Assembly: GCA_945883565.1 (NCBI GenBank)
Contig: CAMCXO010000004.1
Span: forward strand, 1 to 64,000
DNA length: 64,000 nt
DNA from: Chryseobacterium gleum
GTDB taxonomy: Bacteria; Bacteroidota; Bacteroidia; Flavobacteriales; Schleiferiaceae
Direction: 5' to 3'
Positions 1 to 64,000 of this stretch are shown here, in pieces (positions within the stretch are counted from its first letter, which is position 1; every line of letters starts with the position of its first letter). Made by a program: the position numbers and the translations under genes. Under the pieces are notes generated by a model, which did no database searches, had not been told where the DNA came from, and worked only from the letters and a program-made list of their open reading frames with translations.

Positions 1-62
1 GCGTTTATTATTTTACTAAGTGTAATATTTACACGTTATTAAAGTAATTAAACTCCATTTAC

Positions 63-452
63 ATGAAAGGGATTAGCAGCAACGATTTTAAAGTGCTTTT
101 GGCCGAAGACGATGAAGTGAGCATTCAGTACCTCAATATATTCTTCAGCCGAAACGGGGCACAGGTTGAAGTGGTTCAAAGAGGCGATTGGTTGCTCGAC
201 ACTTTAACCAAGGGGCAATTTGGATTATTGGTACTCGATTTACAGCTGCATCCTTTAAACGCACTCGAATTGGTGCGTAACATCCGGAAAGAACTAAAGA
301 TGAACATTCCCATTATTGGCTTAAGCACAGTAGATTTTAATGGAAGGGCTTTAGGATCGGGTGTGGACACCGTGGTGCGCAAGCCTTTTGAATCTAAAGA
401 TTTGCATAGGGCCCTTTACCAGGATTTACAATTAAAAGCCGAGCAGGTATAA
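63..452 (+). CDS. Single-domain response regulator (receiver only)
   Basis: A stand-alone CheY-like receiver of 129 residues with no output domain. Asp59 (in VLDLQL) is the expected phospho-acceptor, Asp16/Asp17 form the acid pocket, Ser88 is the switch residue and Lys107 (RKPF) the conserved lysine. The loop after Asp59 lacks the usual MPxMdG pattern (here QLHPLNA), which is atypical. No kinase is adjacent, so it probably takes phosphate from a histidine kinase or hybrid encoded elsewhere, possibly upstream of this window. Its last 12 codons overlap the 3' end of the convergent comEC gene by 37 bp. The first 62 bases of the window hold only AT-rich upstream DNA. Confidence 0.85.
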   Translation: MKGISSNDFKVLLAEDDEVSIQYLNIFFSRNGAQVEVVQRGDWLLDTLTKGQFGLLVLDLQLHPLNALELVRNIRKELKMNIPIIGLSTVDFNGRALGSGVDTVVRKPFESKDLHRALYQDLQLKAEQV

Positions 453-2314
453 ACCAAGGGCGAATCAACTGGGGGCACCCTTATGGGTAAACCGTTTCGA
501 GGGCGCAACCACCACTGCCCGTTTCTTTGCTTTTCCAATACCCAATCTATAGATTGCTCGGATAACCAAGGACCTATTTTATGTTGGTCGAAGGCCAAAC
601 GCTTGTTTCCGGCCAAAAAAACCGGGGATTGTATGATCTGAACCTGGCTTTCAGTTGGAAAATAAGTCCATTTTTTCTTAGTTGCAGGGGTATAGGTGTG
701 TTTTGTGCGACCGCCTTCTATATACTCAACAAAAATTTGTTGGTTACGGGTATATACCAGCCATTTGTTTTGAAGAAAAGGCCATTTAACAACCGCTATT
801 AAGGCCAGAGTTAAAGCCGTGGCAACGTATTTTAAATAGAGGGAATGAACAAAGTTCTTTTTCTCGGTTTGGTTCAGCCCTTTATACAAAATATACACCC
901 ACAGCAGCGCCAAAGCCAGTGCCGAAGGCCCGGCGAGTTGCCAAGGCATTTGAGAATAGGGCCAGTTTGATATGGACTCTATTAAGAATTCAACAATCCC
1001 GATAAAATAATTAAGCACTTTAATCAATGGCTGGGCGAAGCCAAAAGCCAAAATGGGCAAGGCAGCCAGGCTTAAGTACATCAAAAGCGAAATAAGGGGA
1101 ATAACCACCAGATTAGCGGGTAAAAAGTACACGGGAAACTGCTTAAAATGGTAGAGAACGAAAGGCAAAGTGGCCAATTGGGCTGCAACGCTAACGGCAG
1201 CGCCTTCTGCCAACCACCTTAAAAACCGATTTTTCAACGAAAAAGGGGCTTTTAAGGGTTGCGATAAGAACAAAATGCCCCAAACTGCCGAAAAGCTAAG
1301 TTGAAAACCGGGGTCGGTAAGCCAGCCGGGCTTTGAAAACAACAGAACTACAGCCGCCGTCATAAGGGCACTGCCTTTTAACTTGGGGGGACCGTTTTGC
1401 ACCAAGGCCACCAAACTGAACATTATGGCCGATCGAAAAACAGAAACCGAGAATCCGGTAATGCCCGCATAAAGCCATATACCACCCATTACAAACAGAA
1501 CGGCTAATTTGCGAAATCGGAACAACCGCTTAAAAACAAATTGCAGCAAGGTGTAAATGAGGCCTACATGCAAACCACTTACAGCCAATAAGTGCAGGGT
1601 ACCGCTTTTGGCAAAAGCATTGCGCAAATCGCTTTGAAGGGTTCCTTTGAAACCAAAAAGCAAAGGGGGCAGCATTTGCCGGGCGCTCAAACTCCATGGG
1701 TGTTTCATAAAAAACACCAACAGGCGGTGCTGCCAAACTTTTGGCCATTTAGCCATTGGCAAATCTTCATTTTTTGAAAGGGGCCAGATGTTGTCATGCC
1801 ACAGTTGTGCCCGTGCCACCATGCCTTGCGTATTGAGGTAGGCTCCATAATTAAAATCGGTAGGGCTATAGGGCTGTGGAAGTGGAAAAACATTGAGGTC
1901 TTTGAAAGCGAATAAAGCACCCGGACCATGATTTTGCCAGCTGTTCGCTTTGGCTTTCACTTTCAACAAAACCATTAAGGGTGAACGATTGGCCGCATAA
2001 ACCCTGGCTTTTACTTCAAAATCCTGAACGCGAATCCGCCTGATTTCTTCTACTTCAAAATAACCGGCTGGTAAAACAAACGAATCTTGAATTGGTTTTG
2101 GAAACCGAGAAGGCTCACGGCTGTTGCCAAGTAACAAAAAGGCCAGAAAAACACAAATGCTTTGAGCGTACCCCCCTTTGGGGCCTCGCCACATTATAAC
2201 CAATAAGCCCAAAACCATAAGCAGTTTTATCCAAGGCCAACTTCCGGCATATGGAAGCAGGAAGTAACCAGCCAAAAAAGCCAGTAAGGGAAAAAGCAAA
2301 GGGTGTTTCGACAT
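416..2314 (-). CDS. comEC: ComEC/Rec2 family DNA uptake channel
   Basis: A polytopic inner-membrane protein of 632 residues. It has N-terminal membrane segments, a soluble DUF4131-like stretch (about residues 85-180, with the family-like PTDFNYGAYL), then the Competence domain, whose hallmark HLLAVSGLHVG falls near residues 238-248 and is followed by many hydrophobic helices. The family transports single-stranded DNA across the inner membrane during natural transformation. The C-terminal metallo-beta-lactamase nuclease domain of Bacillus ComEC is absent: the roughly 120 residues after the last helix show no HxHxDH motif. It is last in the surE-lpxB operon, and its ATG directly follows the upstream stop (TAAATG). 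The 3' end overlaps the convergent receiver gene. Confidence 0.92.
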   Translation of the reverse strand: MSKHPLLFPLLAFLAGYFLLPYAGSWPWIKLLMVLGLLVIMWRGPKGGYAQSICVFLAFLLLGNSREPSRFPKPIQDSFVLPAGYFEVEEIRRIRVQDFEVKARVYAANRSPLMVLLKVKAKANSWQNHGPGALFAFKDLNVFPLPQPYSPTDFNYGAYLNTQGMVARAQLWHDNIWPLSKNEDLPMAKWPKVWQHRLLVFFMKHPWSLSARQMLPPLLFGFKGTLQSDLRNAFAKSGTLHLLAVSGLHVGLIYTLLQFVFKRLFRFRKLAVLFVMGGIWLYAGITGFSVSVFRSAIMFSLVALVQNGPPKLKGSALMTAAVVLLFSKPGWLTDPGFQLSFSAVWGILFLSQPLKAPFSLKNRFLRWLAEGAAVSVAAQLATLPFVLYHFKQFPVYFLPANLVVIPLISLLMYLSLAALPILAFGFAQPLIKVLNYFIGIVEFLIESISNWPYSQMPWQLAGPSALALALLWVYILYKGLNQTEKKNFVHSLYLKYVATALTLALIAVVKWPFLQNKWLVYTRNQQIFVEYIEGGRTKHTYTPATKKKWTYFPTESQVQIIQSPVFLAGNKRLAFDQHKIGPWLSEQSIDWVLEKQRNGQWWLRPRNGLPIRVPPVDSPLVYTCSAFNCKSW

Positions 2315-3502
2315 TTACGGCCAAACCATGCTTCTCTTTTCGAGCACGATTTCGCTGTAATAATAATTCAGAATTTCCTTATAGCAGTATCCGAAATCCG
2401 CCATAACCATGGCTCCATCCTGGGCCATACCTACTCCATGACCATAGCCTTTACCTTTTAATATCAAATAATTACCTTCTTCTTCTACCCCAAAAAAGGC
2501 CGAGCGAAGATTAAATCGGGTTCTCACCAACTTAAGAGGCAGGCGTCGCTTATTGTATTCAAAAACCGACAATCTTCGGCTGGACGGCATGTTTAAAATG
2601 GCCTTTTGCAGTTCTATATCATCGGCTTGGGTGCCCAATTGAGACGCGAAATAGGAATAAAAATCGCTTTTTAAAATTTTCTTTTCCCATTTGGCCGATG
2701 GCCCCTTGGGACTAAAAGCATCGGGCTTGCTTCGCAAGTAAGGAATGGCCTTCGACCAGGCCTCTTCGCTATTGGCTGTTTGTCCGCCACTGTTGGCATG
2801 AAAAACCGCTAAGATGGGCTGGCACTCTCCATCCACCAAAATGGTATCGCGTGTTTCTAAAACCGCGCTTAAAATATTGGCACTGTATTTATGCCTGGCC
2901 ATGCCATGGTATACCTGAGAGGTAACGTCGTCTTTAAGATTGTACCCTTCAGAAACGTGTTTGTTTAAATTCTTTATGGCGAAGGTTCTAACCAAAACGG
3001 CTTGGGCCTTAAAGTACTCGAAAGCCGGGTAATGTCCGCCTTCACTTTCTACCACACCGGCCACGTATTCTTCTAACTCCACCACATTAACCACACAAAT
3101 GCCATGGTTTGCCGGTGTAAACTCGAGTGCACCCCTGTACCAGCGCTCACGTTTACTGCCTTTTATGGCAAAAACGGAAGTGCTGTTGGCCGATACCAGA
3201 CTTAAGGCCGAAAATTTCCCCAAAGATTTATTGGATTCAAAAACTTCCAGCCCTTTAGGGGCTTTTACAATGCGAATTCGGTTTTGGGTAGCAGAAAAGG
3301 CATCGGAAACCGTATCGATAATTTCCATGTTCTCGTTGAGAGCCAGCAAAAAGTAATGCCCTTCTTTGCCAAATACTTCGGCACTTTGAATGTTTTCGGT
3401 TGAAAGCAAACGCACCCTTAAATAGAAGGGCTGGTGTGCGAGAAGTTGAGAAGATAAGTTAAGCCAAAGCCCGCTTGCCAGAGCGAGCCACTTCCACCAC
3501 AA
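2315..3502 (-). CDS. SpoIID/LytB domain cell-wall protein
   Basis: SpoIID-family protein, related to lytic transglycosylases and amidase enhancers that act on denuded peptidoglycan. Visible family features are YVAGVVESEGG, the HANSGGQT stretch with its downstream tryptophan, and the C-terminal GKGYGHGVGMAQDGA. An ATG at 3616 would place 158 bp inside lpxB and gives a non-signal N-terminus. I chose the TTG at 3502 because it begins a good signal peptide (WWKWLALASGLWLNL, cleavage near LLA-HQ) and leaves a 44-bp overlap with lpxB. A GTG at 3529 is an alternative. Export to the periplasm is inferred. In this Gram-negative non-sporulating context a cell-wall remodelling role is likely, not sporulation. 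Confidence 0.85.
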   Translation of the reverse strand: MWWKWLALASGLWLNLSSQLLAHQPFYLRVRLLSTENIQSAEVFGKEGHYFLLALNENMEIIDTVSDAFSATQNRIRIVKAPKGLEVFESNKSLGKFSALSLVSANSTSVFAIKGSKRERWYRGALEFTPANHGICVVNVVELEEYVAGVVESEGGHYPAFEYFKAQAVLVRTFAIKNLNKHVSEGYNLKDDVTSQVYHGMARHKYSANILSAVLETRDTILVDGECQPILAVFHANSGGQTANSEEAWSKAIPYLRSKPDAFSPKGPSAKWEKKILKSDFYSYFASQLGTQADDIELQKAILNMPSSRRLSVFEYNKRRLPLKLVRTRFNLRSAFFGVEEEGNYLILKGKGYGHGVGMAQDGAMVMADFGYCYKEILNYYYSEIVLEKRSMVWP

Positions 3503-4583
3503 TAGAGGCCGCGCGAGCAGAGGCCCCACTGCCTCCCAGCATTTCGGACAAAGCTTGGTATTCCTGAACAAATTCAGCTTGTTGTATGGGTTGAAGAATG
3601 TGAAGCAAATTAGCACGCAAGTTTCTGACGTTCAATTCGTCTTGAATCAATTCTTTCACCAGCGGTTTGTTAACAACCAAATTGACCAAAGAGATGTACG
3701 GAATTTTCACTAATTGTTTGGCAATGAGATACGAAAGCTTACCACCCTTGTAGCAAACCACTTCCGGAACCCCAAACAAAGCCGTTTCGAGGGTGGCTGT
3801 ACCCGAGGTAACCAAAGCCGCTTTGGCCACACTAAGCAGAGGATAGGTAAGGTTTTCGGCTATTTCAACTGCATGACTATCTAAAAAGGGCGCATAAAAC
3901 GAAAGATCAAGTCCCGGGGCTTTGGCCAAAACGAAATGGTATTGGTCGAGGCCTTTAATGGCTTGTAGCATAACGGGCAGCACCTTGCTTACCTCTTGTT
4001 TTCGGCTTCCGGGTAGAAGCGCCACAATGGGTTTGTTATGCTTCCATGCATCGGGAATCAGGGCCTGCCAATGTGCTTTATTGTTTATGGCATCGAGCAA
4101 TGGGTGGCCCACAAAATCCACTTCCATGCCGAATTTGGCATAAAAATCTTTTTCGAAAGGCAAAATCACCATCATCCGGTCTACTGTTTTCTTGAGCTTA
4201 AAAACCCTGTTTTGTTTCCAGGCCCAAATTTGTGGACTGATGTAGTACACCACTTTAATACCGTTTTGATGGGCCATTTCGGCCATGCGCATATTAAATC
4301 CTGGGTAATCGACCAAAATCAAAACATCGGGTTTCCATTGCAGCACATCGGCCTTTGCCGTTTTAAGCAGTTTGAGTATTTCCCGTAGGTGAAGAATAAC
4401 CTCTACAAAGCCCATAAAGGCCATTTGGCGGTAATGCACTTTTAAATCGCCACCCACTTCCAGCATTTTATCTCCACCAAAAAATTTGAATTCGGCTTTG
4501 GGGTCTTGAAGCAAAATCTGCTTCATTAAATTACCGGCATGTAAATCGCCTGAAGCTTCGCCGGCTATTAAATAATACCGCAT
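3459..4583 (-). CDS. lpxB: Lipid-A-disaccharide synthase
   Basis: Condenses UDP-2,3-diacylglucosamine with lipid X to form the lipid A disaccharide at the inner membrane (GT19 family, 374 residues, normal length). N-terminal YLIAGEASGDLHAG, SPQIWAWKQNR, VGHPLLD and the LLPGSRKQEV nucleotide-sugar loop are all present. The start at 4583 overlaps the stop of the preceding gene as TAATG. This fits translational coupling and puts the conserved RYYLIAGE right at the N-terminus, so the longer reading from 4622 is rejected. Its 3' end carries the start of the SpoIID-like gene in another frame. Confidence 0.96.
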   Translation of the reverse strand: MRYYLIAGEASGDLHAGNLMKQILLQDPKAEFKFFGGDKMLEVGGDLKVHYRQMAFMGFVEVILHLREILKLLKTAKADVLQWKPDVLILVDYPGFNMRMAEMAHQNGIKVVYYISPQIWAWKQNRVFKLKKTVDRMMVILPFEKDFYAKFGMEVDFVGHPLLDAINNKAHWQALIPDAWKHNKPIVALLPGSRKQEVSKVLPVMLQAIKGLDQYHFVLAKAPGLDLSFYAPFLDSHAVEIAENLTYPLLSVAKAALVTSGTATLETALFGVPEVVCYKGGKLSYLIAKQLVKIPYISLVNLVVNKPLVKELIQDELNVRNLRANLLHILQPIQQAEFVQEYQALSEMLGGSGASARAASIVVEVARSGKRALA

Positions 4584-4870
4584 TAAAAAAAGAATTTGAT
4601 CAAAACAATTCCAATTAACCAAATTAAAGACGCGAACAAAATGCCACGGGCGAAGGCCTCTTTATTGAATCGCAGCCCACCAAAAAACGCCAATCCATTG
4701 GCCAACATCCCCAAAGTAAGGAGTTGTAAATTGAGTTGGGCCATGGCTTCGGCGTTAATTCGGGCAATGGCCATAAACTCGGGCTTGGCTTTTAAAATGA
4801 GCCAAAGGCTCAGGGGTGGAAGCAATAGTCCTAATACCAACCCAAGGGCCAACTGCTGTTTAGCGGTCAA
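4583..4870 (-). CDS. Small three-helix membrane protein between surE and lpxB
   Basis: A 95-residue hydrophobic protein with three likely membrane helices (about residues 6-26, 45-65 and 72-94), ending in KFFF. I do not recognise a named family. Both ends are coupled: its ATG lies 11 bp inside the end of surE and its stop shares TAATG with lpxB. That placement supports a real, co-translated gene whose product works at the inner membrane, perhaps with lipid A synthesis, but no catalytic motif is visible and the function is unknown. Confidence 0.8.
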   Translation of the reverse strand: MTAKQQLALGLVLGLLLPPLSLWLILKAKPEFMAIARINAEAMAQLNLQLLTLGMLANGLAFFGGLRFNKEAFARGILFASLIWLIGIVLIKFFF

Positions 4871-5654
4871 GTTTCCAAGTGTTTAATGTTTGAAGCATTC
4901 CATGGGCGGTCACGTCGCTGTCAACCGGAACCATGCTGATGTAGTTCTGGCTCAGGGCCCATTCGTCGGTGTCTTCGCCGTTGTCGTAATTCACAAAAGT
5001 TCCGGTAAGCCAATAATACTGCCTTCCTCTAGGGTCAACCCGTTTGTCGAATTCTTCCTCCCAATTGGCGCGGGCTTGACGGCATACTTTTATGCCTTTG
5101 TAAGGCGAATCAGAGGCTTTTGGAATGTTAACATTCAGGCAAATACCATGAGGAAGCCCATTGTTAAGCAATTCAAGGGCAATTTGCTTGATGAATGGTT
5201 TGGCCGGTTCAAAATTGGCATCCCAAGAATAGTCGAGCAAAGAGAATCCAACCGAAGGTATACCTTCCAGCGAACCTTCTACAGCGGCCGACATGGTACC
5301 TGAATAAATAACGTTGATAGAAGAGTTGGATCCGTGGTTTATTCCTGACACACACAAATCGGGTTTGCGCGGCAAGATTACATTAACTGCCAGTTTGACA
5401 CAATCAACCGGTGTTCCGGAACAGCTAAAATCCTGTTGCGGCCCCTGGTCGATGTTTACTTTATCGCATCTCAAAGTAGAATTGATGGTAATGGCATGCC
5501 CCATGCCCGACTGAGGGCCATCGGGCGCTACCACCACCACTTCGCCTATTTCGTTCATTACCTGAATCAGGTTGCGGATGCCCGGAGCGGTTATGCCGTC
5601 GTCGTTACAAACCAAAATAAGGGGTTTATCGCCTTTTATCTGAGCTTTTGTCAT
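4860..5654 (-). CDS. surE: 5'/3'-nucleotidase SurE
   Basis: Metal-dependent phosphatase that hydrolyses nucleoside 5'- and 3'-monophosphates, linked to stationary-phase survival. The 264-residue sequence has the metal-binding NDDGITAPGI near residues 17-26, SGTPVDCVKLA, the SGINHGSN motif and the YSGTMSAAVEGS segment, in the family order. It is the first gene of a five-gene minus-strand operon (surE, 3-TM protein, lpxB, spoIID-like, comEC) and is divergent from the zinc peptidase gene. Confidence 0.95.
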   Translation of the reverse strand: MTKAQIKGDKPLILVCNDDGITAPGIRNLIQVMNEIGEVVVVAPDGPQSGMGHAITINSTLRCDKVNIDQGPQQDFSCSGTPVDCVKLAVNVILPRKPDLCVSGINHGSNSSINVIYSGTMSAAVEGSLEGIPSVGFSLLDYSWDANFEPAKPFIKQIALELLNNGLPHGICLNVNIPKASDSPYKGIKVCRQARANWEEEFDKRVDPRGRQYYWLTGTFVNYDNGEDTDEWALSQNYISMVPVDSDVTAHGMLQTLNTWKLDR

Positions 5655-5682
5655 GGTACAAATCTATTGATTGCAATATGAG

Positions 5683-5709
5683 TTGGAGGAATGCTTTTTG
5701 ATAACTTTG
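5683..5709 (+). promoter_or_regulatory. Bacteroidota-type promoter for the zinc peptidase
   Basis: TTG at 5683-5685, a 16-base spacer, then TAACTTTG at 5702-5709, a perfect match to the TAnnTTTG -7 box of the Bacteroidota primary sigma factor. The predicted transcript begins near 5715. This excludes the upstream ATG at 5691 as the start of the peptidase and supports 5736. Confidence 0.6.
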
Positions 5710-5735
5710 GTGTCAACAAACAAATTTCACAAACT

Positions 5736-6425
5736 ATGTACATTGTCATTTTGCTCTTATTTATGGGCGTAGGCTTTTTCGTTCAGTCGAGGTTAAAATC
5801 GAAGTTTGCCAAGTACGGAAAAGTACCAAACGCTTTTGGTATGTCGGGCAAAGAGATAGCCGAGAAAATGCTAGCCGATCATGGAATATATGGGGTTAAA
5901 GTAATGAGCGTAGCCGGAAAACTAACCGACCATTACAATCCGGCCGATAAAACCGTAAATCTATCTCCTGAAGTATATGGAGGGCGCAGTGTAGCCGCTG
6001 CCGCCGTTGCTGCTCACGAAGTGGGTCACGCTGTTCAACACGCCAAAGCTTACAGCTGGCTCGAATTTCGTTCGGCCATGGTGCCTTTGGTAAATGTTAG
6101 CAGCAAAGCCATGAACATCATTTTCATGGTGATGCTTTTTGGATTTGGGATTACCAAAATGTTTCCTTTAGAAACGGTGTTTTTGGTGGTAGTGGTGGCC
6201 CAGGCCGTTATAACAGCTTTCACTTTGGTTACATTGCCTGTAGAATACGATGCCAGCGATCGGGCTTTGGTTTGGTTGCGCAGCACTGGCGTTACCGGTG
6301 GTCAACAATACGACCAAGCCAAAGATGCCTTGAAATGGGCCGCTAATACCTATTTGGTATCTGCTTTGGCTGCCTTAACCACTTTGGCATATTACATTAT
6401 GATGCTTTTAGGCAACCGCGATTAA
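5736..6425 (+). CDS. Membrane zinc metallopeptidase (Zn_peptidase_2 / YugP family)
   Basis: A 229-residue integral membrane protease. An N-terminal helix (YIVILLLFMGVGFFV) is followed by the HEVGH zinc motif (VAAHEVGHAVQH) near residues 94-98, then two or three C-terminal helices. The family (PF04298) is widespread and its substrates are mostly unknown. I use the ATG at 5736, not the one at 5691, because a clear promoter box lies between them and the first helix starts right at this methionine. It is monocistronic and ends in a shared bidirectional terminator. Confidence 0.9.
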   Translation: MYIVILLLFMGVGFFVQSRLKSKFAKYGKVPNAFGMSGKEIAEKMLADHGIYGVKVMSVAGKLTDHYNPADKTVNLSPEVYGGRSVAAAAVAAHEVGHAVQHAKAYSWLEFRSAMVPLVNVSSKAMNIIFMVMLFGFGITKMFPLETVFLVVVVAQAVITAFTLVTLPVEYDASDRALVWLRSTGVTGGQQYDQAKDALKWAANTYLVSALAALTTLAYYIMMLLGNRD

Positions 6426-6443
6426 CATTTGTTTGAAAAATTC

Positions 6444-6479
6444 AAAAGCCGCTGAACTTTAACATTCAGCGGCTTTTTT
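6444..6479. terminator. Bidirectional intrinsic terminator
   Basis: An 11-bp perfect stem, AAGCCGCTGAA at 6446-6456 with TTCAGCGGCTT at 6465-6475, and an 8-base loop. It is followed by T's on the plus strand and flanked by A's on the other side. It sits between the convergent zinc peptidase and LON-domain genes and can serve both. Confidence 0.85.
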
Positions 6480-6497
6480 AATTTCTGGCTTTTCGAT

Positions 6498-7034
6498 TTA
6501 ATTCAAATACAGGTTTTCATAAACCGCATCTTCTTGCTTGCGCAGCATCTCAATTAGTTTGCTGCGATTGTCTAAAAATTTTCTTCTGGATACAGAATCC
6601 TTCAAACGCAAAAGTTTAAATTTCTCTTTTAAATCGAGCTGCGCTATGAGTGCCGACTCCAGCAATTCGTCGAGGGGAGAACCCTCTTCTAATTTTAACC
6701 ATTCCGGTTCGTAAAACAATATTTTTCCGCCCGGAAATTGAACGTCTTCGTTGGGATAATAAAAATTCTTTAACACAAACAGCCCATCGCAACGAACCTC
6801 AACGTCTAATTCGCCGGTGTCGTAGCGTTTTAAAACCTGTTTAATTACCACCCAGCTGCCCAAATTGGCGATGTTTAAGAGAGACCTGCATGGAATTCCA
6901 AAGCCTGTATTTTGGCTCAACGCTTGATTTACCAAAGATTTGTAACGCTCTTCAAATACATGTAACTGCAAACTTTCGCCCGGCAAAAGAAGCAAGGGCA
7001 AGGGAAACAAAGGGGCTTTGTGCAATCTATCCAC
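6498..7034 (-). CDS. LON peptidase substrate-binding domain protein
   Basis: A 178-residue protein consisting only of the LON N-terminal domain (PF02190). FPLPLLLLPGESLQLHVFEERYK at the N-terminus is the family hallmark; because of its length it is given here as FPLPLLLLPGE followed by LHVFEERYK. There is no AAA ATPase or protease domain. Such orphan LON domains are common in bacteria and their role is not established. It lies 23 bp downstream of the beta-barrel gene on the same strand and may be co-transcribed with it. Confidence 0.88.
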   Translation of the reverse strand: MDRLHKAPLFPLPLLLLPGESLQLHVFEERYKSLVNQALSQNTGFGIPCRSLLNIANLGSWVVIKQVLKRYDTGELDVEVRCDGLFVLKNFYYPNEDVQFPGGKILFYEPEWLKLEEGSPLDELLESALIAQLDLKEKFKLLRLKDSVSRRKFLDNRSKLIEMLRKQEDAVYENLYLN

Positions 7035-7057
7035 TTCGTTTTTTTAAGTCAATAAAT

Positions 7058-7756
7058 TTAGTTTTTTCCGCCCATTCCACCAACCAGCAATCGCGCATAA
7101 AAACCATTTAAACCAAAATCGGGGCTGCTGGATTCGGGCCACGCAGAAGCCTGATCTATTTCCCATTTGCCTTCTCCGAGGGCCATCATATACCCTAGTT
7201 CGAGACCTACAAAACCGCCTCCTTTGTTGTTTCCATCGCTTTTAAACGAGAAGAGGTGTTCGGCTCTGACGCCTATGTCGATTAAAGCCGCTCCGCTCCA
7301 ATTCAAATCCAATTTATTAAACACCGGAGGAAAACCTGCCGCATTAAAAGATGTTTGATTGGCAATGGTATACGTTAAACCTCCGAAACCAATTCCCAGG
7401 ATTGGGTATAAACCAAAACGGTCTCGATTAATGACTTTGTAACCGAAATCTGCACTCCAATAACCGCCTTGAGCCGAATACTTTATGTTGTCGCGGCTAA
7501 CGGAATTGCCGTAAATACCGGCACCTTTAAACCCAAACATCCATTTGTTAAACTGCCAGTATCCATAGCCTCCAAACGAAAAATTAACTGAATTAAGTTC
7601 CGGTGAATTTGGAAAGAAGCCTTGTAAATCGGCAGCCGGAAAACTTTGAACTCCAAAAGAAAAGGCCCCACCGCTTGCATAAGAATACTGTGCCTCAGTA
7701 TTTAATGTCATCAAAAGCGCAAGCACGCCAAAGAAAGATTTGTAGACGTTTTTCAT
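7058..7756 (-). CDS. Small outer-membrane beta-barrel protein, function unknown
   Basis: 232 residues with a signal peptide (about 1-22, ending LNTEAQ). The remainder has alternating aromatic/glycine strands such as GGYGYWQF, KWMFGFKGAG and GFVGLELGYM, and ends in G-rich sequence. The pattern suggests a small barrel of about 8-10 strands in the outer membrane. No specific family is recognised. It starts 33 bp downstream of the symporter stop and may be read from the same transcript. Confidence 0.72.
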   Translation of the reverse strand: MKNVYKSFFGVLALLMTLNTEAQYSYASGGAFSFGVQSFPAADLQGFFPNSPELNSVNFSFGGYGYWQFNKWMFGFKGAGIYGNSVSRDNIKYSAQGGYWSADFGYKVINRDRFGLYPILGIGFGGLTYTIANQTSFNAAGFPPVFNKLDLNWSGAALIDIGVRAEHLFSFKSDGNNKGGGFVGLELGYMMALGEGKWEIDQASAWPESSSPDFGLNGFYARLLVGGMGGKN

Positions 7757-7789
7757 TGTTGTTTATTTTAATAACCCCATTTAAGGCCT

Positions 7790-9529
7790 TTATGTTTCAT
7801 TTAACTTAAATTTCATTAATCGATTTTGAATGGTTTGAAACAGTAAGGCCAAAGCCAAAAGCAGCAAACAGCCCACCACATTGTACCATAGGTATTCCAT
7901 GTCGAGATGTTTTAAAACAAAAGGCCATTTCTGAACACGGCCAAGGTGAATAAGCAATACCACGGCTTCGGCCACTAAAGCCGACCATAACACGGCCTTT
8001 GAGCCTATGTGCTTTAGAAAAAATGCCACCAGAAACACCCCTAAAATGGTTCCATAAAATAAGCTGCCCAAAACATTAACCATTTCTATTAGGTTGTCGA
8101 ACAACTTGGCGGCCCAGGCAAACGATATAGCGGCAATGCCCCAAAGCACCGTCATTAGTTTGCCTATAAACAAAGTGTGTTTTTCATCGGCTTTACCACC
8201 AAACCGTTTGTAGAAATCGACCAAAGTACATGAGGATAACGCGCTAAGTTCTCCTGATGTTGACGACATGGCCGCACTTAATATCACCGCTAGCAATAAG
8301 CCAATAAGTCCATGTGGTAAATAGTTGAGCACAAAATGCAAGAAAACATAATTGGTGTCTTTGGCATTTTGGTCGGGAGCTGCTTTTAAAATTAAAGCCC
8401 TTACCTCTCCTCTTAAAACTGTTTCCTTGCTTTCGGCGGCCTCCATTGCGCTCGATGCCTTCTGTTTGGCCAGAGGATCGGTACGCCTAACCGCCTCTAC
8501 AAAATTTTGCCGTTGATGTTGAATGGTTTCATGGTTTCGTTTAAATTCTTTCTTAAGCCCTTCCCATTCATCTTTATACTCCGATTGTTCCAAAGCCCTA
8601 ATACCAGCCTGATTAAAATTCATGGGCGGGGTTTGGAAAAGGTAAAACACATAAATGAAAACCCCAATGGCCAGAATAACAAATTGCATGGGGATTTTCA
8701 GCAAGCCATTAAATATCAATCCGAAACGGCTTGCTTTTACGCTTTTTCCTCCTAAATACCGCTGTACTTGACTTTGGTCGGTTCCGAAGTAAGACAGCGC
8801 CAAAAACAGCCCGCCGGTTAATCCACTCCATAAAGTGTAGCGCTCCTTATAACTAAAGCCTGTGTCTATGGCCTGCATTCGTCCAGCCCTACCGGCCAGC
8901 ATAAGGGCCTCATTCAGGTTAATGTGTTCAAAAAGCTTAACCAACACCACAACTAGAGCCACCATCATACCCAGTAAAATAATGGCCATTTGCCACTTTT
9001 GGGTTACACTTACCGCTTTGCTTCCGCCACTTACGGTATAAATTATAACCAAACCGCCTACGGCTAAAATGGTAAGATTCAGGTTCCAATTAAGTATGGT
9101 ACTTAAAATAATGGCCGGAGCATAAATGGTTAAGCCCGCTGCTAAACCCCTTTGAACCAAGAACAAAAAAGCCGTTAATAAACGAATACGCAAATCAAAC
9201 CGCTGTTCGAGGTATTCGTAGGCCGTGTAAACATTTAATTTATAATAAATGGGAATAAAATATCGGCTTATTATAACAATGGCTATGGGCATACCAAAGT
9301 AAAACTGAACAAAGCGCAAACCAGATTCATATCCCAATCCGGGAGCACTTAAAAAAGTTATGGCCGATGCCTGAGTGGCCATAACCCCAAGACCAATACT
9401 TAGCCAATCCATTTCATTTCCACTCCTTAGGTATTGGTGTACACTTTGTTTGCTTCGGGTGCTGAAAATACCGGCCAGAGCAATAGCCAAAAGGCTTAAA
9501 AACATTACCAGATAATCGGCCCAATTCAT
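7790..9529 (-). CDS. Sodium:solute symporter (SSS family)
   Basis: 579 residues, about 13 membrane helices, with SSS-type sequence from WADYLVMFLS at the N-terminus and SYFGTDQSQVQRYLGG in the middle (family signature region). A charged hydrophilic insertion of about 80 residues lies near residues 300-390 (EYKDEWEGLKKEF and onwards), predicted as a long cytoplasmic loop. It imports an unknown small solute with sodium. Its ATG overlaps the stop of the 44-residue membrane protein (ATGA), which in turn overlaps the PIG-L gene, so the solute is plausibly a product of that exported deacetylase. This last step is inference. Confidence 0.9.
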   Translation of the reverse strand: MNWADYLVMFLSLLAIALAGIFSTRSKQSVHQYLRSGNEMDWLSIGLGVMATQASAITFLSAPGLGYESGLRFVQFYFGMPIAIVIISRYFIPIYYKLNVYTAYEYLEQRFDLRIRLLTAFLFLVQRGLAAGLTIYAPAIILSTILNWNLNLTILAVGGLVIIYTVSGGSKAVSVTQKWQMAIILLGMMVALVVVLVKLFEHINLNEALMLAGRAGRMQAIDTGFSYKERYTLWSGLTGGLFLALSYFGTDQSQVQRYLGGKSVKASRFGLIFNGLLKIPMQFVILAIGVFIYVFYLFQTPPMNFNQAGIRALEQSEYKDEWEGLKKEFKRNHETIQHQRQNFVEAVRRTDPLAKQKASSAMEAAESKETVLRGEVRALILKAAPDQNAKDTNYVFLHFVLNYLPHGLIGLLLAVILSAAMSSTSGELSALSSCTLVDFYKRFGGKADEKHTLFIGKLMTVLWGIAAISFAWAAKLFDNLIEMVNVLGSLFYGTILGVFLVAFFLKHIGSKAVLWSALVAEAVVLLIHLGRVQKWPFVLKHLDMEYLWYNVVGCLLLLALALLFQTIQNRLMKFKLNET

Positions 9530-9660
9530 CGTGCAGAAGGGGTGTAAAACAGCGAAAGCAGGTAAAAAAACACAATCATGAGCAATAAAGCCGCCAAAAC
9601 CATAAGGTGAAGCGTCTCAAAATTGCGCCATCCGGCAATTCGGTTTTTGTTTGGGTTCAT
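9526..9660 (-). CDS. 44-residue single-helix membrane protein
   Basis: A short gene missed by length cut-offs. It encodes MNPNKNRIAGWRNFETLH, then one hydrophobic helix (about residues 19-39, LMVLAALLLMIVFFYLLS), then a short tail. Its ATG overlaps the TGA of the PIG-L gene (ATGA at 9657-9660) and its TGA overlaps the ATG of the symporter (ATGA at 9526-9529). Coupling at both ends is strong evidence for real translation. The basic N-terminus and single helix suggest an inner-membrane protein with the basic end inside. By analogy with small partners of other SSS carriers (YjcH next to ActP, YhdT next to PanF) it may be a carrier subunit; that is inference. Confidence 0.75.
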   Translation of the reverse strand: MNPNKNRIAGWRNFETLHLMVLAALLLMIVFFYLLSLFYTPSAR

Positions 9661-12074
9661 TGGGGTTCGTAACAAATTAAATTGGCCAGCAGTTTGTAAG
9701 CACCCGGAACCCCTTCGGGCAATTGTCTAAAAAAGGCTATGCCCGTATAAACAAAACTTCCTTGCCCGTAATGACTTACCAATAACCCCCCTAAACGTGG
9801 TGGTTCGTTGGCATCGTTCCAGCTTATAAGCGGGAAATACTCTTTGCTCCAGCTATCGGCGAAGTACAATCCCCTTTCTTGTACCCATCCGTCAAAATCT
9901 TTCAAAGTAATGCGGTTTGGCTCGTTAAAAATTCTGTGTTCAGGATCTATAAATGCAGGTTTGGCGTTTTCTTCTGTTACCCGCTGACGCGAAATTTCCA
10001 AAGGGTAAGGGCCAATTTGTTTCAATTTTAAATCGCTTCCATTGGTATTGTATTGAACCACTAAATGGCCGCCTTTTTTAACATAATCCAACAAAAGATG
10101 ATGCACTTCGGGAAGCCATTCGCAGGTGTTATACGCTCGTATTCCACATACAATGGCCATAAAACGGTCTAATTGCCCCGATTTAATCAATTTTTCGTCC
10201 AAAACCTCCACTTCAAAGCCCAATTGTTGGAGGGCTTCGGCGGTATAGTCGCCTGCCCCGGGAATAAATCCAACGGTACCCAATTCTATATCGATTTTGG
10301 CATTAACCAATTTGATTCCCGCCTTTTGAAATAAGGTTTCTTTTCTAATATGGGGGTAATCGATTTGAACGAACGATTTCAAAGGCTCCTCACCTACCTC
10401 AAGAATGGGCTTTAGCTGCCCTTCCGACTCCTTTTTTGGTGGGAAGATCTCCAATTCAAATTCAAGCTCGTCGCCCGGATTTTCAAAATCAACCGGTACA
10501 AAAGCCGGTTTTACCACCCAACCTTCCGGCACTTCGAATTTTAAGTTGTTGTGCAGGCCTTTTCGCCATGCCTTTACCTTGCAAGTAACCTTTAATGTGT
10601 TGCCTCGGCTTATTAAGGCATTTTCATTGAAATTTACCGTAAGTGAGGGGGCTGCTACAAAGGGTCGCTGAAGTTCTCCGAAAACCCTGTCGGTCCATTT
10701 GTGTACCAAGTGTGAAGCCACCTTAAACGACTTGCCGTGCCAATCAAATTCAAATTCAATATGAGGTGAAGGCTGGTTGCTGGCTTGAACCGGATTTTGT
10801 GGCAAAACAGCAAACGAGGCTTTATCGTTTTGGTTATCGAGCCAAAAAGGCTGACTGTTGGCCTCAATTGTAAAATTCGCAAGGGCAAAAGAGGTAGAGT
10901 CGCGTTTTAGTTCTTGGTTTATGATCAGTTCTTTGCCGTCAACCCAAAGGCTTTTCCATTTTAAGGGCAATTCAATTCTCAGAAGCGCCTCAGCTCTAAA
11001 CTCTTTTTTTTCGCCAATGGCCCCAAACCAAGTATCGGCCGCCGATTCTACATACAAACCCAAAATTCCGGCTATTAAGTTTTGAATACGGCCTTTTCGT
11101 TTGTCGTTAACAGAGCCCATCAAATCAATAAGGGTGTTCAAACAAGCCAGTCGGTTACCGTTCAAAAACTGCTGTTCAGCTGCTTTTAAAGCCACATTGG
11201 TGGGAGAATTGCTCAAAGAATCGCCAAATAGTTGCTCCAGAAACCGGTTTTCACCTTTTTTATGCTCGAGGTATTCGGGCATCAACCCCCTCGCCATTGG
11301 AATTCCAAAGCCCTGGCTTTTGTGCATACTTCGGCTAAGAGAAGCCAATTCATTGCATGAAACGCCGTTTACTGCATCGTAACTTCCCACATCAAAAGCC
11401 ACATATTTTGGATCGCTTTTGGCCTTTTGCGGCAGACTTTTGTCCCACCATGCACTGGCGTTCCAATAGAGAGAAAGAGGTTGCCAGGTTTGAACAAATT
11501 TCAATTGTTCGGGATAGGCATTGGGGTTTGCAGCCAAATCGAAAGCCTCTTCAGCCAAAATGGCACTGGCTGTATGGTGGCCATGCCCTGCTCTTTCATC
11601 GGGAGGAAATCGGGTAATTATAATATGAGGCTGAAACTTGCGAATGGCAAACACCACATCACCCAAAACGGCTTCGCGGTCCCATATTTCGAAGGTTTCT
11701 TGGGCTGTTTTGGAATAGCCAAAATCAATGGCGCGCGTAAAAAACTGAACACCGCCATCAATTTTTCGCGCTTCAAGGAGTTCATTGGTTCTAATTACGC
11801 CTAAAGCAGGCCCCAATTCAGAGCCTATAAGATTTTGTCCCCCATCTCCCCTGGTAAGCGATAAGTAAGCAGTTTCGGCCAAAGCTGCATGGCTTAGCCA
11901 CGAAATGACCCGTGTATTTTCATCATCGGGATGAGCAGCCACGTAAAGCACCCTGGTATCACTGCCTAAACTCCGCAATTCGGTTAGTATGGCACTCTGG
12001 CTGTAGGGAAGGGTTTGAGCCGTAAGAAAGCTGCAAAATACAATTCCAAAAACGGCCAAAAATTTTCGATTCAT
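9657..12074 (-). CDS. Exported PIG-L family deacetylase with C-terminal extension
   Basis: 805 residues. A signal peptide (1-19, FLAVFGIVFCSFLTAQ) precedes a PIG-L/LmbE domain with the zinc-binding AHPDDE at 47-52 and AGHGHH at 162-167. The family removes acetyl groups from N-acetylglucosamine-type sugars. A middle region is beta-rich (Ig-like, about 370-570). The C-terminal region of about 200 residues resembles a glutamine-amidotransferase-like fold (VGFIPGAGDYTAEAL, then GGHLVVQYN). The ATG at 12074 is chosen because the signal peptide begins there; 12104 adds ten residues ahead of it. It is first in a coupled trio with the 44-residue protein and the symporter, suggesting extracytoplasmic deacetylation followed by uptake. 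Confidence 0.88.
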   Translation of the reverse strand: MNRKFLAVFGIVFCSFLTAQTLPYSQSAILTELRSLGSDTRVLYVAAHPDDENTRVISWLSHAALAETAYLSLTRGDGGQNLIGSELGPALGVIRTNELLEARKIDGGVQFFTRAIDFGYSKTAQETFEIWDREAVLGDVVFAIRKFQPHIIITRFPPDERAGHGHHTASAILAEEAFDLAANPNAYPEQLKFVQTWQPLSLYWNASAWWDKSLPQKAKSDPKYVAFDVGSYDAVNGVSCNELASLSRSMHKSQGFGIPMARGLMPEYLEHKKGENRFLEQLFGDSLSNSPTNVALKAAEQQFLNGNRLACLNTLIDLMGSVNDKRKGRIQNLIAGILGLYVESAADTWFGAIGEKKEFRAEALLRIELPLKWKSLWVDGKELIINQELKRDSTSFALANFTIEANSQPFWLDNQNDKASFAVLPQNPVQASNQPSPHIEFEFDWHGKSFKVASHLVHKWTDRVFGELQRPFVAAPSLTVNFNENALISRGNTLKVTCKVKAWRKGLHNNLKFEVPEGWVVKPAFVPVDFENPGDELEFELEIFPPKKESEGQLKPILEVGEEPLKSFVQIDYPHIRKETLFQKAGIKLVNAKIDIELGTVGFIPGAGDYTAEALQQLGFEVEVLDEKLIKSGQLDRFMAIVCGIRAYNTCEWLPEVHHLLLDYVKKGGHLVVQYNTNGSDLKLKQIGPYPLEISRQRVTEENAKPAFIDPEHRIFNEPNRITLKDFDGWVQERGLYFADSWSKEYFPLISWNDANEPPRLGGLLVSHYGQGSFVYTGIAFFRQLPEGVPGAYKLLANLICYEPQ

Positions 12075-12079
12075 AATCA

Positions 12080-12108
12080 CAAACATAACTTCAAAGAAAC
12101 CCAAACAA
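12080..12108 (-). promoter_or_regulatory. Possible promoter of the PIG-L/symporter operon
   Basis: On the minus strand, TTG (12108-12106), an 18-base spacer and TATGTTTG (12087-12080), a perfect TAnnTTTG. The expected start site would fall almost on the ATG at 12074, so transcripts would be nearly leaderless. That makes this call uncertain. Confidence 0.35.
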
Positions 12109-12137
12109 TTTGTACCAACCAGATTGTTTTAAATTCG
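12109..12137 (+). promoter_or_regulatory. Possible promoter of the secreted subtilase
   Basis: TTTG at 12109-12112, a 17-base spacer and TAAATTCG at 12130-12137, one mismatch from TAnnTTTG. The predicted start near 12143 leaves a leader of about 27 bases before the ATG at 12171. It overlaps the oppositely directed candidate for the PIG-L operon. Confidence 0.45.
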
Positions 12138-12170
12138 TTAACATTAGGGTCTCAACTTTATCTAACCTTT

Positions 12171-15100
12171 ATGAGAAAACATCTGTACTTGTTTTGCCTA
12201 GTAACCTTGTGGAGCGCTGCATTTGCACAAAGCAAACGGCTGCTTTTGCACAACGCTACCTATTCTGTAGAAGCCATAAATAACGACCAAATAATAGCTG
12301 CAAGCTTATTGGGATACGATGCGGAAACAGAAAGAAACTATGGCATTTTGGTTTTGAAATCATCTCCTTCACCTGATTTTCTAAACCGTTTAAAGCAAGC
12401 AGATGTGGTGCTTTACGAAGCTTTGCCCGAAAGCGCATACCTTATTGGTGTACCCCAAGTGGTTTTAAAAACGCTTTTAACCTGGCCTGAGATACAGAAC
12501 TTTATAGAACAACCCAAAGCCAGCAAGTTTTCGAAGCGTCTGGCCGCAGGCGATTATCCTAACTGGATGTGGATGTCGACTAACATAGCCGAGTTTAGGG
12601 TTCATGCTGTGGCAGATGCTTATTTGGACAAGGTTGAAATGGCCTTCGAAAAATTGGGATTTTCCATTAAAACCGCCGACCGCCAATATGGCACTTATAC
12701 CCTTCATGGCGCTTTAAGCCAAATTGAGCCATTGCGCGAACTGCCCCAAATTATTTACATCCAAGAGGCCGAAGAGCCCGGTGAACCAGAAAACCACAAT
12801 GGAAGGGCGATGCACCGCATAAATGCCATTCAACCTAATATTCAAACCGGCTACAACGGCCAAGGAATTGTGGTAGCATTGGGCGATGATGGAGCCATTG
12901 GTCCACACATAGATTACGAAGGGAGATTAATCTCGCGTTCCGGCCCGAGTGGAGGTAACCACGGCGACCACGTAGCCGGAACCATTTTTGGGGCAGGAAA
13001 TCGCGATCCACGAGGCACCGGAATGGCGCCCGGAGCCCAAATAATTTACTACGATTACCCAGATAACATCAGCAATGCCGACAACGACTACGTTCAGGAT
13101 CAAGTGCGCATAACGTCATCGTCTTACAGCAATGGATGCAATGCCGGTTATACGAGCTTTACCAATCAGGTTGACCGCGACTCTCGCGATAACCTAGGCC
13201 TTCTTCACGTTTTCTCGGCCGGAAATAATGGCACCCAAAATTGCGGTTTTGGTGCCGGAAATGGTTGGGGAAACATTACAGGCGGCCACAAAATGGGGAA
13301 AAATGTAATTGCAGTAGCCAATGTTACCAGCACCGATCAAATTGCCAATTCGAGCAGCCGGGGCCCTGCGAACGATGGTAGGGTGAAGCCCGAAATCAGC
13401 GCCATTGGCACCGATGTTTACTCAACATACGACCCCCATACCTATGGCAATTCTACGGGTACTTCTATGGCTTGCCCCGGGGTATCGGGTGCTTTGGCGG
13501 TTATGTACAGCGCCTACCAACAAAATTACAACGCCCTGCCGGATGGCGGTTTAATGAAAGCCATCGCCCTTAACACCGCTCAGGATTTAGGCAATCCCGG
13601 TCCTGACTTTTTGTTTGGCTACGGAAGACTTCATTTGCGCCATGCCATTCAAGTTATTGAAGATGGAATGTTCATTAAAGATTCGGTAATAAGTGGACAA
13701 CAAAAGAACTTCAACATTCAAGTTCCTTCTGGCATAGCAGAGCTTAAAGCCTTGGTTTATTGGGTGGATCCTGCTGCTTCGCCCATTGCACAAAAAGCCT
13801 TGGTGAATAACCTCGATATGGTGATGAGCGGTCCGGGAGGCTCTTGGCAACCTTGGGTTTTAAACCCAAGCCCAAATGTGGCTGCTCTTACTTCACCTGC
13901 CGTTAGAGCTACTGACTCGCTAAACAACCAAGAACAAATAACACTAACCAACCCAACTTCCGGAAACTATACGCTTAACATTACCGGCAGCAGCGTTTTA
14001 AGCGGCGGACAGGTTTTTTATGTAACCTGGATTTTGGTACCCGACCAAATTGTGGTAGACTGGCCCTTGGAAAATGCGGTTTTAGTTCCCGGACGCAACG
14101 AAATAATTAGATGGGACGCCCCTTCCGGAACCTCTACTTTTAACGTTGAATTCAGTTTAAATGGTGGTCAAACCTGGAACACCATAAATGCCAACCTTGC
14201 GGGAAGTGCCAGAACCGTAAGCTGGACTCCGCCTTTTAGTACCACCGGAGAAGCGCGAATTCGTGTAAGTCGCGGTTCTGCTTCGGCCCAAACAGGCAAT
14301 TTCAATCTGATTGGCCGTCCGGGCAATTTTCAAATCGATTACGTTTGTCCAGATAGTATGCGTTTAAGCTGGACGCCGGTGCTTAATGCAACCCATTACG
14401 ATGTATTCGTATTGGGAAGCATGTATATGGACAGTTTAACAACCGTAAACACCAATCAAGCCGTTATTTCAGGTCTCCCCATTACCCAAGACCATTGGTT
14501 TAGCGTGAGAGCCAGACGCGATTCGACGGTAGTAGGCGAACGCGTTCAGGCCATCTTAAAAAACAGTGGCACCAACAACTGTATTTTAAACTATGACCTA
14601 GCCGCCTTCAAATTGGCATCTCCCCAATCCGGAACACCAACTTGCCAAAGCAATAACCTCTCGCCCAAAATTGAAGTTCTCAACCAAGGGCTTCAAGCCA
14701 TTAATGGTTTCTCGGCCAATTTGGAATTTAACGTTTCGGGCGGTGGAACCCTGGCATTCAACCAAAGCTTTGGAGATACTGTTTTTCCCAACCAATCGAA
14801 AATATTAAGCTTTACAAACCTTCTCAATTTGCCGGCTGGCCTACATTCTTACCGATTAATTATTCAGGTGAACAACGACCAAAACGCTTATAACGATACC
14901 CTTATGGGGCAGGTTGAAATATTTAACTCAGGTCCACTTCAAACTTTACCGGGAGGAGAAAATTTTGATGGCATGAATACCTGCGCCACATCAACAGACT
15001 GCGAACTCACAAGCTGCAGTTTGAGCAATGGATGGTTTAATTTAGGTAATGGTCAGGGCGACGACATAGATTGGCGCGTTCACGTAGGCAGCACTGCAAC

Positions 15101-17057
15101 TACCAATACCGGTCCTACAGGCGGGCAAGGAGGTGGTGGCAGCCAATACCTCTATTTAGAATCTTCAGGCGGCTGCAATTTTGCTGAAGCCATATTGGTA
15201 AGCCCCTGTATAGACCTCAACAATTCCATCTCCCCTATTTTCTCGTTTTGGTACCATATGTATGGAGCGAATATGGGGAACTTACGCGTTGAGGTACTGG
15301 CCGATGGGGACGTTTATCCCAACGTTTTTCCTGTAATCAACGGAAATCAGGGCAATCAATGGCTTCAAGGTATTGTTGACTTGAGTCCTTTCGTCAACAA
15401 AATTATCAACCTTAGAATAATAGGCACCACCGGTTCGGGCTTTACCAGCGATTTGGCCATAGACCAAATGGAATGGCGCGAAAACAACGCGGCACCTACC
15501 GCCTCTTTGGGAATACCAACCCAGGCAGCGTGTACTGGCCAAGCTATAGATTTTGAAGATCTTAGCACCTTTGCACCCAACCAATGGCTTTGGAAATTTT
15601 CGCCTAATACGGTAAGTTTTGTAAATAATACTTCGGCACAATCGCAAAACCCTTCGGTGGTTTTTAATCAAGTCGGAACCTATTCAATCAAACTGATTGC
15701 AAGCAATGTTTTTGGCAGCGATTCGGTAGAGGTTCCCAACGCCATAGTTATAAGCAACGGAATGGCACCTGCAGTTTCAGAAAACTTCGAATCAAATACT
15801 TCGGTTTTTCCACCTCAGGGGTTTGAATTAATAAACCCGGATGCCGACCAAACCTGGCGGGCTGTAAGTGTTGTAGGAAGCCAAGGACTTAGCAGCAGAA
15901 CCGCCCAAATTCCATATTTCAATTACAACGCAGCCGGCGAAGTGGATCAGCTAATCAGCCAAAAAATCAACCTGAGTGGAATTAACAATGTACAATTGTA
16001 CTTCGATGTGTCGTATGCACGGTACAGCGCAAGTTTTCAAGATGGGCTAAAAGTGTACATAAGTGACGATTGCGGGATGACTTATGCCCATTTGGTGTAC
16101 GACAAACTTGGCAGCGATTTGGCCACTGTTTCCGATCAAACCACTGCATTTAGTCCACAAGCTGCAAGCGACTGGCGAACAGAAATAATCGATTTATCGC
16201 CTTATTCAGGCTCAATAATTCGAATCGCCTTTGAAGGTCTAAACGGGTATGGTAACAATTTATATCTCGATAATATTCGAATCATCGACAGCACTACCAC
16301 AGCACCGTTTGGAACAGCCATCATACTAAATCAAGCAAACCTTTGTGTGGGTCAAAGTCTTCAGGCCTCAACAAATGCCCAAACAGGGGTAAATTATTCA
16401 TGGGATTTTGGACTTGGAGCCAATCCGAATTCGGCCACCGGTCCTGGTCCCCATTCGGTATCTTTTGCTACCACCGGCAATAGACAAATAGTGCTTCAGG
16501 CCTTCAATGCAGGTGGGCAAGAAGTTATTAGCAACCAAGTGGTGGTGTCTGCGCTGCCGGTAAGTCAGTTTAACAGCATACCCGGATTTAATGCCTTGCA
16601 AATGCAGTTTAACAATTTAAGCCAAGGTGCCCCGTTTAGCTTGGTTAGCTGGAGTTTTGGTGATGGAAATACCAGCAACCAAAACAATCCTATTCATACT
16701 TATGCAAACGGAGGCAATTATTCTGTAAAACTGAAAATAGAAAATGGTTGTTCGACCGATAGCCTTGAACAAAATGTTTATGTAAGCGGCTTATCTGTAA
16801 ACCAACCCCAAAACCTAAACTGGCTGCTTCTTCCCAATCCAAATAATGGTAAATTCGGCGTTCAGATACCGGAAGGTGAGCTCATTACAGCTTGGCGTAT
16901 TGTTGATTTATTAGGAAGAGAAGTGATGCAATCGGAAAAAACAATGGGAGTACAAGATTGGCTGGAATTTGATATAAGTGCCTTAGAAAACGGGGTTTAT
17001 ATGTTAGAATGGAATAGCATAAAAGGGAAGCAAAATCACCTGATTCAGAAGTTGTAG
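12171..17057 (+). CDS. Secreted S8 subtilase with PKD-like and MAM-like domains and T9SS sorting tail
   Basis: 1628 residues. A signal peptide (1-20, ending AFAQ) is followed by a peptidase S8 domain with catalytic Asp239 (ALGDDGA), His264 (NHGDHVAGT) and Ser432 (GTSMACPG), all present. Downstream are beta-sandwich and fibronectin-like segments, a MAM-like region (about 935-1095, with paired cysteines and GSQYLYLESSGGC), PKD-like repeats, and a C-terminal type A T9SS sorting domain (LLPNPNNGKF, then LENGVYMLEW and a lysine-rich end). Predicted to be exported by T9SS and anchored or released at the surface as a protease. The ATG at 12171 starts the signal peptide; the longer frame from 12015 runs back over the divergent gene and is rejected. 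Followed by an intrinsic terminator. Confidence 0.93.
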   Translation: MRKHLYLFCLVTLWSAAFAQSKRLLLHNATYSVEAINNDQIIAASLLGYDAETERNYGILVLKSSPSPDFLNRLKQADVVLYEALPESAYLIGVPQVVLKTLLTWPEIQNFIEQPKASKFSKRLAAGDYPNWMWMSTNIAEFRVHAVADAYLDKVEMAFEKLGFSIKTADRQYGTYTLHGALSQIEPLRELPQIIYIQEAEEPGEPENHNGRAMHRINAIQPNIQTGYNGQGIVVALGDDGAIGPHIDYEGRLISRSGPSGGNHGDHVAGTIFGAGNRDPRGTGMAPGAQIIYYDYPDNISNADNDYVQDQVRITSSSYSNGCNAGYTSFTNQVDRDSRDNLGLLHVFSAGNNGTQNCGFGAGNGWGNITGGHKMGKNVIAVANVTSTDQIANSSSRGPANDGRVKPEISAIGTDVYSTYDPHTYGNSTGTSMACPGVSGALAVMYSAYQQNYNALPDGGLMKAIALNTAQDLGNPGPDFLFGYGRLHLRHAIQVIEDGMFIKDSVISGQQKNFNIQVPSGIAELKALVYWVDPAASPIAQKALVNNLDMVMSGPGGSWQPWVLNPSPNVAALTSPAVRATDSLNNQEQITLTNPTSGNYTLNITGSSVLSGGQVFYVTWILVPDQIVVDWPLENAVLVPGRNEIIRWDAPSGTSTFNVEFSLNGGQTWNTINANLAGSARTVSWTPPFSTTGEARIRVSRGSASAQTGNFNLIGRPGNFQIDYVCPDSMRLSWTPVLNATHYDVFVLGSMYMDSLTTVNTNQAVISGLPITQDHWFSVRARRDSTVVGERVQAILKNSGTNNCILNYDLAAFKLASPQSGTPTCQSNNLSPKIEVLNQGLQAINGFSANLEFNVSGGGTLAFNQSFGDTVFPNQSKILSFTNLLNLPAGLHSYRLIIQVNNDQNAYNDTLMGQVEIFNSGPLQTLPGGENFDGMNTCATSTDCELTSCSLSNGWFNLGNGQGDDIDWRVHVGSTATTNTGPTGGQGGGGSQYLYLESSGGCNFAEAILVSPCIDLNNSISPIFSFWYHMYGANMGNLRVEVLADGDVYPNVFPVINGNQGNQWLQGIVDLSPFVNKIINLRIIGTTGSGFTSDLAIDQMEWRENNAAPTASLGIPTQAACTGQAIDFEDLSTFAPNQWLWKFSPNTVSFVNNTSAQSQNPSVVFNQVGTYSIKLIASNVFGSDSVEVPNAIVISNGMAPAVSENFESNTSVFPPQGFELINPDADQTWRAVSVVGSQGLSSRTAQIPYFNYNAAGEVDQLISQKINLSGINNVQLYFDVSYARYSASFQDGLKVYISDDCGMTYAHLVYDKLGSDLATVSDQTTAFSPQAASDWRTEIIDLSPYSGSIIRIAFEGLNGYGNNLYLDNIRIIDSTTTAPFGTAIILNQANLCVGQSLQASTNAQTGVNYSWDFGLGANPNSATGPGPHSVSFATTGNRQIVLQAFNAGGQEVISNQVVVSALPVSQFNSIPGFNALQMQFNNLSQGAPFSLVSWSFGDGNTSNQNNPIHTYANGGNYSVKLKIENGCSTDSLEQNVYVSGLSVNQPQNLNWLLLPNPNNGKFGVQIPEGELITAWRIVDLLGREVMQSEKTMGVQDWLEFDISALENGVYMLEWNSIKGKQNHLIQKL

Positions 17058-17090
17058 ATTCTAGAATCCAACAGAATTTATTTATTTTTG

Positions 17091-17128
17091 AAAATGGATG
17101 GAAGGGTTATACTCGTCCATCCATTTTT
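17091..17128 (+). terminator. Intrinsic terminator after the subtilase
   Basis: A 12-bp inverted repeat, AAAATGGATGGA (17091-17102) with TCCATCCATTTT (17116-17127), and T's at the 3' side, 34 bp after the stop. A second, weaker inverted repeat (AAACCTTT 17181-17188 / AAAGGTTT 17214-17221) follows. Confidence 0.75.
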
Positions 17129-17252
17129 ATTTTGATACCCTAGGGTTAAGGTTCTGCTGTTTTAATTTATGTAAAAAGAAAAACCTTTAACACGAACATA
17201 ATTATTCGAGCTAAAAGGTTTGTATTTTCTTGAGAAACTGCTTGACTGGGCC

Positions 17253-17282
17253 AAAAAGGCTGTAGTTTAAACAATAACAGCC
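17253..17282 (-). terminator. Intrinsic terminator of the 94-residue orphan gene
   Basis: On the minus strand GGCTGT (17282-17277) pairs with ACAGCC (17263-17258) and is followed by five T's (17257-17253). It lies about 20 bp after the stop codon of the small gene and supports that gene being transcribed. Confidence 0.6.
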
Positions 17283-17301
17283 ATTTTTCGCAAAAACGCT
17301 T

Positions 17302-17586
17302 TTAGGCGGTTCTTTCTATGGCCGACTCCATAACTTGGGGCACAATACCGGTAAAAGCCTGAAGCAAAGCTGCTTCTTCATGGTTAATTCCAGCTACCCA
17401 GATTCTTAAATCATCCACCGAACTGCCTTCAATTTTAAACATGGCGTCCGGATTTTTTTCTAAAATGCCCAATGCTTTTTTTTCTAAAATGGCCACCAGT
17501 GTAGTACCTGCCAAAATAGACGCTCGTTCTTCGCGATTTGTTACCTCGCCCATTGGCTTTGGTTTAAATACATTTACTACCGACAT
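17302..17586 (-). CDS. 94-residue protein of unknown function
   Basis: A small soluble protein (starts MSVVNVFKPKPMG, ends SAIERTA) with no signal peptide, no membrane helix and no cysteine. The second half reads as mixed alpha/beta (GSSVDDLRIWVAGI, then EEAALLQAFTGIV). I do not recognise the family. Support for a real gene comes from amino-acid composition typical of a folded protein and its own terminator. It stands alone in about 1 kb of otherwise non-coding, AT-rich DNA, opposite in strand to both neighbours. Confidence 0.6.
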   Translation of the reverse strand: MSVVNVFKPKPMGEVTNREERASILAGTTLVAILEKKALGILEKNPDAMFKIEGSSVDDLRIWVAGINHEEAALLQAFTGIVPQVMESAIERTA

Positions 17587-18111
17587 AAAAACTTAGATTA
17601 TAAAGTTAGCGTGCTTTCCCTTACACATAGACCAAAGTATTCTTTACTAATGAAAATCTTACTGAATTGAAGTTAGCAAATTGTGAATTTTTTACTCACA
17701 TAGCGCAAAATGTGAAAGTTATAAGCGGTATATATATAATATTTCATTACATACTTCACTTACACATTTTACGTAAACGCCCTATTTTCGTACTATTACG
17801 TCAGATTAAACAGCTTTTATCGTGAAATTTGTGATATAAGCTTTCGCCAAATAATGGTGAATTTGCTCCCTTATTTATAACAACTATACACGTTGAAATC
17901 AACGCTATTTACTGTTTAACAGCTACTTAAAAGTTATTAACAATCTCCCTACTCTACATTTTTCCCAAAAAGTAAGCCTGTTCTTGTCGTTATAAAGAAC
18001 TGATTTTAAACTAATCATAACATGCATTCCGAAAATCAAACTATGAGAACCGCCTCATTCCGGGTTTTTCAATGGTAGATACCGTGTGAATATGGGCAGT
18101 ACTTTAGTGGC
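17587..18111. other. 525-bp AT-rich intergenic region
   Basis: A long gap between divergent genes, visibly richer in A and T than its surroundings (for example the TATATATATAATATTT run near 17731). I find no open frame of note, no tRNA, and no recognised riboswitch. TTATTAACA-like and TTACACA-like words occur but no cluster of consensus DnaA boxes. It must hold promoters for the 94-residue gene and for the methyltransferase gene; I cannot place either with confidence. Confidence 0.5.
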
Positions 18112-19305
18112 ATGCGATTGAAGAAGAAAAACATCACGGTCGGTTTTGAACCCCTAGAAGCCGAAACACATCGCTTTGTGGCCAAAACCTTTGCGGGTTT
18201 AGAAGAGGTATTGGCTGGCGAATTGCGCAACTTAGGCGCTCAAAATGTTGAGGTTTTACGTCGAGCCGTGGCTTTTGAAGGCGATAAAGGCTTTATGTAT
18301 AAGGCCAATTTGTGCTTACGCTCGGCTCTGAGAATTCTGCAACCATTGGCGCATTTCAAAGCCGAAGATGCAGAGTCTTTGTACAATCAGGCTTTAGAAT
18401 TGCCCTGGAATATGGTTTTAGGAGGAGATGTTACTTTTGCTATTCAGTTTACAACTCATAGTGAGCGATTTACACACGGACAGTTTGCGGCTTTAAAATT
18501 AAAAGACGCCATTGTAGACGCTATGCGAAAGCAAGTTGGCAAAAGGCCTAATGTTGACCGAGAATCACCGGATGTTCGTATTGATTTATTGATTAGCGAT
18601 GAAGACGTTCGAATATCTATCGATACCTCTGGCGAATCTCTGCATAAACGTGGGTATCGAGTAGAAGCTGGAAGAGCACCGCTTAACGAAGCACTTGCGG
18701 CCGGGTTATTGATTTTAAGTGGCTGGGACAAACGTACCCCTTTGTTTGACCCTATGTGTGGCTCTGGTACCTTACTAATAGAGGCCTGTTTAATGGCCAT
18801 GGACATACCACCCGGAACTTTTAGAGACCGATTTGGCTTTGAAAAGTTGGCGAATTATGACGCTGAGTTATTCGATACCATCCGCAATAAACGATTAGAA
18901 AAAGTATTAAACCCTATTGCCCCAATATTAGGTGCCGATGTTCAGGGGTTTATGCTTCAAAAAGTGCGAGAAAATTTGGCTCACGCAGGCTTAGATGAGT
19001 TTATCGACTTAAAAAAATCTGATTTTTTTCAGGCGGCTGCCCCCTATTTTGAAAAAGGATTCATGGTTTGCAATCCGCCTTATGGGCAAAAACTGGAGCT
19101 TCACGATCAAAAGTTTTTTTCCAACATTGGCGATGTTCTCAAACAAAAATACTCGGGTTGGAAAGCTTGCTTGCTTTTGCCTGCCGAAATTAAAAGCATT
19201 GGACTAAAGCCAGACCGTAAAATACCTGTCCTAAATGGAGATATCGATTGCCGATGGCAGATTTACAGCTTGTTTGATGGCCCTCGAAAAATTGAAACAG
19301 TTTGA
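18112..19305 (+). CDS. THUMP-domain 23S rRNA N2-guanine methyltransferase (RlmL-like)
   Basis: 397 residues, corresponding to the N-terminal (RlmL) half of E. coli RlmKL and typical of Bacteroidota. A THUMP RNA-binding domain (about 60-160) precedes a Rossmann methyltransferase with the SAM motif DPMCGSGTLLIEA (about 204-216) and catalytic NPPYG (about 321-325). It likely makes m2G in 23S rRNA, as E. coli RlmL does at G2445. It sits 48 bp upstream of pfkA on the same strand. Confidence 0.9.
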   Translation: MRLKKKNITVGFEPLEAETHRFVAKTFAGLEEVLAGELRNLGAQNVEVLRRAVAFEGDKGFMYKANLCLRSALRILQPLAHFKAEDAESLYNQALELPWNMVLGGDVTFAIQFTTHSERFTHGQFAALKLKDAIVDAMRKQVGKRPNVDRESPDVRIDLLISDEDVRISIDTSGESLHKRGYRVEAGRAPLNEALAAGLLILSGWDKRTPLFDPMCGSGTLLIEACLMAMDIPPGTFRDRFGFEKLANYDAELFDTIRNKRLEKVLNPIAPILGADVQGFMLQKVRENLAHAGLDEFIDLKKSDFFQAAAPYFEKGFMVCNPPYGQKLELHDQKFFSNIGDVLKQKYSGWKACLLLPAEIKSIGLKPDRKIPVLNGDIDCRWQIYSLFDGPRKIETV

Positions 19306-19353
19306 GTATATAAGGCCCAAACTATCACGAAATTTGAAGCAATTACCAAAAGC

Positions 19354-20325
19354 ATGAAAAGAATAGGTGTATTTACTTCTGGGGGCGATTCGCCCGGTAT
19401 GAATGCGTGTTTGCGAGCGGCAGTTCGAACAGCTATTTCGCAAGGAACAGAAATTTATGGTATTTACAGGGGCTATGAAGGCATGATAGAAGGCGATATC
19501 ATCAAAATGGAATCTCATCATGTTAGCAACATCATACAAAGAGGTGGCACCATTTTAAAAAGTGCCCGCAGCAAGCGGTTTATGACGCCGGAAGGCCGTG
19601 CTGAGGCTTTCGAGCACCTGAACAAATTTGGAATCGAAGGATTGGTGGTTATAGGCGGTGATGGCTCGTTTAGAGGAGCTCAAGTTTTTAATGAAGAATA
19701 TGGTGTGCGTGTAATGGGCTGCCCCGGAACCATCGACAACGATTTATTCGGCACCGATTATACCCTGGGCTACGATACGGCAGTAAATACCGTGGTTCAG
19801 GCCGTTGATAAAATTCGCGATACGGCCAATTCACACGATCGTATGTTTATTATCGAAGTTATGGGGCGAGATGCGGGTTTTATTGCACTAAGAAGTGGCA
19901 TTGCCACCGGGGCAGAAGCAGTATTAATACCTGAAACCAAAACCTATATCCCTGAGCTTATTCATAAACTGGAGGTGGGTTGGAGACGAAACAAATCGAG
20001 CGCCATTGTAATTGTAGCTGAAGGCGACGATGCAGGTGGGGCCTACGATGTGGCGGCTAAGGTTAAGGCGCGATTTAATAAGTACGACATTCGAGTAACT
20101 GTACTGGGTCATATTCAAAGAGGTGGCTCGCCATCGGCTTTAGACCGCATTTTAGGAAGCCGGATGGGGCATGGGGCCGTAATGGCCCTTTTGCAGGGCC
20201 GAACAGGCGAAATGGTTGGGGTAATGAACCACCAAATAGTGTATACTCCTTTCGAGAAAGCCACCAAACACCATATGGATGTTAGTCCCTATTTGCTCGA
20301 TTTGGTAGAGGTGCTTTCTAGCTAA
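19354..20325 (+). CDS. pfkA: ATP-dependent 6-phosphofructokinase
   Basis: Phosphorylates fructose 6-phosphate with ATP in glycolysis. 323 residues, the usual bacterial length. GVFTSGGDSPGMNA at the N-terminus binds ATP. IGGDGSFRGA has the glycine expected of the ATP-using type. GTIDND carries the catalytic aspartate, and IEVMGRDAG and GHIQRGGSPSALDR bind substrate and effector. Its stop overlaps the priA start (TAATG at 20323-20327), so the two genes are translationally coupled. Confidence 0.97.
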   Translation: MKRIGVFTSGGDSPGMNACLRAAVRTAISQGTEIYGIYRGYEGMIEGDIIKMESHHVSNIIQRGGTILKSARSKRFMTPEGRAEAFEHLNKFGIEGLVVIGGDGSFRGAQVFNEEYGVRVMGCPGTIDNDLFGTDYTLGYDTAVNTVVQAVDKIRDTANSHDRMFIIEVMGRDAGFIALRSGIATGAEAVLIPETKTYIPELIHKLEVGWRRNKSSAIVIVAEGDDAGGAYDVAAKVKARFNKYDIRVTVLGHIQRGGSPSALDRILGSRMGHGAVMALLQGRTGEMVGVMNHQIVYTPFEKATKHHMDVSPYLLDLVEVLSS

Positions 20326-22703
20326 TGTTTGCTGAGGTGGTTTTGCCTGCCTCGGCGGCTGGCACTTTTACCTACTCTATTCCAGATAATCTGTCTAATA
20401 GCATCCAAGTTGGCCATTTGGTAGTGGTTCAATTTGGCAAGCGCAGGCACTACATTGGTTTGGTGGTTCGGCTTCTCGCTCAAAAGCCTGATTTTCCTTT
20501 GAAGCCTATTTTAGAATGGCCAACCGACTTACCCCCTGTTCCTGAAAAAGTGCTGATGTTTTGGCAGTGGCTTGCTCGTTATTATTTATGTCATTTGGGC
20601 GAGGTTGTTAATGCCGCCTTACCGGCCGGTTTAAAACTCGACAACCATTTAATGGTCTTCGCCGGCCCCAATATTAACGAAGAAATTAACGAATGGACTG
20701 CCCCTTTGAACTCAGAAGGCATAGAACTGGGCGAATATATGCTGCGTCTGGATAAGGCTTTTAGCGTGAATAAATTACAACAGCTTAGTAAAAATGGGGT
20801 TCTTGAACTGCGCGACCATTATAACCGCAAAAAGGCAGCTGTTAAACAAGCTTTACGATCAACATTTAATCAAGAAGAGATTGTGGCCTTTTTAGACCGC
20901 AAAAAAGGTGGCCCAAAACAAAAAGCACTAGTCATACATTTTTTGGAACTTCAAGAGATCCAACCTTTGGTATGGAAATCAGATTTGGTGCCTAAATTGT
21001 TCAATCAGGCCGTTTTAAATGGCTGTTTGGAAGCCGGAATCTTAGAAACCTACATACCTAAACCTGTTATTGAAACCACCCAATCATCTCCACTCAACCT
21101 TTTAAGCGAAGCACAAACCCTAGCAAAACTTGAAATAGAAAAGGCTTTTGCCAAAAAGAAACCGGTTTTGTTATATGGTTTAACCGCTTCGGGTAAAACA
21201 GAGGTTTACAGCCATTTAATACTTTCCTATTTGGATAAGGGTAAACAGGTATTGTTTTTATTGCCCGAAATAGCCCTCACCACCCAAATGATACAGCGCA
21301 TGCAATTGTATTTTGGCGACAGGGTGCGGATTTACCATTCACAATTAGGCGACGCGGCCAAGCGGGCTTTGTGGAACGACATTGCCCTCGGTTTGCCCAT
21401 TTTGGTTCTGGGCGCTCGTTCTGCTTTGCTGCTGCCTTACTTAAATCTTGGATTTATTGTTGTGGATGAGGAACATGAACCTTCCTACAAACAAAGTGAT
21501 CCGGCACCTCGATACAACGCCCGTGATGCGGCTTTGTGGATGGGGCAAAATTGGGAAGTACCTGTTATATTGGGTTCTGCCACCCCTTCGCTCGAATTAA
21601 TTCACCTTTGCGAAATTGATAAAGTTCAAAAAGTTCATTTAAATCAGCGATATAAGAATTTTTCATTGCCAGAAATTCAACTCACCGATGTCCGCAAAAT
21701 GAAAGCCGATGAACAAGGCTTAGGCGAAGTATTGGTCGAAACCATAAAACAAACCATTAAAAACGGTGAACAGGTTATACTGTTTCAAAACCGCAGAGGC
21801 TATTCGCCCTTTTCGGTTTGTACCGATTGTGGCCATATTCCCCAATGTAAACGTTGCGATATAAGCCTTACCTATCACAAACACAGCAACCAAATTCGCT
21901 GCCATTATTGTGGATATAGAGAATCATTTGTAAGCCAATGTCAATCTTGCCAAACGGGTAAAATGCAGGTTGAAGGCGTTGGCACTCAAAGGTTGGAAGA
22001 GCAGTTGGGAATTTTATTTCCGGAATTCGGAGTAGAACGTTTAGACTTCGATTCAACCCGCAAACGCGATGCGCTTCAAAATATACTCGACAGGTTCGAG
22101 CAAGGAGAAACGCATATTCTAGTTGGCACTCAAATGATAACCAAAGGACTTGACTTTAAAAATGTGGGCTTAGTTGGAGTGATTTCGGCCGAAGGGCTTA
22201 TGGGCTTTCCAGATTTCAGAACCCAAGAAAGGGCTTACCAGCTTATTGCCCAGGTTTCGGGGCGTGCAGGCCGCGGAATGGAAGGGGCTAAAGTGTTGAT
22301 TCAGACGCGAAACAAAGCCCACGAATTGCTTAAAAACCTGAGAGATTATCAATACGAGTCTATTTATCAACGCGAACTATGGCAACGCAAACTGTTTGGC
22401 TACCCGCCTTATACGCGTTTGGTGCGTTTGATTTTGGCCCATGTAGATAGAGAAGCGGTGGTAACTGCAGCTTTCGAAATAGGAAAACATCTTTTTAATG
22501 CGTTTGGAGATCGGATTTTAGGCCCAGAAGAGCCTAGCATAGGCCGTTTAAAAAACCGATACATCCGTCAATTTCTTCTCAAAATTCCCATACAACAACA
22601 TCCCGTAAACGACAAAAACATTTTAATCAAAGTCCTGGAAAGCCAAAATAACCGTCCATGGATGAAAGGCATACGAATTATTGTTGATGTAGATCCCATG
22701 TAA
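20325..22703 (+). CDS. priA: Primosomal protein N' (replication restart helicase)
   Basis: 792-residue superfamily 2 helicase that reloads the replisome at stalled forks. The N-terminal DNA-binding domain begins FAEVVLPASAAGTFTY. Walker A is GLTASGKTE (near 287), the DEEH box is VDEEHEPSYKQ (near 380), and eight zinc-binding cysteines lie at about 498-545 in the CxxC pattern typical of PriA. EGVGTQRLEEQL and the RVSGRAGR-like VSGRAGRGMEG follow. All expected motifs are intact. It starts within the stop of pfkA. Confidence 0.97.
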   Translation: MFAEVVLPASAAGTFTYSIPDNLSNSIQVGHLVVVQFGKRRHYIGLVVRLLAQKPDFPLKPILEWPTDLPPVPEKVLMFWQWLARYYLCHLGEVVNAALPAGLKLDNHLMVFAGPNINEEINEWTAPLNSEGIELGEYMLRLDKAFSVNKLQQLSKNGVLELRDHYNRKKAAVKQALRSTFNQEEIVAFLDRKKGGPKQKALVIHFLELQEIQPLVWKSDLVPKLFNQAVLNGCLEAGILETYIPKPVIETTQSSPLNLLSEAQTLAKLEIEKAFAKKKPVLLYGLTASGKTEVYSHLILSYLDKGKQVLFLLPEIALTTQMIQRMQLYFGDRVRIYHSQLGDAAKRALWNDIALGLPILVLGARSALLLPYLNLGFIVVDEEHEPSYKQSDPAPRYNARDAALWMGQNWEVPVILGSATPSLELIHLCEIDKVQKVHLNQRYKNFSLPEIQLTDVRKMKADEQGLGEVLVETIKQTIKNGEQVILFQNRRGYSPFSVCTDCGHIPQCKRCDISLTYHKHSNQIRCHYCGYRESFVSQCQSCQTGKMQVEGVGTQRLEEQLGILFPEFGVERLDFDSTRKRDALQNILDRFEQGETHILVGTQMITKGLDFKNVGLVGVISAEGLMGFPDFRTQERAYQLIAQVSGRAGRGMEGAKVLIQTRNKAHELLKNLRDYQYESIYQRELWQRKLFGYPPYTRLVRLILAHVDREAVVTAAFEIGKHLFNAFGDRILGPEEPSIGRLKNRYIRQFLLKIPIQQHPVNDKNILIKVLESQNNRPWMKGIRIIVDVDPM

Positions 22704-22708
22704 TTTTG
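22681..22708 (+). promoter_or_regulatory. Promoter of the serpin gene
   Basis: TTG at 22681-22683, a 17-base spacer and TAATTTTG at 22701-22708: a perfect match to TTG-N17-TAnnTTTG. It straddles the end of priA. Transcription is predicted from about 22714, giving a leader of about 100 bases before the ATG at 22815. Confidence 0.65.
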
Positions 22709-22814
22709 CAGTTTTAAAAAAATGAGTGTATCAAAAGCTAAAACAATGCGTTTAATCATTGCCTTAAAATGTCACCCAGTACTTAGTTTACTTCGCATCA
22801 GCAATCAATCTATT

Positions 22815-24041
22815 ATGAATAGCTTCCGCACGTTAATCATCAGTTTGGCACTTCCGAGTTTGTTGGTTTTGGGGTGCACCAAAAAATCAGATAACAACGA
22901 ACCTGTATCCAGTGTACCCGTTGGCAAGGCACGCGATTTAGGAGCCGCCAGCGAGAGTTTTGGAATGCGATTATTGGGCCGAATGGCGGCTTCAAACCCC
23001 AATGAAAACACCCTTATATCGCCTTGGAGCATTCAATCGGCCTTGCTTATGGCCGCCAATGGCGGTAACGGACTCACCCAAAGCCAAACCCTTGATGCCT
23101 TAGGATTAAGTTCGTTTAGCATGGACTCCATCAATAAAATGAATCTTTGGTTACAAAACGGACTACTTGCCGCCCAAGGTGCCAATTTGAACAGCGTTAA
23201 TGCTGTATTTGTAGACCCTCAAAGGATGGCGGTTAAAGCCTCTTTCGAGAGCCATCTCAACCAATATTTCAATGCCTCATTTCACAACGAAGTATTTAGC
23301 GACCCCAATGCTAAAACCCGAATCAATCAGTGGGTCAAGCAAAATACCCAAAACAAAATTGATAAGATCATTGAAGGTATTAATCCTGATGATCTGGCTT
23401 TCCTAATTAATGCCCTGTACTTTAAAGCTAATTGGGAAAGAGGCTTACCCGCTGAAATGATTCAGACACGCGATTTTTCAAACGCCGACGGTACCCAAAA
23501 ACCTGTAACATTTGTTTTCGACGATTACGAATACCAATTTAACCAAAGCCCCGATTGGAGTTTGGTTGAAATTCCTTTTGAAGATGGGGAGTTTGTGATG
23601 ACGATAATGATGCCAACTCAGAATGGAAACCTTATAAATGCACTTCAACAATTAGATTCGGTAGGCTATCATCAACTAATAAACAATGCCCAAAAAGGTC
23701 GAATAATTTTGGGCTTTCCTAAAATGGAACTTGATTTTTCAGATGATATTATTCCGTCCTTAAAAGCATTGGGCATGCTTGTTCCTTTTGATGCTGGTTC
23801 CGCTGACTTTTCTGAAATGGGGCAATCGCTAATTGGGCCTGGCATATACATTAGCCAGGTTCGACATGCAGCGGTTTTGAAAATTGATGAAAAAGGGGCC
23901 GAGGGAGCGGCTGTAACTTCTGTAGGCATGGCCACCACCAGCATGCCTCCTTCATTTGTTTTCGACAAGCCTTTCGTACTGTTTATTAGACATAAAGCTA
24001 CCGATACCCAATTGTTTGCTGCTTACGTTTCGAAATTCTAA
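22815..24041 (+). CDS. Lipoprotein serpin (serine protease inhibitor, family I4)
   Basis: 408 residues. A lipoprotein signal (ISLALPSLLVLGC, Cys about residue 18) precedes a complete serpin fold: NALYFKANWE, the FVFDKPFVLFIRH signature, and a reactive-centre loop whose hinge reads EKGAEGAAVTS. Aligned to alpha-1-antitrypsin the loop has no insertion or deletion, with small residues at P15-P9 and P1/P1' predicted as Thr/Ser, which favours elastase- or subtilisin-like targets. An inhibitory serpin is therefore likely. The ATG at 22815 is chosen because the signal begins there; 22722 adds 31 non-signal residues. Location (periplasm or outer-membrane surface) is inferred. Confidence 0.92.
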   Translation: MNSFRTLIISLALPSLLVLGCTKKSDNNEPVSSVPVGKARDLGAASESFGMRLLGRMAASNPNENTLISPWSIQSALLMAANGGNGLTQSQTLDALGLSSFSMDSINKMNLWLQNGLLAAQGANLNSVNAVFVDPQRMAVKASFESHLNQYFNASFHNEVFSDPNAKTRINQWVKQNTQNKIDKIIEGINPDDLAFLINALYFKANWERGLPAEMIQTRDFSNADGTQKPVTFVFDDYEYQFNQSPDWSLVEIPFEDGEFVMTIMMPTQNGNLINALQQLDSVGYHQLINNAQKGRIILGFPKMELDFSDDIIPSLKALGMLVPFDAGSADFSEMGQSLIGPGIYISQVRHAAVLKIDEKGAEGAAVTSVGMATTSMPPSFVFDKPFVLFIRHKATDTQLFAAYVSKF

Positions 24042-24050
24042 TCGAAAAAA

Positions 24051-24096
24051 GGCAAGTGTTAGCACATGGTAAAATTACCGCTTGCCCACTTTTTTA
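24051..24096. terminator. Possible bidirectional terminator between serpin and RecQ-like genes
   Basis: GGCAAG (24051-24056) pairs with CTTGCC (24081-24086), preceded by six A's and followed after CAC by six T's. The arm spacing is long and contains a second small palindrome. It includes the last codons of the helicase gene. Confidence 0.35.
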
Positions 24097-25595
24097 CCGG
24101 CAGTCTGTGAAGTTTGTAAACCTTTCAGGAAAATTTCAGCGCGTTCAATTTCAACCGCATTGGGCGGAGTTGGCACCCGAATACCTGAATCGTTATCGCA
24201 ATGGCCGCAAATGTGTGCACTTTCATCTCCTAAATACATGCGAAGCATTTGCATTCGACACATTTTGGTGGCAGCGTATTGAATCATTTTATCCAATTCT
24301 CCAAGCCGGTATTCCTTCCAAAGGTTTATGTCTATTTTCGATACATATAAATTGAGCATAGACGACTTGTAAACTGACTTTTTTAATTCAAATACTTTCT
24401 TTTCGGTAGACAGTCTTTTCAGCAAACGATAAGAATCCATGTAGGGTATTTTAAGCTCACTGGCCAATCCGCCGATGCTTTTATTGCCTTTTGACAAAAT
24501 GGCCATCGCCTTTTCTGCCAAGTGTTCAAAAGGCAAATCATTTTGAATGAAACTCCTGGGTAATTTTATATCGTTTGGATGAAACATCAACACCACTTGG
24601 GCCGATAAACCATCGCGCCCTGCTCTTCCTGCTTCTTGATAATAATGCATGGGCGAAACCGGTATTTGTAAATGAAAAACAAACCTCACATCGGGTTTGT
24701 CAACTCCCATTCCTAAAGCATTGGTAGCGACCAAGCAACGATAGCGGTTTTCCATCCACTCTTTCTCAAGCTTTTTTCGGCGCTTATCGCTTAACCCGGC
24801 ATGATAGAAGGCAGAAGCTACACCCTGACTTTTAAGCCATTCGGCATAAATCTCCGCTTGTTTTTTAGTTCCGGCATAAATCAGCCCACAACCCTCAGAT
24901 TGATTCAATAGCTTAATTATTTGAACCAATCGGTGGCTTTCATGGTCCACATACAAAACAGATAACGCTAAGTTCTTCCGTTCCAAACTTCCTTTAAGAC
25001 TTCGCATATTTTGAGCATTAAGCTGCAAGCGGATGTCTTTTTCTACATTGGGCGGCGCTGTTGCCGTACAGGCCAAAACAGGCAAACTAGAAGGTAATTC
25101 TTTAATTAAATGCACTATACCAGTATAGGCCGGCCTAAAATCATGCCCCCAAGATGATATACAATGGGCTTCATCAATCACCACCAAATCAATATGAAGG
25201 GCTTGAAGCCATTGTTGCCAAATAGCATTGTCTAACCTTTCAGGACCTATATAAAGCAATTTGTATTGTCCTAAACTCGCATTTTTTAGTATTTCAAGTT
25301 GATCATCAATTGATTGCTCGCTGTTGATGTAGGCCGCGCCAATTCCTTTTTCGTTAAGCTTTTTTGTTTGATCTCTCATTAAAGCCATTAATGGAGAAAA
25401 TACCAAAGTGATACCCGGAAATTGAAGAGCAGCAAACTGGTAAATAAGCGACTTTCCATACCCGGTGCGCTGAACCAGCAACACCTTTTCACCTGCCAGT
25501 AAACACTCGATGGTCTCCCATTGCTGAGGCAAGAAATGGGTATGCCCAAATCGGCTGCGCAATTGTTGAATGTAAAAATGTGGGGCCATTGACAT
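24075..25595 (-). CDS. RecQ-like ATP-dependent DNA helicase, short form
   Basis: 506 residues. Superfamily 2 motifs are present: TGYGKSLIYQF (Walker A), DEAHCISSWGHDFRPAY (DEAH plus the RecQ aromatic loop), CTATAPP and AGRAGRDG. A zinc-binding region near the C-terminus has CRMQML and ICGHCDND. No HRDC domain follows, so it is a short RecQ like those often found beside a full-length copy. It unwinds 3'-to-5' in repair of forks and recombination intermediates (family knowledge). The start is at 25595 (MSMAPHFYIQ); 25589 is equally possible, and the 25625 reading adds ten unrelated residues. Confidence 0.9.
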   Translation of the reverse strand: MSMAPHFYIQQLRSRFGHTHFLPQQWETIECLLAGEKVLLVQRTGYGKSLIYQFAALQFPGITLVFSPLMALMRDQTKKLNEKGIGAAYINSEQSIDDQLEILKNASLGQYKLLYIGPERLDNAIWQQWLQALHIDLVVIDEAHCISSWGHDFRPAYTGIVHLIKELPSSLPVLACTATAPPNVEKDIRLQLNAQNMRSLKGSLERKNLALSVLYVDHESHRLVQIIKLLNQSEGCGLIYAGTKKQAEIYAEWLKSQGVASAFYHAGLSDKRRKKLEKEWMENRYRCLVATNALGMGVDKPDVRFVFHLQIPVSPMHYYQEAGRAGRDGLSAQVVLMFHPNDIKLPRSFIQNDLPFEHLAEKAMAILSKGNKSIGGLASELKIPYMDSYRLLKRLSTEKKVFELKKSVYKSSMLNLYVSKIDINLWKEYRLGELDKMIQYAATKMCRMQMLRMYLGDESAHICGHCDNDSGIRVPTPPNAVEIERAEIFLKGLQTSQTAGKKVGKR

Positions 25596-25793
25596 GATTT
25601 TTCGTGGTAAATATACTACGAGCAAATCGCCTTAAAATAGCATTATACAAAATTGGTATAACCAAATGAAACAAACTTGCATTTGATTTTCAGTCTTTAA
25701 TAAAGAATTCCAAAGTAGAAGAAACAGAAAAATCCCTGAGTCAAACAAGGCCAAATTCTGCATTACATTTACTCTAGTGCAAAGCGAAAAGCC

Positions 25794-27332
25794 TTGATTG
25801 AAGAAAACAACTTGCCTCAAAGCCGACGAGTATATTCGTTATCGTCGGTGGTAAACAGCATACAAAAAACCTTAAATGAACGCTATGGCAGCGCGTTTTG
25901 GGTGGTTGCTGAAATGAGCAAACTAAACATGTATACTTCGAGCGGACATTGCTATCCGGAATTATTAGAAAAACGAGATGGGCGGGTGGTGGCCGAGCTC
26001 AAAGCCACTTTATGGAAAAGCGATTATTTAAGAATCCAAAGAAATTTTATTACCCAAGCACAAGAGCCATTAAAGGACGGTATAAAAATTCTTTTTTTGG
26101 CATCAGTGGTTTTCGATCCAATTTATGGACTGTCGCTGCGAATTCATGATATTGACCCGTCTTTTACTTTAGGCGATTTGGAACGAGAAAAACAGCTCAC
26201 CATAAAACGCCTAACCGAAATGGGTTTGATGGCGAAAAACCGAACTTTGCACCTAGCCCTATTGCCACAGCGAATTGCCTTAATTTCTGTTGAAACAACC
26301 GATGGATTTGTTGACTTTACCTCAGTACTCAAAAACAATCCATTCGGATACCCATTTTTCTACCATGTTTTTTCGGCACATTTACAAGGTGACAGGGCTG
26401 TTGAAAGCATTCTTAAACAGCTTGAGCAAATCGAAAAGTTCAAGCATCATTTCGACTTGGTGGCCATTGTAAGAGGCGGTGGAGGAGATGTAGGTTTAAG
26501 CTGCTACAACCATTTTGATTTGGCATCCGGTATTGCCAATTTTCCCTTGCCAGTAATAACGGGTATAGGGCATGCCACCAATGAAACGGTAAGCGAAAAA
26601 GTGGCCTTCTACAACGCCATAACACCCACCAAACTGGCCGAATGGCTGGTTAGCCGTTGCCGCGATTTTGAAGATTCGATGCACAAATGGACGAAAGTGC
26701 TGGAAAGTAAATGGTTATTCAAATTAGAGTCCAGCAGGAATACCTTATCTCAACTTACCCATCAATTCCAGATTTACGGAGAACGCATCCTTTCTATCGA
26801 AAAAGAAAAACAAAATCGACTTTTTACTGCTCTGCCCTCTTTAAGCCAAAAGCGTTTGAGATCTGCAAATCAGTCCATTCAAAATCAAACCCTTCAACTG
26901 GCTTCGGCTCATAAACTTAAACACCAGCTTTTCTACCAAAACCTTGTGCAAGTTCATATGCAATTCCACCTTGGCGTTAAAAGCCATTTAAAAACAACAT
27001 GGCTAGAAACAAACGAGGGTTATTTACTTGTAAAACAGTATTTTGCCAGTCTTCTAAAATTAGAAAACCAACAATTAAAACTTAGTAAGAACAGATTGCT
27101 TGAGTTTTGGAACCATAATGTTGTAAGTACCGAGAGGTATTTCGATAGCACAATGCGTTGGCTGGATCAGGTAAAACCAGAGAATATTTTGAAAAGAGGA
27201 TTTAGCATTACCCTAAAAAATGGGAAGCTCACCAATACAGCAGATTTAAAGCCTGGCGATTCTCTGGAAACCTTGTTGGCCGGGGATGTTAGAATTAAGA
27301 GCGTTATAGAAGATATTCAGATAAAACCATGA
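25794..27332 (+). CDS. xseA: Exodeoxyribonuclease VII large subunit
   Basis: 512 residues. An OB-fold N-terminus (YSLSSVVNSIQKTLNERYG, then WVVAEMSKLN) is followed by the catalytic domain (VRGGGGDVGLSCYNHFDLA, GIGHATNETVSE) and a long helical region. It digests single-stranded DNA with the small subunit. No ATG precedes the conserved N-terminus; the start is a TTG at 25794, with an in-frame stop at 25737. Its end overlaps xseB as ATGA. An 198-bp gap separates it from the divergent helicase gene; TACATTTA at 25764 is a weak promoter candidate. Confidence 0.95.
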   Translation: MIEENNLPQSRRVYSLSSVVNSIQKTLNERYGSAFWVVAEMSKLNMYTSSGHCYPELLEKRDGRVVAELKATLWKSDYLRIQRNFITQAQEPLKDGIKILFLASVVFDPIYGLSLRIHDIDPSFTLGDLEREKQLTIKRLTEMGLMAKNRTLHLALLPQRIALISVETTDGFVDFTSVLKNNPFGYPFFYHVFSAHLQGDRAVESILKQLEQIEKFKHHFDLVAIVRGGGGDVGLSCYNHFDLASGIANFPLPVITGIGHATNETVSEKVAFYNAITPTKLAEWLVSRCRDFEDSMHKWTKVLESKWLFKLESSRNTLSQLTHQFQIYGERILSIEKEKQNRLFTALPSLSQKRLRSANQSIQNQTLQLASAHKLKHQLFYQNLVQVHMQFHLGVKSHLKTTWLETNEGYLLVKQYFASLLKLENQQLKLSKNRLLEFWNHNVVSTERYFDSTMRWLDQVKPENILKRGFSITLKNGKLTNTADLKPGDSLETLLAGDVRIKSVIEDIQIKP

Positions 27333-27538
27333 AGCAACAAAAAGAAGAAAGCTATGAAGCCGCTTTTGGCGAATTGAAACAATTGGTAGCCGAAATTGAG
27401 GAAGGAAGTATAGGTATTGATGCTTTGGGCTTGAAAGTAAAGCGGGCTGCAGAACTTATTAAAATTTGCAGAAACCGGCTAAAACAAACCGAAATAGACG
27501 TTCAGGCCATTTTAAAGGACCTGGAGTCAGCAGATTGA
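27329..27538 (+). CDS. xseB: Exodeoxyribonuclease VII small subunit
   Basis: 69 residues, all-helical, with the family pattern SYEAAFGELKQLVAEIEEG and later RAAELIKICRNRL. Several copies bind one XseA to form the nuclease. The start overlaps the xseA stop (ATGA). It ends 12 bp before the convergent HMG-CoA lyase gene. Confidence 0.95.
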   Translation: MKQQKEESYEAAFGELKQLVAEIEEGSIGIDALGLKVKRAAELIKICRNRLKQTEIDVQAILKDLESAD

Positions 27539-27549
27539 TTTGAAAAAAC

Positions 27550-28410
27550 TCAATGATGAGCAAAAGTTTCGGTAGCCAAATTATATGCCGCCTCAAAATA
27601 CGCCGTTTTGATTCCGTGTACAATACCCTTTTCGTTGCAATAGCTTAGCAATTTCTCGGTAGGCAGGTTCCCAACCAATTCATCTTCGGCAAAGGGGCAT
27701 CCGCCAAAACCCTGGATAGCGCCATCAAAACGGCGAATTCCAGCATTCCAAACAGCTTCTACCTTAGGCTTCCAATTTAACGTGCTTGTGTGCATATGTA
27801 TGCCCCAATTTTTATTCGGGAAGTGTTGCACACAAGTCTCGCTTATTTCGCCCAATGTTTTGGCATTGGCTTGGCCAACGGTATCAGACAAACTGATGGT
27901 AGTTACACCCGTTTCGAACAACTTACCACACCAATCAATTACCAGATTTTGGCTCCAAATATCTCCATAAGGGTTTCCGAAACCCATACTGAGATAAACC
28001 ACCAACTGTTTTTCAAACCTATTGCATTCGTCAATGAGAAATTTTACCAATTCAAACGCATCAGAAACACTTTTACGGGTGTTTCGAATTTGAAAGGTTT
28101 CGGAGATGCTAAATGGAAACCCCAAAGCATCAATACGTTTATGCTGCAATGCTTGATTAATACCTTGTTTACCTGCCACTATAGCCAGCAATTCTGTGGG
28201 GCTTTCAATAAGCGAATCCAAAACCTCGGCCGTATCGGCCATTTGCGGCACAGCTGTAGGCGATACAAAACTTCCGAAATCAAGAACATCAAAGCCCACT
28301 TGTAACAGCCCATTGAGGTACCTGATTTTTTGAGTGGTAGGTATTAAATGTTCAAAGCCCTGCATGGCATCTCTCGGGCATTCTACCAACGTTATACGTT
28401 GTTCTGGCAT
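27550..28410 (-). CDS. Hydroxymethylglutaryl-CoA lyase
   Basis: 286 residues. It cleaves HMG-CoA into acetyl-CoA and acetoacetate, in leucine or ketone-body breakdown. The N-terminal VECPRDAMQG matches the family EVGPRDGLQ site with the catalytic Arg-Asp kept. IHMHTS supplies the metal ligands, and the glycine-rich loop GFGGCPFA contains the active cysteine. The ATG at 28410 is chosen because it leaves a 4-bp gap after pyrD; the ATG at 28449 would overlap pyrD by 35 bp. Confidence 0.9.
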   Translation of the reverse strand: MPEQRITLVECPRDAMQGFEHLIPTTQKIRYLNGLLQVGFDVLDFGSFVSPTAVPQMADTAEVLDSLIESPTELLAIVAGKQGINQALQHKRIDALGFPFSISETFQIRNTRKSVSDAFELVKFLIDECNRFEKQLVVYLSMGFGNPYGDIWSQNLVIDWCGKLFETGVTTISLSDTVGQANAKTLGEISETCVQHFPNKNWGIHMHTSTLNWKPKVEAVWNAGIRRFDGAIQGFGGCPFAEDELVGNLPTEKLLSYCNEKGIVHGIKTAYFEAAYNLATETFAHH

Positions 28411-28414
28411 TTTG

Positions 28415-29488
28415 CTAAGGGTTTTTAGGAGACCAATTCCAATGTCCACTTTTTAATCCATGAAGCATTTCTTGCAAACAGTTTTTAACCATCGAAGGGC
28501 CTTCGTAAACAAAGCCCGTATAAACCTGAACTAAATCGGCTCCTGCTATAAGCTTTTCTATTACATCTCTCCCATTAAAAATGCCGCCAACTCCAATAAT
28601 TACTGGCTCATTGCCAAGATATTGTCTAAGTTGTTGTACCATCATGGTTGAACGGTGCTTTAGTGGGAGTCCGCTCAATCCGCCTGCTCCAATTTTATTT
28701 ATGGTTGATTCCGGCGTTTTAAGTCCATCGCGGTTTATGGTAGTATTTCCCGCAATAACACCATCCAGTTTAGATTCAAGAATCACTTCTGCCACCTCCC
28801 ATAATTGATGCTCATTAAGATCGGGCGCAATTTTGAGTAATATGGGCCTTGAAATGGCTTTGCTTGCATTTCGGTGCATTACAGCCCTTATCAGCGCCAT
28901 CAAGGGCTGCTTATCTTGAAGTTCACGCAAACCCGGCGTATTGGGTGAGCTCACATTGAGCACAAAATAGTCTACAAATGGGTATAAATGGTCAAATGCC
29001 AACAAGTAATCATCCACCGCTTTTTCGTTTGGGGTAAACTTGTTTTTGCCAATATTACCACCAACTATTATGTGGCCTTTGCTTCTTAAACGAGGCAATG
29101 CAGCATCTACCCCCCCATTATTGAAGCCCATTCGGTTAATTAGGGCTTGATCTTGTTTCAGCCTGAACAAACGGGGTTTTTCATTACCCAATTGAGGCTG
29201 AGGTGTTAAAGTGCCTATTTCTACAAATGAAAAACCCATGGCCGACAAGGCTTTATACATTCGGGCATCTTTATCGAAACCAGCTGCCATGCCAATTGGG
29301 TGACTAAAATTTAAGCCCATTATATTCTGGTGGAGACCCGGACTTGATGGTGGACCAAACCAACGGTTGAGCCATTTAAGGCCTGTTGGGCTTTGCATTC
29401 GCTCAAGCACTAGAGCTATGCGATGATGGATTTTCTCAGGATCTTGCGTAAACAGCAAAGGCGCTAAAAGCGATTTATAGGGGGGCAT
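28415..29488 (-). CDS. pyrD: Dihydroorotate dehydrogenase (quinone), class 2
   Basis: 357 residues. It oxidises dihydroorotate to orotate in pyrimidine synthesis and passes electrons to quinone at the inner membrane. The class 2 N-terminal helical extension (PEKIHHRIALVLERM) is present. GMAAGFDKDA, FVEIGTLTPQPQLGN and NVSSPNTPGLRELQ, with the class 2 catalytic serine, identify the family. It lies directly upstream of the HMG-CoA lyase gene and is likely co-transcribed with it. Confidence 0.96.
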   Translation of the reverse strand: MPPYKSLLAPLLFTQDPEKIHHRIALVLERMQSPTGLKWLNRWFGPPSSPGLHQNIMGLNFSHPIGMAAGFDKDARMYKALSAMGFSFVEIGTLTPQPQLGNEKPRLFRLKQDQALINRMGFNNGGVDAALPRLRSKGHIIVGGNIGKNKFTPNEKAVDDYLLAFDHLYPFVDYFVLNVSSPNTPGLRELQDKQPLMALIRAVMHRNASKAISRPILLKIAPDLNEHQLWEVAEVILESKLDGVIAGNTTINRDGLKTPESTINKIGAGGLSGLPLKHRSTMMVQQLRQYLGNEPVIIGVGGIFNGRDVIEKLIAGADLVQVYTGFVYEGPSMVKNCLQEMLHGLKSGHWNWSPKNP

Positions 29489-29513
29489 GTGGCGAAAATA
29501 CGTTCAAAAGCTA

Positions 29514-29542
29514 AATTGCCCACCTGATTTAGATGGGCAATT
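29514..29542 (-). terminator. Inverted repeat downstream of the LpxD-like gene
   Basis: A 9-bp perfect stem (AATTGCCCA 29514-29522, TGGGCAATT 29534-29542), extendable with one mismatch. On the minus strand it is followed by TTTAGCTTTT, a weak T-run. It probably ends the porX-efp-lpxD transcript before pyrD. Confidence 0.4.
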
Positions 29543-29608
29543 GTATTAAGAAAAGATAATTTTAACAGGGAGTTTAAGCTTGCTTCCAGAAAGCGATTCC
29601 ATTGGAAG

Positions 29609-30550
29609 TCAATCTATTTCCAAATCCAAATTTTCAATAATTTCCGGTAACACCCTAACCGATGCCAACTCACGAAATCTTTTTCGGGCCTCATCGGCTG
29701 GAGTACCAAAATAGGTTTTTCCGCCTTCTAAGCTTTTCGAAACCCCGGTTTGACCTAAAATAACCGCTTTTGCTCCAATATTTAAGCCGCTGGCCACCCC
29801 TACCTGACCCCAAAGTGTAACCTGGTCTTCAATCACCACACAACCAGCAATGCCAACTTGGGCGGCAAAAAGACAGCGCTTTCCAATCTGGGTGTCGTGG
29901 CCGATATGAACCTGATTGTCGATAATGCTCCCTTTGCCAATGCGTGTGCTTCCTGAAACTCCTCTATCAATTGTGCAAGAAGCCCCAATTTCCACATCAT
30001 CTTCTATTACCACATCTCCCGATGAAAGCAAACGGTCAAAGCCCTCACTGCGTTTTTTATAATAAAATGCGTCAGAACCAATCACTGTATTGGCTTGTAT
30101 CACCACATTATCGCCTATTTTACAATGATCTAATATCACCACATTGGGATGGATGCGGCAATTTTTGCCAATAACAACGTGATTCCCTACGCAAACGCCA
30201 GGCATTAAAATGCTGTTTTCTCCTATTCTGGCAGTTTCACTTATTTGGGCTTGAAGGGCTTGAAAAGGCCTAAAGTGCTGGCTAAGTTTGTTAAAGTCTC
30301 GAAATGGATCATCGCTTAACAGCAGGGCTTTACCCTTGGGCGCTTCAACATCTTGGTTTATTAAAACTATGGTAGCAGCGCTTTTTAAGGCTTTATCGTA
30401 ATATTTTGGGTGATCAACAAAAACAATATCACCGGCTTCAACCATATGAATTTCATTGAAGCCTTCAACCGGAAAATCTGCAGGGCCCTTAAAATCACAA
30501 GCCAAAAGCTCGGCTATTTCGCTGAGTTTATAGGTTCTGTTAAGTTTCAC
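29609..30550 (-). CDS. LpxD-like UDP-3-O-acylglucosamine N-acyltransferase
   Basis: About 313 residues. An N-terminal uridine-binding-type domain (GPADFPVEGFNEI, GDIVFVDHPKYY) is followed by a left-handed beta-helix of hexapeptide repeats from about residue 105. Its NQVHIGHDTQIG holds the histidine expected of LpxD. The family N-acylates UDP-3-acylglucosamine in lipid A synthesis. Bacteroidota often carry two lpxD-type genes, so this may be the second copy. It begins immediately after the efp stop: a TTG at 30556 abuts the TAA, and a GTG two codons later (30550) is taken here. Confidence 0.85.
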   Translation of the reverse strand: MKLNRTYKLSEIAELLACDFKGPADFPVEGFNEIHMVEAGDIVFVDHPKYYDKALKSAATIVLINQDVEAPKGKALLLSDDPFRDFNKLSQHFRPFQALQAQISETARIGENSILMPGVCVGNHVVIGKNCRIHPNVVILDHCKIGDNVVIQANTVIGSDAFYYKKRSEGFDRLLSSGDVVIEDDVEIGASCTIDRGVSGSTRIGKGSIIDNQVHIGHDTQIGKRCLFAAQVGIAGCVVIEDQVTLWGQVGVASGLNIGAKAVILGQTGVSKSLEGGKTYFGTPADEARKRFRELASVRVLPEIIENLDLEID

Positions 30551-30556
30551 AACCAA

Positions 30557-31120
30557 TTATTTAGCGCGTTCGCGGTAGCTGCCGTCTTCAGTATTAACCA
30601 CTACCATTTCGCCTTGCTCAATAAACAAAGGAACTCTTATTTCTGCACCCGTATCGAGCGTAGCAGGTTTCAATGTGTTGGTTGCTGTATTTCCTTTTAA
30701 TCCTGGTTCGGTATAAGTGATTTCATAAATAGCCGTGGCTGGCAATTCTACCGAAAGGGCTCTATCTTCATCGGCATGAAAAAGCACTTTGCAATTCATT
30801 CCTTCTTTTAAAAAATCAGGTGCATTTATGAGCACCTTTGCCATTTGAACTTGATTAAAGTCCTCATTATTCATAAAATGGTACCCTTCACCATCGTTAT
30901 ACAAATATTGGTATTCACGTATTTCTATGCGAACTTCAGAAAGTTTAGCACTCCCTGGAAAAGTATGTTCTAAAACACGGCCGTTGTTCAAATTGCGCAT
31001 TTTGGTGCGTACAAAGGCATTTCCTTTTCCGGGTTTTACATGAAGAAATTCCATTATTTGAAACGGTTCGCCATTTAATTCTATACACATGCCGTTTCGG
31101 ATATCGGATACGTTGGCCAT
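30557..31120 (-). CDS. efp: Translation elongation factor P
   Basis: 187 residues with three OB-like domains. It relieves ribosome stalling at polyproline. The tip loop HVKPGKGNAFVRTK carries Lys32, equivalent to the modified lysine in E. coli EF-P, and the C-terminal signature is intact. The ATG at 31120 (MANVSDIRNG) matches family N-termini; 31147 is a spurious extension. It lies between porX and the LpxD-like gene on one strand. Confidence 0.96.
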   Translation of the reverse strand: MANVSDIRNGMCIELNGEPFQIMEFLHVKPGKGNAFVRTKMRNLNNGRVLEHTFPGSAKLSEVRIEIREYQYLYNDGEGYHFMNNEDFNQVQMAKVLINAPDFLKEGMNCKVLFHADEDRALSVELPATAIYEITYTEPGLKGNTATNTLKPATLDTGAEIRVPLFIEQGEMVVVNTEDGSYRERAK

Positions 31121-31167
31121 TGAAAGGGGTTTAATTTGTGGATGCAAATATAAACCTGCACTTCGGC

Positions 31168-32718
31168 CTATCTGGCTTCTAAAACGGCAAAAGGAATTAA
31201 CACCTCTTCTAACGAAATACCACCATGTTGAAAGGTATTTTTATAATACTTTACATAATGGTTAAAGTTGTTGGGATAAGCGAAAAATTTGTCTTCCATT
31301 GCAAAAACAAAACTATTGCCTGTCTTATCAACCGGAAGATGGATGCTTTCGGGTTTTTTAACTACCCAAACATCTTTCGCTTCGAAGCTCATATTTCGAC
31401 CCGTTTTGTAGCGCAAATTGGAGTTCAGGCTTTTTTCGCCTATCAGTTTGCTTGCCTGGTTAACATTTATGGTGCCATGGTCGGTGGTTACAATTAAGCG
31501 GCCTTTTAACTCTGCCACTTTTCTGGCCATCACAAAAATGGGGGAATTTTTAAACCAGCTTAACGTTAAACTTCGGTAAGATGCATCGGTTTCAGCCAAT
31601 TCTTTAATCACTTCCATTTCCGTTTTCGAATGGCTTAGCATATCAACAAAATTGTAAACCACAACATTGAGCTGGTTCTTAAACAAATCTTTTATTTGCT
31701 CAGACAGGCGTTTGCCATAATTAAGCTGTACCACTTTGTGATAACTGTGTTTAATATGACCCAATCCAAGTCGTTTGAGTTGCTCTGTTAATAGTTCCGC
31801 CTCAAATTGGTTTTTGCTTTCTTCATCGCCCTCATCGCGCCACCATTGGCTGTAACGTCGTTTTATTTCAGATGGCATAAACCCGGCAAACATGCTGTTT
31901 CGGGCGTATTGTGTGGCTGTAGGTAAAATGCTGTAAAACATACTTTCGTCAGCCAATCGGAAATAAGCCTCTAATTCATTCTGAAGCACTTTCCATTGGT
32001 CGTAACGCAAATTGTCGATCAGCAAAACAAAGGTTGGTTTCCCGTCGGCAAGCAGAGGAAATAGCTTTTTAGCAAATACATTGTGCGACATAACCGGTGC
32101 TTCTCGCCCCTGCATCCAGTCGGGATATTCACGTTCAATAAAACGAGCAAACAACTGATTGGCCTCTTTTTTTTGCATATTGAAAATGTCATCCATGCCA
32201 TTGTCGTCGAGCTTTTCCAATTCAAGTTCCCAAAATATCAAACGTTTATAAACCTCCGTCCAATCACCAAAACTTTTGGCGTCGTTTATGTCAAGACCCA
32301 GTTTCCTGAATTCCTGCTGATAATTCATGCTGGTTTTTTCGTTCACAAGCCTTCGCGTATCAAGTAGCTTTTTGATACTTAGAAGCAATTGGTTTGGATT
32401 TACCGGTTTAATTAAGTAATCGCTTATTTGCGAACCAATGGCCTCTTCCATAATGTGCTCTTCCTCGCTTTTGGTTACCATAACCACCGGCAAACTGCTT
32501 TGGACGTTTTTTATGCGTTGAAGAACCTCCAACCCATTTAATCCGGGCATATTTTCGTCGAGAAAAACCAGATCAAACTGGGTGTTTTCTACCATTTCAA
32601 GCGCGTCATAACCGCTCAATGCCGTTTGTACTTCGAATCCTTTTTGTTTTAAAAAAATTAAATGCGGTTTAAGCAACTCAATTTCGTCGTCTACCCATAA
32701 AATGCGTATTCCTTCCAT
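31168..32718 (-). CDS. porX: PorX-type response regulator with PglZ domain
   Basis: 516 residues. An N-terminal receiver has Asp10/Asp11 and phospho-acceptor Asp54 (FLDENMPG), then a three-helix linker, then an alkaline-phosphatase-fold PglZ domain with VLLIDNLRYDQW, PTATQYARN and TTDHGTIN (metal and active-site motifs). In Porphyromonas and Flavobacterium, PorX works with PorY and SigP to control type IX secretion genes and has phosphodiesterase activity. The length and domain order match. porY and sigP are not adjacent here. It is divergent from the HD hydrolase, with only 34 bp between the starts. Confidence 0.94.
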   Translation of the reverse strand: MEGIRILWVDDEIELLKPHLIFLKQKGFEVQTALSGYDALEMVENTQFDLVFLDENMPGLNGLEVLQRIKNVQSSLPVVMVTKSEEEHIMEEAIGSQISDYLIKPVNPNQLLLSIKKLLDTRRLVNEKTSMNYQQEFRKLGLDINDAKSFGDWTEVYKRLIFWELELEKLDDNGMDDIFNMQKKEANQLFARFIEREYPDWMQGREAPVMSHNVFAKKLFPLLADGKPTFVLLIDNLRYDQWKVLQNELEAYFRLADESMFYSILPTATQYARNSMFAGFMPSEIKRRYSQWWRDEGDEESKNQFEAELLTEQLKRLGLGHIKHSYHKVVQLNYGKRLSEQIKDLFKNQLNVVVYNFVDMLSHSKTEMEVIKELAETDASYRSLTLSWFKNSPIFVMARKVAELKGRLIVTTDHGTINVNQASKLIGEKSLNSNLRYKTGRNMSFEAKDVWVVKKPESIHLPVDKTGNSFVFAMEDKFFAYPNNFNHYVKYYKNTFQHGGISLEEVLIPFAVLEAR

Positions 32719-32752
32719 TTGGTGGTTTTCTTTGTGGTCTAAATTTTAAGCC

Positions 32753-33991
32753 GTGGGCGCAAGTAAAGTGCACAAGATATTGAACGATCCAATTTATGGT
32801 TTCATTACCCTTCACGATCCTTTAATTTTCGAACTTATTGAACATTCTTTTTTTCAACGATTAAGACGCATTACCCAATTAGGTTTATCCTATTTGGTTT
32901 ATCCCGGGGCCTATCACACAAGATTTCATCATGCTCTTGGCGCTATGCACCTTATGTATAGAGCTATTGAAGTTTTGCGCAGAAAAGGACACATCATAAC
33001 CGATGAAGAAGAACAAGCGGTTTGTGTAGGCATATTGCTTCACGACATTGGCCATGGGCCTTTTAGCCATGCTTTAGAAAACAGCATCGTAGAGAATATT
33101 TCACACGAGCGTATAAGCTTGTTGTTTATGGAAGAACTCAATCGTCAGTTTTCCGGAAAATTAGAATTGGCCATTGCTATTTTTTCGGGCCAATACCATA
33201 AACACTTTCTTCACCAACTTATTTCTTCGCAGCTCGACATGGATCGTTTAGATTATTTAAGGCGCGATAGTTTCTATACTGGGGTAAGCGAGGGGCAAAT
33301 TAATTCTGAAAGGCTTTTAACCATGCTCAATATACAAAACGACGAATTGGTTATAGATGCAAAAGGTATTTATTCGGTAGAGAAATTTATTATTGCACGC
33401 CGCTTAATGTACTGGCAAGTGTATTTACACAAAACCGTTCTAAGTGCCGAGTTTTTGTTAATGATGATTTTGCGTCGTGCCCGTGAAATTCATTCAAAAG
33501 GTGGAAAAATTTTTGGGAGCAGTGCCTTGCTTAAATTTTTATGTCAAGATGTTGAAATTGGAGATTTCGAAAACAACCCTCAATGGCTTTACCATTTTAG
33601 CCGATTAGACGATTTTGATTTGTTAGGCGCTGTGAAAGAATGGTGTTATAACGACGATGAACTTTTGGGTGCATTGGCACACCGGTTAATCGACCGCAGG
33701 CTTTTGGCTATTGAGGTTTTTAAAGAACCTGTTGATTTAGATTACGCTGCGAACATCCGCGAAAGAACCCGAAAACACTTCGGGTTTAGTCAAGGTGAAG
33801 AAAATTACCTGGTCTTCGTAAATCAAATTGCCAACAATGCTTACGACCCCCGAAAAGACCGAATTGGTTTGCTTTTTAAAGACGGCAGTTGTATCGACAT
33901 AGCAGAAGCCGCCGACCAACTTAACATCAATGCTTTGTCGCAAACTGTAACGCGATATTTCATTTGCTACCCTAAAGAAATTAGAGCTTAA
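32753..33991 (+). CDS. HD-domain phosphohydrolase (dNTPase-like)
   Basis: 412 residues. The HD metal site is complete: RFHHALGAMHL, HDIGHGPFSH (about 97-106) and the later DMDRLDYLRRDS. The family includes dGTPase-like and SAMHD1-like enzymes that act on nucleoside triphosphates. The substrate here is unknown. The start is a GTG at 32753; another GTG at 32768 would also work. TAAATTTT at 32740 is one base off the -7 consensus. It ends 22 bp from the convergent hydrolase gene. Confidence 0.9.
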   Translation: MGASKVHKILNDPIYGFITLHDPLIFELIEHSFFQRLRRITQLGLSYLVYPGAYHTRFHHALGAMHLMYRAIEVLRRKGHIITDEEEQAVCVGILLHDIGHGPFSHALENSIVENISHERISLLFMEELNRQFSGKLELAIAIFSGQYHKHFLHQLISSQLDMDRLDYLRRDSFYTGVSEGQINSERLLTMLNIQNDELVIDAKGIYSVEKFIIARRLMYWQVYLHKTVLSAEFLLMMILRRAREIHSKGGKIFGSSALLKFLCQDVEIGDFENNPQWLYHFSRLDDFDLLGAVKEWCYNDDELLGALAHRLIDRRLLAIEVFKEPVDLDYAANIRERTRKHFGFSQGEENYLVFVNQIANNAYDPRKDRIGLLFKDGSCIDIAEAADQLNINALSQTVTRYFICYPKEIRA

Positions 33992-34013
33992 ATTTTCGGC
34001 TTTAGGTTAACGT

Positions 34014-35213
34014 TTATTTAAGTTCAATCAATCCATTTTGAGGGATATTATTTATGATTCCCTCAAAAAAATTTCGTATTTCTGTTAAATGGGCAATATA
34101 TAATCGCCAACTGTTGTAAATTTCTATATTAACCTCAGCTTTAAATTTCGATTCAGCACTTAGAGGAGAATAGAAAGACGATATGTATGCGTTATGATCG
34201 AAATATTCGGGTGCAATACCGTATTTTAAAGCGCCTTGATTAATATTTCTAAACATCGAAAAAGGCTCATACTTACCTGTAGCTGCACAAAAGAAAATTG
34301 GAAATGGATACTGAGCTTTTTCCAAAATCAGTTTTTGATGAAGTTCGGGCCAAAGTGATTTAACATCTTCATCTGATGTTTTAAACTCTAAAGTGGTTTC
34401 CAGAGAAACCATTCCGCTCATCACGGTGTCAACATCCAGAGTTCTCAATCCCATTTGAGCACCCCAGCTATGGCCAACAAAAAACAAATAATCAGAAACT
34501 AAATTTTCCTTCACAAATTTTAAAACAAAACGCAAACTGTTTTCATCATAATGGGTACCCCAGTGCTCGTAAGGCAATAACCCAAACTGCAATGTTTGAA
34601 AAGGCAAATGAAAGTTTGCAGCCACCACACAAAACCCATAGGATGCTAAATATTCGGCCATAATGGAATTTTCGAAAGGAAACCCTTGCGAACCATGATG
34701 GTAAAAAACCACCGGAAATGATGGACTTTTAGGAAATTCTTGAAGGTATGACTTTGTATTATTGCCGGAAATTTCTTGAAACATAGACATCCATGCACTA
34801 TCTGACATGGCTTCAGAAATTCCATAAATCGGATTTTCTCGCAGGTAAGTGCCGATGAATTGACTCTTACAGCTATCCAGCCAAATGGCTTTTATTCTCT
34901 GAAACGGATTGTTTATTGGCGTGTGAAAAAAATCGCCAAACTTTAAAGGTTGCTGACCCAACGGTTTTGCCCTGGGGTACCAAACTGAAAGAAAATAGGG
35001 TTTAAACCCTTCATAACCGAAAGAATTATAATGGCTCGCAGAATCTAAAATAATGGTGTCGGAATAAGCCACAGAGTATGGCCCATAGATTAACAACTCT
35101 TTTGATTCGGTTTGGGCATAAGCATTAAACCCGTGTAACCCCAAAAGAAGTAAAAAGTGCAGACGCAATGACTGAGACCGGGTTGTTAAAAACAAGGACC
35201 TAGAACCAATCAT
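34014..35213 (-). CDS. Exported alpha/beta hydrolase
   Basis: 399 residues. An N-terminal signal (LRLHFLLLLGLHGFNAYAQ) precedes an alpha/beta-hydrolase fold with the nucleophile elbow GHSWGAQ (Ser near 248), PVVFYHHGSQG as the oxyanion-hole region and a later histidine (FDHNAY). It resembles dienelactone hydrolase or platelet-activating-factor acetylhydrolase types; the substrate is unknown. The ATG overlaps the stop of the PorE-like OmpA gene (ATGA), so it is translationally coupled to that envelope protein. Confidence 0.82.
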   Translation of the reverse strand: MIGSRSLFLTTRSQSLRLHFLLLLGLHGFNAYAQTESKELLIYGPYSVAYSDTIILDSASHYNSFGYEGFKPYFLSVWYPRAKPLGQQPLKFGDFFHTPINNPFQRIKAIWLDSCKSQFIGTYLRENPIYGISEAMSDSAWMSMFQEISGNNTKSYLQEFPKSPSFPVVFYHHGSQGFPFENSIMAEYLASYGFCVVAANFHLPFQTLQFGLLPYEHWGTHYDENSLRFVLKFVKENLVSDYLFFVGHSWGAQMGLRTLDVDTVMSGMVSLETTLEFKTSDEDVKSLWPELHQKLILEKAQYPFPIFFCAATGKYEPFSMFRNINQGALKYGIAPEYFDHNAYISSFYSPLSAESKFKAEVNIEIYNSWRLYIAHLTEIRNFFEGIINNIPQNGLIELK

Positions 35214-37168
35214 TCTGAACTTAATACAAATACGGTTCTACGGTTTTTGGCACGTCCGCTTTCATTCTCGTTCGGCGCAATGGGGCGACTTTCTCCATAA
35301 CCCTTATGCTTTAAACGAATTGGTGCTATGCCCTGAGAAATCAGATAATCGTAAACCACTTTTGCTCGCTCGGCCGAGAGCTTTAGGTTGGCTTCGTCGG
35401 CACCAACATCGTCTGTATGGCCTTGAATTTCGGCTTTTACCCGGTTTTCGGCTTTTAAAAACGACACGAAAGCGTTTAGAACCGCCTTAGAAGTAGAATT
35501 GAGTTCAGCGGAATTGCTTGCAAATCGAATGTCGTTTAGCCTATACTCTCGCCCTTTTTCAAGTTTGGCCGCCTCCAAATCGGCCACCACAACACCAGCG
35601 TCTTCTTCACCTAAATGTTTTGAGCTAAACGCAATATTTGGCTGCTCCACCACCAGTAAATGACTTTGTCCGTTCGAAACGTTCACGGCAGCTGCATAGT
35701 TTCCACTTACTTCATCAATTCTCAAGCGCTTTTCGGTGTTGTTGGATAGGTTTTTAAGTTTTAGCTGGGCGTCCGGATTGGGCTTACCTGCTTCATTGCT
35801 CACACTTCCTTTTACAAGGGCTACCTTATCTGGCTTAGCCTGAGGAGGAAGCTCAAAAGAGAATATGTCATAGTCTTTTCTATTGCCTTGGTGTTTTTTT
35901 GAGAAATAGGCAAATTGACCATCGAGACTAACAAAAAGCCCGACATCTTCACCTTCATCGTTTATAGGGTAACCAATATTTTCGGGCTTAGTAAACTGGT
36001 CAATGGCTTCCATTTTGGTAAAGAAAATGTCATACCCCCCCAATCCAGGATGGCCATCTGAACTAAAATACAACGTTCGGCTATCAGAATGAATAAAAGG
36101 GGTCTTTTCATTCTCCGAAGTATTAACAGTTTTGCCTAAATTTTTTGGATTTGACCATTGCCCGTTTTCCAAACGTTCGCATACATATAAATCAATTTTT
36201 CCGACTCCACCTTCACGATTGCTCGCAAAAAACAATAAATCGCCATTAGCCGAAACCGAGGGTTGCGACTCCCAACTGTTGGGCTTATTGATGGTTTCTG
36301 ACAACGGTTTTAATAAATCCCAATCTTGGCCTACCCTTCGGCTGTACCATATATCGCAATTCAAATAGCCATCGCTGGCAGGCTGACAAACCGTAAAATA
36401 CAACTCTCTGTTGTCGGCTGTTACACTCGGTCCACCTTCATTATATCGGTCGTTAAAAGGCGCCGTCAAGGGTTCGCCTACTCCAAATCCCTGTTTACTC
36501 TTCTGGCTAAGACTAAATTCTTCCACCAAACGGGTACCAGCGGCAGGACCTGCATATTTGTTTTGGCGCTTGAGTTTTCTGGTGAAAAAGAACCATTCCA
36601 TATCCGGTGATAAACACCCTAAATATTCATCGTCGAGAGTGGAAATACCTCGAACCGGTATTGGGTTAAAAGGCAAAGGATTGGATTTAAGTTGCGCTGC
36701 CACTTGTTTCTCTTCAAAAATTTTGGAGGCATCGGCAACCAATTCCGGGTCGCGCTCTGGATGCTTTAGGTACTTGCCCAAAAGCTCAAGCCCTCGGGTT
36801 TCTTTACCGGTTTCTACCAACAAAACCCCTAAATAGTAGAGCAAATCGGCTTTATATTCAGGACAAGCTTTTAAGACCTTTTCCCAACTGGCTTCGGTGC
36901 CTAACAATTGGCCTTTTTTAAGATAAAGCTCACCCAGCAAGTAATTGGCGTGGGCATTGTTTTCATCCAAGCTTAAGGCCTTATCCAAATAGCGCTTTGC
37001 TTCTAAAAGGTCGTTGCGCTTCCATGCTTTCAAAGCTTTAGGAATTTGTTCTGAAGAAGCCAAATGAACTTCTTGTTCACACTCCCCTAATTCGGGCTGT
37101 GCCCAAGTCAACATACCTGTTAAAAGTCCCAAAAAAAGGAATAAACTCTTGAATTTAAATAACTTCAT
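35210..37168 (-). CDS. TPR / beta-propeller / OmpA-like envelope protein, PorE-like
   Basis: 652 residues. A signal peptide ends LTWAQ, TPR repeats span about 35-140, PD40/WD40-type propeller blades span about 180-430 (LYFTVCQPASDG, LLFFASNREGG, LYFSSDGHPGLGGYDIF), then a carboxypeptidase-regulatory-like sandwich (VKGSVSNEAGKPNPDA), then an OmpA C-terminal peptidoglycan-binding domain (IQGHTDDVG, NRRTVF). This is the domain order of PorE, a T9SS component, but Bacteroidota carry several such paralogues, so identity is uncertain. The ATG at 37168 begins the signal; 37195 is upstream of it. It overlaps the symporter end by 14 bp. Confidence 0.85.
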   Translation of the reverse strand: MKLFKFKSLFLFLGLLTGMLTWAQPELGECEQEVHLASSEQIPKALKAWKRNDLLEAKRYLDKALSLDENNAHANYLLGELYLKKGQLLGTEASWEKVLKACPEYKADLLYYLGVLLVETGKETRGLELLGKYLKHPERDPELVADASKIFEEKQVAAQLKSNPLPFNPIPVRGISTLDDEYLGCLSPDMEWFFFTRKLKRQNKYAGPAAGTRLVEEFSLSQKSKQGFGVGEPLTAPFNDRYNEGGPSVTADNRELYFTVCQPASDGYLNCDIWYSRRVGQDWDLLKPLSETINKPNSWESQPSVSANGDLLFFASNREGGVGKIDLYVCERLENGQWSNPKNLGKTVNTSENEKTPFIHSDSRTLYFSSDGHPGLGGYDIFFTKMEAIDQFTKPENIGYPINDEGEDVGLFVSLDGQFAYFSKKHQGNRKDYDIFSFELPPQAKPDKVALVKGSVSNEAGKPNPDAQLKLKNLSNNTEKRLRIDEVSGNYAAAVNVSNGQSHLLVVEQPNIAFSSKHLGEEDAGVVVADLEAAKLEKGREYRLNDIRFASNSAELNSTSKAVLNAFVSFLKAENRVKAEIQGHTDDVGADEANLKLSAERAKVVYDYLISQGIAPIRLKHKGYGESRPIAPNENESGRAKNRRTVFVLSSE

Positions 37169-38567
37169 TTGGAAGGGCTTTTTCGCTGGCCGCAATAGCT
37201 GTACTTACAGCTACATCACCGGTTACATTAACAACGGTACGACACATATCTAAAATACGGTCGACTGGAAAAATTATAGCAATCCATGCCGGATTTAAAC
37301 CAACCGACTCTAAAACAATAATTAACATGATTAGTCCGGCACTCGGAACCGCAGCAGAACCAATAGAAGCCAGAGTGGCCGTAAGCACAATGGTAAGTTG
37401 CTGTGCAAGCCCCAGTTCAACCATATGAAATTGGGCTAAGAAAACCACGGCAACTGCTTGATATAGGCTCGTGCCATCCATATTTACGGTTGCACCAATT
37501 GGCAAAACAAAACTGCTGATGCGTTCGGGCACTTTGAGGTTTTCATGCACCACTTCCATAGTAACGGGTAAAGTGGCGGCCGAACTGCTGGTTGAAAATG
37601 CCAGAAATTGAGCCGGACTAATGGCTTTAAAAAACTGTTTGTATTTGAGTTTTTTATGAATACTCAGCACAATTGCCGGGTAAACAACAAAAATCATTAG
37701 TGCCAAACCCATTAATACCGTTAAACTATACCAACCCAGTGCTTGAAAAACCGATGCCAAAGCGTTGGGATTATCGCCCGCTAATTCGGCCATTTTTCCG
37801 GCCATGAGGGCGAAAACGAAAAATGGTGCCCCTTGCATAACCAAATCTACCATTTTTAAAAACACTTCATTTCCCGATTTACAAAAAGCCATCATAGCTT
37901 CAGCTTGCTTTTCGGGTAGGCTTACCAGACTAATCCCAAAAAAAATAGCGAAAAAAATAACCTGAAGCATTAAACTGTCGTTGAAACTTAGGAAAATATT
38001 ACTTGGAACCATATCGATAATAAACTGCAAGGGCCCAGCTTCTTTGGTTTTTTCTACTTGCTTAAGCTTACTGGTGGTGGTTTCATTTTGCTCAAGCTTT
38101 GCCAATTGCTGTCCAGCCTCATCGCGATAATCGGCATATTGGGGATCGTCCAAAAAATTTAATTGGTCTAATTTTTCTACTTCAGGGTTGTTTCTCAACC
38201 ACATTTCATAAGACATGCGGTTGCTAATTCGTTGTTCTTGTGCTATATGAACCCCCGGTTTAAAGGCATTAACCAGTATTAATCCCAACGAAACCGCAAA
38301 AACAGTGGTAATTAAATAAAGCCCCATTGTTTTAACGCCTAGGCGCCCCAACGTTCGAATATCGCTCAGCGATACAATTCCAACTATAACCGAAAAAAGC
38401 ACGAGTGGAACGGCTATTAGTTTAAGCAGATTTATAAAAATAGTGCCAAAGGGTGCTATCCAGTTGATCGTAAATGTACTAAGACCAGAAAATGCCGCTA
38501 TAATTGCCCAAATAAGGCCCAATACCAGTCCTATTACAATTTTTACGTGAAGGGGAAGTGCTTTCAT
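37155..38567 (-). CDS. Dicarboxylate/amino acid:cation symporter (DAACS family)
   Basis: 470 residues, related to GltP, DctA and GltT. It imports glutamate, aspartate or C4-dicarboxylates with H+ or Na+. Hairpin 1 serine-rich FSTSSSAATLPVT, the NMDGTSLYQA motif of TM7 and hairpin 2 IGSAAVPSAG are intact. A hydrophilic stretch of about 70 residues (108-178) between early helices is longer than in GltP. The start overlaps the aroC stop (ATGA) and the end overlaps the OmpA-like gene, so four genes from aroC to the alpha/beta hydrolase appear coupled. Confidence 0.92.
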   Translation of the reverse strand: MKALPLHVKIVIGLVLGLIWAIIAAFSGLSTFTINWIAPFGTIFINLLKLIAVPLVLFSVIVGIVSLSDIRTLGRLGVKTMGLYLITTVFAVSLGLILVNAFKPGVHIAQEQRISNRMSYEMWLRNNPEVEKLDQLNFLDDPQYADYRDEAGQQLAKLEQNETTTSKLKQVEKTKEAGPLQFIIDMVPSNIFLSFNDSLMLQVIFFAIFFGISLVSLPEKQAEAMMAFCKSGNEVFLKMVDLVMQGAPFFVFALMAGKMAELAGDNPNALASVFQALGWYSLTVLMGLALMIFVVYPAIVLSIHKKLKYKQFFKAISPAQFLAFSTSSSAATLPVTMEVVHENLKVPERISSFVLPIGATVNMDGTSLYQAVAVVFLAQFHMVELGLAQQLTIVLTATLASIGSAAVPSAGLIMLIIVLESVGLNPAWIAIIFPVDRILDMCRTVVNVTGDVAVSTAIAASEKALPNEVI

Positions 38568-39628
38568 AATTGGTCTTTACGCGCATCTAAGGTAAGGTCG
38601 GCTAAAACAAATAAGCTTAACGCTTCTACGATGGGAACCGCTCTTGGCAAAACACATGGGTCATGTCTTCCTTGTGCTTTGAGTTCTGTAAGTTCTCCAT
38701 CAACTGTTTTGGCGAGCTGTAATTTTGAAATAGTGGCCGTGGGTTTAAACGCCAAGCGGAAATATATAGGTTCACCATTGCTTATTCCGCCTAAAATGCC
38801 CCCGGCGTGGTTAGAGGCCATTTCATTATCATTAAGCCAACCATCATTATGCTGGCTTCCACGCATGGCAGCGGCATTGAATCCTGCACCAAATTCAAGT
38901 CCTTTAACAGCATTTAAACTAAAAAGTGCTTCGGCCAATCGCGCTTGAAGTTTTCCGAAAACAGGTGAGCCCAAGCCTGGAGGAACATTTTGAATAACAC
39001 AACGAATAGCTCCACCTAAGCTGTCGCCTTCATCGCGTGCTTGCTCTATTAATTCGACCATTTTAACAGCTGTTTCGGCATCAGGGCAACGCACCGGATT
39101 TGATTCGATGTTATTCAAATTAACAGAATCCCAAGGATTTTCTAAGCGAATATGCCCAATTTGGTCTACAAAGGCTTTACAATCGACTTCAGGGATGATG
39201 AACTGAGCTATAGTACCGCCCATAACCCAATTGGCAGTTTCACGAGCCGAACTGCGTCCGCCTCCACGGTGGTCGCGAATGCCATATTTTTTCAGATAGG
39301 TAGCATCTGCATGCGAAGGCCGCAGTACATTTTTGAAGTTATCGTAGTCTGTAGAACGAACATCCTTATTGCGAATAATCCAAGCCAGAGGTGCTCCAGT
39401 GGTTATGCCTTCAAACAAACCACTTAACAATTCGAATGCATCTCCCTCTTTTCGAGGTGTACTCAGTGAACTTTGACCCGGACGCCGTTTTTCAAGTGCT
39501 GAACTCAACTGGTCTGCATTAATCTTTATCCCCGCTGGAAGTCCATCCAATACGCCACCAATTGCGGCACCATGCGATTCGCCGAAAGTGCTTAATCGCA
39601 AATTTCTACCTAGATAATTAGACGCCAT
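38564..39628 (-). CDS. aroC: Chorismate synthase
   Basis: 354 residues. It converts EPSP to chorismate, the last common step of the aromatic pathway, using reduced FMN. GESHGAAIGGVLDGLPAG near the N-terminus, RPSHADATY and the GGGRSSARET signature are present. It is the first gene of a minus-strand run that continues into the symporter through an ATGA overlap. Confidence 0.97.
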   Translation of the reverse strand: MASNYLGRNLRLSTFGESHGAAIGGVLDGLPAGIKINADQLSSALEKRRPGQSSLSTPRKEGDAFELLSGLFEGITTGAPLAWIIRNKDVRSTDYDNFKNVLRPSHADATYLKKYGIRDHRGGGRSSARETANWVMGGTIAQFIIPEVDCKAFVDQIGHIRLENPWDSVNLNNIESNPVRCPDAETAVKMVELIEQARDEGDSLGGAIRCVIQNVPPGLGSPVFGKLQARLAEALFSLNAVKGLEFGAGFNAAAMRGSQHNDGWLNDNEMASNHAGGILGGISNGEPIYFRLAFKPTATISKLQLAKTVDGELTELKAQGRHDPCVLPRAVPIVEALSLFVLADLTLDARKDQL

Positions 39629-39661
39629 ATGCAGAAGTTATTGAATCAATGTGTTGCAGTT

Positions 39662-41755
39662 TCATCTCAGAAAATCAACAAACAAGGGTAAGCCATTTAA
39701 ATATTCGACCGGTTTTTTACATTGCCCTTCTTCGCAGAGATACAATAGGGTTTTATTCCCTTTAGACCGGCCTTGAAAAATGGGCAAGTCACTGGGTTCT
39801 TCACTGTAAACCATCCAAATAGCCGGCGCATAGGTACCCATGTACAATTGGAAAGCGGAATGGGCTTCGGGTCCACATATGGCCAGCTCCTTTCTACCCG
39901 CTTCATGATAAAGCCTTAGCAAAGCCCAGTTGGAATAGCCTTCTCCGTAATTTATCATTTTATCGGTGGTTAGCTTGAGCATTTCATTTGCCCGTTCTAA
40001 CCATGATGTTTCACCAAAGAGCAATCCTAAAGTACTTAAGTTGTGCGCCATTACCGAATTAGATGCCGGAATCACATTATCGTCGACCTCTTTAACCTTT
40101 AAGGCCAACATATTGTCGGTACTAAACCAAAATAACGGACTTTTAGGATCGTTAAACAACGCAACAGCCTCATTCATGAGGTTCTTTGCCCAAATGAGGT
40201 ATAACGCCTTTCCACTTATACGGTGAACTTCCAAAGAAGCCGAAATCAAAAACGCATAATCATCGAGCATGGCGCTGCCATAAGATTGGCCAGTTCGGTT
40301 TCTGGCGTGCCACAGTTCGCCATTGGAATACATATTTTGTTTAAGGTATAGAAGCAAACTTTCCGCTTTTTCGGCATAAATAGGTTTGCCAGTCGCCATA
40401 AAAGCTTCGCAATAAGCCGATACCATCATGGCATTCCAAGCGGTAAGGGTTTTATGATCGATATGGGGTTTGATGCGGTTATTTCGATGTTTTAGAATTT
40501 TAGTTTTAAGCAAATGCCATTTTTTCATACAGGCTATTTCGGTAATCTGAAGGTCTCGGGCCCAGGTTTCGTCGGTTCTATTTCTCAAAACAACCAAACC
40601 CTCCTCCCATTCTGCCTCGGTTCCGGTTACGAAGCCCGACTGGAAAAACCGCCATTCCTCATCGTTCATTATTTGTTGCCATTCGGCTAATGTCCAAGAG
40701 TAAAATTTACCCTCAACCCCTTCACTATCGGCATCTAAGGCCGAAAAAAAACCACCTTCATCGTTAGAAAGTTCTCTTTCAACCCATTCAATGCTTTCTT
40801 CGGCAATTCTTAAAAACATCGGCGACTTGTATTTCCTGAAAGCTTTGCTGTAGAGAGAAATGAGCTGGGCATTGTCGTAAAGCATTTTTTCGAAATGGGG
40901 AACTTTCCAATTGGCATCAACCGAATAACGGGCAAAACCTCCGCCAATTTGATCGTAAATGCCTCCCATGGCCATTTGCTCCAAGGTTTTTTTTACATGC
41001 CTTTCGGTTGCCTCATCTTGTCGGTAATGGCCATAATCCATCAAAAAATTATAATTCGAGGGCAAAGGAAATTTTGGGGCTTTGTTAGGGCCTCCTTTAG
41101 CGGTATCCCAACGTCTTTTCCAATTGGTTACGGTGCTATCAAGCCATTCGGGCGTTTGATTTTCAGCCGGTTTTTGCTCTACTAAAGCTTCACTTTGGGC
41201 CATGCCTTCGGCCAATTTTTCGGCATACTCCAAAACCTTAGCCGGTTCATCACGGTACATTCTGGCAATTTGTTCCAAATAATCTATCCAATTGTCTTTC
41301 GAGAAATAGGTCCCTCCCCAGATAGGCCGTCCATCGGGCAAGGCCACACAATTTAGAGGCCAGCCTCCTCTTCCGCTCATTATTTGCACGGCGCTCATAT
41401 ATACATGGTCGATGTCAGGTCGTTCTTCGCGGTCAACTTTTATGCAGATGTAGTGGGCATTCATAACCCTTGCAACCGTGGTATCCTCAAAACTCTCACG
41501 TTCCATTACATGACACCAATGGCATGCACTATAACCGATGCTGATAATGAGGAGTTTGTTTTCGCGTTTAGCCTGCTCTATTGCAGCTTGGTCCCAAGGC
41601 TGCCAGTTTACCGGATTGTACTGATGTTGAAGTAAATAAGGGCTGGATGATTGGCTAAGACGGTTCATATGCAAATGGCTTTTATTGGATTGACAAGCCG
41701 ATAACCACAAAATAACTGCAATCGAAGGGATTGAGAAGTGTTTAATATTCTTCAT
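39662..41755 (-). CDS. DUF255 thioredoxin-fold / six-hairpin lipoprotein (YyaL, SSP411 family)
   Basis: 697 residues. It begins with a lipoprotein signal ([11 protein letters not shown]), then a thioredoxin-like DUF255 domain with CHWCHVM near residue 77, then an (alpha/alpha)6-barrel resembling N-acylglucosamine epimerases ([31 protein letters not shown]). The family is widely conserved (human SPATA20) and its biochemical function is not established. The lipobox suggests a periplasmic or outer-membrane location, though many homologues are cytosolic. Confidence 0.88.
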
Positions 41756-41823
41756 AATAAATTAATATGGGGCATTGGGCTTTGTCTAAATTCGCGGCAA
41801 ACCTGCTAAAGTAAATAGAGCTT

Positions 41824-44052
41824 ATGGAAGGCGCATACATTTGGATAATAGGTATTTTGTTTACGCTGGCAGTGTTGGATTTAATAGTAGGCGTAAGCAA
41901 CGATGCCGCCAACTTTTTAAACTCCGCCTTAGGCAGCAAGGTAGCCAGCCGAAAGGTGATTTTCTTGGTGGCCTCTGTGGGTATTTTTTTGGGCGCCATT
42001 AGTTCCAGCGGCATGATGGAAATTGCCCGAAAAGGCATTTTCAATCCCTCAATGTTCAGTTTCGACGATGTTTTAATTTTGTTTATGGCGGTAATGATTA
42101 CCGATATTATTTTATTAGACGTATTTAATTCGTTGGGTCTACCCACCTCTACCACGGTTTCAATTGTTTTTGAATTGTTGGGATCTGCTTTGGTGCTGGC
42201 ATTAATTAAGTCGAGTCAAGATCCCAATCACGGCTTATTGGAGTACATCAATACCGAAAGTGCCGTAACCATTATTAGTGGCATTTTCTCTTCAGTCGTA
42301 ATCGCTTTTACGGTAGGTGCTATAGCCCAATATTTAACCAGACTGTGGTTTAGCTTTGAAGTGGAGAAGCGATTGCCAAAATTTGGAGGCGTTTTTGGAG
42401 GAATGGCCATAGCAGCTATCGGTTATTTCGTTCTCATTAAAGGTCTTAAAGGAAGCCAATTGCTTAGTACCGATCAATTAGATTGGATTAAGCACAACAC
42501 CTTGTTCTTGCTTCTTGGCATTTTTGGGGTATTTGCCGTTTTGCTACAAACTTTGTTTTGGTTCTTCAAACTTCATCCATTGCGGATAGTGGTATTAGCC
42601 GGCACTTTTGCCTTGGCCATGGCTTTCGCAGGCAACGATTTAGTGAATTTTATTGGCGTGCCCATTACCGGCTTCCAATCTTTTCTAGCCTATAAATCGC
42701 AGGCATTATCAGGATCGGAGTTGAATATGGTGATATTAACAGAACCCGTTAAAACACCTCCTTTCCTCTTGCTTTTGGCCGGATTAATTATGGTATTAAC
42801 CCTTTGGTTTAGTGGAAAGGCAAGAAGGGTATCGGCTACAGAAATCAACTTAAGCCGACAAGATGCTGGAGAGGAGCGATTTATGCCAAATGCCATAAGC
42901 CGAGGACTGGTAGGTATTAGCATAGAATTAGGCAGACTTATTGGAAAGATTACACCTGACAAATTCAATAAATATGTTGAATCTCGGTTTTATAAAAAAG
43001 AACTGGAATTAGAACCTATACCTGCTGCCGGCGATGCGGCATACGATTTGGTTCGGGCGTCGGTTAACCTTATGATAGCCAGTATACTCATTGCGATGGC
43101 CTCATCACTAAAGTTGCCTTTAAGTACCACTTATGTAACCTTTATGGTCGCTATGGGCACTTCTTTGGCCGATAGAGCCTGGGGCCGCGAAAGTGCCGTT
43201 TATAGGGTTTCAGGCGTACTGAATGTGATTACAGGTTGGTTCTTTACCGCTCTTTTAGCACTGTTGGCGTCTGCCATTATGGCCTTGGTTTTTTATTATC
43301 TGGGTATGCCGGCCATGTTGGTTTTCTTTGGTTTGGCCCTTTTTATTTTGGTGAAGAGCCATTTGGCCTTCAAGAAAAAAGAGAAAGTGCAAGCCTTAGC
43401 CATAGTTGAGCAAAAGGAAGAAAACCTGGGCTTTTTGGCTGTACTTGAATCAAGCCGAAAGCAAAGCGTTCAGGCCCTTAATAATGTGCATAAATCATTA
43501 AGGGTAAGCACCCGTGAGTTGCGCACCGAAAATGGCGACTTGGTGGTTAAAATGCGCAAAAGCCTGAAAGACCAGCTTAACGAGGCCAGAGAAAAGCAAA
43601 CCAAAAGTTTAAACTTACTTAAACGTTTAAAGGTTGAAGAATTACAAGCCGGTCGTTTGTTTTTACTTTTACAAGACCTGCTTCAAGACCTTAGCCAAAG
43701 TTCATATTTGTTAACTGAAACCAGCGCCGATTTTTTGGGCAATCATCACGATCCACCCGGCGCTGAATTGATGGATATTTTATTGAAGTCGGAACGCGAT
43801 TTAGGCGAAATATTAAAGGCTGTTTCAAAAGCCATTGATTTAAAGCAGTTTGATGAATACGAGGCCATACAAAGTCAAAAGAAGAGTTACATTCTGCTCA
43901 TAAACCAAGAACTTGATCGCGTTTTACAGATTGCCCAACAAAAACGGAGCGGAAAGCGATCTGCTCAATTGGCCATTAGCCTGCTAATGGAGTCGAAGGA
44001 TATTGCCGCTATCAGTTTTAGACTATTGAGGCTTTACAAAGATTCGCAATAG
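41824..44052 (+). CDS. Inorganic phosphate transporter (PiT) with C-terminal PhoU-like region
   Basis: 742 residues. PiT halves are marked by VGVSNDAANFLNSALGS (about 22-38) and AFAGNDLVNFIG (about 262-273), with about 11 membrane helices to residue 520. The final 215 residues are soluble, helical and charged, resembling a PhoU-type domain fused in one chain. PiT carriers import phosphate with H+ or Na+. In many bacteria the PhoU-like partner is a separate pit-accessory gene, so the fusion is notable. It is divergent from the DUF255 gene and ends 3 bp from the convergent menE. Confidence 0.9.
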   Translation: MEGAYIWIIGILFTLAVLDLIVGVSNDAANFLNSALGSKVASRKVIFLVASVGIFLGAISSSGMMEIARKGIFNPSMFSFDDVLILFMAVMITDIILLDVFNSLGLPTSTTVSIVFELLGSALVLALIKSSQDPNHGLLEYINTESAVTIISGIFSSVVIAFTVGAIAQYLTRLWFSFEVEKRLPKFGGVFGGMAIAAIGYFVLIKGLKGSQLLSTDQLDWIKHNTLFLLLGIFGVFAVLLQTLFWFFKLHPLRIVVLAGTFALAMAFAGNDLVNFIGVPITGFQSFLAYKSQALSGSELNMVILTEPVKTPPFLLLLAGLIMVLTLWFSGKARRVSATEINLSRQDAGEERFMPNAISRGLVGISIELGRLIGKITPDKFNKYVESRFYKKELELEPIPAAGDAAYDLVRASVNLMIASILIAMASSLKLPLSTTYVTFMVAMGTSLADRAWGRESAVYRVSGVLNVITGWFFTALLALLASAIMALVFYYLGMPAMLVFFGLALFILVKSHLAFKKKEKVQALAIVEQKEENLGFLAVLESSRKQSVQALNNVHKSLRVSTRELRTENGDLVVKMRKSLKDQLNEAREKQTKSLNLLKRLKVEELQAGRLFLLLQDLLQDLSQSSYLLTETSADFLGNHHDPPGAELMDILLKSERDLGEILKAVSKAIDLKQFDEYEAIQSQKKSYILLINQELDRVLQIAQQKRSGKRSAQLAISLLMESKDIAAISFRLLRLYKDSQ

Positions 44053-44055
44053 CGT

Positions 44056-45111
44056 TTAAAGCAAATTCAAAGCTTTAAGATTTGGCAATCGCAACAATTT
44101 CCCTGACTCTGAAACTATAAATTTGGGTAAAGCATAAACGGCTTTTGGGAGTTGAATTTTATGAATGCCTTCTTTTATTTGTGTTTCAATCCAACTTTCG
44201 AAATGCCAGTACTCGGGCGGGTTTTCGGCAATCAAAACCAAGCGTTTACCAAGTACAACATCGTTTTCTCCTGCCAAAAAGAAAGGAAAAGGTAAGCTTG
44301 GGCCAAAAAGGATTTCGAGCGATTCCACTTGAAGCTTTATTCCACCGCTATTTACTATAAAATCGGCTCGGCCATGCCATTGCATTTGACCTTGATGATT
44401 GATTTCAACCAAATCGGTGGTTTCGAAATTGAGCTCAAGTAGTTTATCGTCAATATGCAAACAATCATTAGGTATTAAACGGAAGACAACTTTCTCCATT
44501 GGTTTATACCAATTACTAAACTCTGGATATAATGATCTTAAAGCTACGTGCGAATAGGTTTCGCTCATGCCGTAGCCAATCCAGATTTCTTTAGAAGGAT
44601 TTTTCAATAGCAGTTCTAATTGCTGAACCTGAATGCCACTTCCACCCAAAAGTAAGGTTTTCAATTTGTGAAGATCTGCTACAGATTGAATGGCTTGCAT
44701 GGGGGTCATGGCGGCAAAATCGATTAGCTGATTCAGGTTTTGAAGCACATTGCCCTGAGGGGCGCTAAGGAAAACATCAAGCTGACCTACCACCGCCCTC
44801 ATCCATTGCATTTTTCCAGCAATGTAATTGGGCGATAAACAAATCAGTACGCTATTCCCGGGTTTGAGATTGAAAAAATCAACTGTACGTTTGGCCGATT
44901 GCCACATCTTATGTCGATCAAGTTCTAGCTTTTTTGGTGTTCCAGTAGAACCTGAACTGTATTGATGCAAAGGCAAATTGGTATACCAAGCTTTAATAAA
45001 CTCTGCCCAATCTGGGAATTTAGACTGGCATGCCCGGACACAAGATTGCCATTCTTTAGGTAATTCGAAAGAATGATGTTCAAAATGAAAAAAAAATGGC
45101 TTTTCCTCCAA
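44056..45111 (-). CDS. menE: o-Succinylbenzoate-CoA ligase, short Bacteroidota form
   Basis: 351 residues of the ANL adenylating superfamily. The P-loop YSSGSTGTPKKLELD is near residues 51-65 and GYGMSETYSHVALR near 180. WHGRADFIVNSGGIKL starts the mobile C-terminal domain. The short length (about 350 instead of 450 or more residues) is usual for MenE in Bacteroidota. It activates o-succinylbenzoate for menaquinone synthesis. No other men gene is in the window, so the assignment rests on similarity of form. Confidence 0.85.
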   Translation of the reverse strand: MEEKPFFFHFEHHSFELPKEWQSCVRACQSKFPDWAEFIKAWYTNLPLHQYSSGSTGTPKKLELDRHKMWQSAKRTVDFFNLKPGNSVLICLSPNYIAGKMQWMRAVVGQLDVFLSAPQGNVLQNLNQLIDFAAMTPMQAIQSVADLHKLKTLLLGGSGIQVQQLELLLKNPSKEIWIGYGMSETYSHVALRSLYPEFSNWYKPMEKVVFRLIPNDCLHIDDKLLELNFETTDLVEINHQGQMQWHGRADFIVNSGGIKLQVESLEILFGPSLPFPFFLAGENDVVLGKRLVLIAENPPEYWHFESWIETQIKEGIHKIQLPKAVYALPKFIVSESGKLLRLPNLKALNLL

Positions 45112-45140
45112 CGCTTTGTGTGGTTTAGTCGTTTAACAGA

Positions 45141-45161
45141 TGTACAAGTTTCGATTGTACA
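45141..45161. repeat. TGTACAA-N7-TTGTACA inverted repeat
   Basis: Perfect 7-bp arms at 45141-45147 and 45155-45161, 7 bases apart. Each arm contains the self-complementary hexamer TGTACA. It lies 30 bp upstream of the menE ATG, a position fit for a repressor or activator site on that gene; no cognate regulator is identified. Confidence 0.45.
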
Positions 45162-45178
45162 CCCTTTATTGCTTGCTT

Positions 45179-45215
45179 GAAATGCCTCCGGCAAAGTTCG
45201 GGGGCATTTCTTTTT
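45179..45215 (+). terminator. Orphan intrinsic terminator
   Basis: A 12-bp stem, GAAATGCCTCCG (45179-45190) with CGGGGGCATTTC (45199-45210, one G-T pair), 8-base loop, then TTTTTAT. It points along the plus strand, yet no plus-strand gene ends upstream of it within 1.1 kb (menE lies there on the other strand). It could end an unannotated RNA or act as an attenuator 160 bp before the sulfate operon. Confidence 0.65.
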
Positions 45216-45351
45216 ATAAAAAATCATTTTTACATTGGTTTTTTATCATTCTAAGCAAGAATTTATAATTGAAAATAAGTGACATACCATTATCGAGTAA
45301 AAATTTAACACACAGTTCACTCAATACTCTACAAATCGAATAGAATAATTG

Positions 45352-45359
45352 TACTTTCG
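45352..45359 (+). promoter_or_regulatory. Candidate -7 box of the sulfate operon
   Basis: TACTTTCG, one mismatch from TAnnTTTG, 15 bp before the SLC13 ATG. No good TTG at the -33 position is visible, so the call is weak. Confidence 0.3.
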
Positions 45360-45373
45360 CGGCCGATTTACAG

Positions 45374-47179
45374 ATGGAAACCACCCACTACATTATAATT
45401 GGCGTTTTGATACTAATGCTCATTGCATTGGTATACGACAAGTTTAGGCCCAGCTATACGTTTTTATTAGCGGTATTTGTTTTGGTGGTGATGGGCATAG
45501 TACCAAGCAATCGTTTTTTAGAGAGTTTGAGCGATAAAGCCATAATATCTATTTTTCTGCTCATCATTATTACCGCAGGAATAGAAAACCACTTTCAGTT
45601 AGGCACTTATTTTCAAAAGGTTTTTGGCAAATCGAATAAACCTTGGGTGTTCATGCTCAGGTTCGGAAGTTTGGTTACCGGTCTCTCGTCGGTTATGAAC
45701 AACACGCCGGTGGTGGCCATGTTTATTCCATACATACACGAATGGAGCAAGAAAAACCGCTTCAGCTCATCTAAGTTTTTGATGCCCTTGTCGTTTTTTG
45801 CCATTGCAGGCGGGATGATTACCGTTATAGGTACATCTACCAATTTGGTGCTCAAAGGTTTGGTTGAAAAAAATACCGAATACACCTTAAATTCTGTCGA
45901 CTTTTTAATTCCAGGTTTGGGTGTGGCCCTTTTTACCTTGTTGTATGTAGCGTTTTTAGGCTATAAATGGTTACCTGCTCGCAAAGATTTAATGGAAATG
46001 TTTGCCGAAAACTCTAGAGAATATCTAATAGAAACAGCTATTTTAGAGGGCTCTCGATTAATAGGGAAAACAGTAGAAGAGGCGGGTCTTCGCAATTTAC
46101 AAGGCGTTTTTTTGGCCGAGATTTTTAGAGATGGAAGACTTATTGCCCCTGTTAAACCCAATGAAGCTTTGCAAGTAAATGATTTGCTTTTTTTTGCAGG
46201 CGATACCGATCAAGTGCTCCACCTCTTGCGCGAATCTAATGGGTTAGAGATTTCTAAAAAAGTTAAACTCGATTTACACAACCATCAAGAATTGGTAGAA
46301 GCCGTTATTCCTTATAACTCACTTCTATCGGGATCTACGGTTAAAGAATTCGGATTTAGAGAACGTTATGACGCGGCTATTGTGGGCATTCACCGCCGTG
46401 GAGAAAAACTTTCTGGAAAAATTGGCGATCGTATACTCGAAACAGGCGACTTATTGCTTCTTACCGCCGGGCCTGATTTCAGAAAACTGGTTCAGCAAGA
46501 CAGCAATCTTTACATTGTTTCATCCCATCCGGCTCCATCTACCACCCCAACTTGGAAAAAACGCACTTTTCTATTCGCCCTTCTGGCCATTGTCTTTTTG
46601 GCGGCATTACCTGCCACTTCTCTTGGCTTCGATCGAAATGGCGGATTGCTGCGTTTACATGAAGCTTTGTTTTTAATACTGGGCATGCAATTCGCCTTGG
46701 GAATGATGGATAGTGCTGTTGTTAAGCGCAATGTGAGCCTTGATTTACTCATTATTTTGGCTTCTGCCCTAACCATTGGGGCAGCCTTGGTAGAATCAGG
46801 CACATCTGTTTTACTTGCCGATGGTTTTATTCAATTAATGCAAGGAAAGGGCAGTTTGACCATTGGAATCGGGTTGTTTGTTTTAACTGTAATTCTCACC
46901 CAATTTATTACCAATGTGGCAGCGGTTTCTATTGTTTTCCCAATAGCTTTGTCTTTAGGAGACAGTTTAGGAATTAACCCCGTTGCGTTTTTTATGATTG
47001 CTGCATTTGGTGCCAGCGCCAGCTTTATAACCCCTATGAGCTACCAAACAAACTTAATGGTTTACGGCCCCGGTGGCTATAAATTCAACGATTTTGTGAA
47101 ACTTGGACTTCCTTTAACCTTATTCTACGGGCTTATCGCTCTCACTTACTTTGCAATTAAATACAACCTCAAATGGTAA
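45374..47179 (+). CDS. SLC13/DASS-family anion permease with two TrkA-C domains (probable sulfate importer)
   Basis: 601 residues. Membrane helices flank a central soluble part with two RCK-C/TrkA-C domains (about 205-380, RLIGKTVEEAGLRN and GSTVKEFGFRERY). MNNTPVVAMFIPYIHEW and GTSTNLVLKGL are the substrate-site hairpins of the DASS fold; FITNVAAVSIVFPIALSLG repeats the pattern in the second half. This domain order is typical of bacterial sulfate permeases of the SLC13 group. It is followed with overlaps by cysC, cysD and cysN, which supports sulfate as the substrate. Confidence 0.88.
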   Translation: METTHYIIIGVLILMLIALVYDKFRPSYTFLLAVFVLVVMGIVPSNRFLESLSDKAIISIFLLIIITAGIENHFQLGTYFQKVFGKSNKPWVFMLRFGSLVTGLSSVMNNTPVVAMFIPYIHEWSKKNRFSSSKFLMPLSFFAIAGGMITVIGTSTNLVLKGLVEKNTEYTLNSVDFLIPGLGVALFTLLYVAFLGYKWLPARKDLMEMFAENSREYLIETAILEGSRLIGKTVEEAGLRNLQGVFLAEIFRDGRLIAPVKPNEALQVNDLLFFAGDTDQVLHLLRESNGLEISKKVKLDLHNHQELVEAVIPYNSLLSGSTVKEFGFRERYDAAIVGIHRRGEKLSGKIGDRILETGDLLLLTAGPDFRKLVQQDSNLYIVSSHPAPSTTPTWKKRTFLFALLAIVFLAALPATSLGFDRNGGLLRLHEALFLILGMQFALGMMDSAVVKRNVSLDLLIILASALTIGAALVESGTSVLLADGFIQLMQGKGSLTIGIGLFVLTVILTQFITNVAAVSIVFPIALSLGDSLGINPVAFFMIAAFGASASFITPMSYQTNLMVYGPGGYKFNDFVKLGLPLTLFYGLIALTYFAIKYNLKW

Positions 47180-47787
47180 TGGACAAAGAAAAACTCCATA
47201 TTATTCCGCATGACCACAAAATCGGAAGAGAAGACCGAGAAAGACTTCTTAACCAAAAGGCCCACATACTGTGGTTTACAGGCTTAAGTGGTTCCGGCAA
47301 ATCTACCTTAGCCGGACGTGTAGAACAGGAACTTCACATGCAAGGTCGTTTGACTTTTTTGTTAGATGGAGATAATATAAGAGCGGGATTAAACAAAGAC
47401 CTCGATTTTGGAGAAACCAGTCGAAAAGAGAATATCAGACGCATAGGCGAGGTAAGCAAACTTATGCTTGATGCTGGTTGTATAGTACTTACAGCTTTTA
47501 TTTCCCCATTTAAGGAAGACCGCCAAACCGTCCGCGATTTGGTGGGCAGCGAGCGTTTTATAGAAGTTTTTGTAGACTGCCCCATAGAAGAATGCGAGCG
47601 CCGAGATGTAAAAGGACTTTATAAAAAAGCCAGAGCAGGTGAAATTTCGAATTTTACCGGCATAAGCTCGCCTTTCGAAACCCCCGAAAATCCTGAATTG
47701 CGCGTACAAACTCACCTCCACTCATTGGAAGCGTGCACCCAACAAGTATTGGACTATCTAAAAACCAAAATTCAAGCACATGAGTAA
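47179..47787 (+). CDS. cysC: Adenylylsulfate (APS) kinase
   Basis: 202 residues. It phosphorylates APS to PAPS. The Walker A loop LWFTGLSGSGKSTLAG, the DGDNIRAGLNKDL segment and FISPFKEDRQ are family motifs. The ATG at 47179 forms TAATG with the SLC13 stop; an in-frame ATG at 47173 adds two residues. Its end overlaps cysD by 8 bp. Confidence 0.95.
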   Translation: MDKEKLHIIPHDHKIGREDRERLLNQKAHILWFTGLSGSGKSTLAGRVEQELHMQGRLTFLLDGDNIRAGLNKDLDFGETSRKENIRRIGEVSKLMLDAGCIVLTAFISPFKEDRQTVRDLVGSERFIEVFVDCPIEECERRDVKGLYKKARAGEISNFTGISSPFETPENPELRVQTHLHSLEACTQQVLDYLKTKIQAHE

Positions 47788-48685
47788 CTATCTGTTAACC
47801 CACCTCAAAGAACTCGAGGCCGAATCGATTTATGTGATTCGCGAAGTATTCGCCCAGTTCGATCGCCCGGCCATTCTGTTCTCGGGTGGTAAAGACTCTA
47901 TCGTTGTAACCCATTTGGCCCGAAAGGCTTTTTGGCCAGCACGCATACCTTTCCCCTTGGTGCACATCGATACGGGCCACAACTTTCCTGAAACCATGGA
48001 ATATCGCGATTGGCTTATGGACAGCATAGGTGCCAATTTGGTTGTAGGATCTGTTCAAGATAGCATTGACAAGGGAAGGGTTCGCGAAGAATCCGGAAGA
48101 AACGCAAGCCGAAATGCTTTGCAAACCACCACCCTTCTCGATACCATAGAAGCCCACAAATTTGATGCAGCCATGGGCGGAGCCAGAAGAGATGAAGAAA
48201 AAGCCCGTGCCAAAGAACGCTTTTTTAGCCACCGCGACGATTTTGGCCAATGGGATCCTAAAAACCAACGTCCAGAATTGTGGAACATTTTTAATGGCCG
48301 TAAAAATATGGGCGAACACTTTAGAGTATTCCCTATATCGAACTGGACAGAAATGGATGTTTGGCAGTACATCATGCAAGAAAACATCAAAATTCCAAGT
48401 CTTTATTTAGCTCACGAACGCGATGTTATTTGGCGAGATGGTTCATGGTTGCCGGTTTCAGAATTCATCACCTTGCGAGAAGGCGAAGAAGTAGTTCGCA
48501 AACAGATAAGATTCCGTACCCTTGGCGATATAACCATCACAGGTGGTGTAGAATCAGATGCAGACACCGTTGAAAAAATTATTGAAGAGGTAGCCTCTTC
48601 TCGAAACACCGAACGGGGCATGCGTGCCGACGATAAGCGCAGCGAAACTTCGATGGAAGACCGCAAAAAACAAGGCTATTTCTAA
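47780..48685 (+). CDS. cysD: Sulfate adenylyltransferase subunit 2
   Basis: 301 residues. It makes APS from sulfate and ATP together with the GTPase CysN. The PP-loop LFSGGKDSIVVTHLA, VHIDTGHNFPET and GGARRDEEKARAKER are typical of CysD. A clean operon position lies between cysC (overlapping) and cysN (20 bp downstream). Confidence 0.97.
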   Translation: MSNYLLTHLKELEAESIYVIREVFAQFDRPAILFSGGKDSIVVTHLARKAFWPARIPFPLVHIDTGHNFPETMEYRDWLMDSIGANLVVGSVQDSIDKGRVREESGRNASRNALQTTTLLDTIEAHKFDAAMGGARRDEEKARAKERFFSHRDDFGQWDPKNQRPELWNIFNGRKNMGEHFRVFPISNWTEMDVWQYIMQENIKIPSLYLAHERDVIWRDGSWLPVSEFITLREGEEVVRKQIRFRTLGDITITGGVESDADTVEKIIEEVASSRNTERGMRADDKRSETSMEDRKKQGYF

Positions 48686-48705
48686 AACATTTAAAAGAAA
48701 ACAAT

Positions 48706-49968
48706 ATGTCATCAGGATACTTAGATATGGAACTGTTGCGCTTTACCACCGCTGGTAGCGTAGACGACGGCAAAAGCACCCTTATTGGACGCTTATTGTA
48801 CGACAGCAAGTCGATTTTTGAAGACCAAATAGAGGCCGTTCGAGCCACTTCTGAACGTAAGGGTCTTCAACATGTAGATCTTTCGTTGCTTACCGATGGA
48901 TTGCGCGACGAACGCGAACAAGGCATTACCATAGATGTTGCTTACCGCTATTTTGCTACCCCAAAACGCAAATTCATCATTGCCGATACCCCCGGCCACA
49001 TCCAGTACACCCGAAACATGGTAACCGGAGCGTCTACGGCCAACTTAGCTCTTATATTGGTAGATGCACGCAATGGCGTTATAGAACAAACCCGCCGCCA
49101 TAGTTACATTGCCAGCCTTTTGCAAATTCCACACCTTATAGTGTGCATCAACAAAATGGATTTGGTAGACTACAACGAAGAGCGATTCTACGAAATTGTG
49201 CGCGAATACGAACAATTTGCAGCCAAACTGGATGTTAACGATATTCGCTTCTTGCCCATTTCGGCCTTACATGGCGACAATGTGGTTGACCGCAGTGAAA
49301 ACATGCCTTGGTACAAAGGATCAACTCTGTTGTACACTTTGGAAACCATTCATATTGGCTCAGACCAAAATCACATCGATGCACGCTTCCCGGTACAAAC
49401 CGTGATTCGCCCTCATAGCGACGAACACCACGATTACCGTGGTTATGCCGGACGTGTAGCAGGTGGTATTTTCCGTCCTGGAGATGAGGTAATGGTAATG
49501 CCCAGTGGCTTCAAGTCAAAAATAAAGTCAATAGACCTTATGGGCGAACAAGTGCGCGAGGCTTTCCCTCCTATGTCGGTTAGCATCACTTTAGAAGATG
49601 ATATCGATATAAGCCGTGGCGATATGCTGGTTCGCGAAAATTCTCAGCCTAAATCAAGCCAAGATCTTGAAGTGATGATGTGTTGGCTCAATGCGCGTCC
49701 TATGCAATTGGGTGGAAAGTATATTTTGCGCCAAACAACTAACGAGTCTAGGGTTATGGTTAAGGATGTGGTGTATAAAATGGATATCAACTCCTTGACC
49801 CGTAATGAAGGCGATAAGCAAATAGGAACAAATGACATCTTTAAGGTGCATTTGCGCTCTACCAAACCTATTGTTCACGATTCTTACCGCCGCAACCGCC
49901 AAACCGGTAGCATCATCTTGGTTGATGAAACCACCAACGAAACCGTGGCCGCCGGTATGATTGTGTAA
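48706..49968 (+). CDS. cysN: Sulfate adenylyltransferase subunit 1 (GTPase)
   Basis: 420 residues. An EF-Tu-like GTPase that powers the CysD reaction. G1 is GSVDDGKSTLIGRLLYDSK (residues 16-34), G3 is DTPGHIQYTRNM and G4 is NKMDLVDYN, followed by two beta-barrel domains. The C-terminal APS-kinase fusion seen in some species (NodQ) is absent, which agrees with the separate cysC. It is the last gene of the operon, ending in a strong terminator. Confidence 0.97.
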   Translation: MSSGYLDMELLRFTTAGSVDDGKSTLIGRLLYDSKSIFEDQIEAVRATSERKGLQHVDLSLLTDGLRDEREQGITIDVAYRYFATPKRKFIIADTPGHIQYTRNMVTGASTANLALILVDARNGVIEQTRRHSYIASLLQIPHLIVCINKMDLVDYNEERFYEIVREYEQFAAKLDVNDIRFLPISALHGDNVVDRSENMPWYKGSTLLYTLETIHIGSDQNHIDARFPVQTVIRPHSDEHHDYRGYAGRVAGGIFRPGDEVMVMPSGFKSKIKSIDLMGEQVREAFPPMSVSITLEDDIDISRGDMLVRENSQPKSSQDLEVMMCWLNARPMQLGGKYILRQTTNESRVMVKDVVYKMDINSLTRNEGDKQIGTNDIFKVHLRSTKPIVHDSYRRNRQTGSIILVDETTNETVAAGMIV

Positions 49969-49995
49969 GGCAAAAGCGCCTAACTGGTTTTCACA

Positions 49996-50029
49996 AACCG
50001 TCAACTCTGTTGGAGTTGGCGGTTTTTTT
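49996..50029 (+). terminator. Intrinsic terminator of the sulfate operon
   Basis: AACCGTCAACTC pairs with GAGTTGGCGGTT (12-bp stem with one G-T pair, short loop), followed by seven T's, 28 bp after the cysN stop. Confidence 0.9.
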
Positions 50030-50092
50030 GTTTTCACACCAAATTGACAGATTCTTAATGTGAGAAATGTTAAAATACTTAAAACGTTTATG

Positions 50093-50100
50093 TATGTTTG
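50093..50100 (+). promoter_or_regulatory. -7 box of the aquaporin gene
   Basis: TATGTTTG, a perfect TAnnTTTG. The start site would be near 50107, giving a leader of about 155 bases. The -33 TTG is not clear. The leader end has a segment (AGGCAT at 50244-50249) that can pair with either ATGCC (50223-50227) or AGCCT (50232-50236). Confidence 0.5.
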
Positions 50101-50262
50101 ACTGATTGTGTTAAAAACCTAAGACGAGAATGTTCTTACATACAAAGACTAATTCCGTTAAGGTGTATAACGAAAACATTTTAATTTATAAGTGGAGTCC
50201 AGATACCACCAAAAACGGGGCGATGCCGAAAAGCCTTACGAGTAGGCATAAATTTAAAGATT

Positions 50263-50940
50263 ATGAAGAAGAATTTAGCGGAGTTTCTAGGTACTTTTTG
50301 GTTGGTTTTAGGTGGTTGTGGTAGCGCCGTTTTGGCCGCAGCCTTTCCCGAAGTTGGTATTGGGTTGTTAGGCGTTTCACTGGCATTTGGTTTAACTGTA
50401 TTGAGTATTGCCTACTCTTTGGGTCATATCTCAGGTGCGCATCTTAATCCTGCTGTTACTGTAGGCTTGTGGGTTGGTGGCAGAATTCAAGCCAAAGAAG
50501 TGCTGCCTTATGTGGTTTCACAAATTTTGGGTGCCATAGCTGCAGCGGGTGTTCTCTATATAATAGCCACCGGAAATGGCAGCAGCATAGGCAATTTTGC
50601 GGCCAATGGATATGGCGAGTACTCTCCAGGTGGTTACAGCGTTATGGCCGCTATAGTAACAGAATTGGTAATGACCTTTATGTTCTTACTCATTATTTTG
50701 GGCTCAACCGACGAAAAAGCGCCAAAAGGCTTTGCCGGTTTGGCCATTGGTTTAAGTTTGACCCTTATTCACCTCATCAGCATTCCTGTTACCAACACAT
50801 CTGTAAATCCCGCCCGTAGCATCAGTCAGGCTTTGTTTGTTGGCGACTGGGCTTTAAGCCAATTGTGGCTTTTTGTTTTGATTCCAATTTTGGGTGCGGC
50901 CTTGGCAGGTATGGTTTATAAGTACCTTCAGGCCAAATAA
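50263..50940 (+). CDS. aqpZ: Aquaporin Z
   Basis: 225 residues, six helices and two NPA half-helices (HLNPAVTVG and SVNPARSIS). Compared with E. coli AqpZ the selectivity-filter His, Thr and Arg are kept ([17 protein letters not shown]), which predicts water selectivity. The filter phenylalanine is replaced by tyrosine ([11 protein letters not shown]). It is monocistronic, with its own promoter candidate and terminator. Confidence 0.95.
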
Positions 50941-50970
50941 ACCGAATCCATCTGGTTAATTAAAATTTCA

Positions 50971-50998
50971 AGGGACAGTTTTCTGTCCCTTTTTTTTT
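50971..50998 (+). terminator. Intrinsic terminator of aqpZ
   Basis: AGGGACAG (50971-50978) pairs with CTGTCCCT (50983-50990), with a 4-base TTTT loop and nine T's after the stem. Confidence 0.92.
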
Positions 50999-51147
50999 GA
51001 AATCTCAAATCCCTTTCACTTCATCAACATGTATAGTTAGAAAGCGGTATAAGCCTGTATTTCGCCCTAATGTGGCCTAGTTTACCTAAACTCAATTGTC
51101 ATTAAACTTTGTTAGAAACTTTGCATCTTACACAAAACTAAAAGCTT

Positions 51148-52458
51148 ATGAAAGCTAAAATGAGGTTGTTGACCATACTTTGTTTAATGCTGTTTGGAAA
51201 ACATTCCTTCGCCCAACTTTATTTCCCGCCAAATGGTTCTAATGCTTGGGATAGTATTTCGCCTGTTACATTAGGTTGGTGTCCATCTAAAATAGATAGC
51301 CTATACGACCTGCTTGAAAGCGAAAATACCAAAGCTTTTATTTTGTTGAAAGATGGAAAAATTGTTTTAGAGAAATACTTTAATGGCCATACACCACAAT
51401 CTTCTTGGTATTGGGCCTCTGCAGGAAAGGGGCTTACAGCCTTAATGGTGGGCATTGCGCAGGAAGAAGATTTTTTGAATATTAACGATACCGTTTCCAA
51501 TTATTTAGGCTATGGTTGGACATCCTGTTCGGCTTTAAATGAAGAACGAATTAGCATAAAACATCAATTAAGCATGAGCAGCGGTTTGAATGATGCCGTT
51601 GCAGACCCATTTTGTATTAGCGTCAGCTGCTTGCAATGCATAGCCTTACCTGGAACACGATGGGCCTATCACAACGCGCCATACACTTTGTTGGATGGCG
51701 TACTTGAAAACGCCACCGGTAGAAATCTAAATGTTTATGTAGCCCAGAAACTCAAAACCCCTACCGGTATGGATGGCCTGTTTGTATCTCAAGGGTTTAA
51801 TCAAGTATTTGTAAGCTCTGCCCGAAGCATGGCCCGTTTTGGGTTGTTGATTCTAAACCGAGGATTTTGGAACAACCAAGCCGTTTTAAGTGATTCTGTT
51901 TACTTCAATCAAATGGTTAACACATCGCAGAGTTTAAATGAAGCTTATGGCTATTTATGGTGGTTAAATGGTAAAAATTCCTTCCGCTTGCCTGAAACCC
52001 AATTCCTGTTTAACGGGAGTTTAATGCCTAATGCACCAGCGGATATGGTCTCGGCCATGGGTAAAAACGGTCAATTTATTAATGTGGTGCCCTCCCAAAA
52101 CCTTGTTTGGATACGCATGGGCGATTCGCCTGATAACGCTTTGGTGCCTTTTGCTTTTAACAACCAAATTTGGTCTTATATAAATGCCTTGAACTGCAAT
52201 GGCGTAGGATCTCCTGAAAACCAAATAAACCGGGAATGGTCAATTTATCCTAATCCGGTCAACCAGCGTTTATTTATTTCAACACCCAATAAAAACATAA
52301 TAGGCACTTATGAAATTATAAAGGCAATGGGCATTTGTGTGGTACAGGGTGATTTTTCTGAATTTATTGATGTCACGCACCTAATCTCTGGTGTCTATTG
52401 GTTAAAGATTGTAACTGAAAATCAGGTCGGGTTTCAAAAATTCATAAAAAACGAATGA
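51148..52458 (+). CDS. Secreted beta-lactamase-fold serine hydrolase with T9SS sorting tail
   Basis: 436 residues. A signal peptide (1-22, ending HSFAQ) precedes a class C beta-lactamase-like domain with SxxK at Ser91-Lys94 (WASAGKG) and the YxN element in WAYHNAPY. The C-terminal 75 residues are a type A T9SS sorting domain (WSIYPNPVNQRLF, ISGVYWLKI). Such proteins are esterases, D-aminopeptidases or penicillin-binding-like; the substrate is unknown. Export across the outer membrane by T9SS is predicted. Confidence 0.9.
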   Translation: MKAKMRLLTILCLMLFGKHSFAQLYFPPNGSNAWDSISPVTLGWCPSKIDSLYDLLESENTKAFILLKDGKIVLEKYFNGHTPQSSWYWASAGKGLTALMVGIAQEEDFLNINDTVSNYLGYGWTSCSALNEERISIKHQLSMSSGLNDAVADPFCISVSCLQCIALPGTRWAYHNAPYTLLDGVLENATGRNLNVYVAQKLKTPTGMDGLFVSQGFNQVFVSSARSMARFGLLILNRGFWNNQAVLSDSVYFNQMVNTSQSLNEAYGYLWWLNGKNSFRLPETQFLFNGSLMPNAPADMVSAMGKNGQFINVVPSQNLVWIRMGDSPDNALVPFAFNNQIWSYINALNCNGVGSPENQINREWSIYPNPVNQRLFISTPNKNIIGTYEIIKAMGICVVQGDFSEFIDVTHLISGVYWLKIVTENQVGFQKFIKNE

Positions 52459-52476
52459 AATCAAATCAACCAGGCT

Positions 52477-53619
52477 TTATTCATCCACACCTAAAGCCAA
52501 AATGGCTTCCAAATTCTCAACCTGAATAAACTGACCATCGGCAGAGCCGAGTTGACCAGTATAAACGACCTTAAGTTTGCGGGTAGGTTCATTAACCCAA
52601 TCATTCAAGTAAGCTTCCACCTCCAAAACCACAATGTTTTGATTGGCATTAGCGTAATACGAAGAAAAGGCCTTCCCATTTTCATCAAAATATATGAGCT
52701 CTCCTTTTCCGAATTGTTGCACATCGTAAACCAAATACGGTGAAATGGTATAATCAAAATCATCATTGCAATGGTTAATGGGCAACAATCCGGATTGGTC
52801 TAATTCGATTTCACGGCAACTTATGTAAATGCACCCATCGTTAAAAACAAACTCTGCACAAATCTCTTGTTTTCCCGCACCCACTCCATACAGAATGCCA
52901 TTTAATCCACTGACCTGAGGAATTCCATTTAACCTCCAGTTCACTTGCTGTAAAGTACCTGACCTTACATACGACTGGGCGTTTAATTGAAAAGGTTGAT
53001 TTTGACTAATATTGAAAGTAGCCTTACAGCCATTTTGAGAAAAGTCGAGGTAATGAGTAATCTCCGTCTCACATCCTCCACTTCGAAGGCTACTCATTTT
53101 AATGGGGTATTGCGCCTGGTTGTTTTCATTGTAGATCACCTCAGGCGACTGAGCCGATGAAAAAGACCCATTGCCCAAATTCCAAAGAATGGATTGGACG
53201 TTTGCAGGGTTTATCATCGCCAAATTAACCTTGTGTAAGTAAGGAATACTTTTACTGCCGCTTTGATGATAACTGCTGTGGGCTCCCGGCTTCAATAAAC
53301 TGTCTACATGTGCTGTTGGGACTCCATTAGGAAAAGCCCTAAACCTAAGAGCAATAGCATTTTTCGGGTTTAAACTGTCAACCGCAAGCAAACCTTCCCA
53401 AATACGAACGCCATTTGTATCGTTATACCGCTTGGTATGCATATAATACCCCTCTTCTCCAGCAGATGCCCTTAAGTTTTGGCCATCGATTTGCATGTTT
53501 AATCCAAAAACCGGTTCAGATCGAAATACACCCGGACTAGAATCTTTCGTACATGCAGTGAGCCAAATGCCCAGAACAAAAGCAAAGCCTCTTAATATAA
53601 AAGACTTAGAAAAGCGCAT
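52477..53619 (-). CDS. Lipoprotein of unknown function in the sigma factor operon
   Basis: 380 residues with a lipobox (FVLGIWLTAC, Cys near residue 23) and a beta-rich body; cysteines occur in GGCETEITHYL and DGCIYISCREIEL. No known family is recognised. Its start lies 14 bp inside the end of the dual-membrane anti-sigma-like gene, so it is the third coupled gene of that operon. An outer-membrane or periplasmic partner of the sensor is a reasonable guess only. Confidence 0.78.
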   Translation of the reverse strand: MRFSKSFILRGFAFVLGIWLTACTKDSSPGVFRSEPVFGLNMQIDGQNLRASAGEEGYYMHTKRYNDTNGVRIWEGLLAVDSLNPKNAIALRFRAFPNGVPTAHVDSLLKPGAHSSYHQSGSKSIPYLHKVNLAMINPANVQSILWNLGNGSFSSAQSPEVIYNENNQAQYPIKMSSLRSGGCETEITHYLDFSQNGCKATFNISQNQPFQLNAQSYVRSGTLQQVNWRLNGIPQVSGLNGILYGVGAGKQEICAEFVFNDGCIYISCREIELDQSGLLPINHCNDDFDYTISPYLVYDVQQFGKGELIYFDENGKAFSSYYANANQNIVVLEVEAYLNDWVNEPTRKLKVVYTGQLGSADGQFIQVENLEAILALGVDE

Positions 53620-54865
53620 AACTTAAATTTAGGCGAAATTGGCGGTTATAATGTTTCTCGTTTTGATTGAAATGTGCATCAAGACTTAAATCCTGTAAAC
53701 CAAAAATATAATCAATACCTATTGAGATCCCCCTGTTAAATCGGTATGAATAGGCTAGACTCAACCCATGGTCATATGAAACAAAAGCATCTTCGAAACC
53801 ATTTTCTTGCCATTGGGTGTGTTGCCAACTCGAACTGCCTTCTGGCATATGGCTATGCAAAACGTTGTTACCCAAATTATACATGTAAGAATAATAATAA
53901 CCGGCTTTTATTTGATGATTTTGTTTGAATCGGTACGTTATTCTAAGAGGAACCTCAAGAAACTGGGCCGATTGGGCCGTAATCACGTAAGTTTCGCGTT
54001 CAGCTCCAAAACTATAGCGAACACCTTCTAATTTTCGTTCGAGATGCATGTCGCCTCGTTTCAACCAAGTTAAACCGCTTTCGACACCCAATTGGTTGTT
54101 GATGGCATAGTGGACCCAAGCCCCGAATCCATAATTTGAAAAGCCCGATTCCGGAGACTTACCATTTGAAATGCGGTTTGTAAGCCCTGCAAAAGCCTGA
54201 ATGCCAAAGCCAAGCTGAGACCATGAGTTCCTGACTTTGGGATAAGGTGAATTTCTGGACCATTCATTTCGTTGAATCATTTCGGTGTTGTAAAACATCT
54301 TTTCATATCGAAAAACATCCTGAATTGGTCGTATATCAATAAAAACCAATTGCTTATTGTTAAAGTCCTCTACCCCACCCTGTTTAGAGCTTGCATTTAT
54401 TGATTGCTTTTTTGAAGCTAAAACAGATTTAGTGCTTGAATTCAAGTCCTTTGGTAATGATGATTGCCTGCTTCTTTCTGGTTTTTTGAGTAACTCAAGA
54501 TTGCCTACCGCATGAGACCCACTTTCGTTTTTAGAATCTCCTTTCGATGAAGGGTTTTCATCTTCCGATGGTGCTTCAGATTTTTTTATGTCAGTAGGAA
54601 TGGCTGCTGAAGACCCTGCATCGACAGGCAGATTTTTGGTCTCAGCCTTATTGGATTGGTTGACGTTCCAAACCAATACAAAAATGCTGGTTAAGGCTGC
54701 TACTGCCAATGCCGAAGCTTTAGCCAAAACAGCCGGTTTTGAATACCATGGCATTTGAGCCTTGTCTAGCATAGATGAAAGCTTGTTCCATGCCTCTGCA
54801 TTGTACGGCACTTCGCGTTCTGCGAATTTTTTTTGAAACAGCTTTTGCAACTCTTTTTCGGTCAT
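53606..54865 (-). CDS. Dual-membrane-spanning anti-sigma-like protein with C-terminal beta-barrel
   Basis: 419 residues with an unusual layout: a short N-terminal cytoplasmic segment (1-37, no signal peptide), one inner-membrane helix (about 45-66, VLAKASALAVAALTSIFVLVW), a Ser/Lys/Asn-rich disordered linker (about 67-200), then a C-terminal outer-membrane beta-barrel (about 212-419, alternating strands, last residues NLSYALF). This matches the Dma anti-sigma factors described in Bacteroides thetaiotaomicron, which link the outer membrane to a cytoplasmic ECF sigma factor. Its ATG overlaps the sigma factor stop (ATGA). The role as anti-sigma factor is inferred from layout and context. Confidence 0.8.
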   Translation of the reverse strand: MTEKELQKLFQKKFAEREVPYNAEAWNKLSSMLDKAQMPWYSKPAVLAKASALAVAALTSIFVLVWNVNQSNKAETKNLPVDAGSSAAIPTDIKKSEAPSEDENPSSKGDSKNESGSHAVGNLELLKKPERSRQSSLPKDLNSSTKSVLASKKQSINASSKQGGVEDFNNKQLVFIDIRPIQDVFRYEKMFYNTEMIQRNEWSRNSPYPKVRNSWSQLGFGIQAFAGLTNRISNGKSPESGFSNYGFGAWVHYAINNQLGVESGLTWLKRGDMHLERKLEGVRYSFGAERETYVITAQSAQFLEVPLRITYRFKQNHQIKAGYYYSYMYNLGNNVLHSHMPEGSSSWQHTQWQENGFEDAFVSYDHGLSLAYSYRFNRGISIGIDYIFGLQDLSLDAHFNQNEKHYNRQFRLNLSYALF

Positions 54866-55524
54866 AAGAAAATGGTTGCTACTTTGTTCATCATATTTTT
54901 AAGCATGTCTTTCACCGTTTTGCGGGCGGTTGAAAGGTGCCACTTCGAAGTTCCTTCTGAGATATTGAGCATCTCTCCAATTTCTTTGTGGTTGTAACCA
55001 TCCACCACATAGAGATTAAACACTTTTTGGCTCATTGGAGGCAGCTTGCGAATCATGGCTTCTAAACCTTCGGCATCAAAACGAAGGTCGGCCTCGTTGT
55101 AGTCCATAGTATCGAGAGGCAAGCTGTGGTCGAAGCTTTCGTAAAAGCTGTGTTTATCGTTATTCCTTTTTCTAAATTCGTCGATAATGGTATTAATGGT
55201 TACCCTTTTGGCCCAAGCTTCAAAAGGAATATTGTCGGCGTATTTATCGAGTCTGGTTAAAATTTTAAAGAAGGCATTATTGAGGTGGATTTCAGCTTCT
55301 TCTTTGCTTTTTTCGTAGCGCAGGCAAACATTCATAAGCATGCTGTAGCATTGCTTGTAAAGTTCGTTTTGAGCCCTCCGGTCGTTTTGGCGGCAGCGCT
55401 CGATAAGAGAGGGGTCTATAGCCACTTTATGCACCTTGCTTTCGTGCAAGTTACGCAAAGTACCTTCATGCTTAACACCCTCTTCCATTTGAAAAATCCC
55501 GTGTTTTTTTGAGTTTTTTGCCAT
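54862..55524 (-). CDS. ECF-type RNA polymerase sigma factor
   Basis: 220 residues. Sigma region 2 (about 45-115: NELYKQCYSMLMNVCLRY, PFEAWAKRVTINTIIDEFR) and region 4 (about 155-205: LPPMSQKVFNLYVVDGYNHKEIGEML, shown here as NLYVVDGYNHKEIGEML) are clear. It directs transcription to a stress or envelope regulon when its anti-sigma partner releases it. The ATG at 55524 is only 7 bp after a GC-rich hairpin; the ATG at 55488 is an alternative start that would lose 12 basic residues. It leads a three-gene coupled operon. Confidence 0.92.
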   Translation of the reverse strand: MAKNSKKHGIFQMEEGVKHEGTLRNLHESKVHKVAIDPSLIERCRQNDRRAQNELYKQCYSMLMNVCLRYEKSKEEAEIHLNNAFFKILTRLDKYADNIPFEAWAKRVTINTIIDEFRKRNNDKHSFYESFDHSLPLDTMDYNEADLRFDAEGLEAMIRKLPPMSQKVFNLYVVDGYNHKEIGEMLNISEGTSKWHLSTARKTVKDMLKNMMNKVATIFL

Positions 55525-55530
55525 TAAAAC

Positions 55531-55553
55531 GGCGGCCTTTTTTTAAGGCCGCC
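55531..55553 (-). terminator. GC-rich hairpin between pfkB and the sigma factor
   Basis: A 9-bp perfect stem (GGCGGCCTT 55531-55539 with AAGGCCGCC 55545-55553) and a 5-base loop. On the minus strand it is followed by GTTTTA then the sigma factor ATG. It can end pfkB transcripts or fold next to the sigma factor start and limit its translation. Confidence 0.65.
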
Positions 55554-55626
55554 GCTTGTGCTTTGGTTTTTCCGGATTGCTCCTTTCTCAATGATTAATA
55601 CGGCCGAAATGTTCGAATGGTTGGAA

Positions 55627-56550
55627 TTATTCGAAAGGAATTTCGAATTGGGTGAGTTCTACAAACTGTCTGATGCGTTTGTTGATTTCATCTACATGTA
55701 AATTTTGAAGGCGTTCGGTTCCAAATCGCTCTACACAAAACGAAGCCATCACACTCCCATAAATCAAAGCGGTTTTCATGTTTTCGAAGCTCACATCGCC
55801 GGTTCGGGCTAAGTGTCCAATAAATCCACCTGCAAAAGAATCGCCTGCACCAGTGGGATCGAATACTTCTTCGAGTGGTAAAGCCGGTGCAAAAAACACC
55901 TTGTCTTCGCCAAACAATAAAGCACCATGCTCGCCTTTCTTAATTACCAAATACTTAGGACCCATTTGAAGAATTTTTTTCGCTGCCAATGGCAAGGCAT
56001 ACTCTCCACTTAAAAGCCTGGCTTCTTCATCGTTAATGGTTAATACATCGGTTAGTTGCAATCCTTCCATAAGACTGTCCCAATAATGTTCCATCCAAAA
56101 ATTCATGGTATCCATTACCACCAACCGCGGACGTTTTGGCATTTGTTTTAAGACCTTCTTTTGAACATCGGGCAATAAATTGCCCAGCATCAGGAACTCC
56201 GAATGCTTTAAACGCTCGGGTACCTTTGGATCGAATGTGGCCAAAACATTTAACTGGGTATCTATAGTATCGCGGGTGTTAAGGTCGGTTCGGTATTTAC
56301 CCGCCCAAAAAAAGGTTTTTTCGCCTTTCCGCACTTCAATGCCTTCTAAATCGAGTTTCCGGCTGCGCATCAAATCCAGATGCCTTGATTCAAAATCTTC
56401 ACCGATAACCGATACTAATGATATAGGTTCATATAAATACGAGGCAGCCAGACCTATGTAAGTCCCGGCGCCTCCTAAAATGTGCTCGGCCTTGCCAAAA
56501 GGCGTTTCAATAGAATCGTAGGCCACTGTACCTACCACCAATAAGCTCAT
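55627..56550 (-). CDS. PfkB-family carbohydrate or nucleoside kinase
   Basis: 307 residues, ribokinase fold. GGAGTYIGLAASYL near the N-terminus is the first PfkB signature region and DPTGAGDSFAGGF (near 234) carries the catalytic aspartate and anion hole. The substrate (ribose, fructose phosphate, adenosine or another) cannot be told from sequence. It lies upstream of the sigma factor on the same strand, separated by a hairpin. Confidence 0.9.
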   Translation of the reverse strand: MSLLVVGTVAYDSIETPFGKAEHILGGAGTYIGLAASYLYEPISLVSVIGEDFESRHLDLMRSRKLDLEGIEVRKGEKTFFWAGKYRTDLNTRDTIDTQLNVLATFDPKVPERLKHSEFLMLGNLLPDVQKKVLKQMPKRPRLVVMDTMNFWMEHYWDSLMEGLQLTDVLTINDEEARLLSGEYALPLAAKKILQMGPKYLVIKKGEHGALLFGEDKVFFAPALPLEEVFDPTGAGDSFAGGFIGHLARTGDVSFENMKTALIYGSVMASFCVERFGTERLQNLHVDEINKRIRQFVELTQFEIPFE

Positions 56551-56696
56551 GTATTTTTAATTTGGTCAAATATAATCGGCCTTATGGCAAAAGAACTTGA
56601 ATAATAATCCTTGATATTATAGGTTAAAAAGGGCAATTGTTAAATGCGTTATGGACGAGTCCAAAAAGTCTTAAAGCAAAAAAATAAGCCACTTAT

Positions 56697-56704
56697 TATT
56701 TTTG
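56697..56704 (+). promoter_or_regulatory. -7 box of tRNA-Pro
   Basis: TATTTTTG, a perfect TAnnTTTG, placed so that transcription would start about 15 bp before the tRNA 5' end. Confidence 0.55.
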
Positions 56705-56725
56705 CGGAGTTTGGTTCTACCTATA

Positions 56726-56798
56726 CGGGATGTAGCGCAGGTGGTAGCGCACCACGTTCGGGACGTGGGGGTCGCTGGTTCGAGTCCAGTCATCCCGA
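56726..56798 (+). tRNA. tRNA-Pro (anticodon CGG)
   Basis: A complete cloverleaf. Acceptor CGGGATG/CATCCCG, D-arm GCGC/GCGC, anticodon stem CCACG/CGTGG around loop TTCGGGA (anticodon CGG, reading CCG), T-arm GCTGG/CCAGT with TTCGAGT loop, discriminator A. The 3' CCA is not encoded. The start CGGGATGTAGCGCAG is typical of bacterial tRNA-Pro. It stands alone between convergent and divergent protein genes. Confidence 0.95.
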
Positions 56799-56836
56799 CT
56801 ACAATTTTGGCTTAAACAATAAATTCATTAACAGTT

Positions 56837-57463
56837 TCAAAGCCAGCCATTCTCCATAGCTCTTTTCACCAATTCTGCTGAATTTTTTGCGCCCGTTTTT
56901 TGCAGCAAATGACGCCTGTGAGATTCGACCGTATTTTCGGAAATGTTTAATTTTTGTGCAATAAAGGCTGTATTCATACCTTGACCAATTAATTCTAAAA
57001 CTTCACGCTCGCGCTGCGTAATCGCATTTAAACCAGTTTGATTTTCGCTTAACAAGGTTTGTTCAAAAATTATCTGTTGAATGCGAGGGTCAAAAAACCG
57101 TTCGCCCTTCATGGTGGCCTCTATGCAGCTTAAAAAACGCTCAGAACCACTGGTTTTTAGCAACAAACCCAAGCATCCCAATTTTATGGCCTCTCTAAAA
57201 ATACCACTTTCCTCAAAACTGGTAATTAATATAACGGGTGTATTCAAACCCAACTGTTGTAAGTGCCTAAGAACATCCAAACCGCTGCCATCACCTAAGC
57301 GATAATCCACTATTACCAAATTGAAATGGGTGTTGTTAATTTCAAACTTGGCCGCTTTGGTAGAATTTTGAACCACCACCAAAAAATCTTCGGGCAAAAC
57401 AGATCCTAATGCCTGGGCCATAATAGGATGATCATCTACAATGAGAACCTTTTTCTTTTTCAT
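56837..57463 (-). CDS. LuxR/NarL-family response regulator
   Basis: 208 residues. A receiver with Asp10/Asp11 and phospho-acceptor Asp53 (IVDYRLGDGSG) is joined to a LuxR helix-turn-helix (ITQREREVLELIGQGMNT, shown in part, then ISENTVESHRRHLLQKTG). Its ATG overlaps the stop order of the kinase gene (ATGA at 57460-57463), so kinase and regulator form a coupled two-component pair. Target genes are unknown. Confidence 0.93.
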   Translation of the reverse strand: MKKKKVLIVDDHPIMAQALGSVLPEDFLVVVQNSTKAAKFEINNTHFNLVIVDYRLGDGSGLDVLRHLQQLGLNTPVILITSFEESGIFREAIKLGCLGLLLKTSGSERFLSCIEATMKGERFFDPRIQQIIFEQTLLSENQTGLNAITQREREVLELIGQGMNTAFIAQKLNISENTVESHRRHLLQKTGAKNSAELVKRAMENGWL

Positions 57464-59304
57464 AAAATGACCAGTTTAATGCTTATTCGAAACCCTTTAC
57501 CGGCTTGAGTTTCTATGCTGTAAACCCCATTTAATCGTTCAATCCTGTTCTTTATATTCATCAATCCCAAACCGCTCGAAACGGTTTTTAACTCAAAACC
57601 CAATCCATTGTCTTCATATTCCAGCATCCAATCCAATCCTTCAGTCCAAATGCTAAGATGGGCTTCGCTGGCCTTTGCATGCTTTTCGGTATTTCGAATT
57701 AATTCCTGAACTATTCGATACAATTGATGGTCGTACATTAAAACGCCAGTGCTTTGCACGCTTAAATGGTTATGAAATGTAATTTTAAGTTGGTTCTGCG
57801 AATGGCGAAGCACCATTTTTTCAATGGCCTGAACCAATGGAATGTTATAATTGGAAAAGGGCATAATATCTTGAGCAATTCGTCGGGTTTCTTGCATCAA
57901 GTTTTCCAAAGATTGAAGATGCGAGTCGTTTGCTCCGCTTTTACTCAAGTTTAAATGCAAAGCGCCAATACTACTTCCTAAACCATCGTGCAACTCTTCA
58001 CTTAGTCTTTTGCGCTCCAACGTTTCACCATCAGACAAAGCCTGCATTACCGCCATTTTTTTATCTTGAAGGCTGCGTTTTAATGCCATTTTCTGAATTC
58101 GACTGTCGTAAACAAACCAAAAAAGCGATAATATCAACAAAACCAATCCGGCCACACTCCAAGCCAATCGTTTGTTTAGTTTCATTTTATCGTTTTCCAT
58201 TTCAAGTCTTGCTATTTCGGCTGCATTTTGAATCCGCTCAATTTCAAAAGCATGTGCTATAGAGTCTATCCTGTTTTGAACACCTTGACCAAGTAAACTA
58301 TCGTTTAAAACATAGGCCATTTTAATGTATTTATAAGCCCCTATGGTATCTTGCAACATAACACTTACCATTTCCAAATTGCGCAATAAGGTTAGTCGGA
58401 AATCAGGTAAACGACCAGCTTCTTTATATGCCAATTGATACAATTCGAAAGCCTTACGGTAGTTACCTTCATACCATTCTAAATTGGCCATAGCGTTTGT
58501 TAAAGACAATTGATTCTCCTTTAATTGAAGTTTTTCGAATAAAAAACGAGCCTTATCGTAGAACTCTCGGGCCAAATGGTATTGCTTTAAGACTACCAAT
58601 AAATTGGCATAGTTGAAGCTTACGTTTGCTAATATGCGTTCTTGTTCAGGAAAGTTGGCTAAACATGACAAAGCTTCTTTAAAAAATTCAAGAGCTGCCA
58701 AAGAATCACCCAAACTTCTGTACGTGGTGGCTTTGCTCGACAAAGCGTTACAGTAAAAAACAGATTGCGCTTTAGAGTAAGCTATGGCCGTATCGAAATA
58801 CGGAATGGATTCTTTAAGTCTGTTTAACGAGCTCAAAACATTGGCTAAGTTGTTGGCGGCTGCAGAAATCAACGCACTGTCTTTCACTTCGTGGGAGATG
58901 GCGTAAGATTCGATTAGGTATTGATAAGCTTTGGCATACCGCCCGGTTTCTTCGAACACCGCCCCCATATTCATCAGCAACTTGGCCCTTAATGGCTTGT
59001 TCTTTTTTTGAACAATACTCAAAGCTCTTTGGTAAAAAACCTGAGCACTGTCTAATTCACCTTTGAAGTAATAGTAAACCCCGATAATTTTTAAAGCTTC
59101 GGCATGGCCCAAAGGGTAGTTATGCCGGCGATTCTTTTCTATTAATTGCCTTAAAGGCAAATCTTGGGTTAGTTGATGACGTTTTACCTGATTAAACCAA
59201 TGGATGTTTAAAGAGTCTAGATATTTGGTATTCTCTTCACCGGCATACAACCTGCAACTGCTTAGCAGAATGAAAATAAAGATGGCATTTTTTGGCGGTA
59301 TCAA
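57460..59304 (-). CDS. TPR-containing sensor histidine kinase
   Basis: 614 residues. A signal sequence (AIFIFILLSSC) is followed by about six TPR repeats in the periplasm (about 50-330), one membrane helix (near 375-395, WSVAGLVLLILSLFWFVYD), a HisKA_3 domain with ERKRLSEELHDGLGSS (His in ELHDG), and an HATPase domain (NTEKHAKASE, DNGLGFEL, GLGLMNIKNRI). The start is a TTG at 59304; a TGA lies three codons upstream, so no longer frame exists. It partners the LuxR regulator that follows. Confidence 0.92.
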   Translation of the reverse strand: MIPPKNAIFIFILLSSCRLYAGEENTKYLDSLNIHWFNQVKRHQLTQDLPLRQLIEKNRRHNYPLGHAEALKIIGVYYYFKGELDSAQVFYQRALSIVQKKNKPLRAKLLMNMGAVFEETGRYAKAYQYLIESYAISHEVKDSALISAAANNLANVLSSLNRLKESIPYFDTAIAYSKAQSVFYCNALSSKATTYRSLGDSLAALEFFKEALSCLANFPEQERILANVSFNYANLLVVLKQYHLAREFYDKARFLFEKLQLKENQLSLTNAMANLEWYEGNYRKAFELYQLAYKEAGRLPDFRLTLLRNLEMVSVMLQDTIGAYKYIKMAYVLNDSLLGQGVQNRIDSIAHAFEIERIQNAAEIARLEMENDKMKLNKRLAWSVAGLVLLILSLFWFVYDSRIQKMALKRSLQDKKMAVMQALSDGETLERKRLSEELHDGLGSSIGALHLNLSKSGANDSHLQSLENLMQETRRIAQDIMPFSNYNIPLVQAIEKMVLRHSQNQLKITFHNHLSVQSTGVLMYDHQLYRIVQELIRNTEKHAKASEAHLSIWTEGLDWMLEYEDNGLGFELKTVSSGLGLMNIKNRIERLNGVYSIETQAGKGFRISIKLVIL

Positions 59305-59394
59305 AGGGACTCAAATTTTCCCTCAATGTAAACTTAAATGAACAATTCAAAACAAAGACTGCCTAAAAAAGCATCCTTAAATATTGCTCAAAAA

Positions 59395-60744
59395 TTATAA
59401 AGCAGTAACCTCAAGCTTACTTGAAGGCTTCACTTTCAAAACCCCTTCTTTCAAAACCTCCTCTATTTCTACCCACTCCAAGGTATTGATGCTGCTTAAG
59501 TCGAATGGTTTCCGAACCCTTAAATAGTTTCGGGTATAGCCTTCCATAAAACCTTCTTTGTTTTCAGTCTCCCACAAAACTTCTTGTAAAGAACCTTTTT
59601 GAGAGTCGTAAAATGCCATACGTTTTTTGGTAGATAAGATGCGAAGCCTGTGATTTCGCTTTTTGCGCTCGGCTACGGGCACCCTTTGATCAAAATTTAT
59701 GGCTTCGGTATCCGGTCTTTCCGAATAGGTGAAAACATGCAAATATGATATGGGCAAATCGCGAATAAACGCGAAAGTTTCTTCAAAATGCAGTTCTGTT
59801 TCGCCCGGAAAACCCACAATAACATCGGCTCCAATACAAGCTCCGGGCATGAGGCTCTTAATGGTATTTACCCTCTGTTCGTAAAGCTCGCGCTTATAGC
59901 GACGCTTCATCCACCCTAAAACTTCGTTATTACCAGACTGCAACGGCATGTGAAAGTGGGGAGCAAACTTGGAAGATTGACTTATAAAAGAAATCAATTC
60001 GGGATGCATTAAGTTGGGTTCTACCGATGAAATGCGTATTCTATTTAAACCATCAACTTTTTCCAAGGCTTCAAGCAATTCCAGAAAAGTGTGCTGATGT
60101 TTTTTGTTTCCATACTCGCCTTTGCCGTAATCGCCTGTATTTACCCCCGTTAATACTATTTCTTTGATGCCTTTGCCCACAATGTCGTAAGCCTTTTCCA
60201 AGATATTTTCGAGAGAATCGCTTCTGCTTATTCCCCTGGCTTTAGGAATGGTGCAATAGGTACATTTATAATCACAACCATCTTGAACTTTTAAAAAAGC
60301 CCGGGTTCTATCGCCAAGCGCATACGAACTTACAAACTGGCTAACCTCCTCTATTTCGCAGCTGTGAACTTGGCCTTCAGGTCTTTTTTGAAGATCGTGT
60401 AAGTAGGCTTTAATATTGAATTTTTCACCGGCCCCTAACACCAAATCAACCCCTTCTATATTCACAATTTCTTCAGGGCGAAGCTGGGCATAACAGCCCG
60501 TTACCACCACGAAAGTGTTTGGATTGGCTTTTAGCGCCTGTTTTACAATGCTTTTCGTTTCTTTATCGGCTGCCTGCGTTACCGAACAGGTATTAATGAC
60601 ACAAACATCTGCCATTTCGCCAAATGGCACTTTGGCAAAACCCGAATCTTGCATTTGTCTGGCAATGGTAGAAGTTTCTGCGAAATTGAGCTTGCATCCT
60701 AAAGTGTGAAAGGCCACTTTTAAGCCATCGAAACGCTTTAACAT
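59395..60744 (-). CDS. mtaB: tRNA t6A37 methylthiotransferase MtaB
   Basis: 449 residues, radical-SAM methylthiotransferase that converts t6A37 to ms2t6A37 in tRNAs reading ANN codons. The N-terminal domain has FHTLGCKLNFAET and further cluster cysteines (INTCSVT, VTGCYAQ). The radical-SAM site is CDYKCTYCTIPKARG, and a TRAM-like end follows. HTLGCKLN, not the TxGCxMN of MiaB/RimO, points to MtaB. Confidence 0.94.
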   Translation of the reverse strand: MLKRFDGLKVAFHTLGCKLNFAETSTIARQMQDSGFAKVPFGEMADVCVINTCSVTQAADKETKSIVKQALKANPNTFVVVTGCYAQLRPEEIVNIEGVDLVLGAGEKFNIKAYLHDLQKRPEGQVHSCEIEEVSQFVSSYALGDRTRAFLKVQDGCDYKCTYCTIPKARGISRSDSLENILEKAYDIVGKGIKEIVLTGVNTGDYGKGEYGNKKHQHTFLELLEALEKVDGLNRIRISSVEPNLMHPELISFISQSSKFAPHFHMPLQSGNNEVLGWMKRRYKRELYEQRVNTIKSLMPGACIGADVIVGFPGETELHFEETFAFIRDLPISYLHVFTYSERPDTEAINFDQRVPVAERKKRNHRLRILSTKKRMAFYDSQKGSLQEVLWETENKEGFMEGYTRNYLRVRKPFDLSSINTLEWVEIEEVLKEGVLKVKPSSKLEVTAL

Positions 60745-60869
60745 GCCACAAAATTACAGCTTATGGATGTTTTGAGGCTATGCGCTTTTCTTTTAGACAG
60801 CATGAATTACTTCAAGGCGATTTGATGGCCTCTTTTTCGTTAAGTCAGAAATAGATTTCGTTAAAAGTA

Positions 60870-60902
60870 TTGAGTTCATAAACCATAGTTTTTCTTAATT
60901 TG
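60870..60902 (+). promoter_or_regulatory. Candidate promoter of the repeat protein
   Basis: TTG at 60870-60872, a 22-base spacer and TTAATTTG at 60895-60902 (one mismatch from TAnnTTTG). The predicted start near 60908 lies 20 bp before the ATG. Confidence 0.4.
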
Positions 60903-60927
60903 TTAAAGGAACTAAGAGAATCCATTT

Positions 60928-63900
60928 ATGCTTTGGCGCAAAGGGGGGGTGCTGTTTTGTATGTGGCTGTTTTCGTTATTGCGCTTACAAGCCCAAGGGT
61001 GCTTGCCAACTGTGGTACTGGGGCAAAACCTCACCATTTGCAGTGGAACCACTTTAACGCTTAATGCTTCAAACCCAAATGCCACGTATTTGTGGCAAGA
61101 CGGCAGCACCGACGCTTTTTTTACCGTTTCTGTTTCGGGCACCTATTGGGTGGTGGCGAGCAATGCTTGTGGCTCCGTATCCGATACTGTTCAAGTAAAC
61201 GTTTTAGGATCGCCGGCCAAAGCCCTTGGCCCCGATACGGTTTTGTGCAATAACGGCAGCCTGGTATTGGGCAGTCAAATACCGGCCAACGTAGGGGTTC
61301 TGTGGAGCACCGGCAGCAGCAACCCTCAAATTACGGTGAACCAAGCCGGATTGTACTGGGTAACCCTCAGCAATTTGTGTGGCAGCAGTTCAGACACCAT
61401 TGTGGTTACCCAACAGTTTACCCCCCAACTAAACCTTGGGCCCGATGTTTTGCTTTGCCAAAGCAATCCCCCTACCCTAACGGCTAATGCTGGCACGGGG
61501 TCTGAGGTTCTTTGGAGCACAGGCGATACCACTTCGAGCATTGTGGCCAACCAAAGCGGAACCTATTGGGCACAATTGAGTAACGCTTGCGGTACGGCTT
61601 ACGACACCATAGTGGTTTTACCCTCACCGCTTACTCACTTTTTTCCCAATTTGATGTATTTGTGTGGAGGAAATCCTCTAACCTTGAACCCGGGAATTTC
61701 TGCCAATTCGTATTTATGGAGCACAGGCCAAAACTCCCCTACCATTACCATTACCCAGCCGGGTAGTTATTGGATGCAATACACCAACGTCTGTGGTACT
61801 TTTTCAGATACCGTTAACGTGTTAAGTGAACCGGCATTTTCGGTTGATCTTGGCCCTCAACAGCTTTTTGCGTGCGGCCCACAAACCTTCAGTTTGCAAG
61901 TGCCCGATGGGGCACAAATTATCTGGAGCAATGGCAGCAGCGACACCACTTTTACAGCCTTAAGTTCGCAAACCATTTGGGTAGAAGTGAGAACCAATTG
62001 CCGGGTATTAACTGATACTTTACAACTCACCTTGGTTAATATCCCGAATTTACCGAACCATATTGTTTTGCTGCGCTGCCCCGGTCAAAACTTAAATTAC
62101 CAGTTGCCCAACCCTTTACCCGGAACAACCTACACTTGGTCTAATACCTCTCTCACAGGCACTTCGGTTACTTTTACCCAAGATGGCAATTTTACTTTAT
62201 ACGCCAGCAATGCTTGTGGAATAGATTCTACCCTTTACACCATTAGCGGTACTGCCACGGCTGTTCAGCCCAATTTAGGCCCCAATCGGGTGGTTTGCAG
62301 CCGGGTTTGGCTCAATCCCAGGGTCTCTAACTACAACAGTATTTTATGGAGCAACGGCAGTACAGCCGATAGCATAAGGATTCTTAACGGCACCTATTGG
62401 GTGCAGGTTAATACGGGCTGCGGGGTTTACAGCGATACAGTGGTTATTACTTCTCAAGCGCTTCCTGCCATAAACGTGCACGATACGTTGCGCCTTTGCA
62501 GCGGACAAGCGGCCACTGCTGCCATGCCTTTTCGCTCTTTTGCTTCTTACCTATGGTCGAATGGCGATACCAATTTTAGCACCAGCTTTAATGTTCAAGG
62601 CAGCCATTGGGCGCAAATGCAGGGACCATGCGATACCGTAACCGTAAACTTTTATGTTTTCGACGAAACCTTGCCCCAAAACCCACCCAATTTAGGACCT
62701 TTTAATATTTGTTTGGGAGATACGGCTGTTGCCCAACTTCAAATTAATTGGCCCGAAAGCCAAATAAGCTGGAGCAATGGGCAATTAGGGAGAAATTTCT
62801 CGACCACCCAAGCCGGAACTTACTCTTATACTTTAAACGGCATGTGCGGGAATTTGAATAGAACCTTTGTGGTTAATGTTGTTAACCCACCTGTTCAAGT
62901 TTTGGCCGATACGGTATTCTTTTGTCCGGGAAACCAAGCCACCTTAGATGCGTCCTCTTCAAATGCCAGCACCTATTTATGGAACAATGGAAGCACCCAA
63001 AGCACCTTAACCACCCAATCTAGCGGCTGGCATTGGGTAAGCATGACCAATAATTGTGGCAGCACCATAGATTCCGTTTTCGTGGAAACCGATGTGGCCT
63101 TAAGCCCCATTTTTTTGGGAAACGACACCATAGTTTGTGGAAATCCAAACCTTATGCTCCATTCTGGTTTGAATGGCCCCTTCCAATACCTCTGGAGCAA
63201 TGGGGCCACCACACCTTCTATTCAAGTTCAACAAGGAGGCACCTATTGGGTGCAGGCCAGCAATTCTTGCGAAACAGTGGGCGATACCATTCAAATTAGC
63301 TTTCAAAATGCTCCTCAGCTTTTTTTGGCCAATGCCCTGCAGTTTTGTGTGGGCAGTACACTAAACGTAAGCGCCGCCTCGCCCGGAGCATCTTATTTAT
63401 GGAGTACCGGCGATGTTAGCCCGGTGGTTTCTCTCAATACCCCAGGCACTTACTGGGTACAAGTTAGCAATGCCTGCGGCAGTTTGGTGGATACATTCAA
63501 TTTAAACTTTGCCCCGCCTGTTATCATCAATTTGGGGCCCGATACTGCCATTTGCGAAGGCGATAGCCTGATAATAAACGCCGGAACCGGTTATGTAAGC
63601 CGTCAATGGTTCAATGGGCAAACCGGACAGTTCATAACAGTCAGAAATCCCGGTATATATTGGGTAGACGCCACCGGTTTTTGCAATACACGACGAGATA
63701 GCATAGTGGTAAGCCATATCGACACCCCCTTTTACAGCCTTGGGCACAACCAATTAATTTGCGCCCAAGGGGGGCAAACCGTTCTACATGGCCCTCCCGG
63801 CATGCGCAGCTATTTGTGGAGCGATGGTTCAACTGCCGACTCATTGGTGGTAAGTAACGGTGGAACCTATTGGCTCACCATAAGCAACCGCTGTTTTAGT

Positions 63901-64000
63901 TATACCGACACTTTGGAGGTTTTGGAAGAAGCCGTCCCCATAGTGTCTTTAGGCCGCGATACAACCCTTTGCCAAGGCGAAAGTCTTGAACTGGGCAGCA
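60928..64000 (+). CDS. Giant tandem-repeat surface protein (partial, runs off the window)
   Basis: An open frame of 1024 codons with no stop before the window edge. A signal peptide (MLWRKGGVLFCMWLFSLL, ending LQAQG) is followed by 14 complete and one started unit of 68-72 residues. Each unit runs LGxDTxxCxG, then YLWSxGxTxxxI, then GTYWVxxSNxCGxxxDT. The anchor tryptophans are at 61093, 61303, 61513, 61717, 61924, 62137, 62347, 62554, 62770, 62980, 63193, 63400, 63607 and 63817. Two cysteines per unit probably pair. The fold is likely Ig-like beta-sandwich, as in many Bacteroidota adhesins. A T9SS C-terminal domain is expected beyond the edge but not seen. Confidence 0.92.
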   Translation, partial: MLWRKGGVLFCMWLFSLLRLQAQGCLPTVVLGQNLTICSGTTLTLNASNPNATYLWQDGSTDAFFTVSVSGTYWVVASNACGSVSDTVQVNVLGSPAKALGPDTVLCNNGSLVLGSQIPANVGVLWSTGSSNPQITVNQAGLYWVTLSNLCGSSSDTIVVTQQFTPQLNLGPDVLLCQSNPPTLTANAGTGSEVLWSTGDTTSSIVANQSGTYWAQLSNACGTAYDTIVVLPSPLTHFFPNLMYLCGGNPLTLNPGISANSYLWSTGQNSPTITITQPGSYWMQYTNVCGTFSDTVNVLSEPAFSVDLGPQQLFACGPQTFSLQVPDGAQIIWSNGSSDTTFTALSSQTIWVEVRTNCRVLTDTLQLTLVNIPNLPNHIVLLRCPGQNLNYQLPNPLPGTTYTWSNTSLTGTSVTFTQDGNFTLYASNACGIDSTLYTISGTATAVQPNLGPNRVVCSRVWLNPRVSNYNSILWSNGSTADSIRILNGTYWVQVNTGCGVYSDTVVITSQALPAINVHDTLRLCSGQAATAAMPFRSFASYLWSNGDTNFSTSFNVQGSHWAQMQGPCDTVTVNFYVFDETLPQNPPNLGPFNICLGDTAVAQLQINWPESQISWSNGQLGRNFSTTQAGTYSYTLNGMCGNLNRTFVVNVVNPPVQVLADTVFFCPGNQATLDASSSNASTYLWNNGSTQSTLTTQSSGWHWVSMTNNCGSTIDSVFVETDVALSPIFLGNDTIVCGNPNLMLHSGLNGPFQYLWSNGATTPSIQVQQGGTYWVQASNSCETVGDTIQISFQNAPQLFLANALQFCVGSTLNVSAASPGASYLWSTGDVSPVVSLNTPGTYWVQVSNACGSLVDTFNLNFAPPVIINLGPDTAICEGDSLIINAGTGYVSRQWFNGQTGQFITVRNPGIYWVDATGFCNTRRDSIVVSHIDTPFYSLGHNQLICAQGGQTVLHGPPGMRSYLWSDGSTADSLVVSNGGTYWLTISNRCFSYTDTLEVLEEAVPIVSLGRDTTLCQGESLELGS

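Follow-up and report, generated by a model that had tools for sequence, protein, structure and literature searches.

An ECF sigma factor, a predicted membrane-spanning barrel anti-sigma factor and a conserved lipoprotein companion in Bacteroidota

In TonB-dependent transducer/FecR-type signalling, a signal at the outer membrane reaches an ECF sigma factor across the periplasm, and in this type of surface signalling the barrel and the anti-sigma factor are separate proteins. In Bacteroides thetaiotaomicron, Dma1 and Dma2 are anti-sigma factors whose domains reach from the outer membrane into the cytosol, and the loss of either raises vesicle production via its sigma factor (PMC13088901). Dma1 works by way of NigD1 (bt_4005), a NigD-like protein that is induced when Dma1 is lost and is needed for the ensuing vesiculation; dma2 lies beside a DUF4943, a DUF4858 and one enzyme-like gene, and dma2-adjacent genes are among the most upregulated in a dma2 mutant (PMC13088901). 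The Phocaeicola vulgatus pair M0N98_03761/03760 consists of a sigma factor and a large anti-sigma factor reaching an outer-membrane barrel, and answers envelope attack by the toxin BcpT; upon treatment the sigma gene goes up, as do three NigD-type genes (PMC9308784). The EcfO pair of Bacteroides fragilis is a similar combination of a sigma factor and a barrel-spanning anti-sigma factor (PMC9308784, its reference 24).

Here we analysed a locus in a stretch of 64,000 nucleotides (the window) in which an ECF sigma gene is followed by a gene for a predicted anti-sigma factor joining cytoplasm, inner membrane, periplasm and outer-membrane barrel in one chain, as in the Dma1/Das1 and Dma2/Das2 systems, an arrangement found in Bacteroidota only. 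Unlike those systems, it has a dedicated lipoprotein of another family (Lpp) coupled to the barrel gene. The locus likewise resembles the P. vulgatus and B. fragilis pairs in its sigma factor and its anti-sigma factor spanning to a barrel, and differs in that the described P. vulgatus pair has no Lpp-family lipoprotein. In contrast to TonB/FecR-type systems, barrel and anti-sigma factor would here be a single chain and the barrel is small and OmpA-like.

Layout of the locus and the sigma gene

The sigma, barrel and lipoprotein genes follow one another in that order on the minus strand (Table 1), and the open reading frame list bears out the three genes, the extent of the locus and the 14-bp overlap of barrel and lipoprotein genes given in the original prediction. 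The sigma and barrel genes overlap by 4 bp (ATGA). Since the identical trio recurs in identical order in dozens of genomes, the arrangement is well beyond chance.

Table 1 Features of the locus in the window
Feature	Position	Strand	Basis and remarks
Sigma gene	54862..55524	-	ECF-type; 220 aa as annotated; Sigma70_r2/r4_2 above cut-off
Putative Dma-like anti-sigma factor with outer-membrane barrel	53606..54865	-	419 aa; ORF, Pfam in orthologues, AlphaFold2, fold match
Putative cytoplasmic anti-sigma unit (hairpin of two helices, residues 3-36)	54758..54859	-	AlphaFold2 and unit profile; 2-4 copies in some relatives
Predicted inner-membrane helix, residues 44-68	54662..54736	-	AlphaFold2 and sequence; 25 residues, hydrophobic
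Predicted disordered periplasmic linker, residues 69-217 (~150 residues)	54215..54661	-	AlphaFold2 and lengths in relatives
Predicted C-terminal outer-membrane beta-barrel, residues 218-417, OmpA/Ail/OmpX-like	53615..54214	-	AlphaFold2 and PDB comparison
Lipoprotein (Lpp), third gene	52477..53619	-	380 aa; ORF, orthologue alignment, AlphaFold2 model
Lipoprotein signal peptide	53554..53619	-	Lipidated Cys23; mature start CTKDSS, a partial surface-export signal
Lpp N-terminal beta domain, residues 39-137	53209..53505	-	Signature G46...A53-G54...T62
Lpp two PKD/Ig-like domains, about residues 141-192 and 196-277	52789..53199	-	
Lpp C-terminal beta domain, residues 288-377	52489..52758	-	AlphaFold2
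Terminator-like GC hairpin and U-run	55526..55557	-	z -4.1 against shuffles for a 112-nt stretch

The sigma factor matches Pfam Sigma70_r2 and Sigma70_r4_2 above their cut-offs; a cognate sigma factor of group ECF21 is one mark of the Dma family, and the best curated model for the window's sigma factor is the ECF superfamily model TIGR02937 (E 5.5e-23). Its true start is probably the ATG at 55488 (codon 13, 36 bases further in, giving 208 aa) rather than that at 55524, because the LR(N/T)L motif directly after the Met at 55488 is kept in three orthologues (L062, L063 and L066) and the annotated ATG directly follows a strong terminator-like hairpin. This hairpin sits between the upstream kinase gene and the sigma gene, with its U-run touching the annotated start codon. 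Eight or nine other genomes of the window's family (loci L065, L067, L069, L070, L072-L074, L085 and L087) have a conserved ATTGTTCGGTTGT box in the sigma leader, some 100 bases ahead of the gene. After the box come a hairpin and a U-run, which stop 5-15 bases short of the sigma ATG. The leader hairpin after ATTGTTCGGTTGT carries two-sided (compensatory) changes in 8 of its 13 base pairs, and box and hairpin together may be either an attenuator or a promoter plus terminator.

The surroundings are shared by 18 loci of the family to which the window belongs, L067, L073 and L083 among them, the gene names being given by sequence recognition: a PfkB-type sugar kinase gene lies upstream of sigma, and downstream of the trio come an opposite-strand biotin-carrier-like gene, an unknown gene and a gene for an RseP-type site-2 protease, this downstream part being absent in the window. 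The window has a convergent gene at 51148-52458 for what appears, on sequence only, to be a beta-lactamase-like serine hydrolase with a type IX secretion C-terminal domain. A plus-strand tRNA gene (56726-56798) lies between the kinase and response-regulator genes. The window's genome also holds a second sigma/barrel pair on contig C46 (L245, 2588-4491), which lacks the lipoprotein and comes after a gene for a secreted PKD-type protein, as well as an ordinary sigma/short anti-sigma pair on contig C3.

The barrel protein and its cytoplasmic unit

An AlphaFold2 model of the barrel protein, built with an alignment of 53 relatives, gave helices at residues 3-15, 23-36 and 44-68, disorder to about residue 217 and a barrel at residues 218-417, that is, the order of cytoplasmic tail, inner-membrane helix, disordered linker and barrel in one chain that had been proposed from the sequence. 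Mean pLDDT is about 86 for the hairpin and mostly above 93 for the barrel, against 62-80 near the membrane helix and values near 41-55 for the linker; the best PDB matches of the barrel are OmpA, Ail and OmpX. The window's protein matches Pfam OMP_b-brl with E 6e-5, under that model's cut-off, and an OMP_b-brl_2 match was found in 28 of 30 orthologues. The predicted architecture is thus that by which Dma proteins are recognised (a cytoplasmic part, a single inner-membrane helix, a linker and a C-terminal barrel, encoded beside an ECF sigma gene). The linker measures 99-240 residues (median 146) and, as modelled, would be long enough to cross the periplasm in every one of the 52 relatives measured.

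A continuous chain between the two membranes would be lost if constitutive proteolysis split the barrel from the cytoplasmic tail and signalling ran via the fragments. The RseP-type protease gene, three genes downstream in the 18 loci mentioned above, could be read in this way, although it stands behind an opposite-strand gene and is absent from the window. Against such splitting, the window's protein sequence has no obvious signal-peptidase-like site after the membrane helix, the cleavage between tail and barrel that the original prediction had named as its own refutation, and in the 52 relatives the linker is never shorter than 99 residues, as expected of a spanning tether. We therefore consider constitutive splitting improbable; proteolysis upon a signal is compatible with the Dma-type function that we hold to be the best explanation.

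The N-terminal stretch itself had no convincing match in Pfam. A model of 34 positions, built from the N-termini, recovered the two-helix unit in 119 of the 131 proteins encoded beside this sigma class, including short anti-sigma factors that lack a barrel (for example at the Mucilaginibacter locus L172). Two to four tandem copies are present in 17 of the 131 anti-sigma factors, in separate lineages, namely genus g7 of the window's family (L077, L081, L084 and others), family f13 (L123 and L124) and Fluviicola (L149); further loci with two to four copies are L078, L080, L083, L086 and L152. Because of this distribution, barrel-less proteins and tandem repeats included, the unit is likely to be the working part of the protein, and its spread and repetition appear to be the strongest sequence evidence that the tail handles the sigma factor. 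One receptor with tandem units might hold several sigma molecules.

The same observations bear on whether the barrel protein could be an ordinary outer-membrane protein that merely shares the operon of the sigma gene, its N-terminal stretch serving as an odd export signal. The separation of barrel and anti-sigma factor in TonB-type systems gives this reading some footing. However, the 43 residues ahead of the 25-residue hydrophobic helix are predicted to be helical and seem unlike a usual signal peptide, and it is the unit, not the barrel, that is common to short barrel-less anti-sigma factors beside the same sigma class and that is repeated in tandem. This makes an ordinary outer-membrane protein highly improbable.

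The N-terminal 61 columns align with a Tannerellaceae protein from a sigma/barrel pair, at locus L192 (hhalign probability 96.2 percent, E 2e-9), which suggests that the cytoplasmic unit has a homologue in Bacteroidales, again in a pair of sigma factor and barrel protein. Coevolution analysis between unit and sigma factor gave a weak signal that is not decisive: Asn53 of sigma and Tyr21 of the unit were the top pair, with a score of 1.72-1.79, slightly above shuffled maxima of 1.42 (s.d. 0.19) or 1.30 (s.d. 0.15), from about 86 effective sequences and with relatedness uncontrolled. A search for natural sigma-barrel fusions found none among the matches listed. The resemblance to Dma proteins suggested from the start is borne out in the predicted architecture and in the homology of the unit to the Bacteroidales pair, the likeness to B. 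thetaiotaomicron Dma proteins being one of architecture, and a Dma-type anti-sigma function of the barrel protein is very likely.

The lipoprotein family and its conservation

The window's lipoprotein had no match in Pfam or NCBIfam. Among 28 members of its family, none matched the NigD models of Pfam, NCBIfam gave nothing useful, and PKD_4 matched nine (E up to 0.1, best 4.9e-9), the window copy not being one of them. Lpp thus appears to be a new family, with no Pfam or NCBIfam family beyond the PKD-like matches in some relatives; the earlier statement that the lipoprotein matches no family holds at that level, its middle part being PKD/Ig-like. NigD-like lipoproteins are comparable in adjoining a Dma-type sigma system (at locus L192) or being controlled by one, and differ from Lpp, which lacks a NigD match and has this middle part. 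The AlphaFold2 model of Lpp is all-beta with a mean pLDDT of 88.9, and the predicted strands may be read as two Ig/PKD-like domains flanked by one domain at either terminus. Cys23, Phe38, Gly46, Ala53, Gly54, Thr62, Leu78, Trp146 and Trp228 are invariant in the alignment of members. Comparison with the PDB returned common Ig/FnIII folds and no specific relative among the matches listed; the surface glycan-binding protein B of Bacteroides fluxus, the best single-domain match (Z 6.4, rmsd 2.1 over 80 residues), was not above background.

A C-X-K-(D/E)2 sequence after the lipidated Cys is a surface-export signal, LES (PMC5080379). Lys is found at position +3 in 75 percent of Lpp members, compared with 30 percent among 46 further lipoproteins of the analysed loci, but no more than 9 percent of members carry the full signal and the window copy has it in part, so surface exposure of Lpp is possible, though unproven. 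Some trios adjoin a gene for a larger secreted protein with PKD-like domains resembling the middle of Lpp (L123, 6072-7733; L124, 6521-8488; L138, L141, L158 and L161), possibly a regulon member or a source of Lpp domains.

Lpp is a conserved companion of the sigma/barrel pair. It lies directly downstream of sigma and barrel in 29 of the 31 loci of the window's family, and about 64 loci were counted in all, some 60 of them outside the window, every full-length copy seen adjoining a sigma/barrel pair; the co-occurrence in other genomes that the original prediction had proposed as a check is thus observed. Two genomes of the window's family (G001 and G004) keep sigma and barrel without Lpp, so the lipoprotein is not strictly needed. 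For the wider survey, the sigma alignment was run against named genomes and the loci obtained were annotated; a scan of genome contigs with the barrel protein alone gave no matches, whereas the sigma alignment did find loci. The trio was also found in Crocinitomicaceae (Brumimicrobium and Fluviicola), Saprospiraceae, families f18 and f20 and other Bacteroidota MAGs, and duplicated modules occur in G099, G108 and G012 (two tandem trios in family f13, two separate ones in G012). When the Lpp alignment was run against the phylum sample at E 1e-12, no full-length Lpp came up outside the window's genome; as the first look of this search is loose and it missed divergent members recovered later, we do not take the result to show absence.

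In a tree of the sigma factors, a single group of 63 rows takes in 53 of the 56 that bear Lpp; its other ten rows lack Lpp, three of these being contig ends; the three remaining Lpp-bearing rows (genus g6) are divergent and lie outside. More distant relatives (Flavobacteriaceae, Chitinophagaceae and others) mostly have sigma plus barrel, or sigma plus a short anti-sigma factor, without Lpp. Of 57 loci, 37 have overlapping barrel and Lpp genes, and in 43 the two are within 10 nt of each other. A mirror-tree comparison of barrel and Lpp gave a tree-distance correlation of 0.58 after removal of the sigma signal, and the adjoining kinase gene gave a similar value in those loci that allowed the comparison, so this analysis does not single out the barrel/Lpp pair.

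At the Tannerellaceae locus L192 (4932-7599) a sigma factor, a barrel anti-sigma factor and a NigD_N-like lipoprotein (E 5.4e-14) are encoded in one row, and thus two unrelated lipoprotein families hold the third place in two branches. This parallel fits a co-sensor as well as an output of the pathway. If it were an output, signalling would still be of the Dma type, and the lipoprotein would be an envelope-protective or vesicle-related member of the regulon, made together with the barrel protein because the operon is autoregulated. The unrelated gene at L192 speaks for such an output, as do the need for NigD1 in vesiculation and the upregulation of dma2-adjacent genes noted above (PMC13088901). 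Strong translational coupling and the near-constant co-inheritance of one lipoprotein family exceed what an output gene needs, a point that is not decisive, as nigD1 is induced on loss of Dma1, and we regard the output role as possible but less likely than a part in the signalling complex.

A possible three-part signalling route

The gene order, the overlaps and the conservation of the trio, all observed, together with the predicted topology, suggest that a signalling design known with two parts may include a third, conserved one, the lipoprotein. We favour, with some reserve, a three-part envelope-signalling operon in which the most likely role of Lpp is that of a barrel partner anchored in the outer membrane. 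By analogy with known Dma systems, the 34-residue cytoplasmic unit would hold the sigma factor; one membrane helix would anchor the chain in the inner membrane, the disordered linker would cross the periplasm and the small OmpA-like barrel would lie in the outer membrane. If some event there altered, displaced or cut the barrel or linker, the sigma factor would be released, for which Dma-type proteins offer precedent (PMC13088901, PMC9308784), and the freed sigma factor may transcribe its own operon and envelope genes, autoregulation again being taken from known Dma systems. Lpp, made in step with the barrel protein, could sense the signal or set its threshold as a partner of the barrel, a role suggested by the conserved coupling only.

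The chances that the lipoprotein belongs to the signalling complex are about even. In a bolder and more tentative version, Lpp would be a true third component bound to the barrel, a sensor joined by one polypeptide to the sigma-holding unit, and lineages with tandem units would hold several sigma factors per receptor.

The trio extends the Dma architecture past gut Bacteroides. The putative tandem sigma-binding units raise a testable question of stoichiometry, and Brumimicrobium salinarum is a member of the trio-bearing group with isolates, so that deletion genetics is feasible. Since the Lpp family travels with one large Dma branch across several Bacteroidota families, it is a specific candidate for the sensing or tuning component still missing from the picture of these systems.
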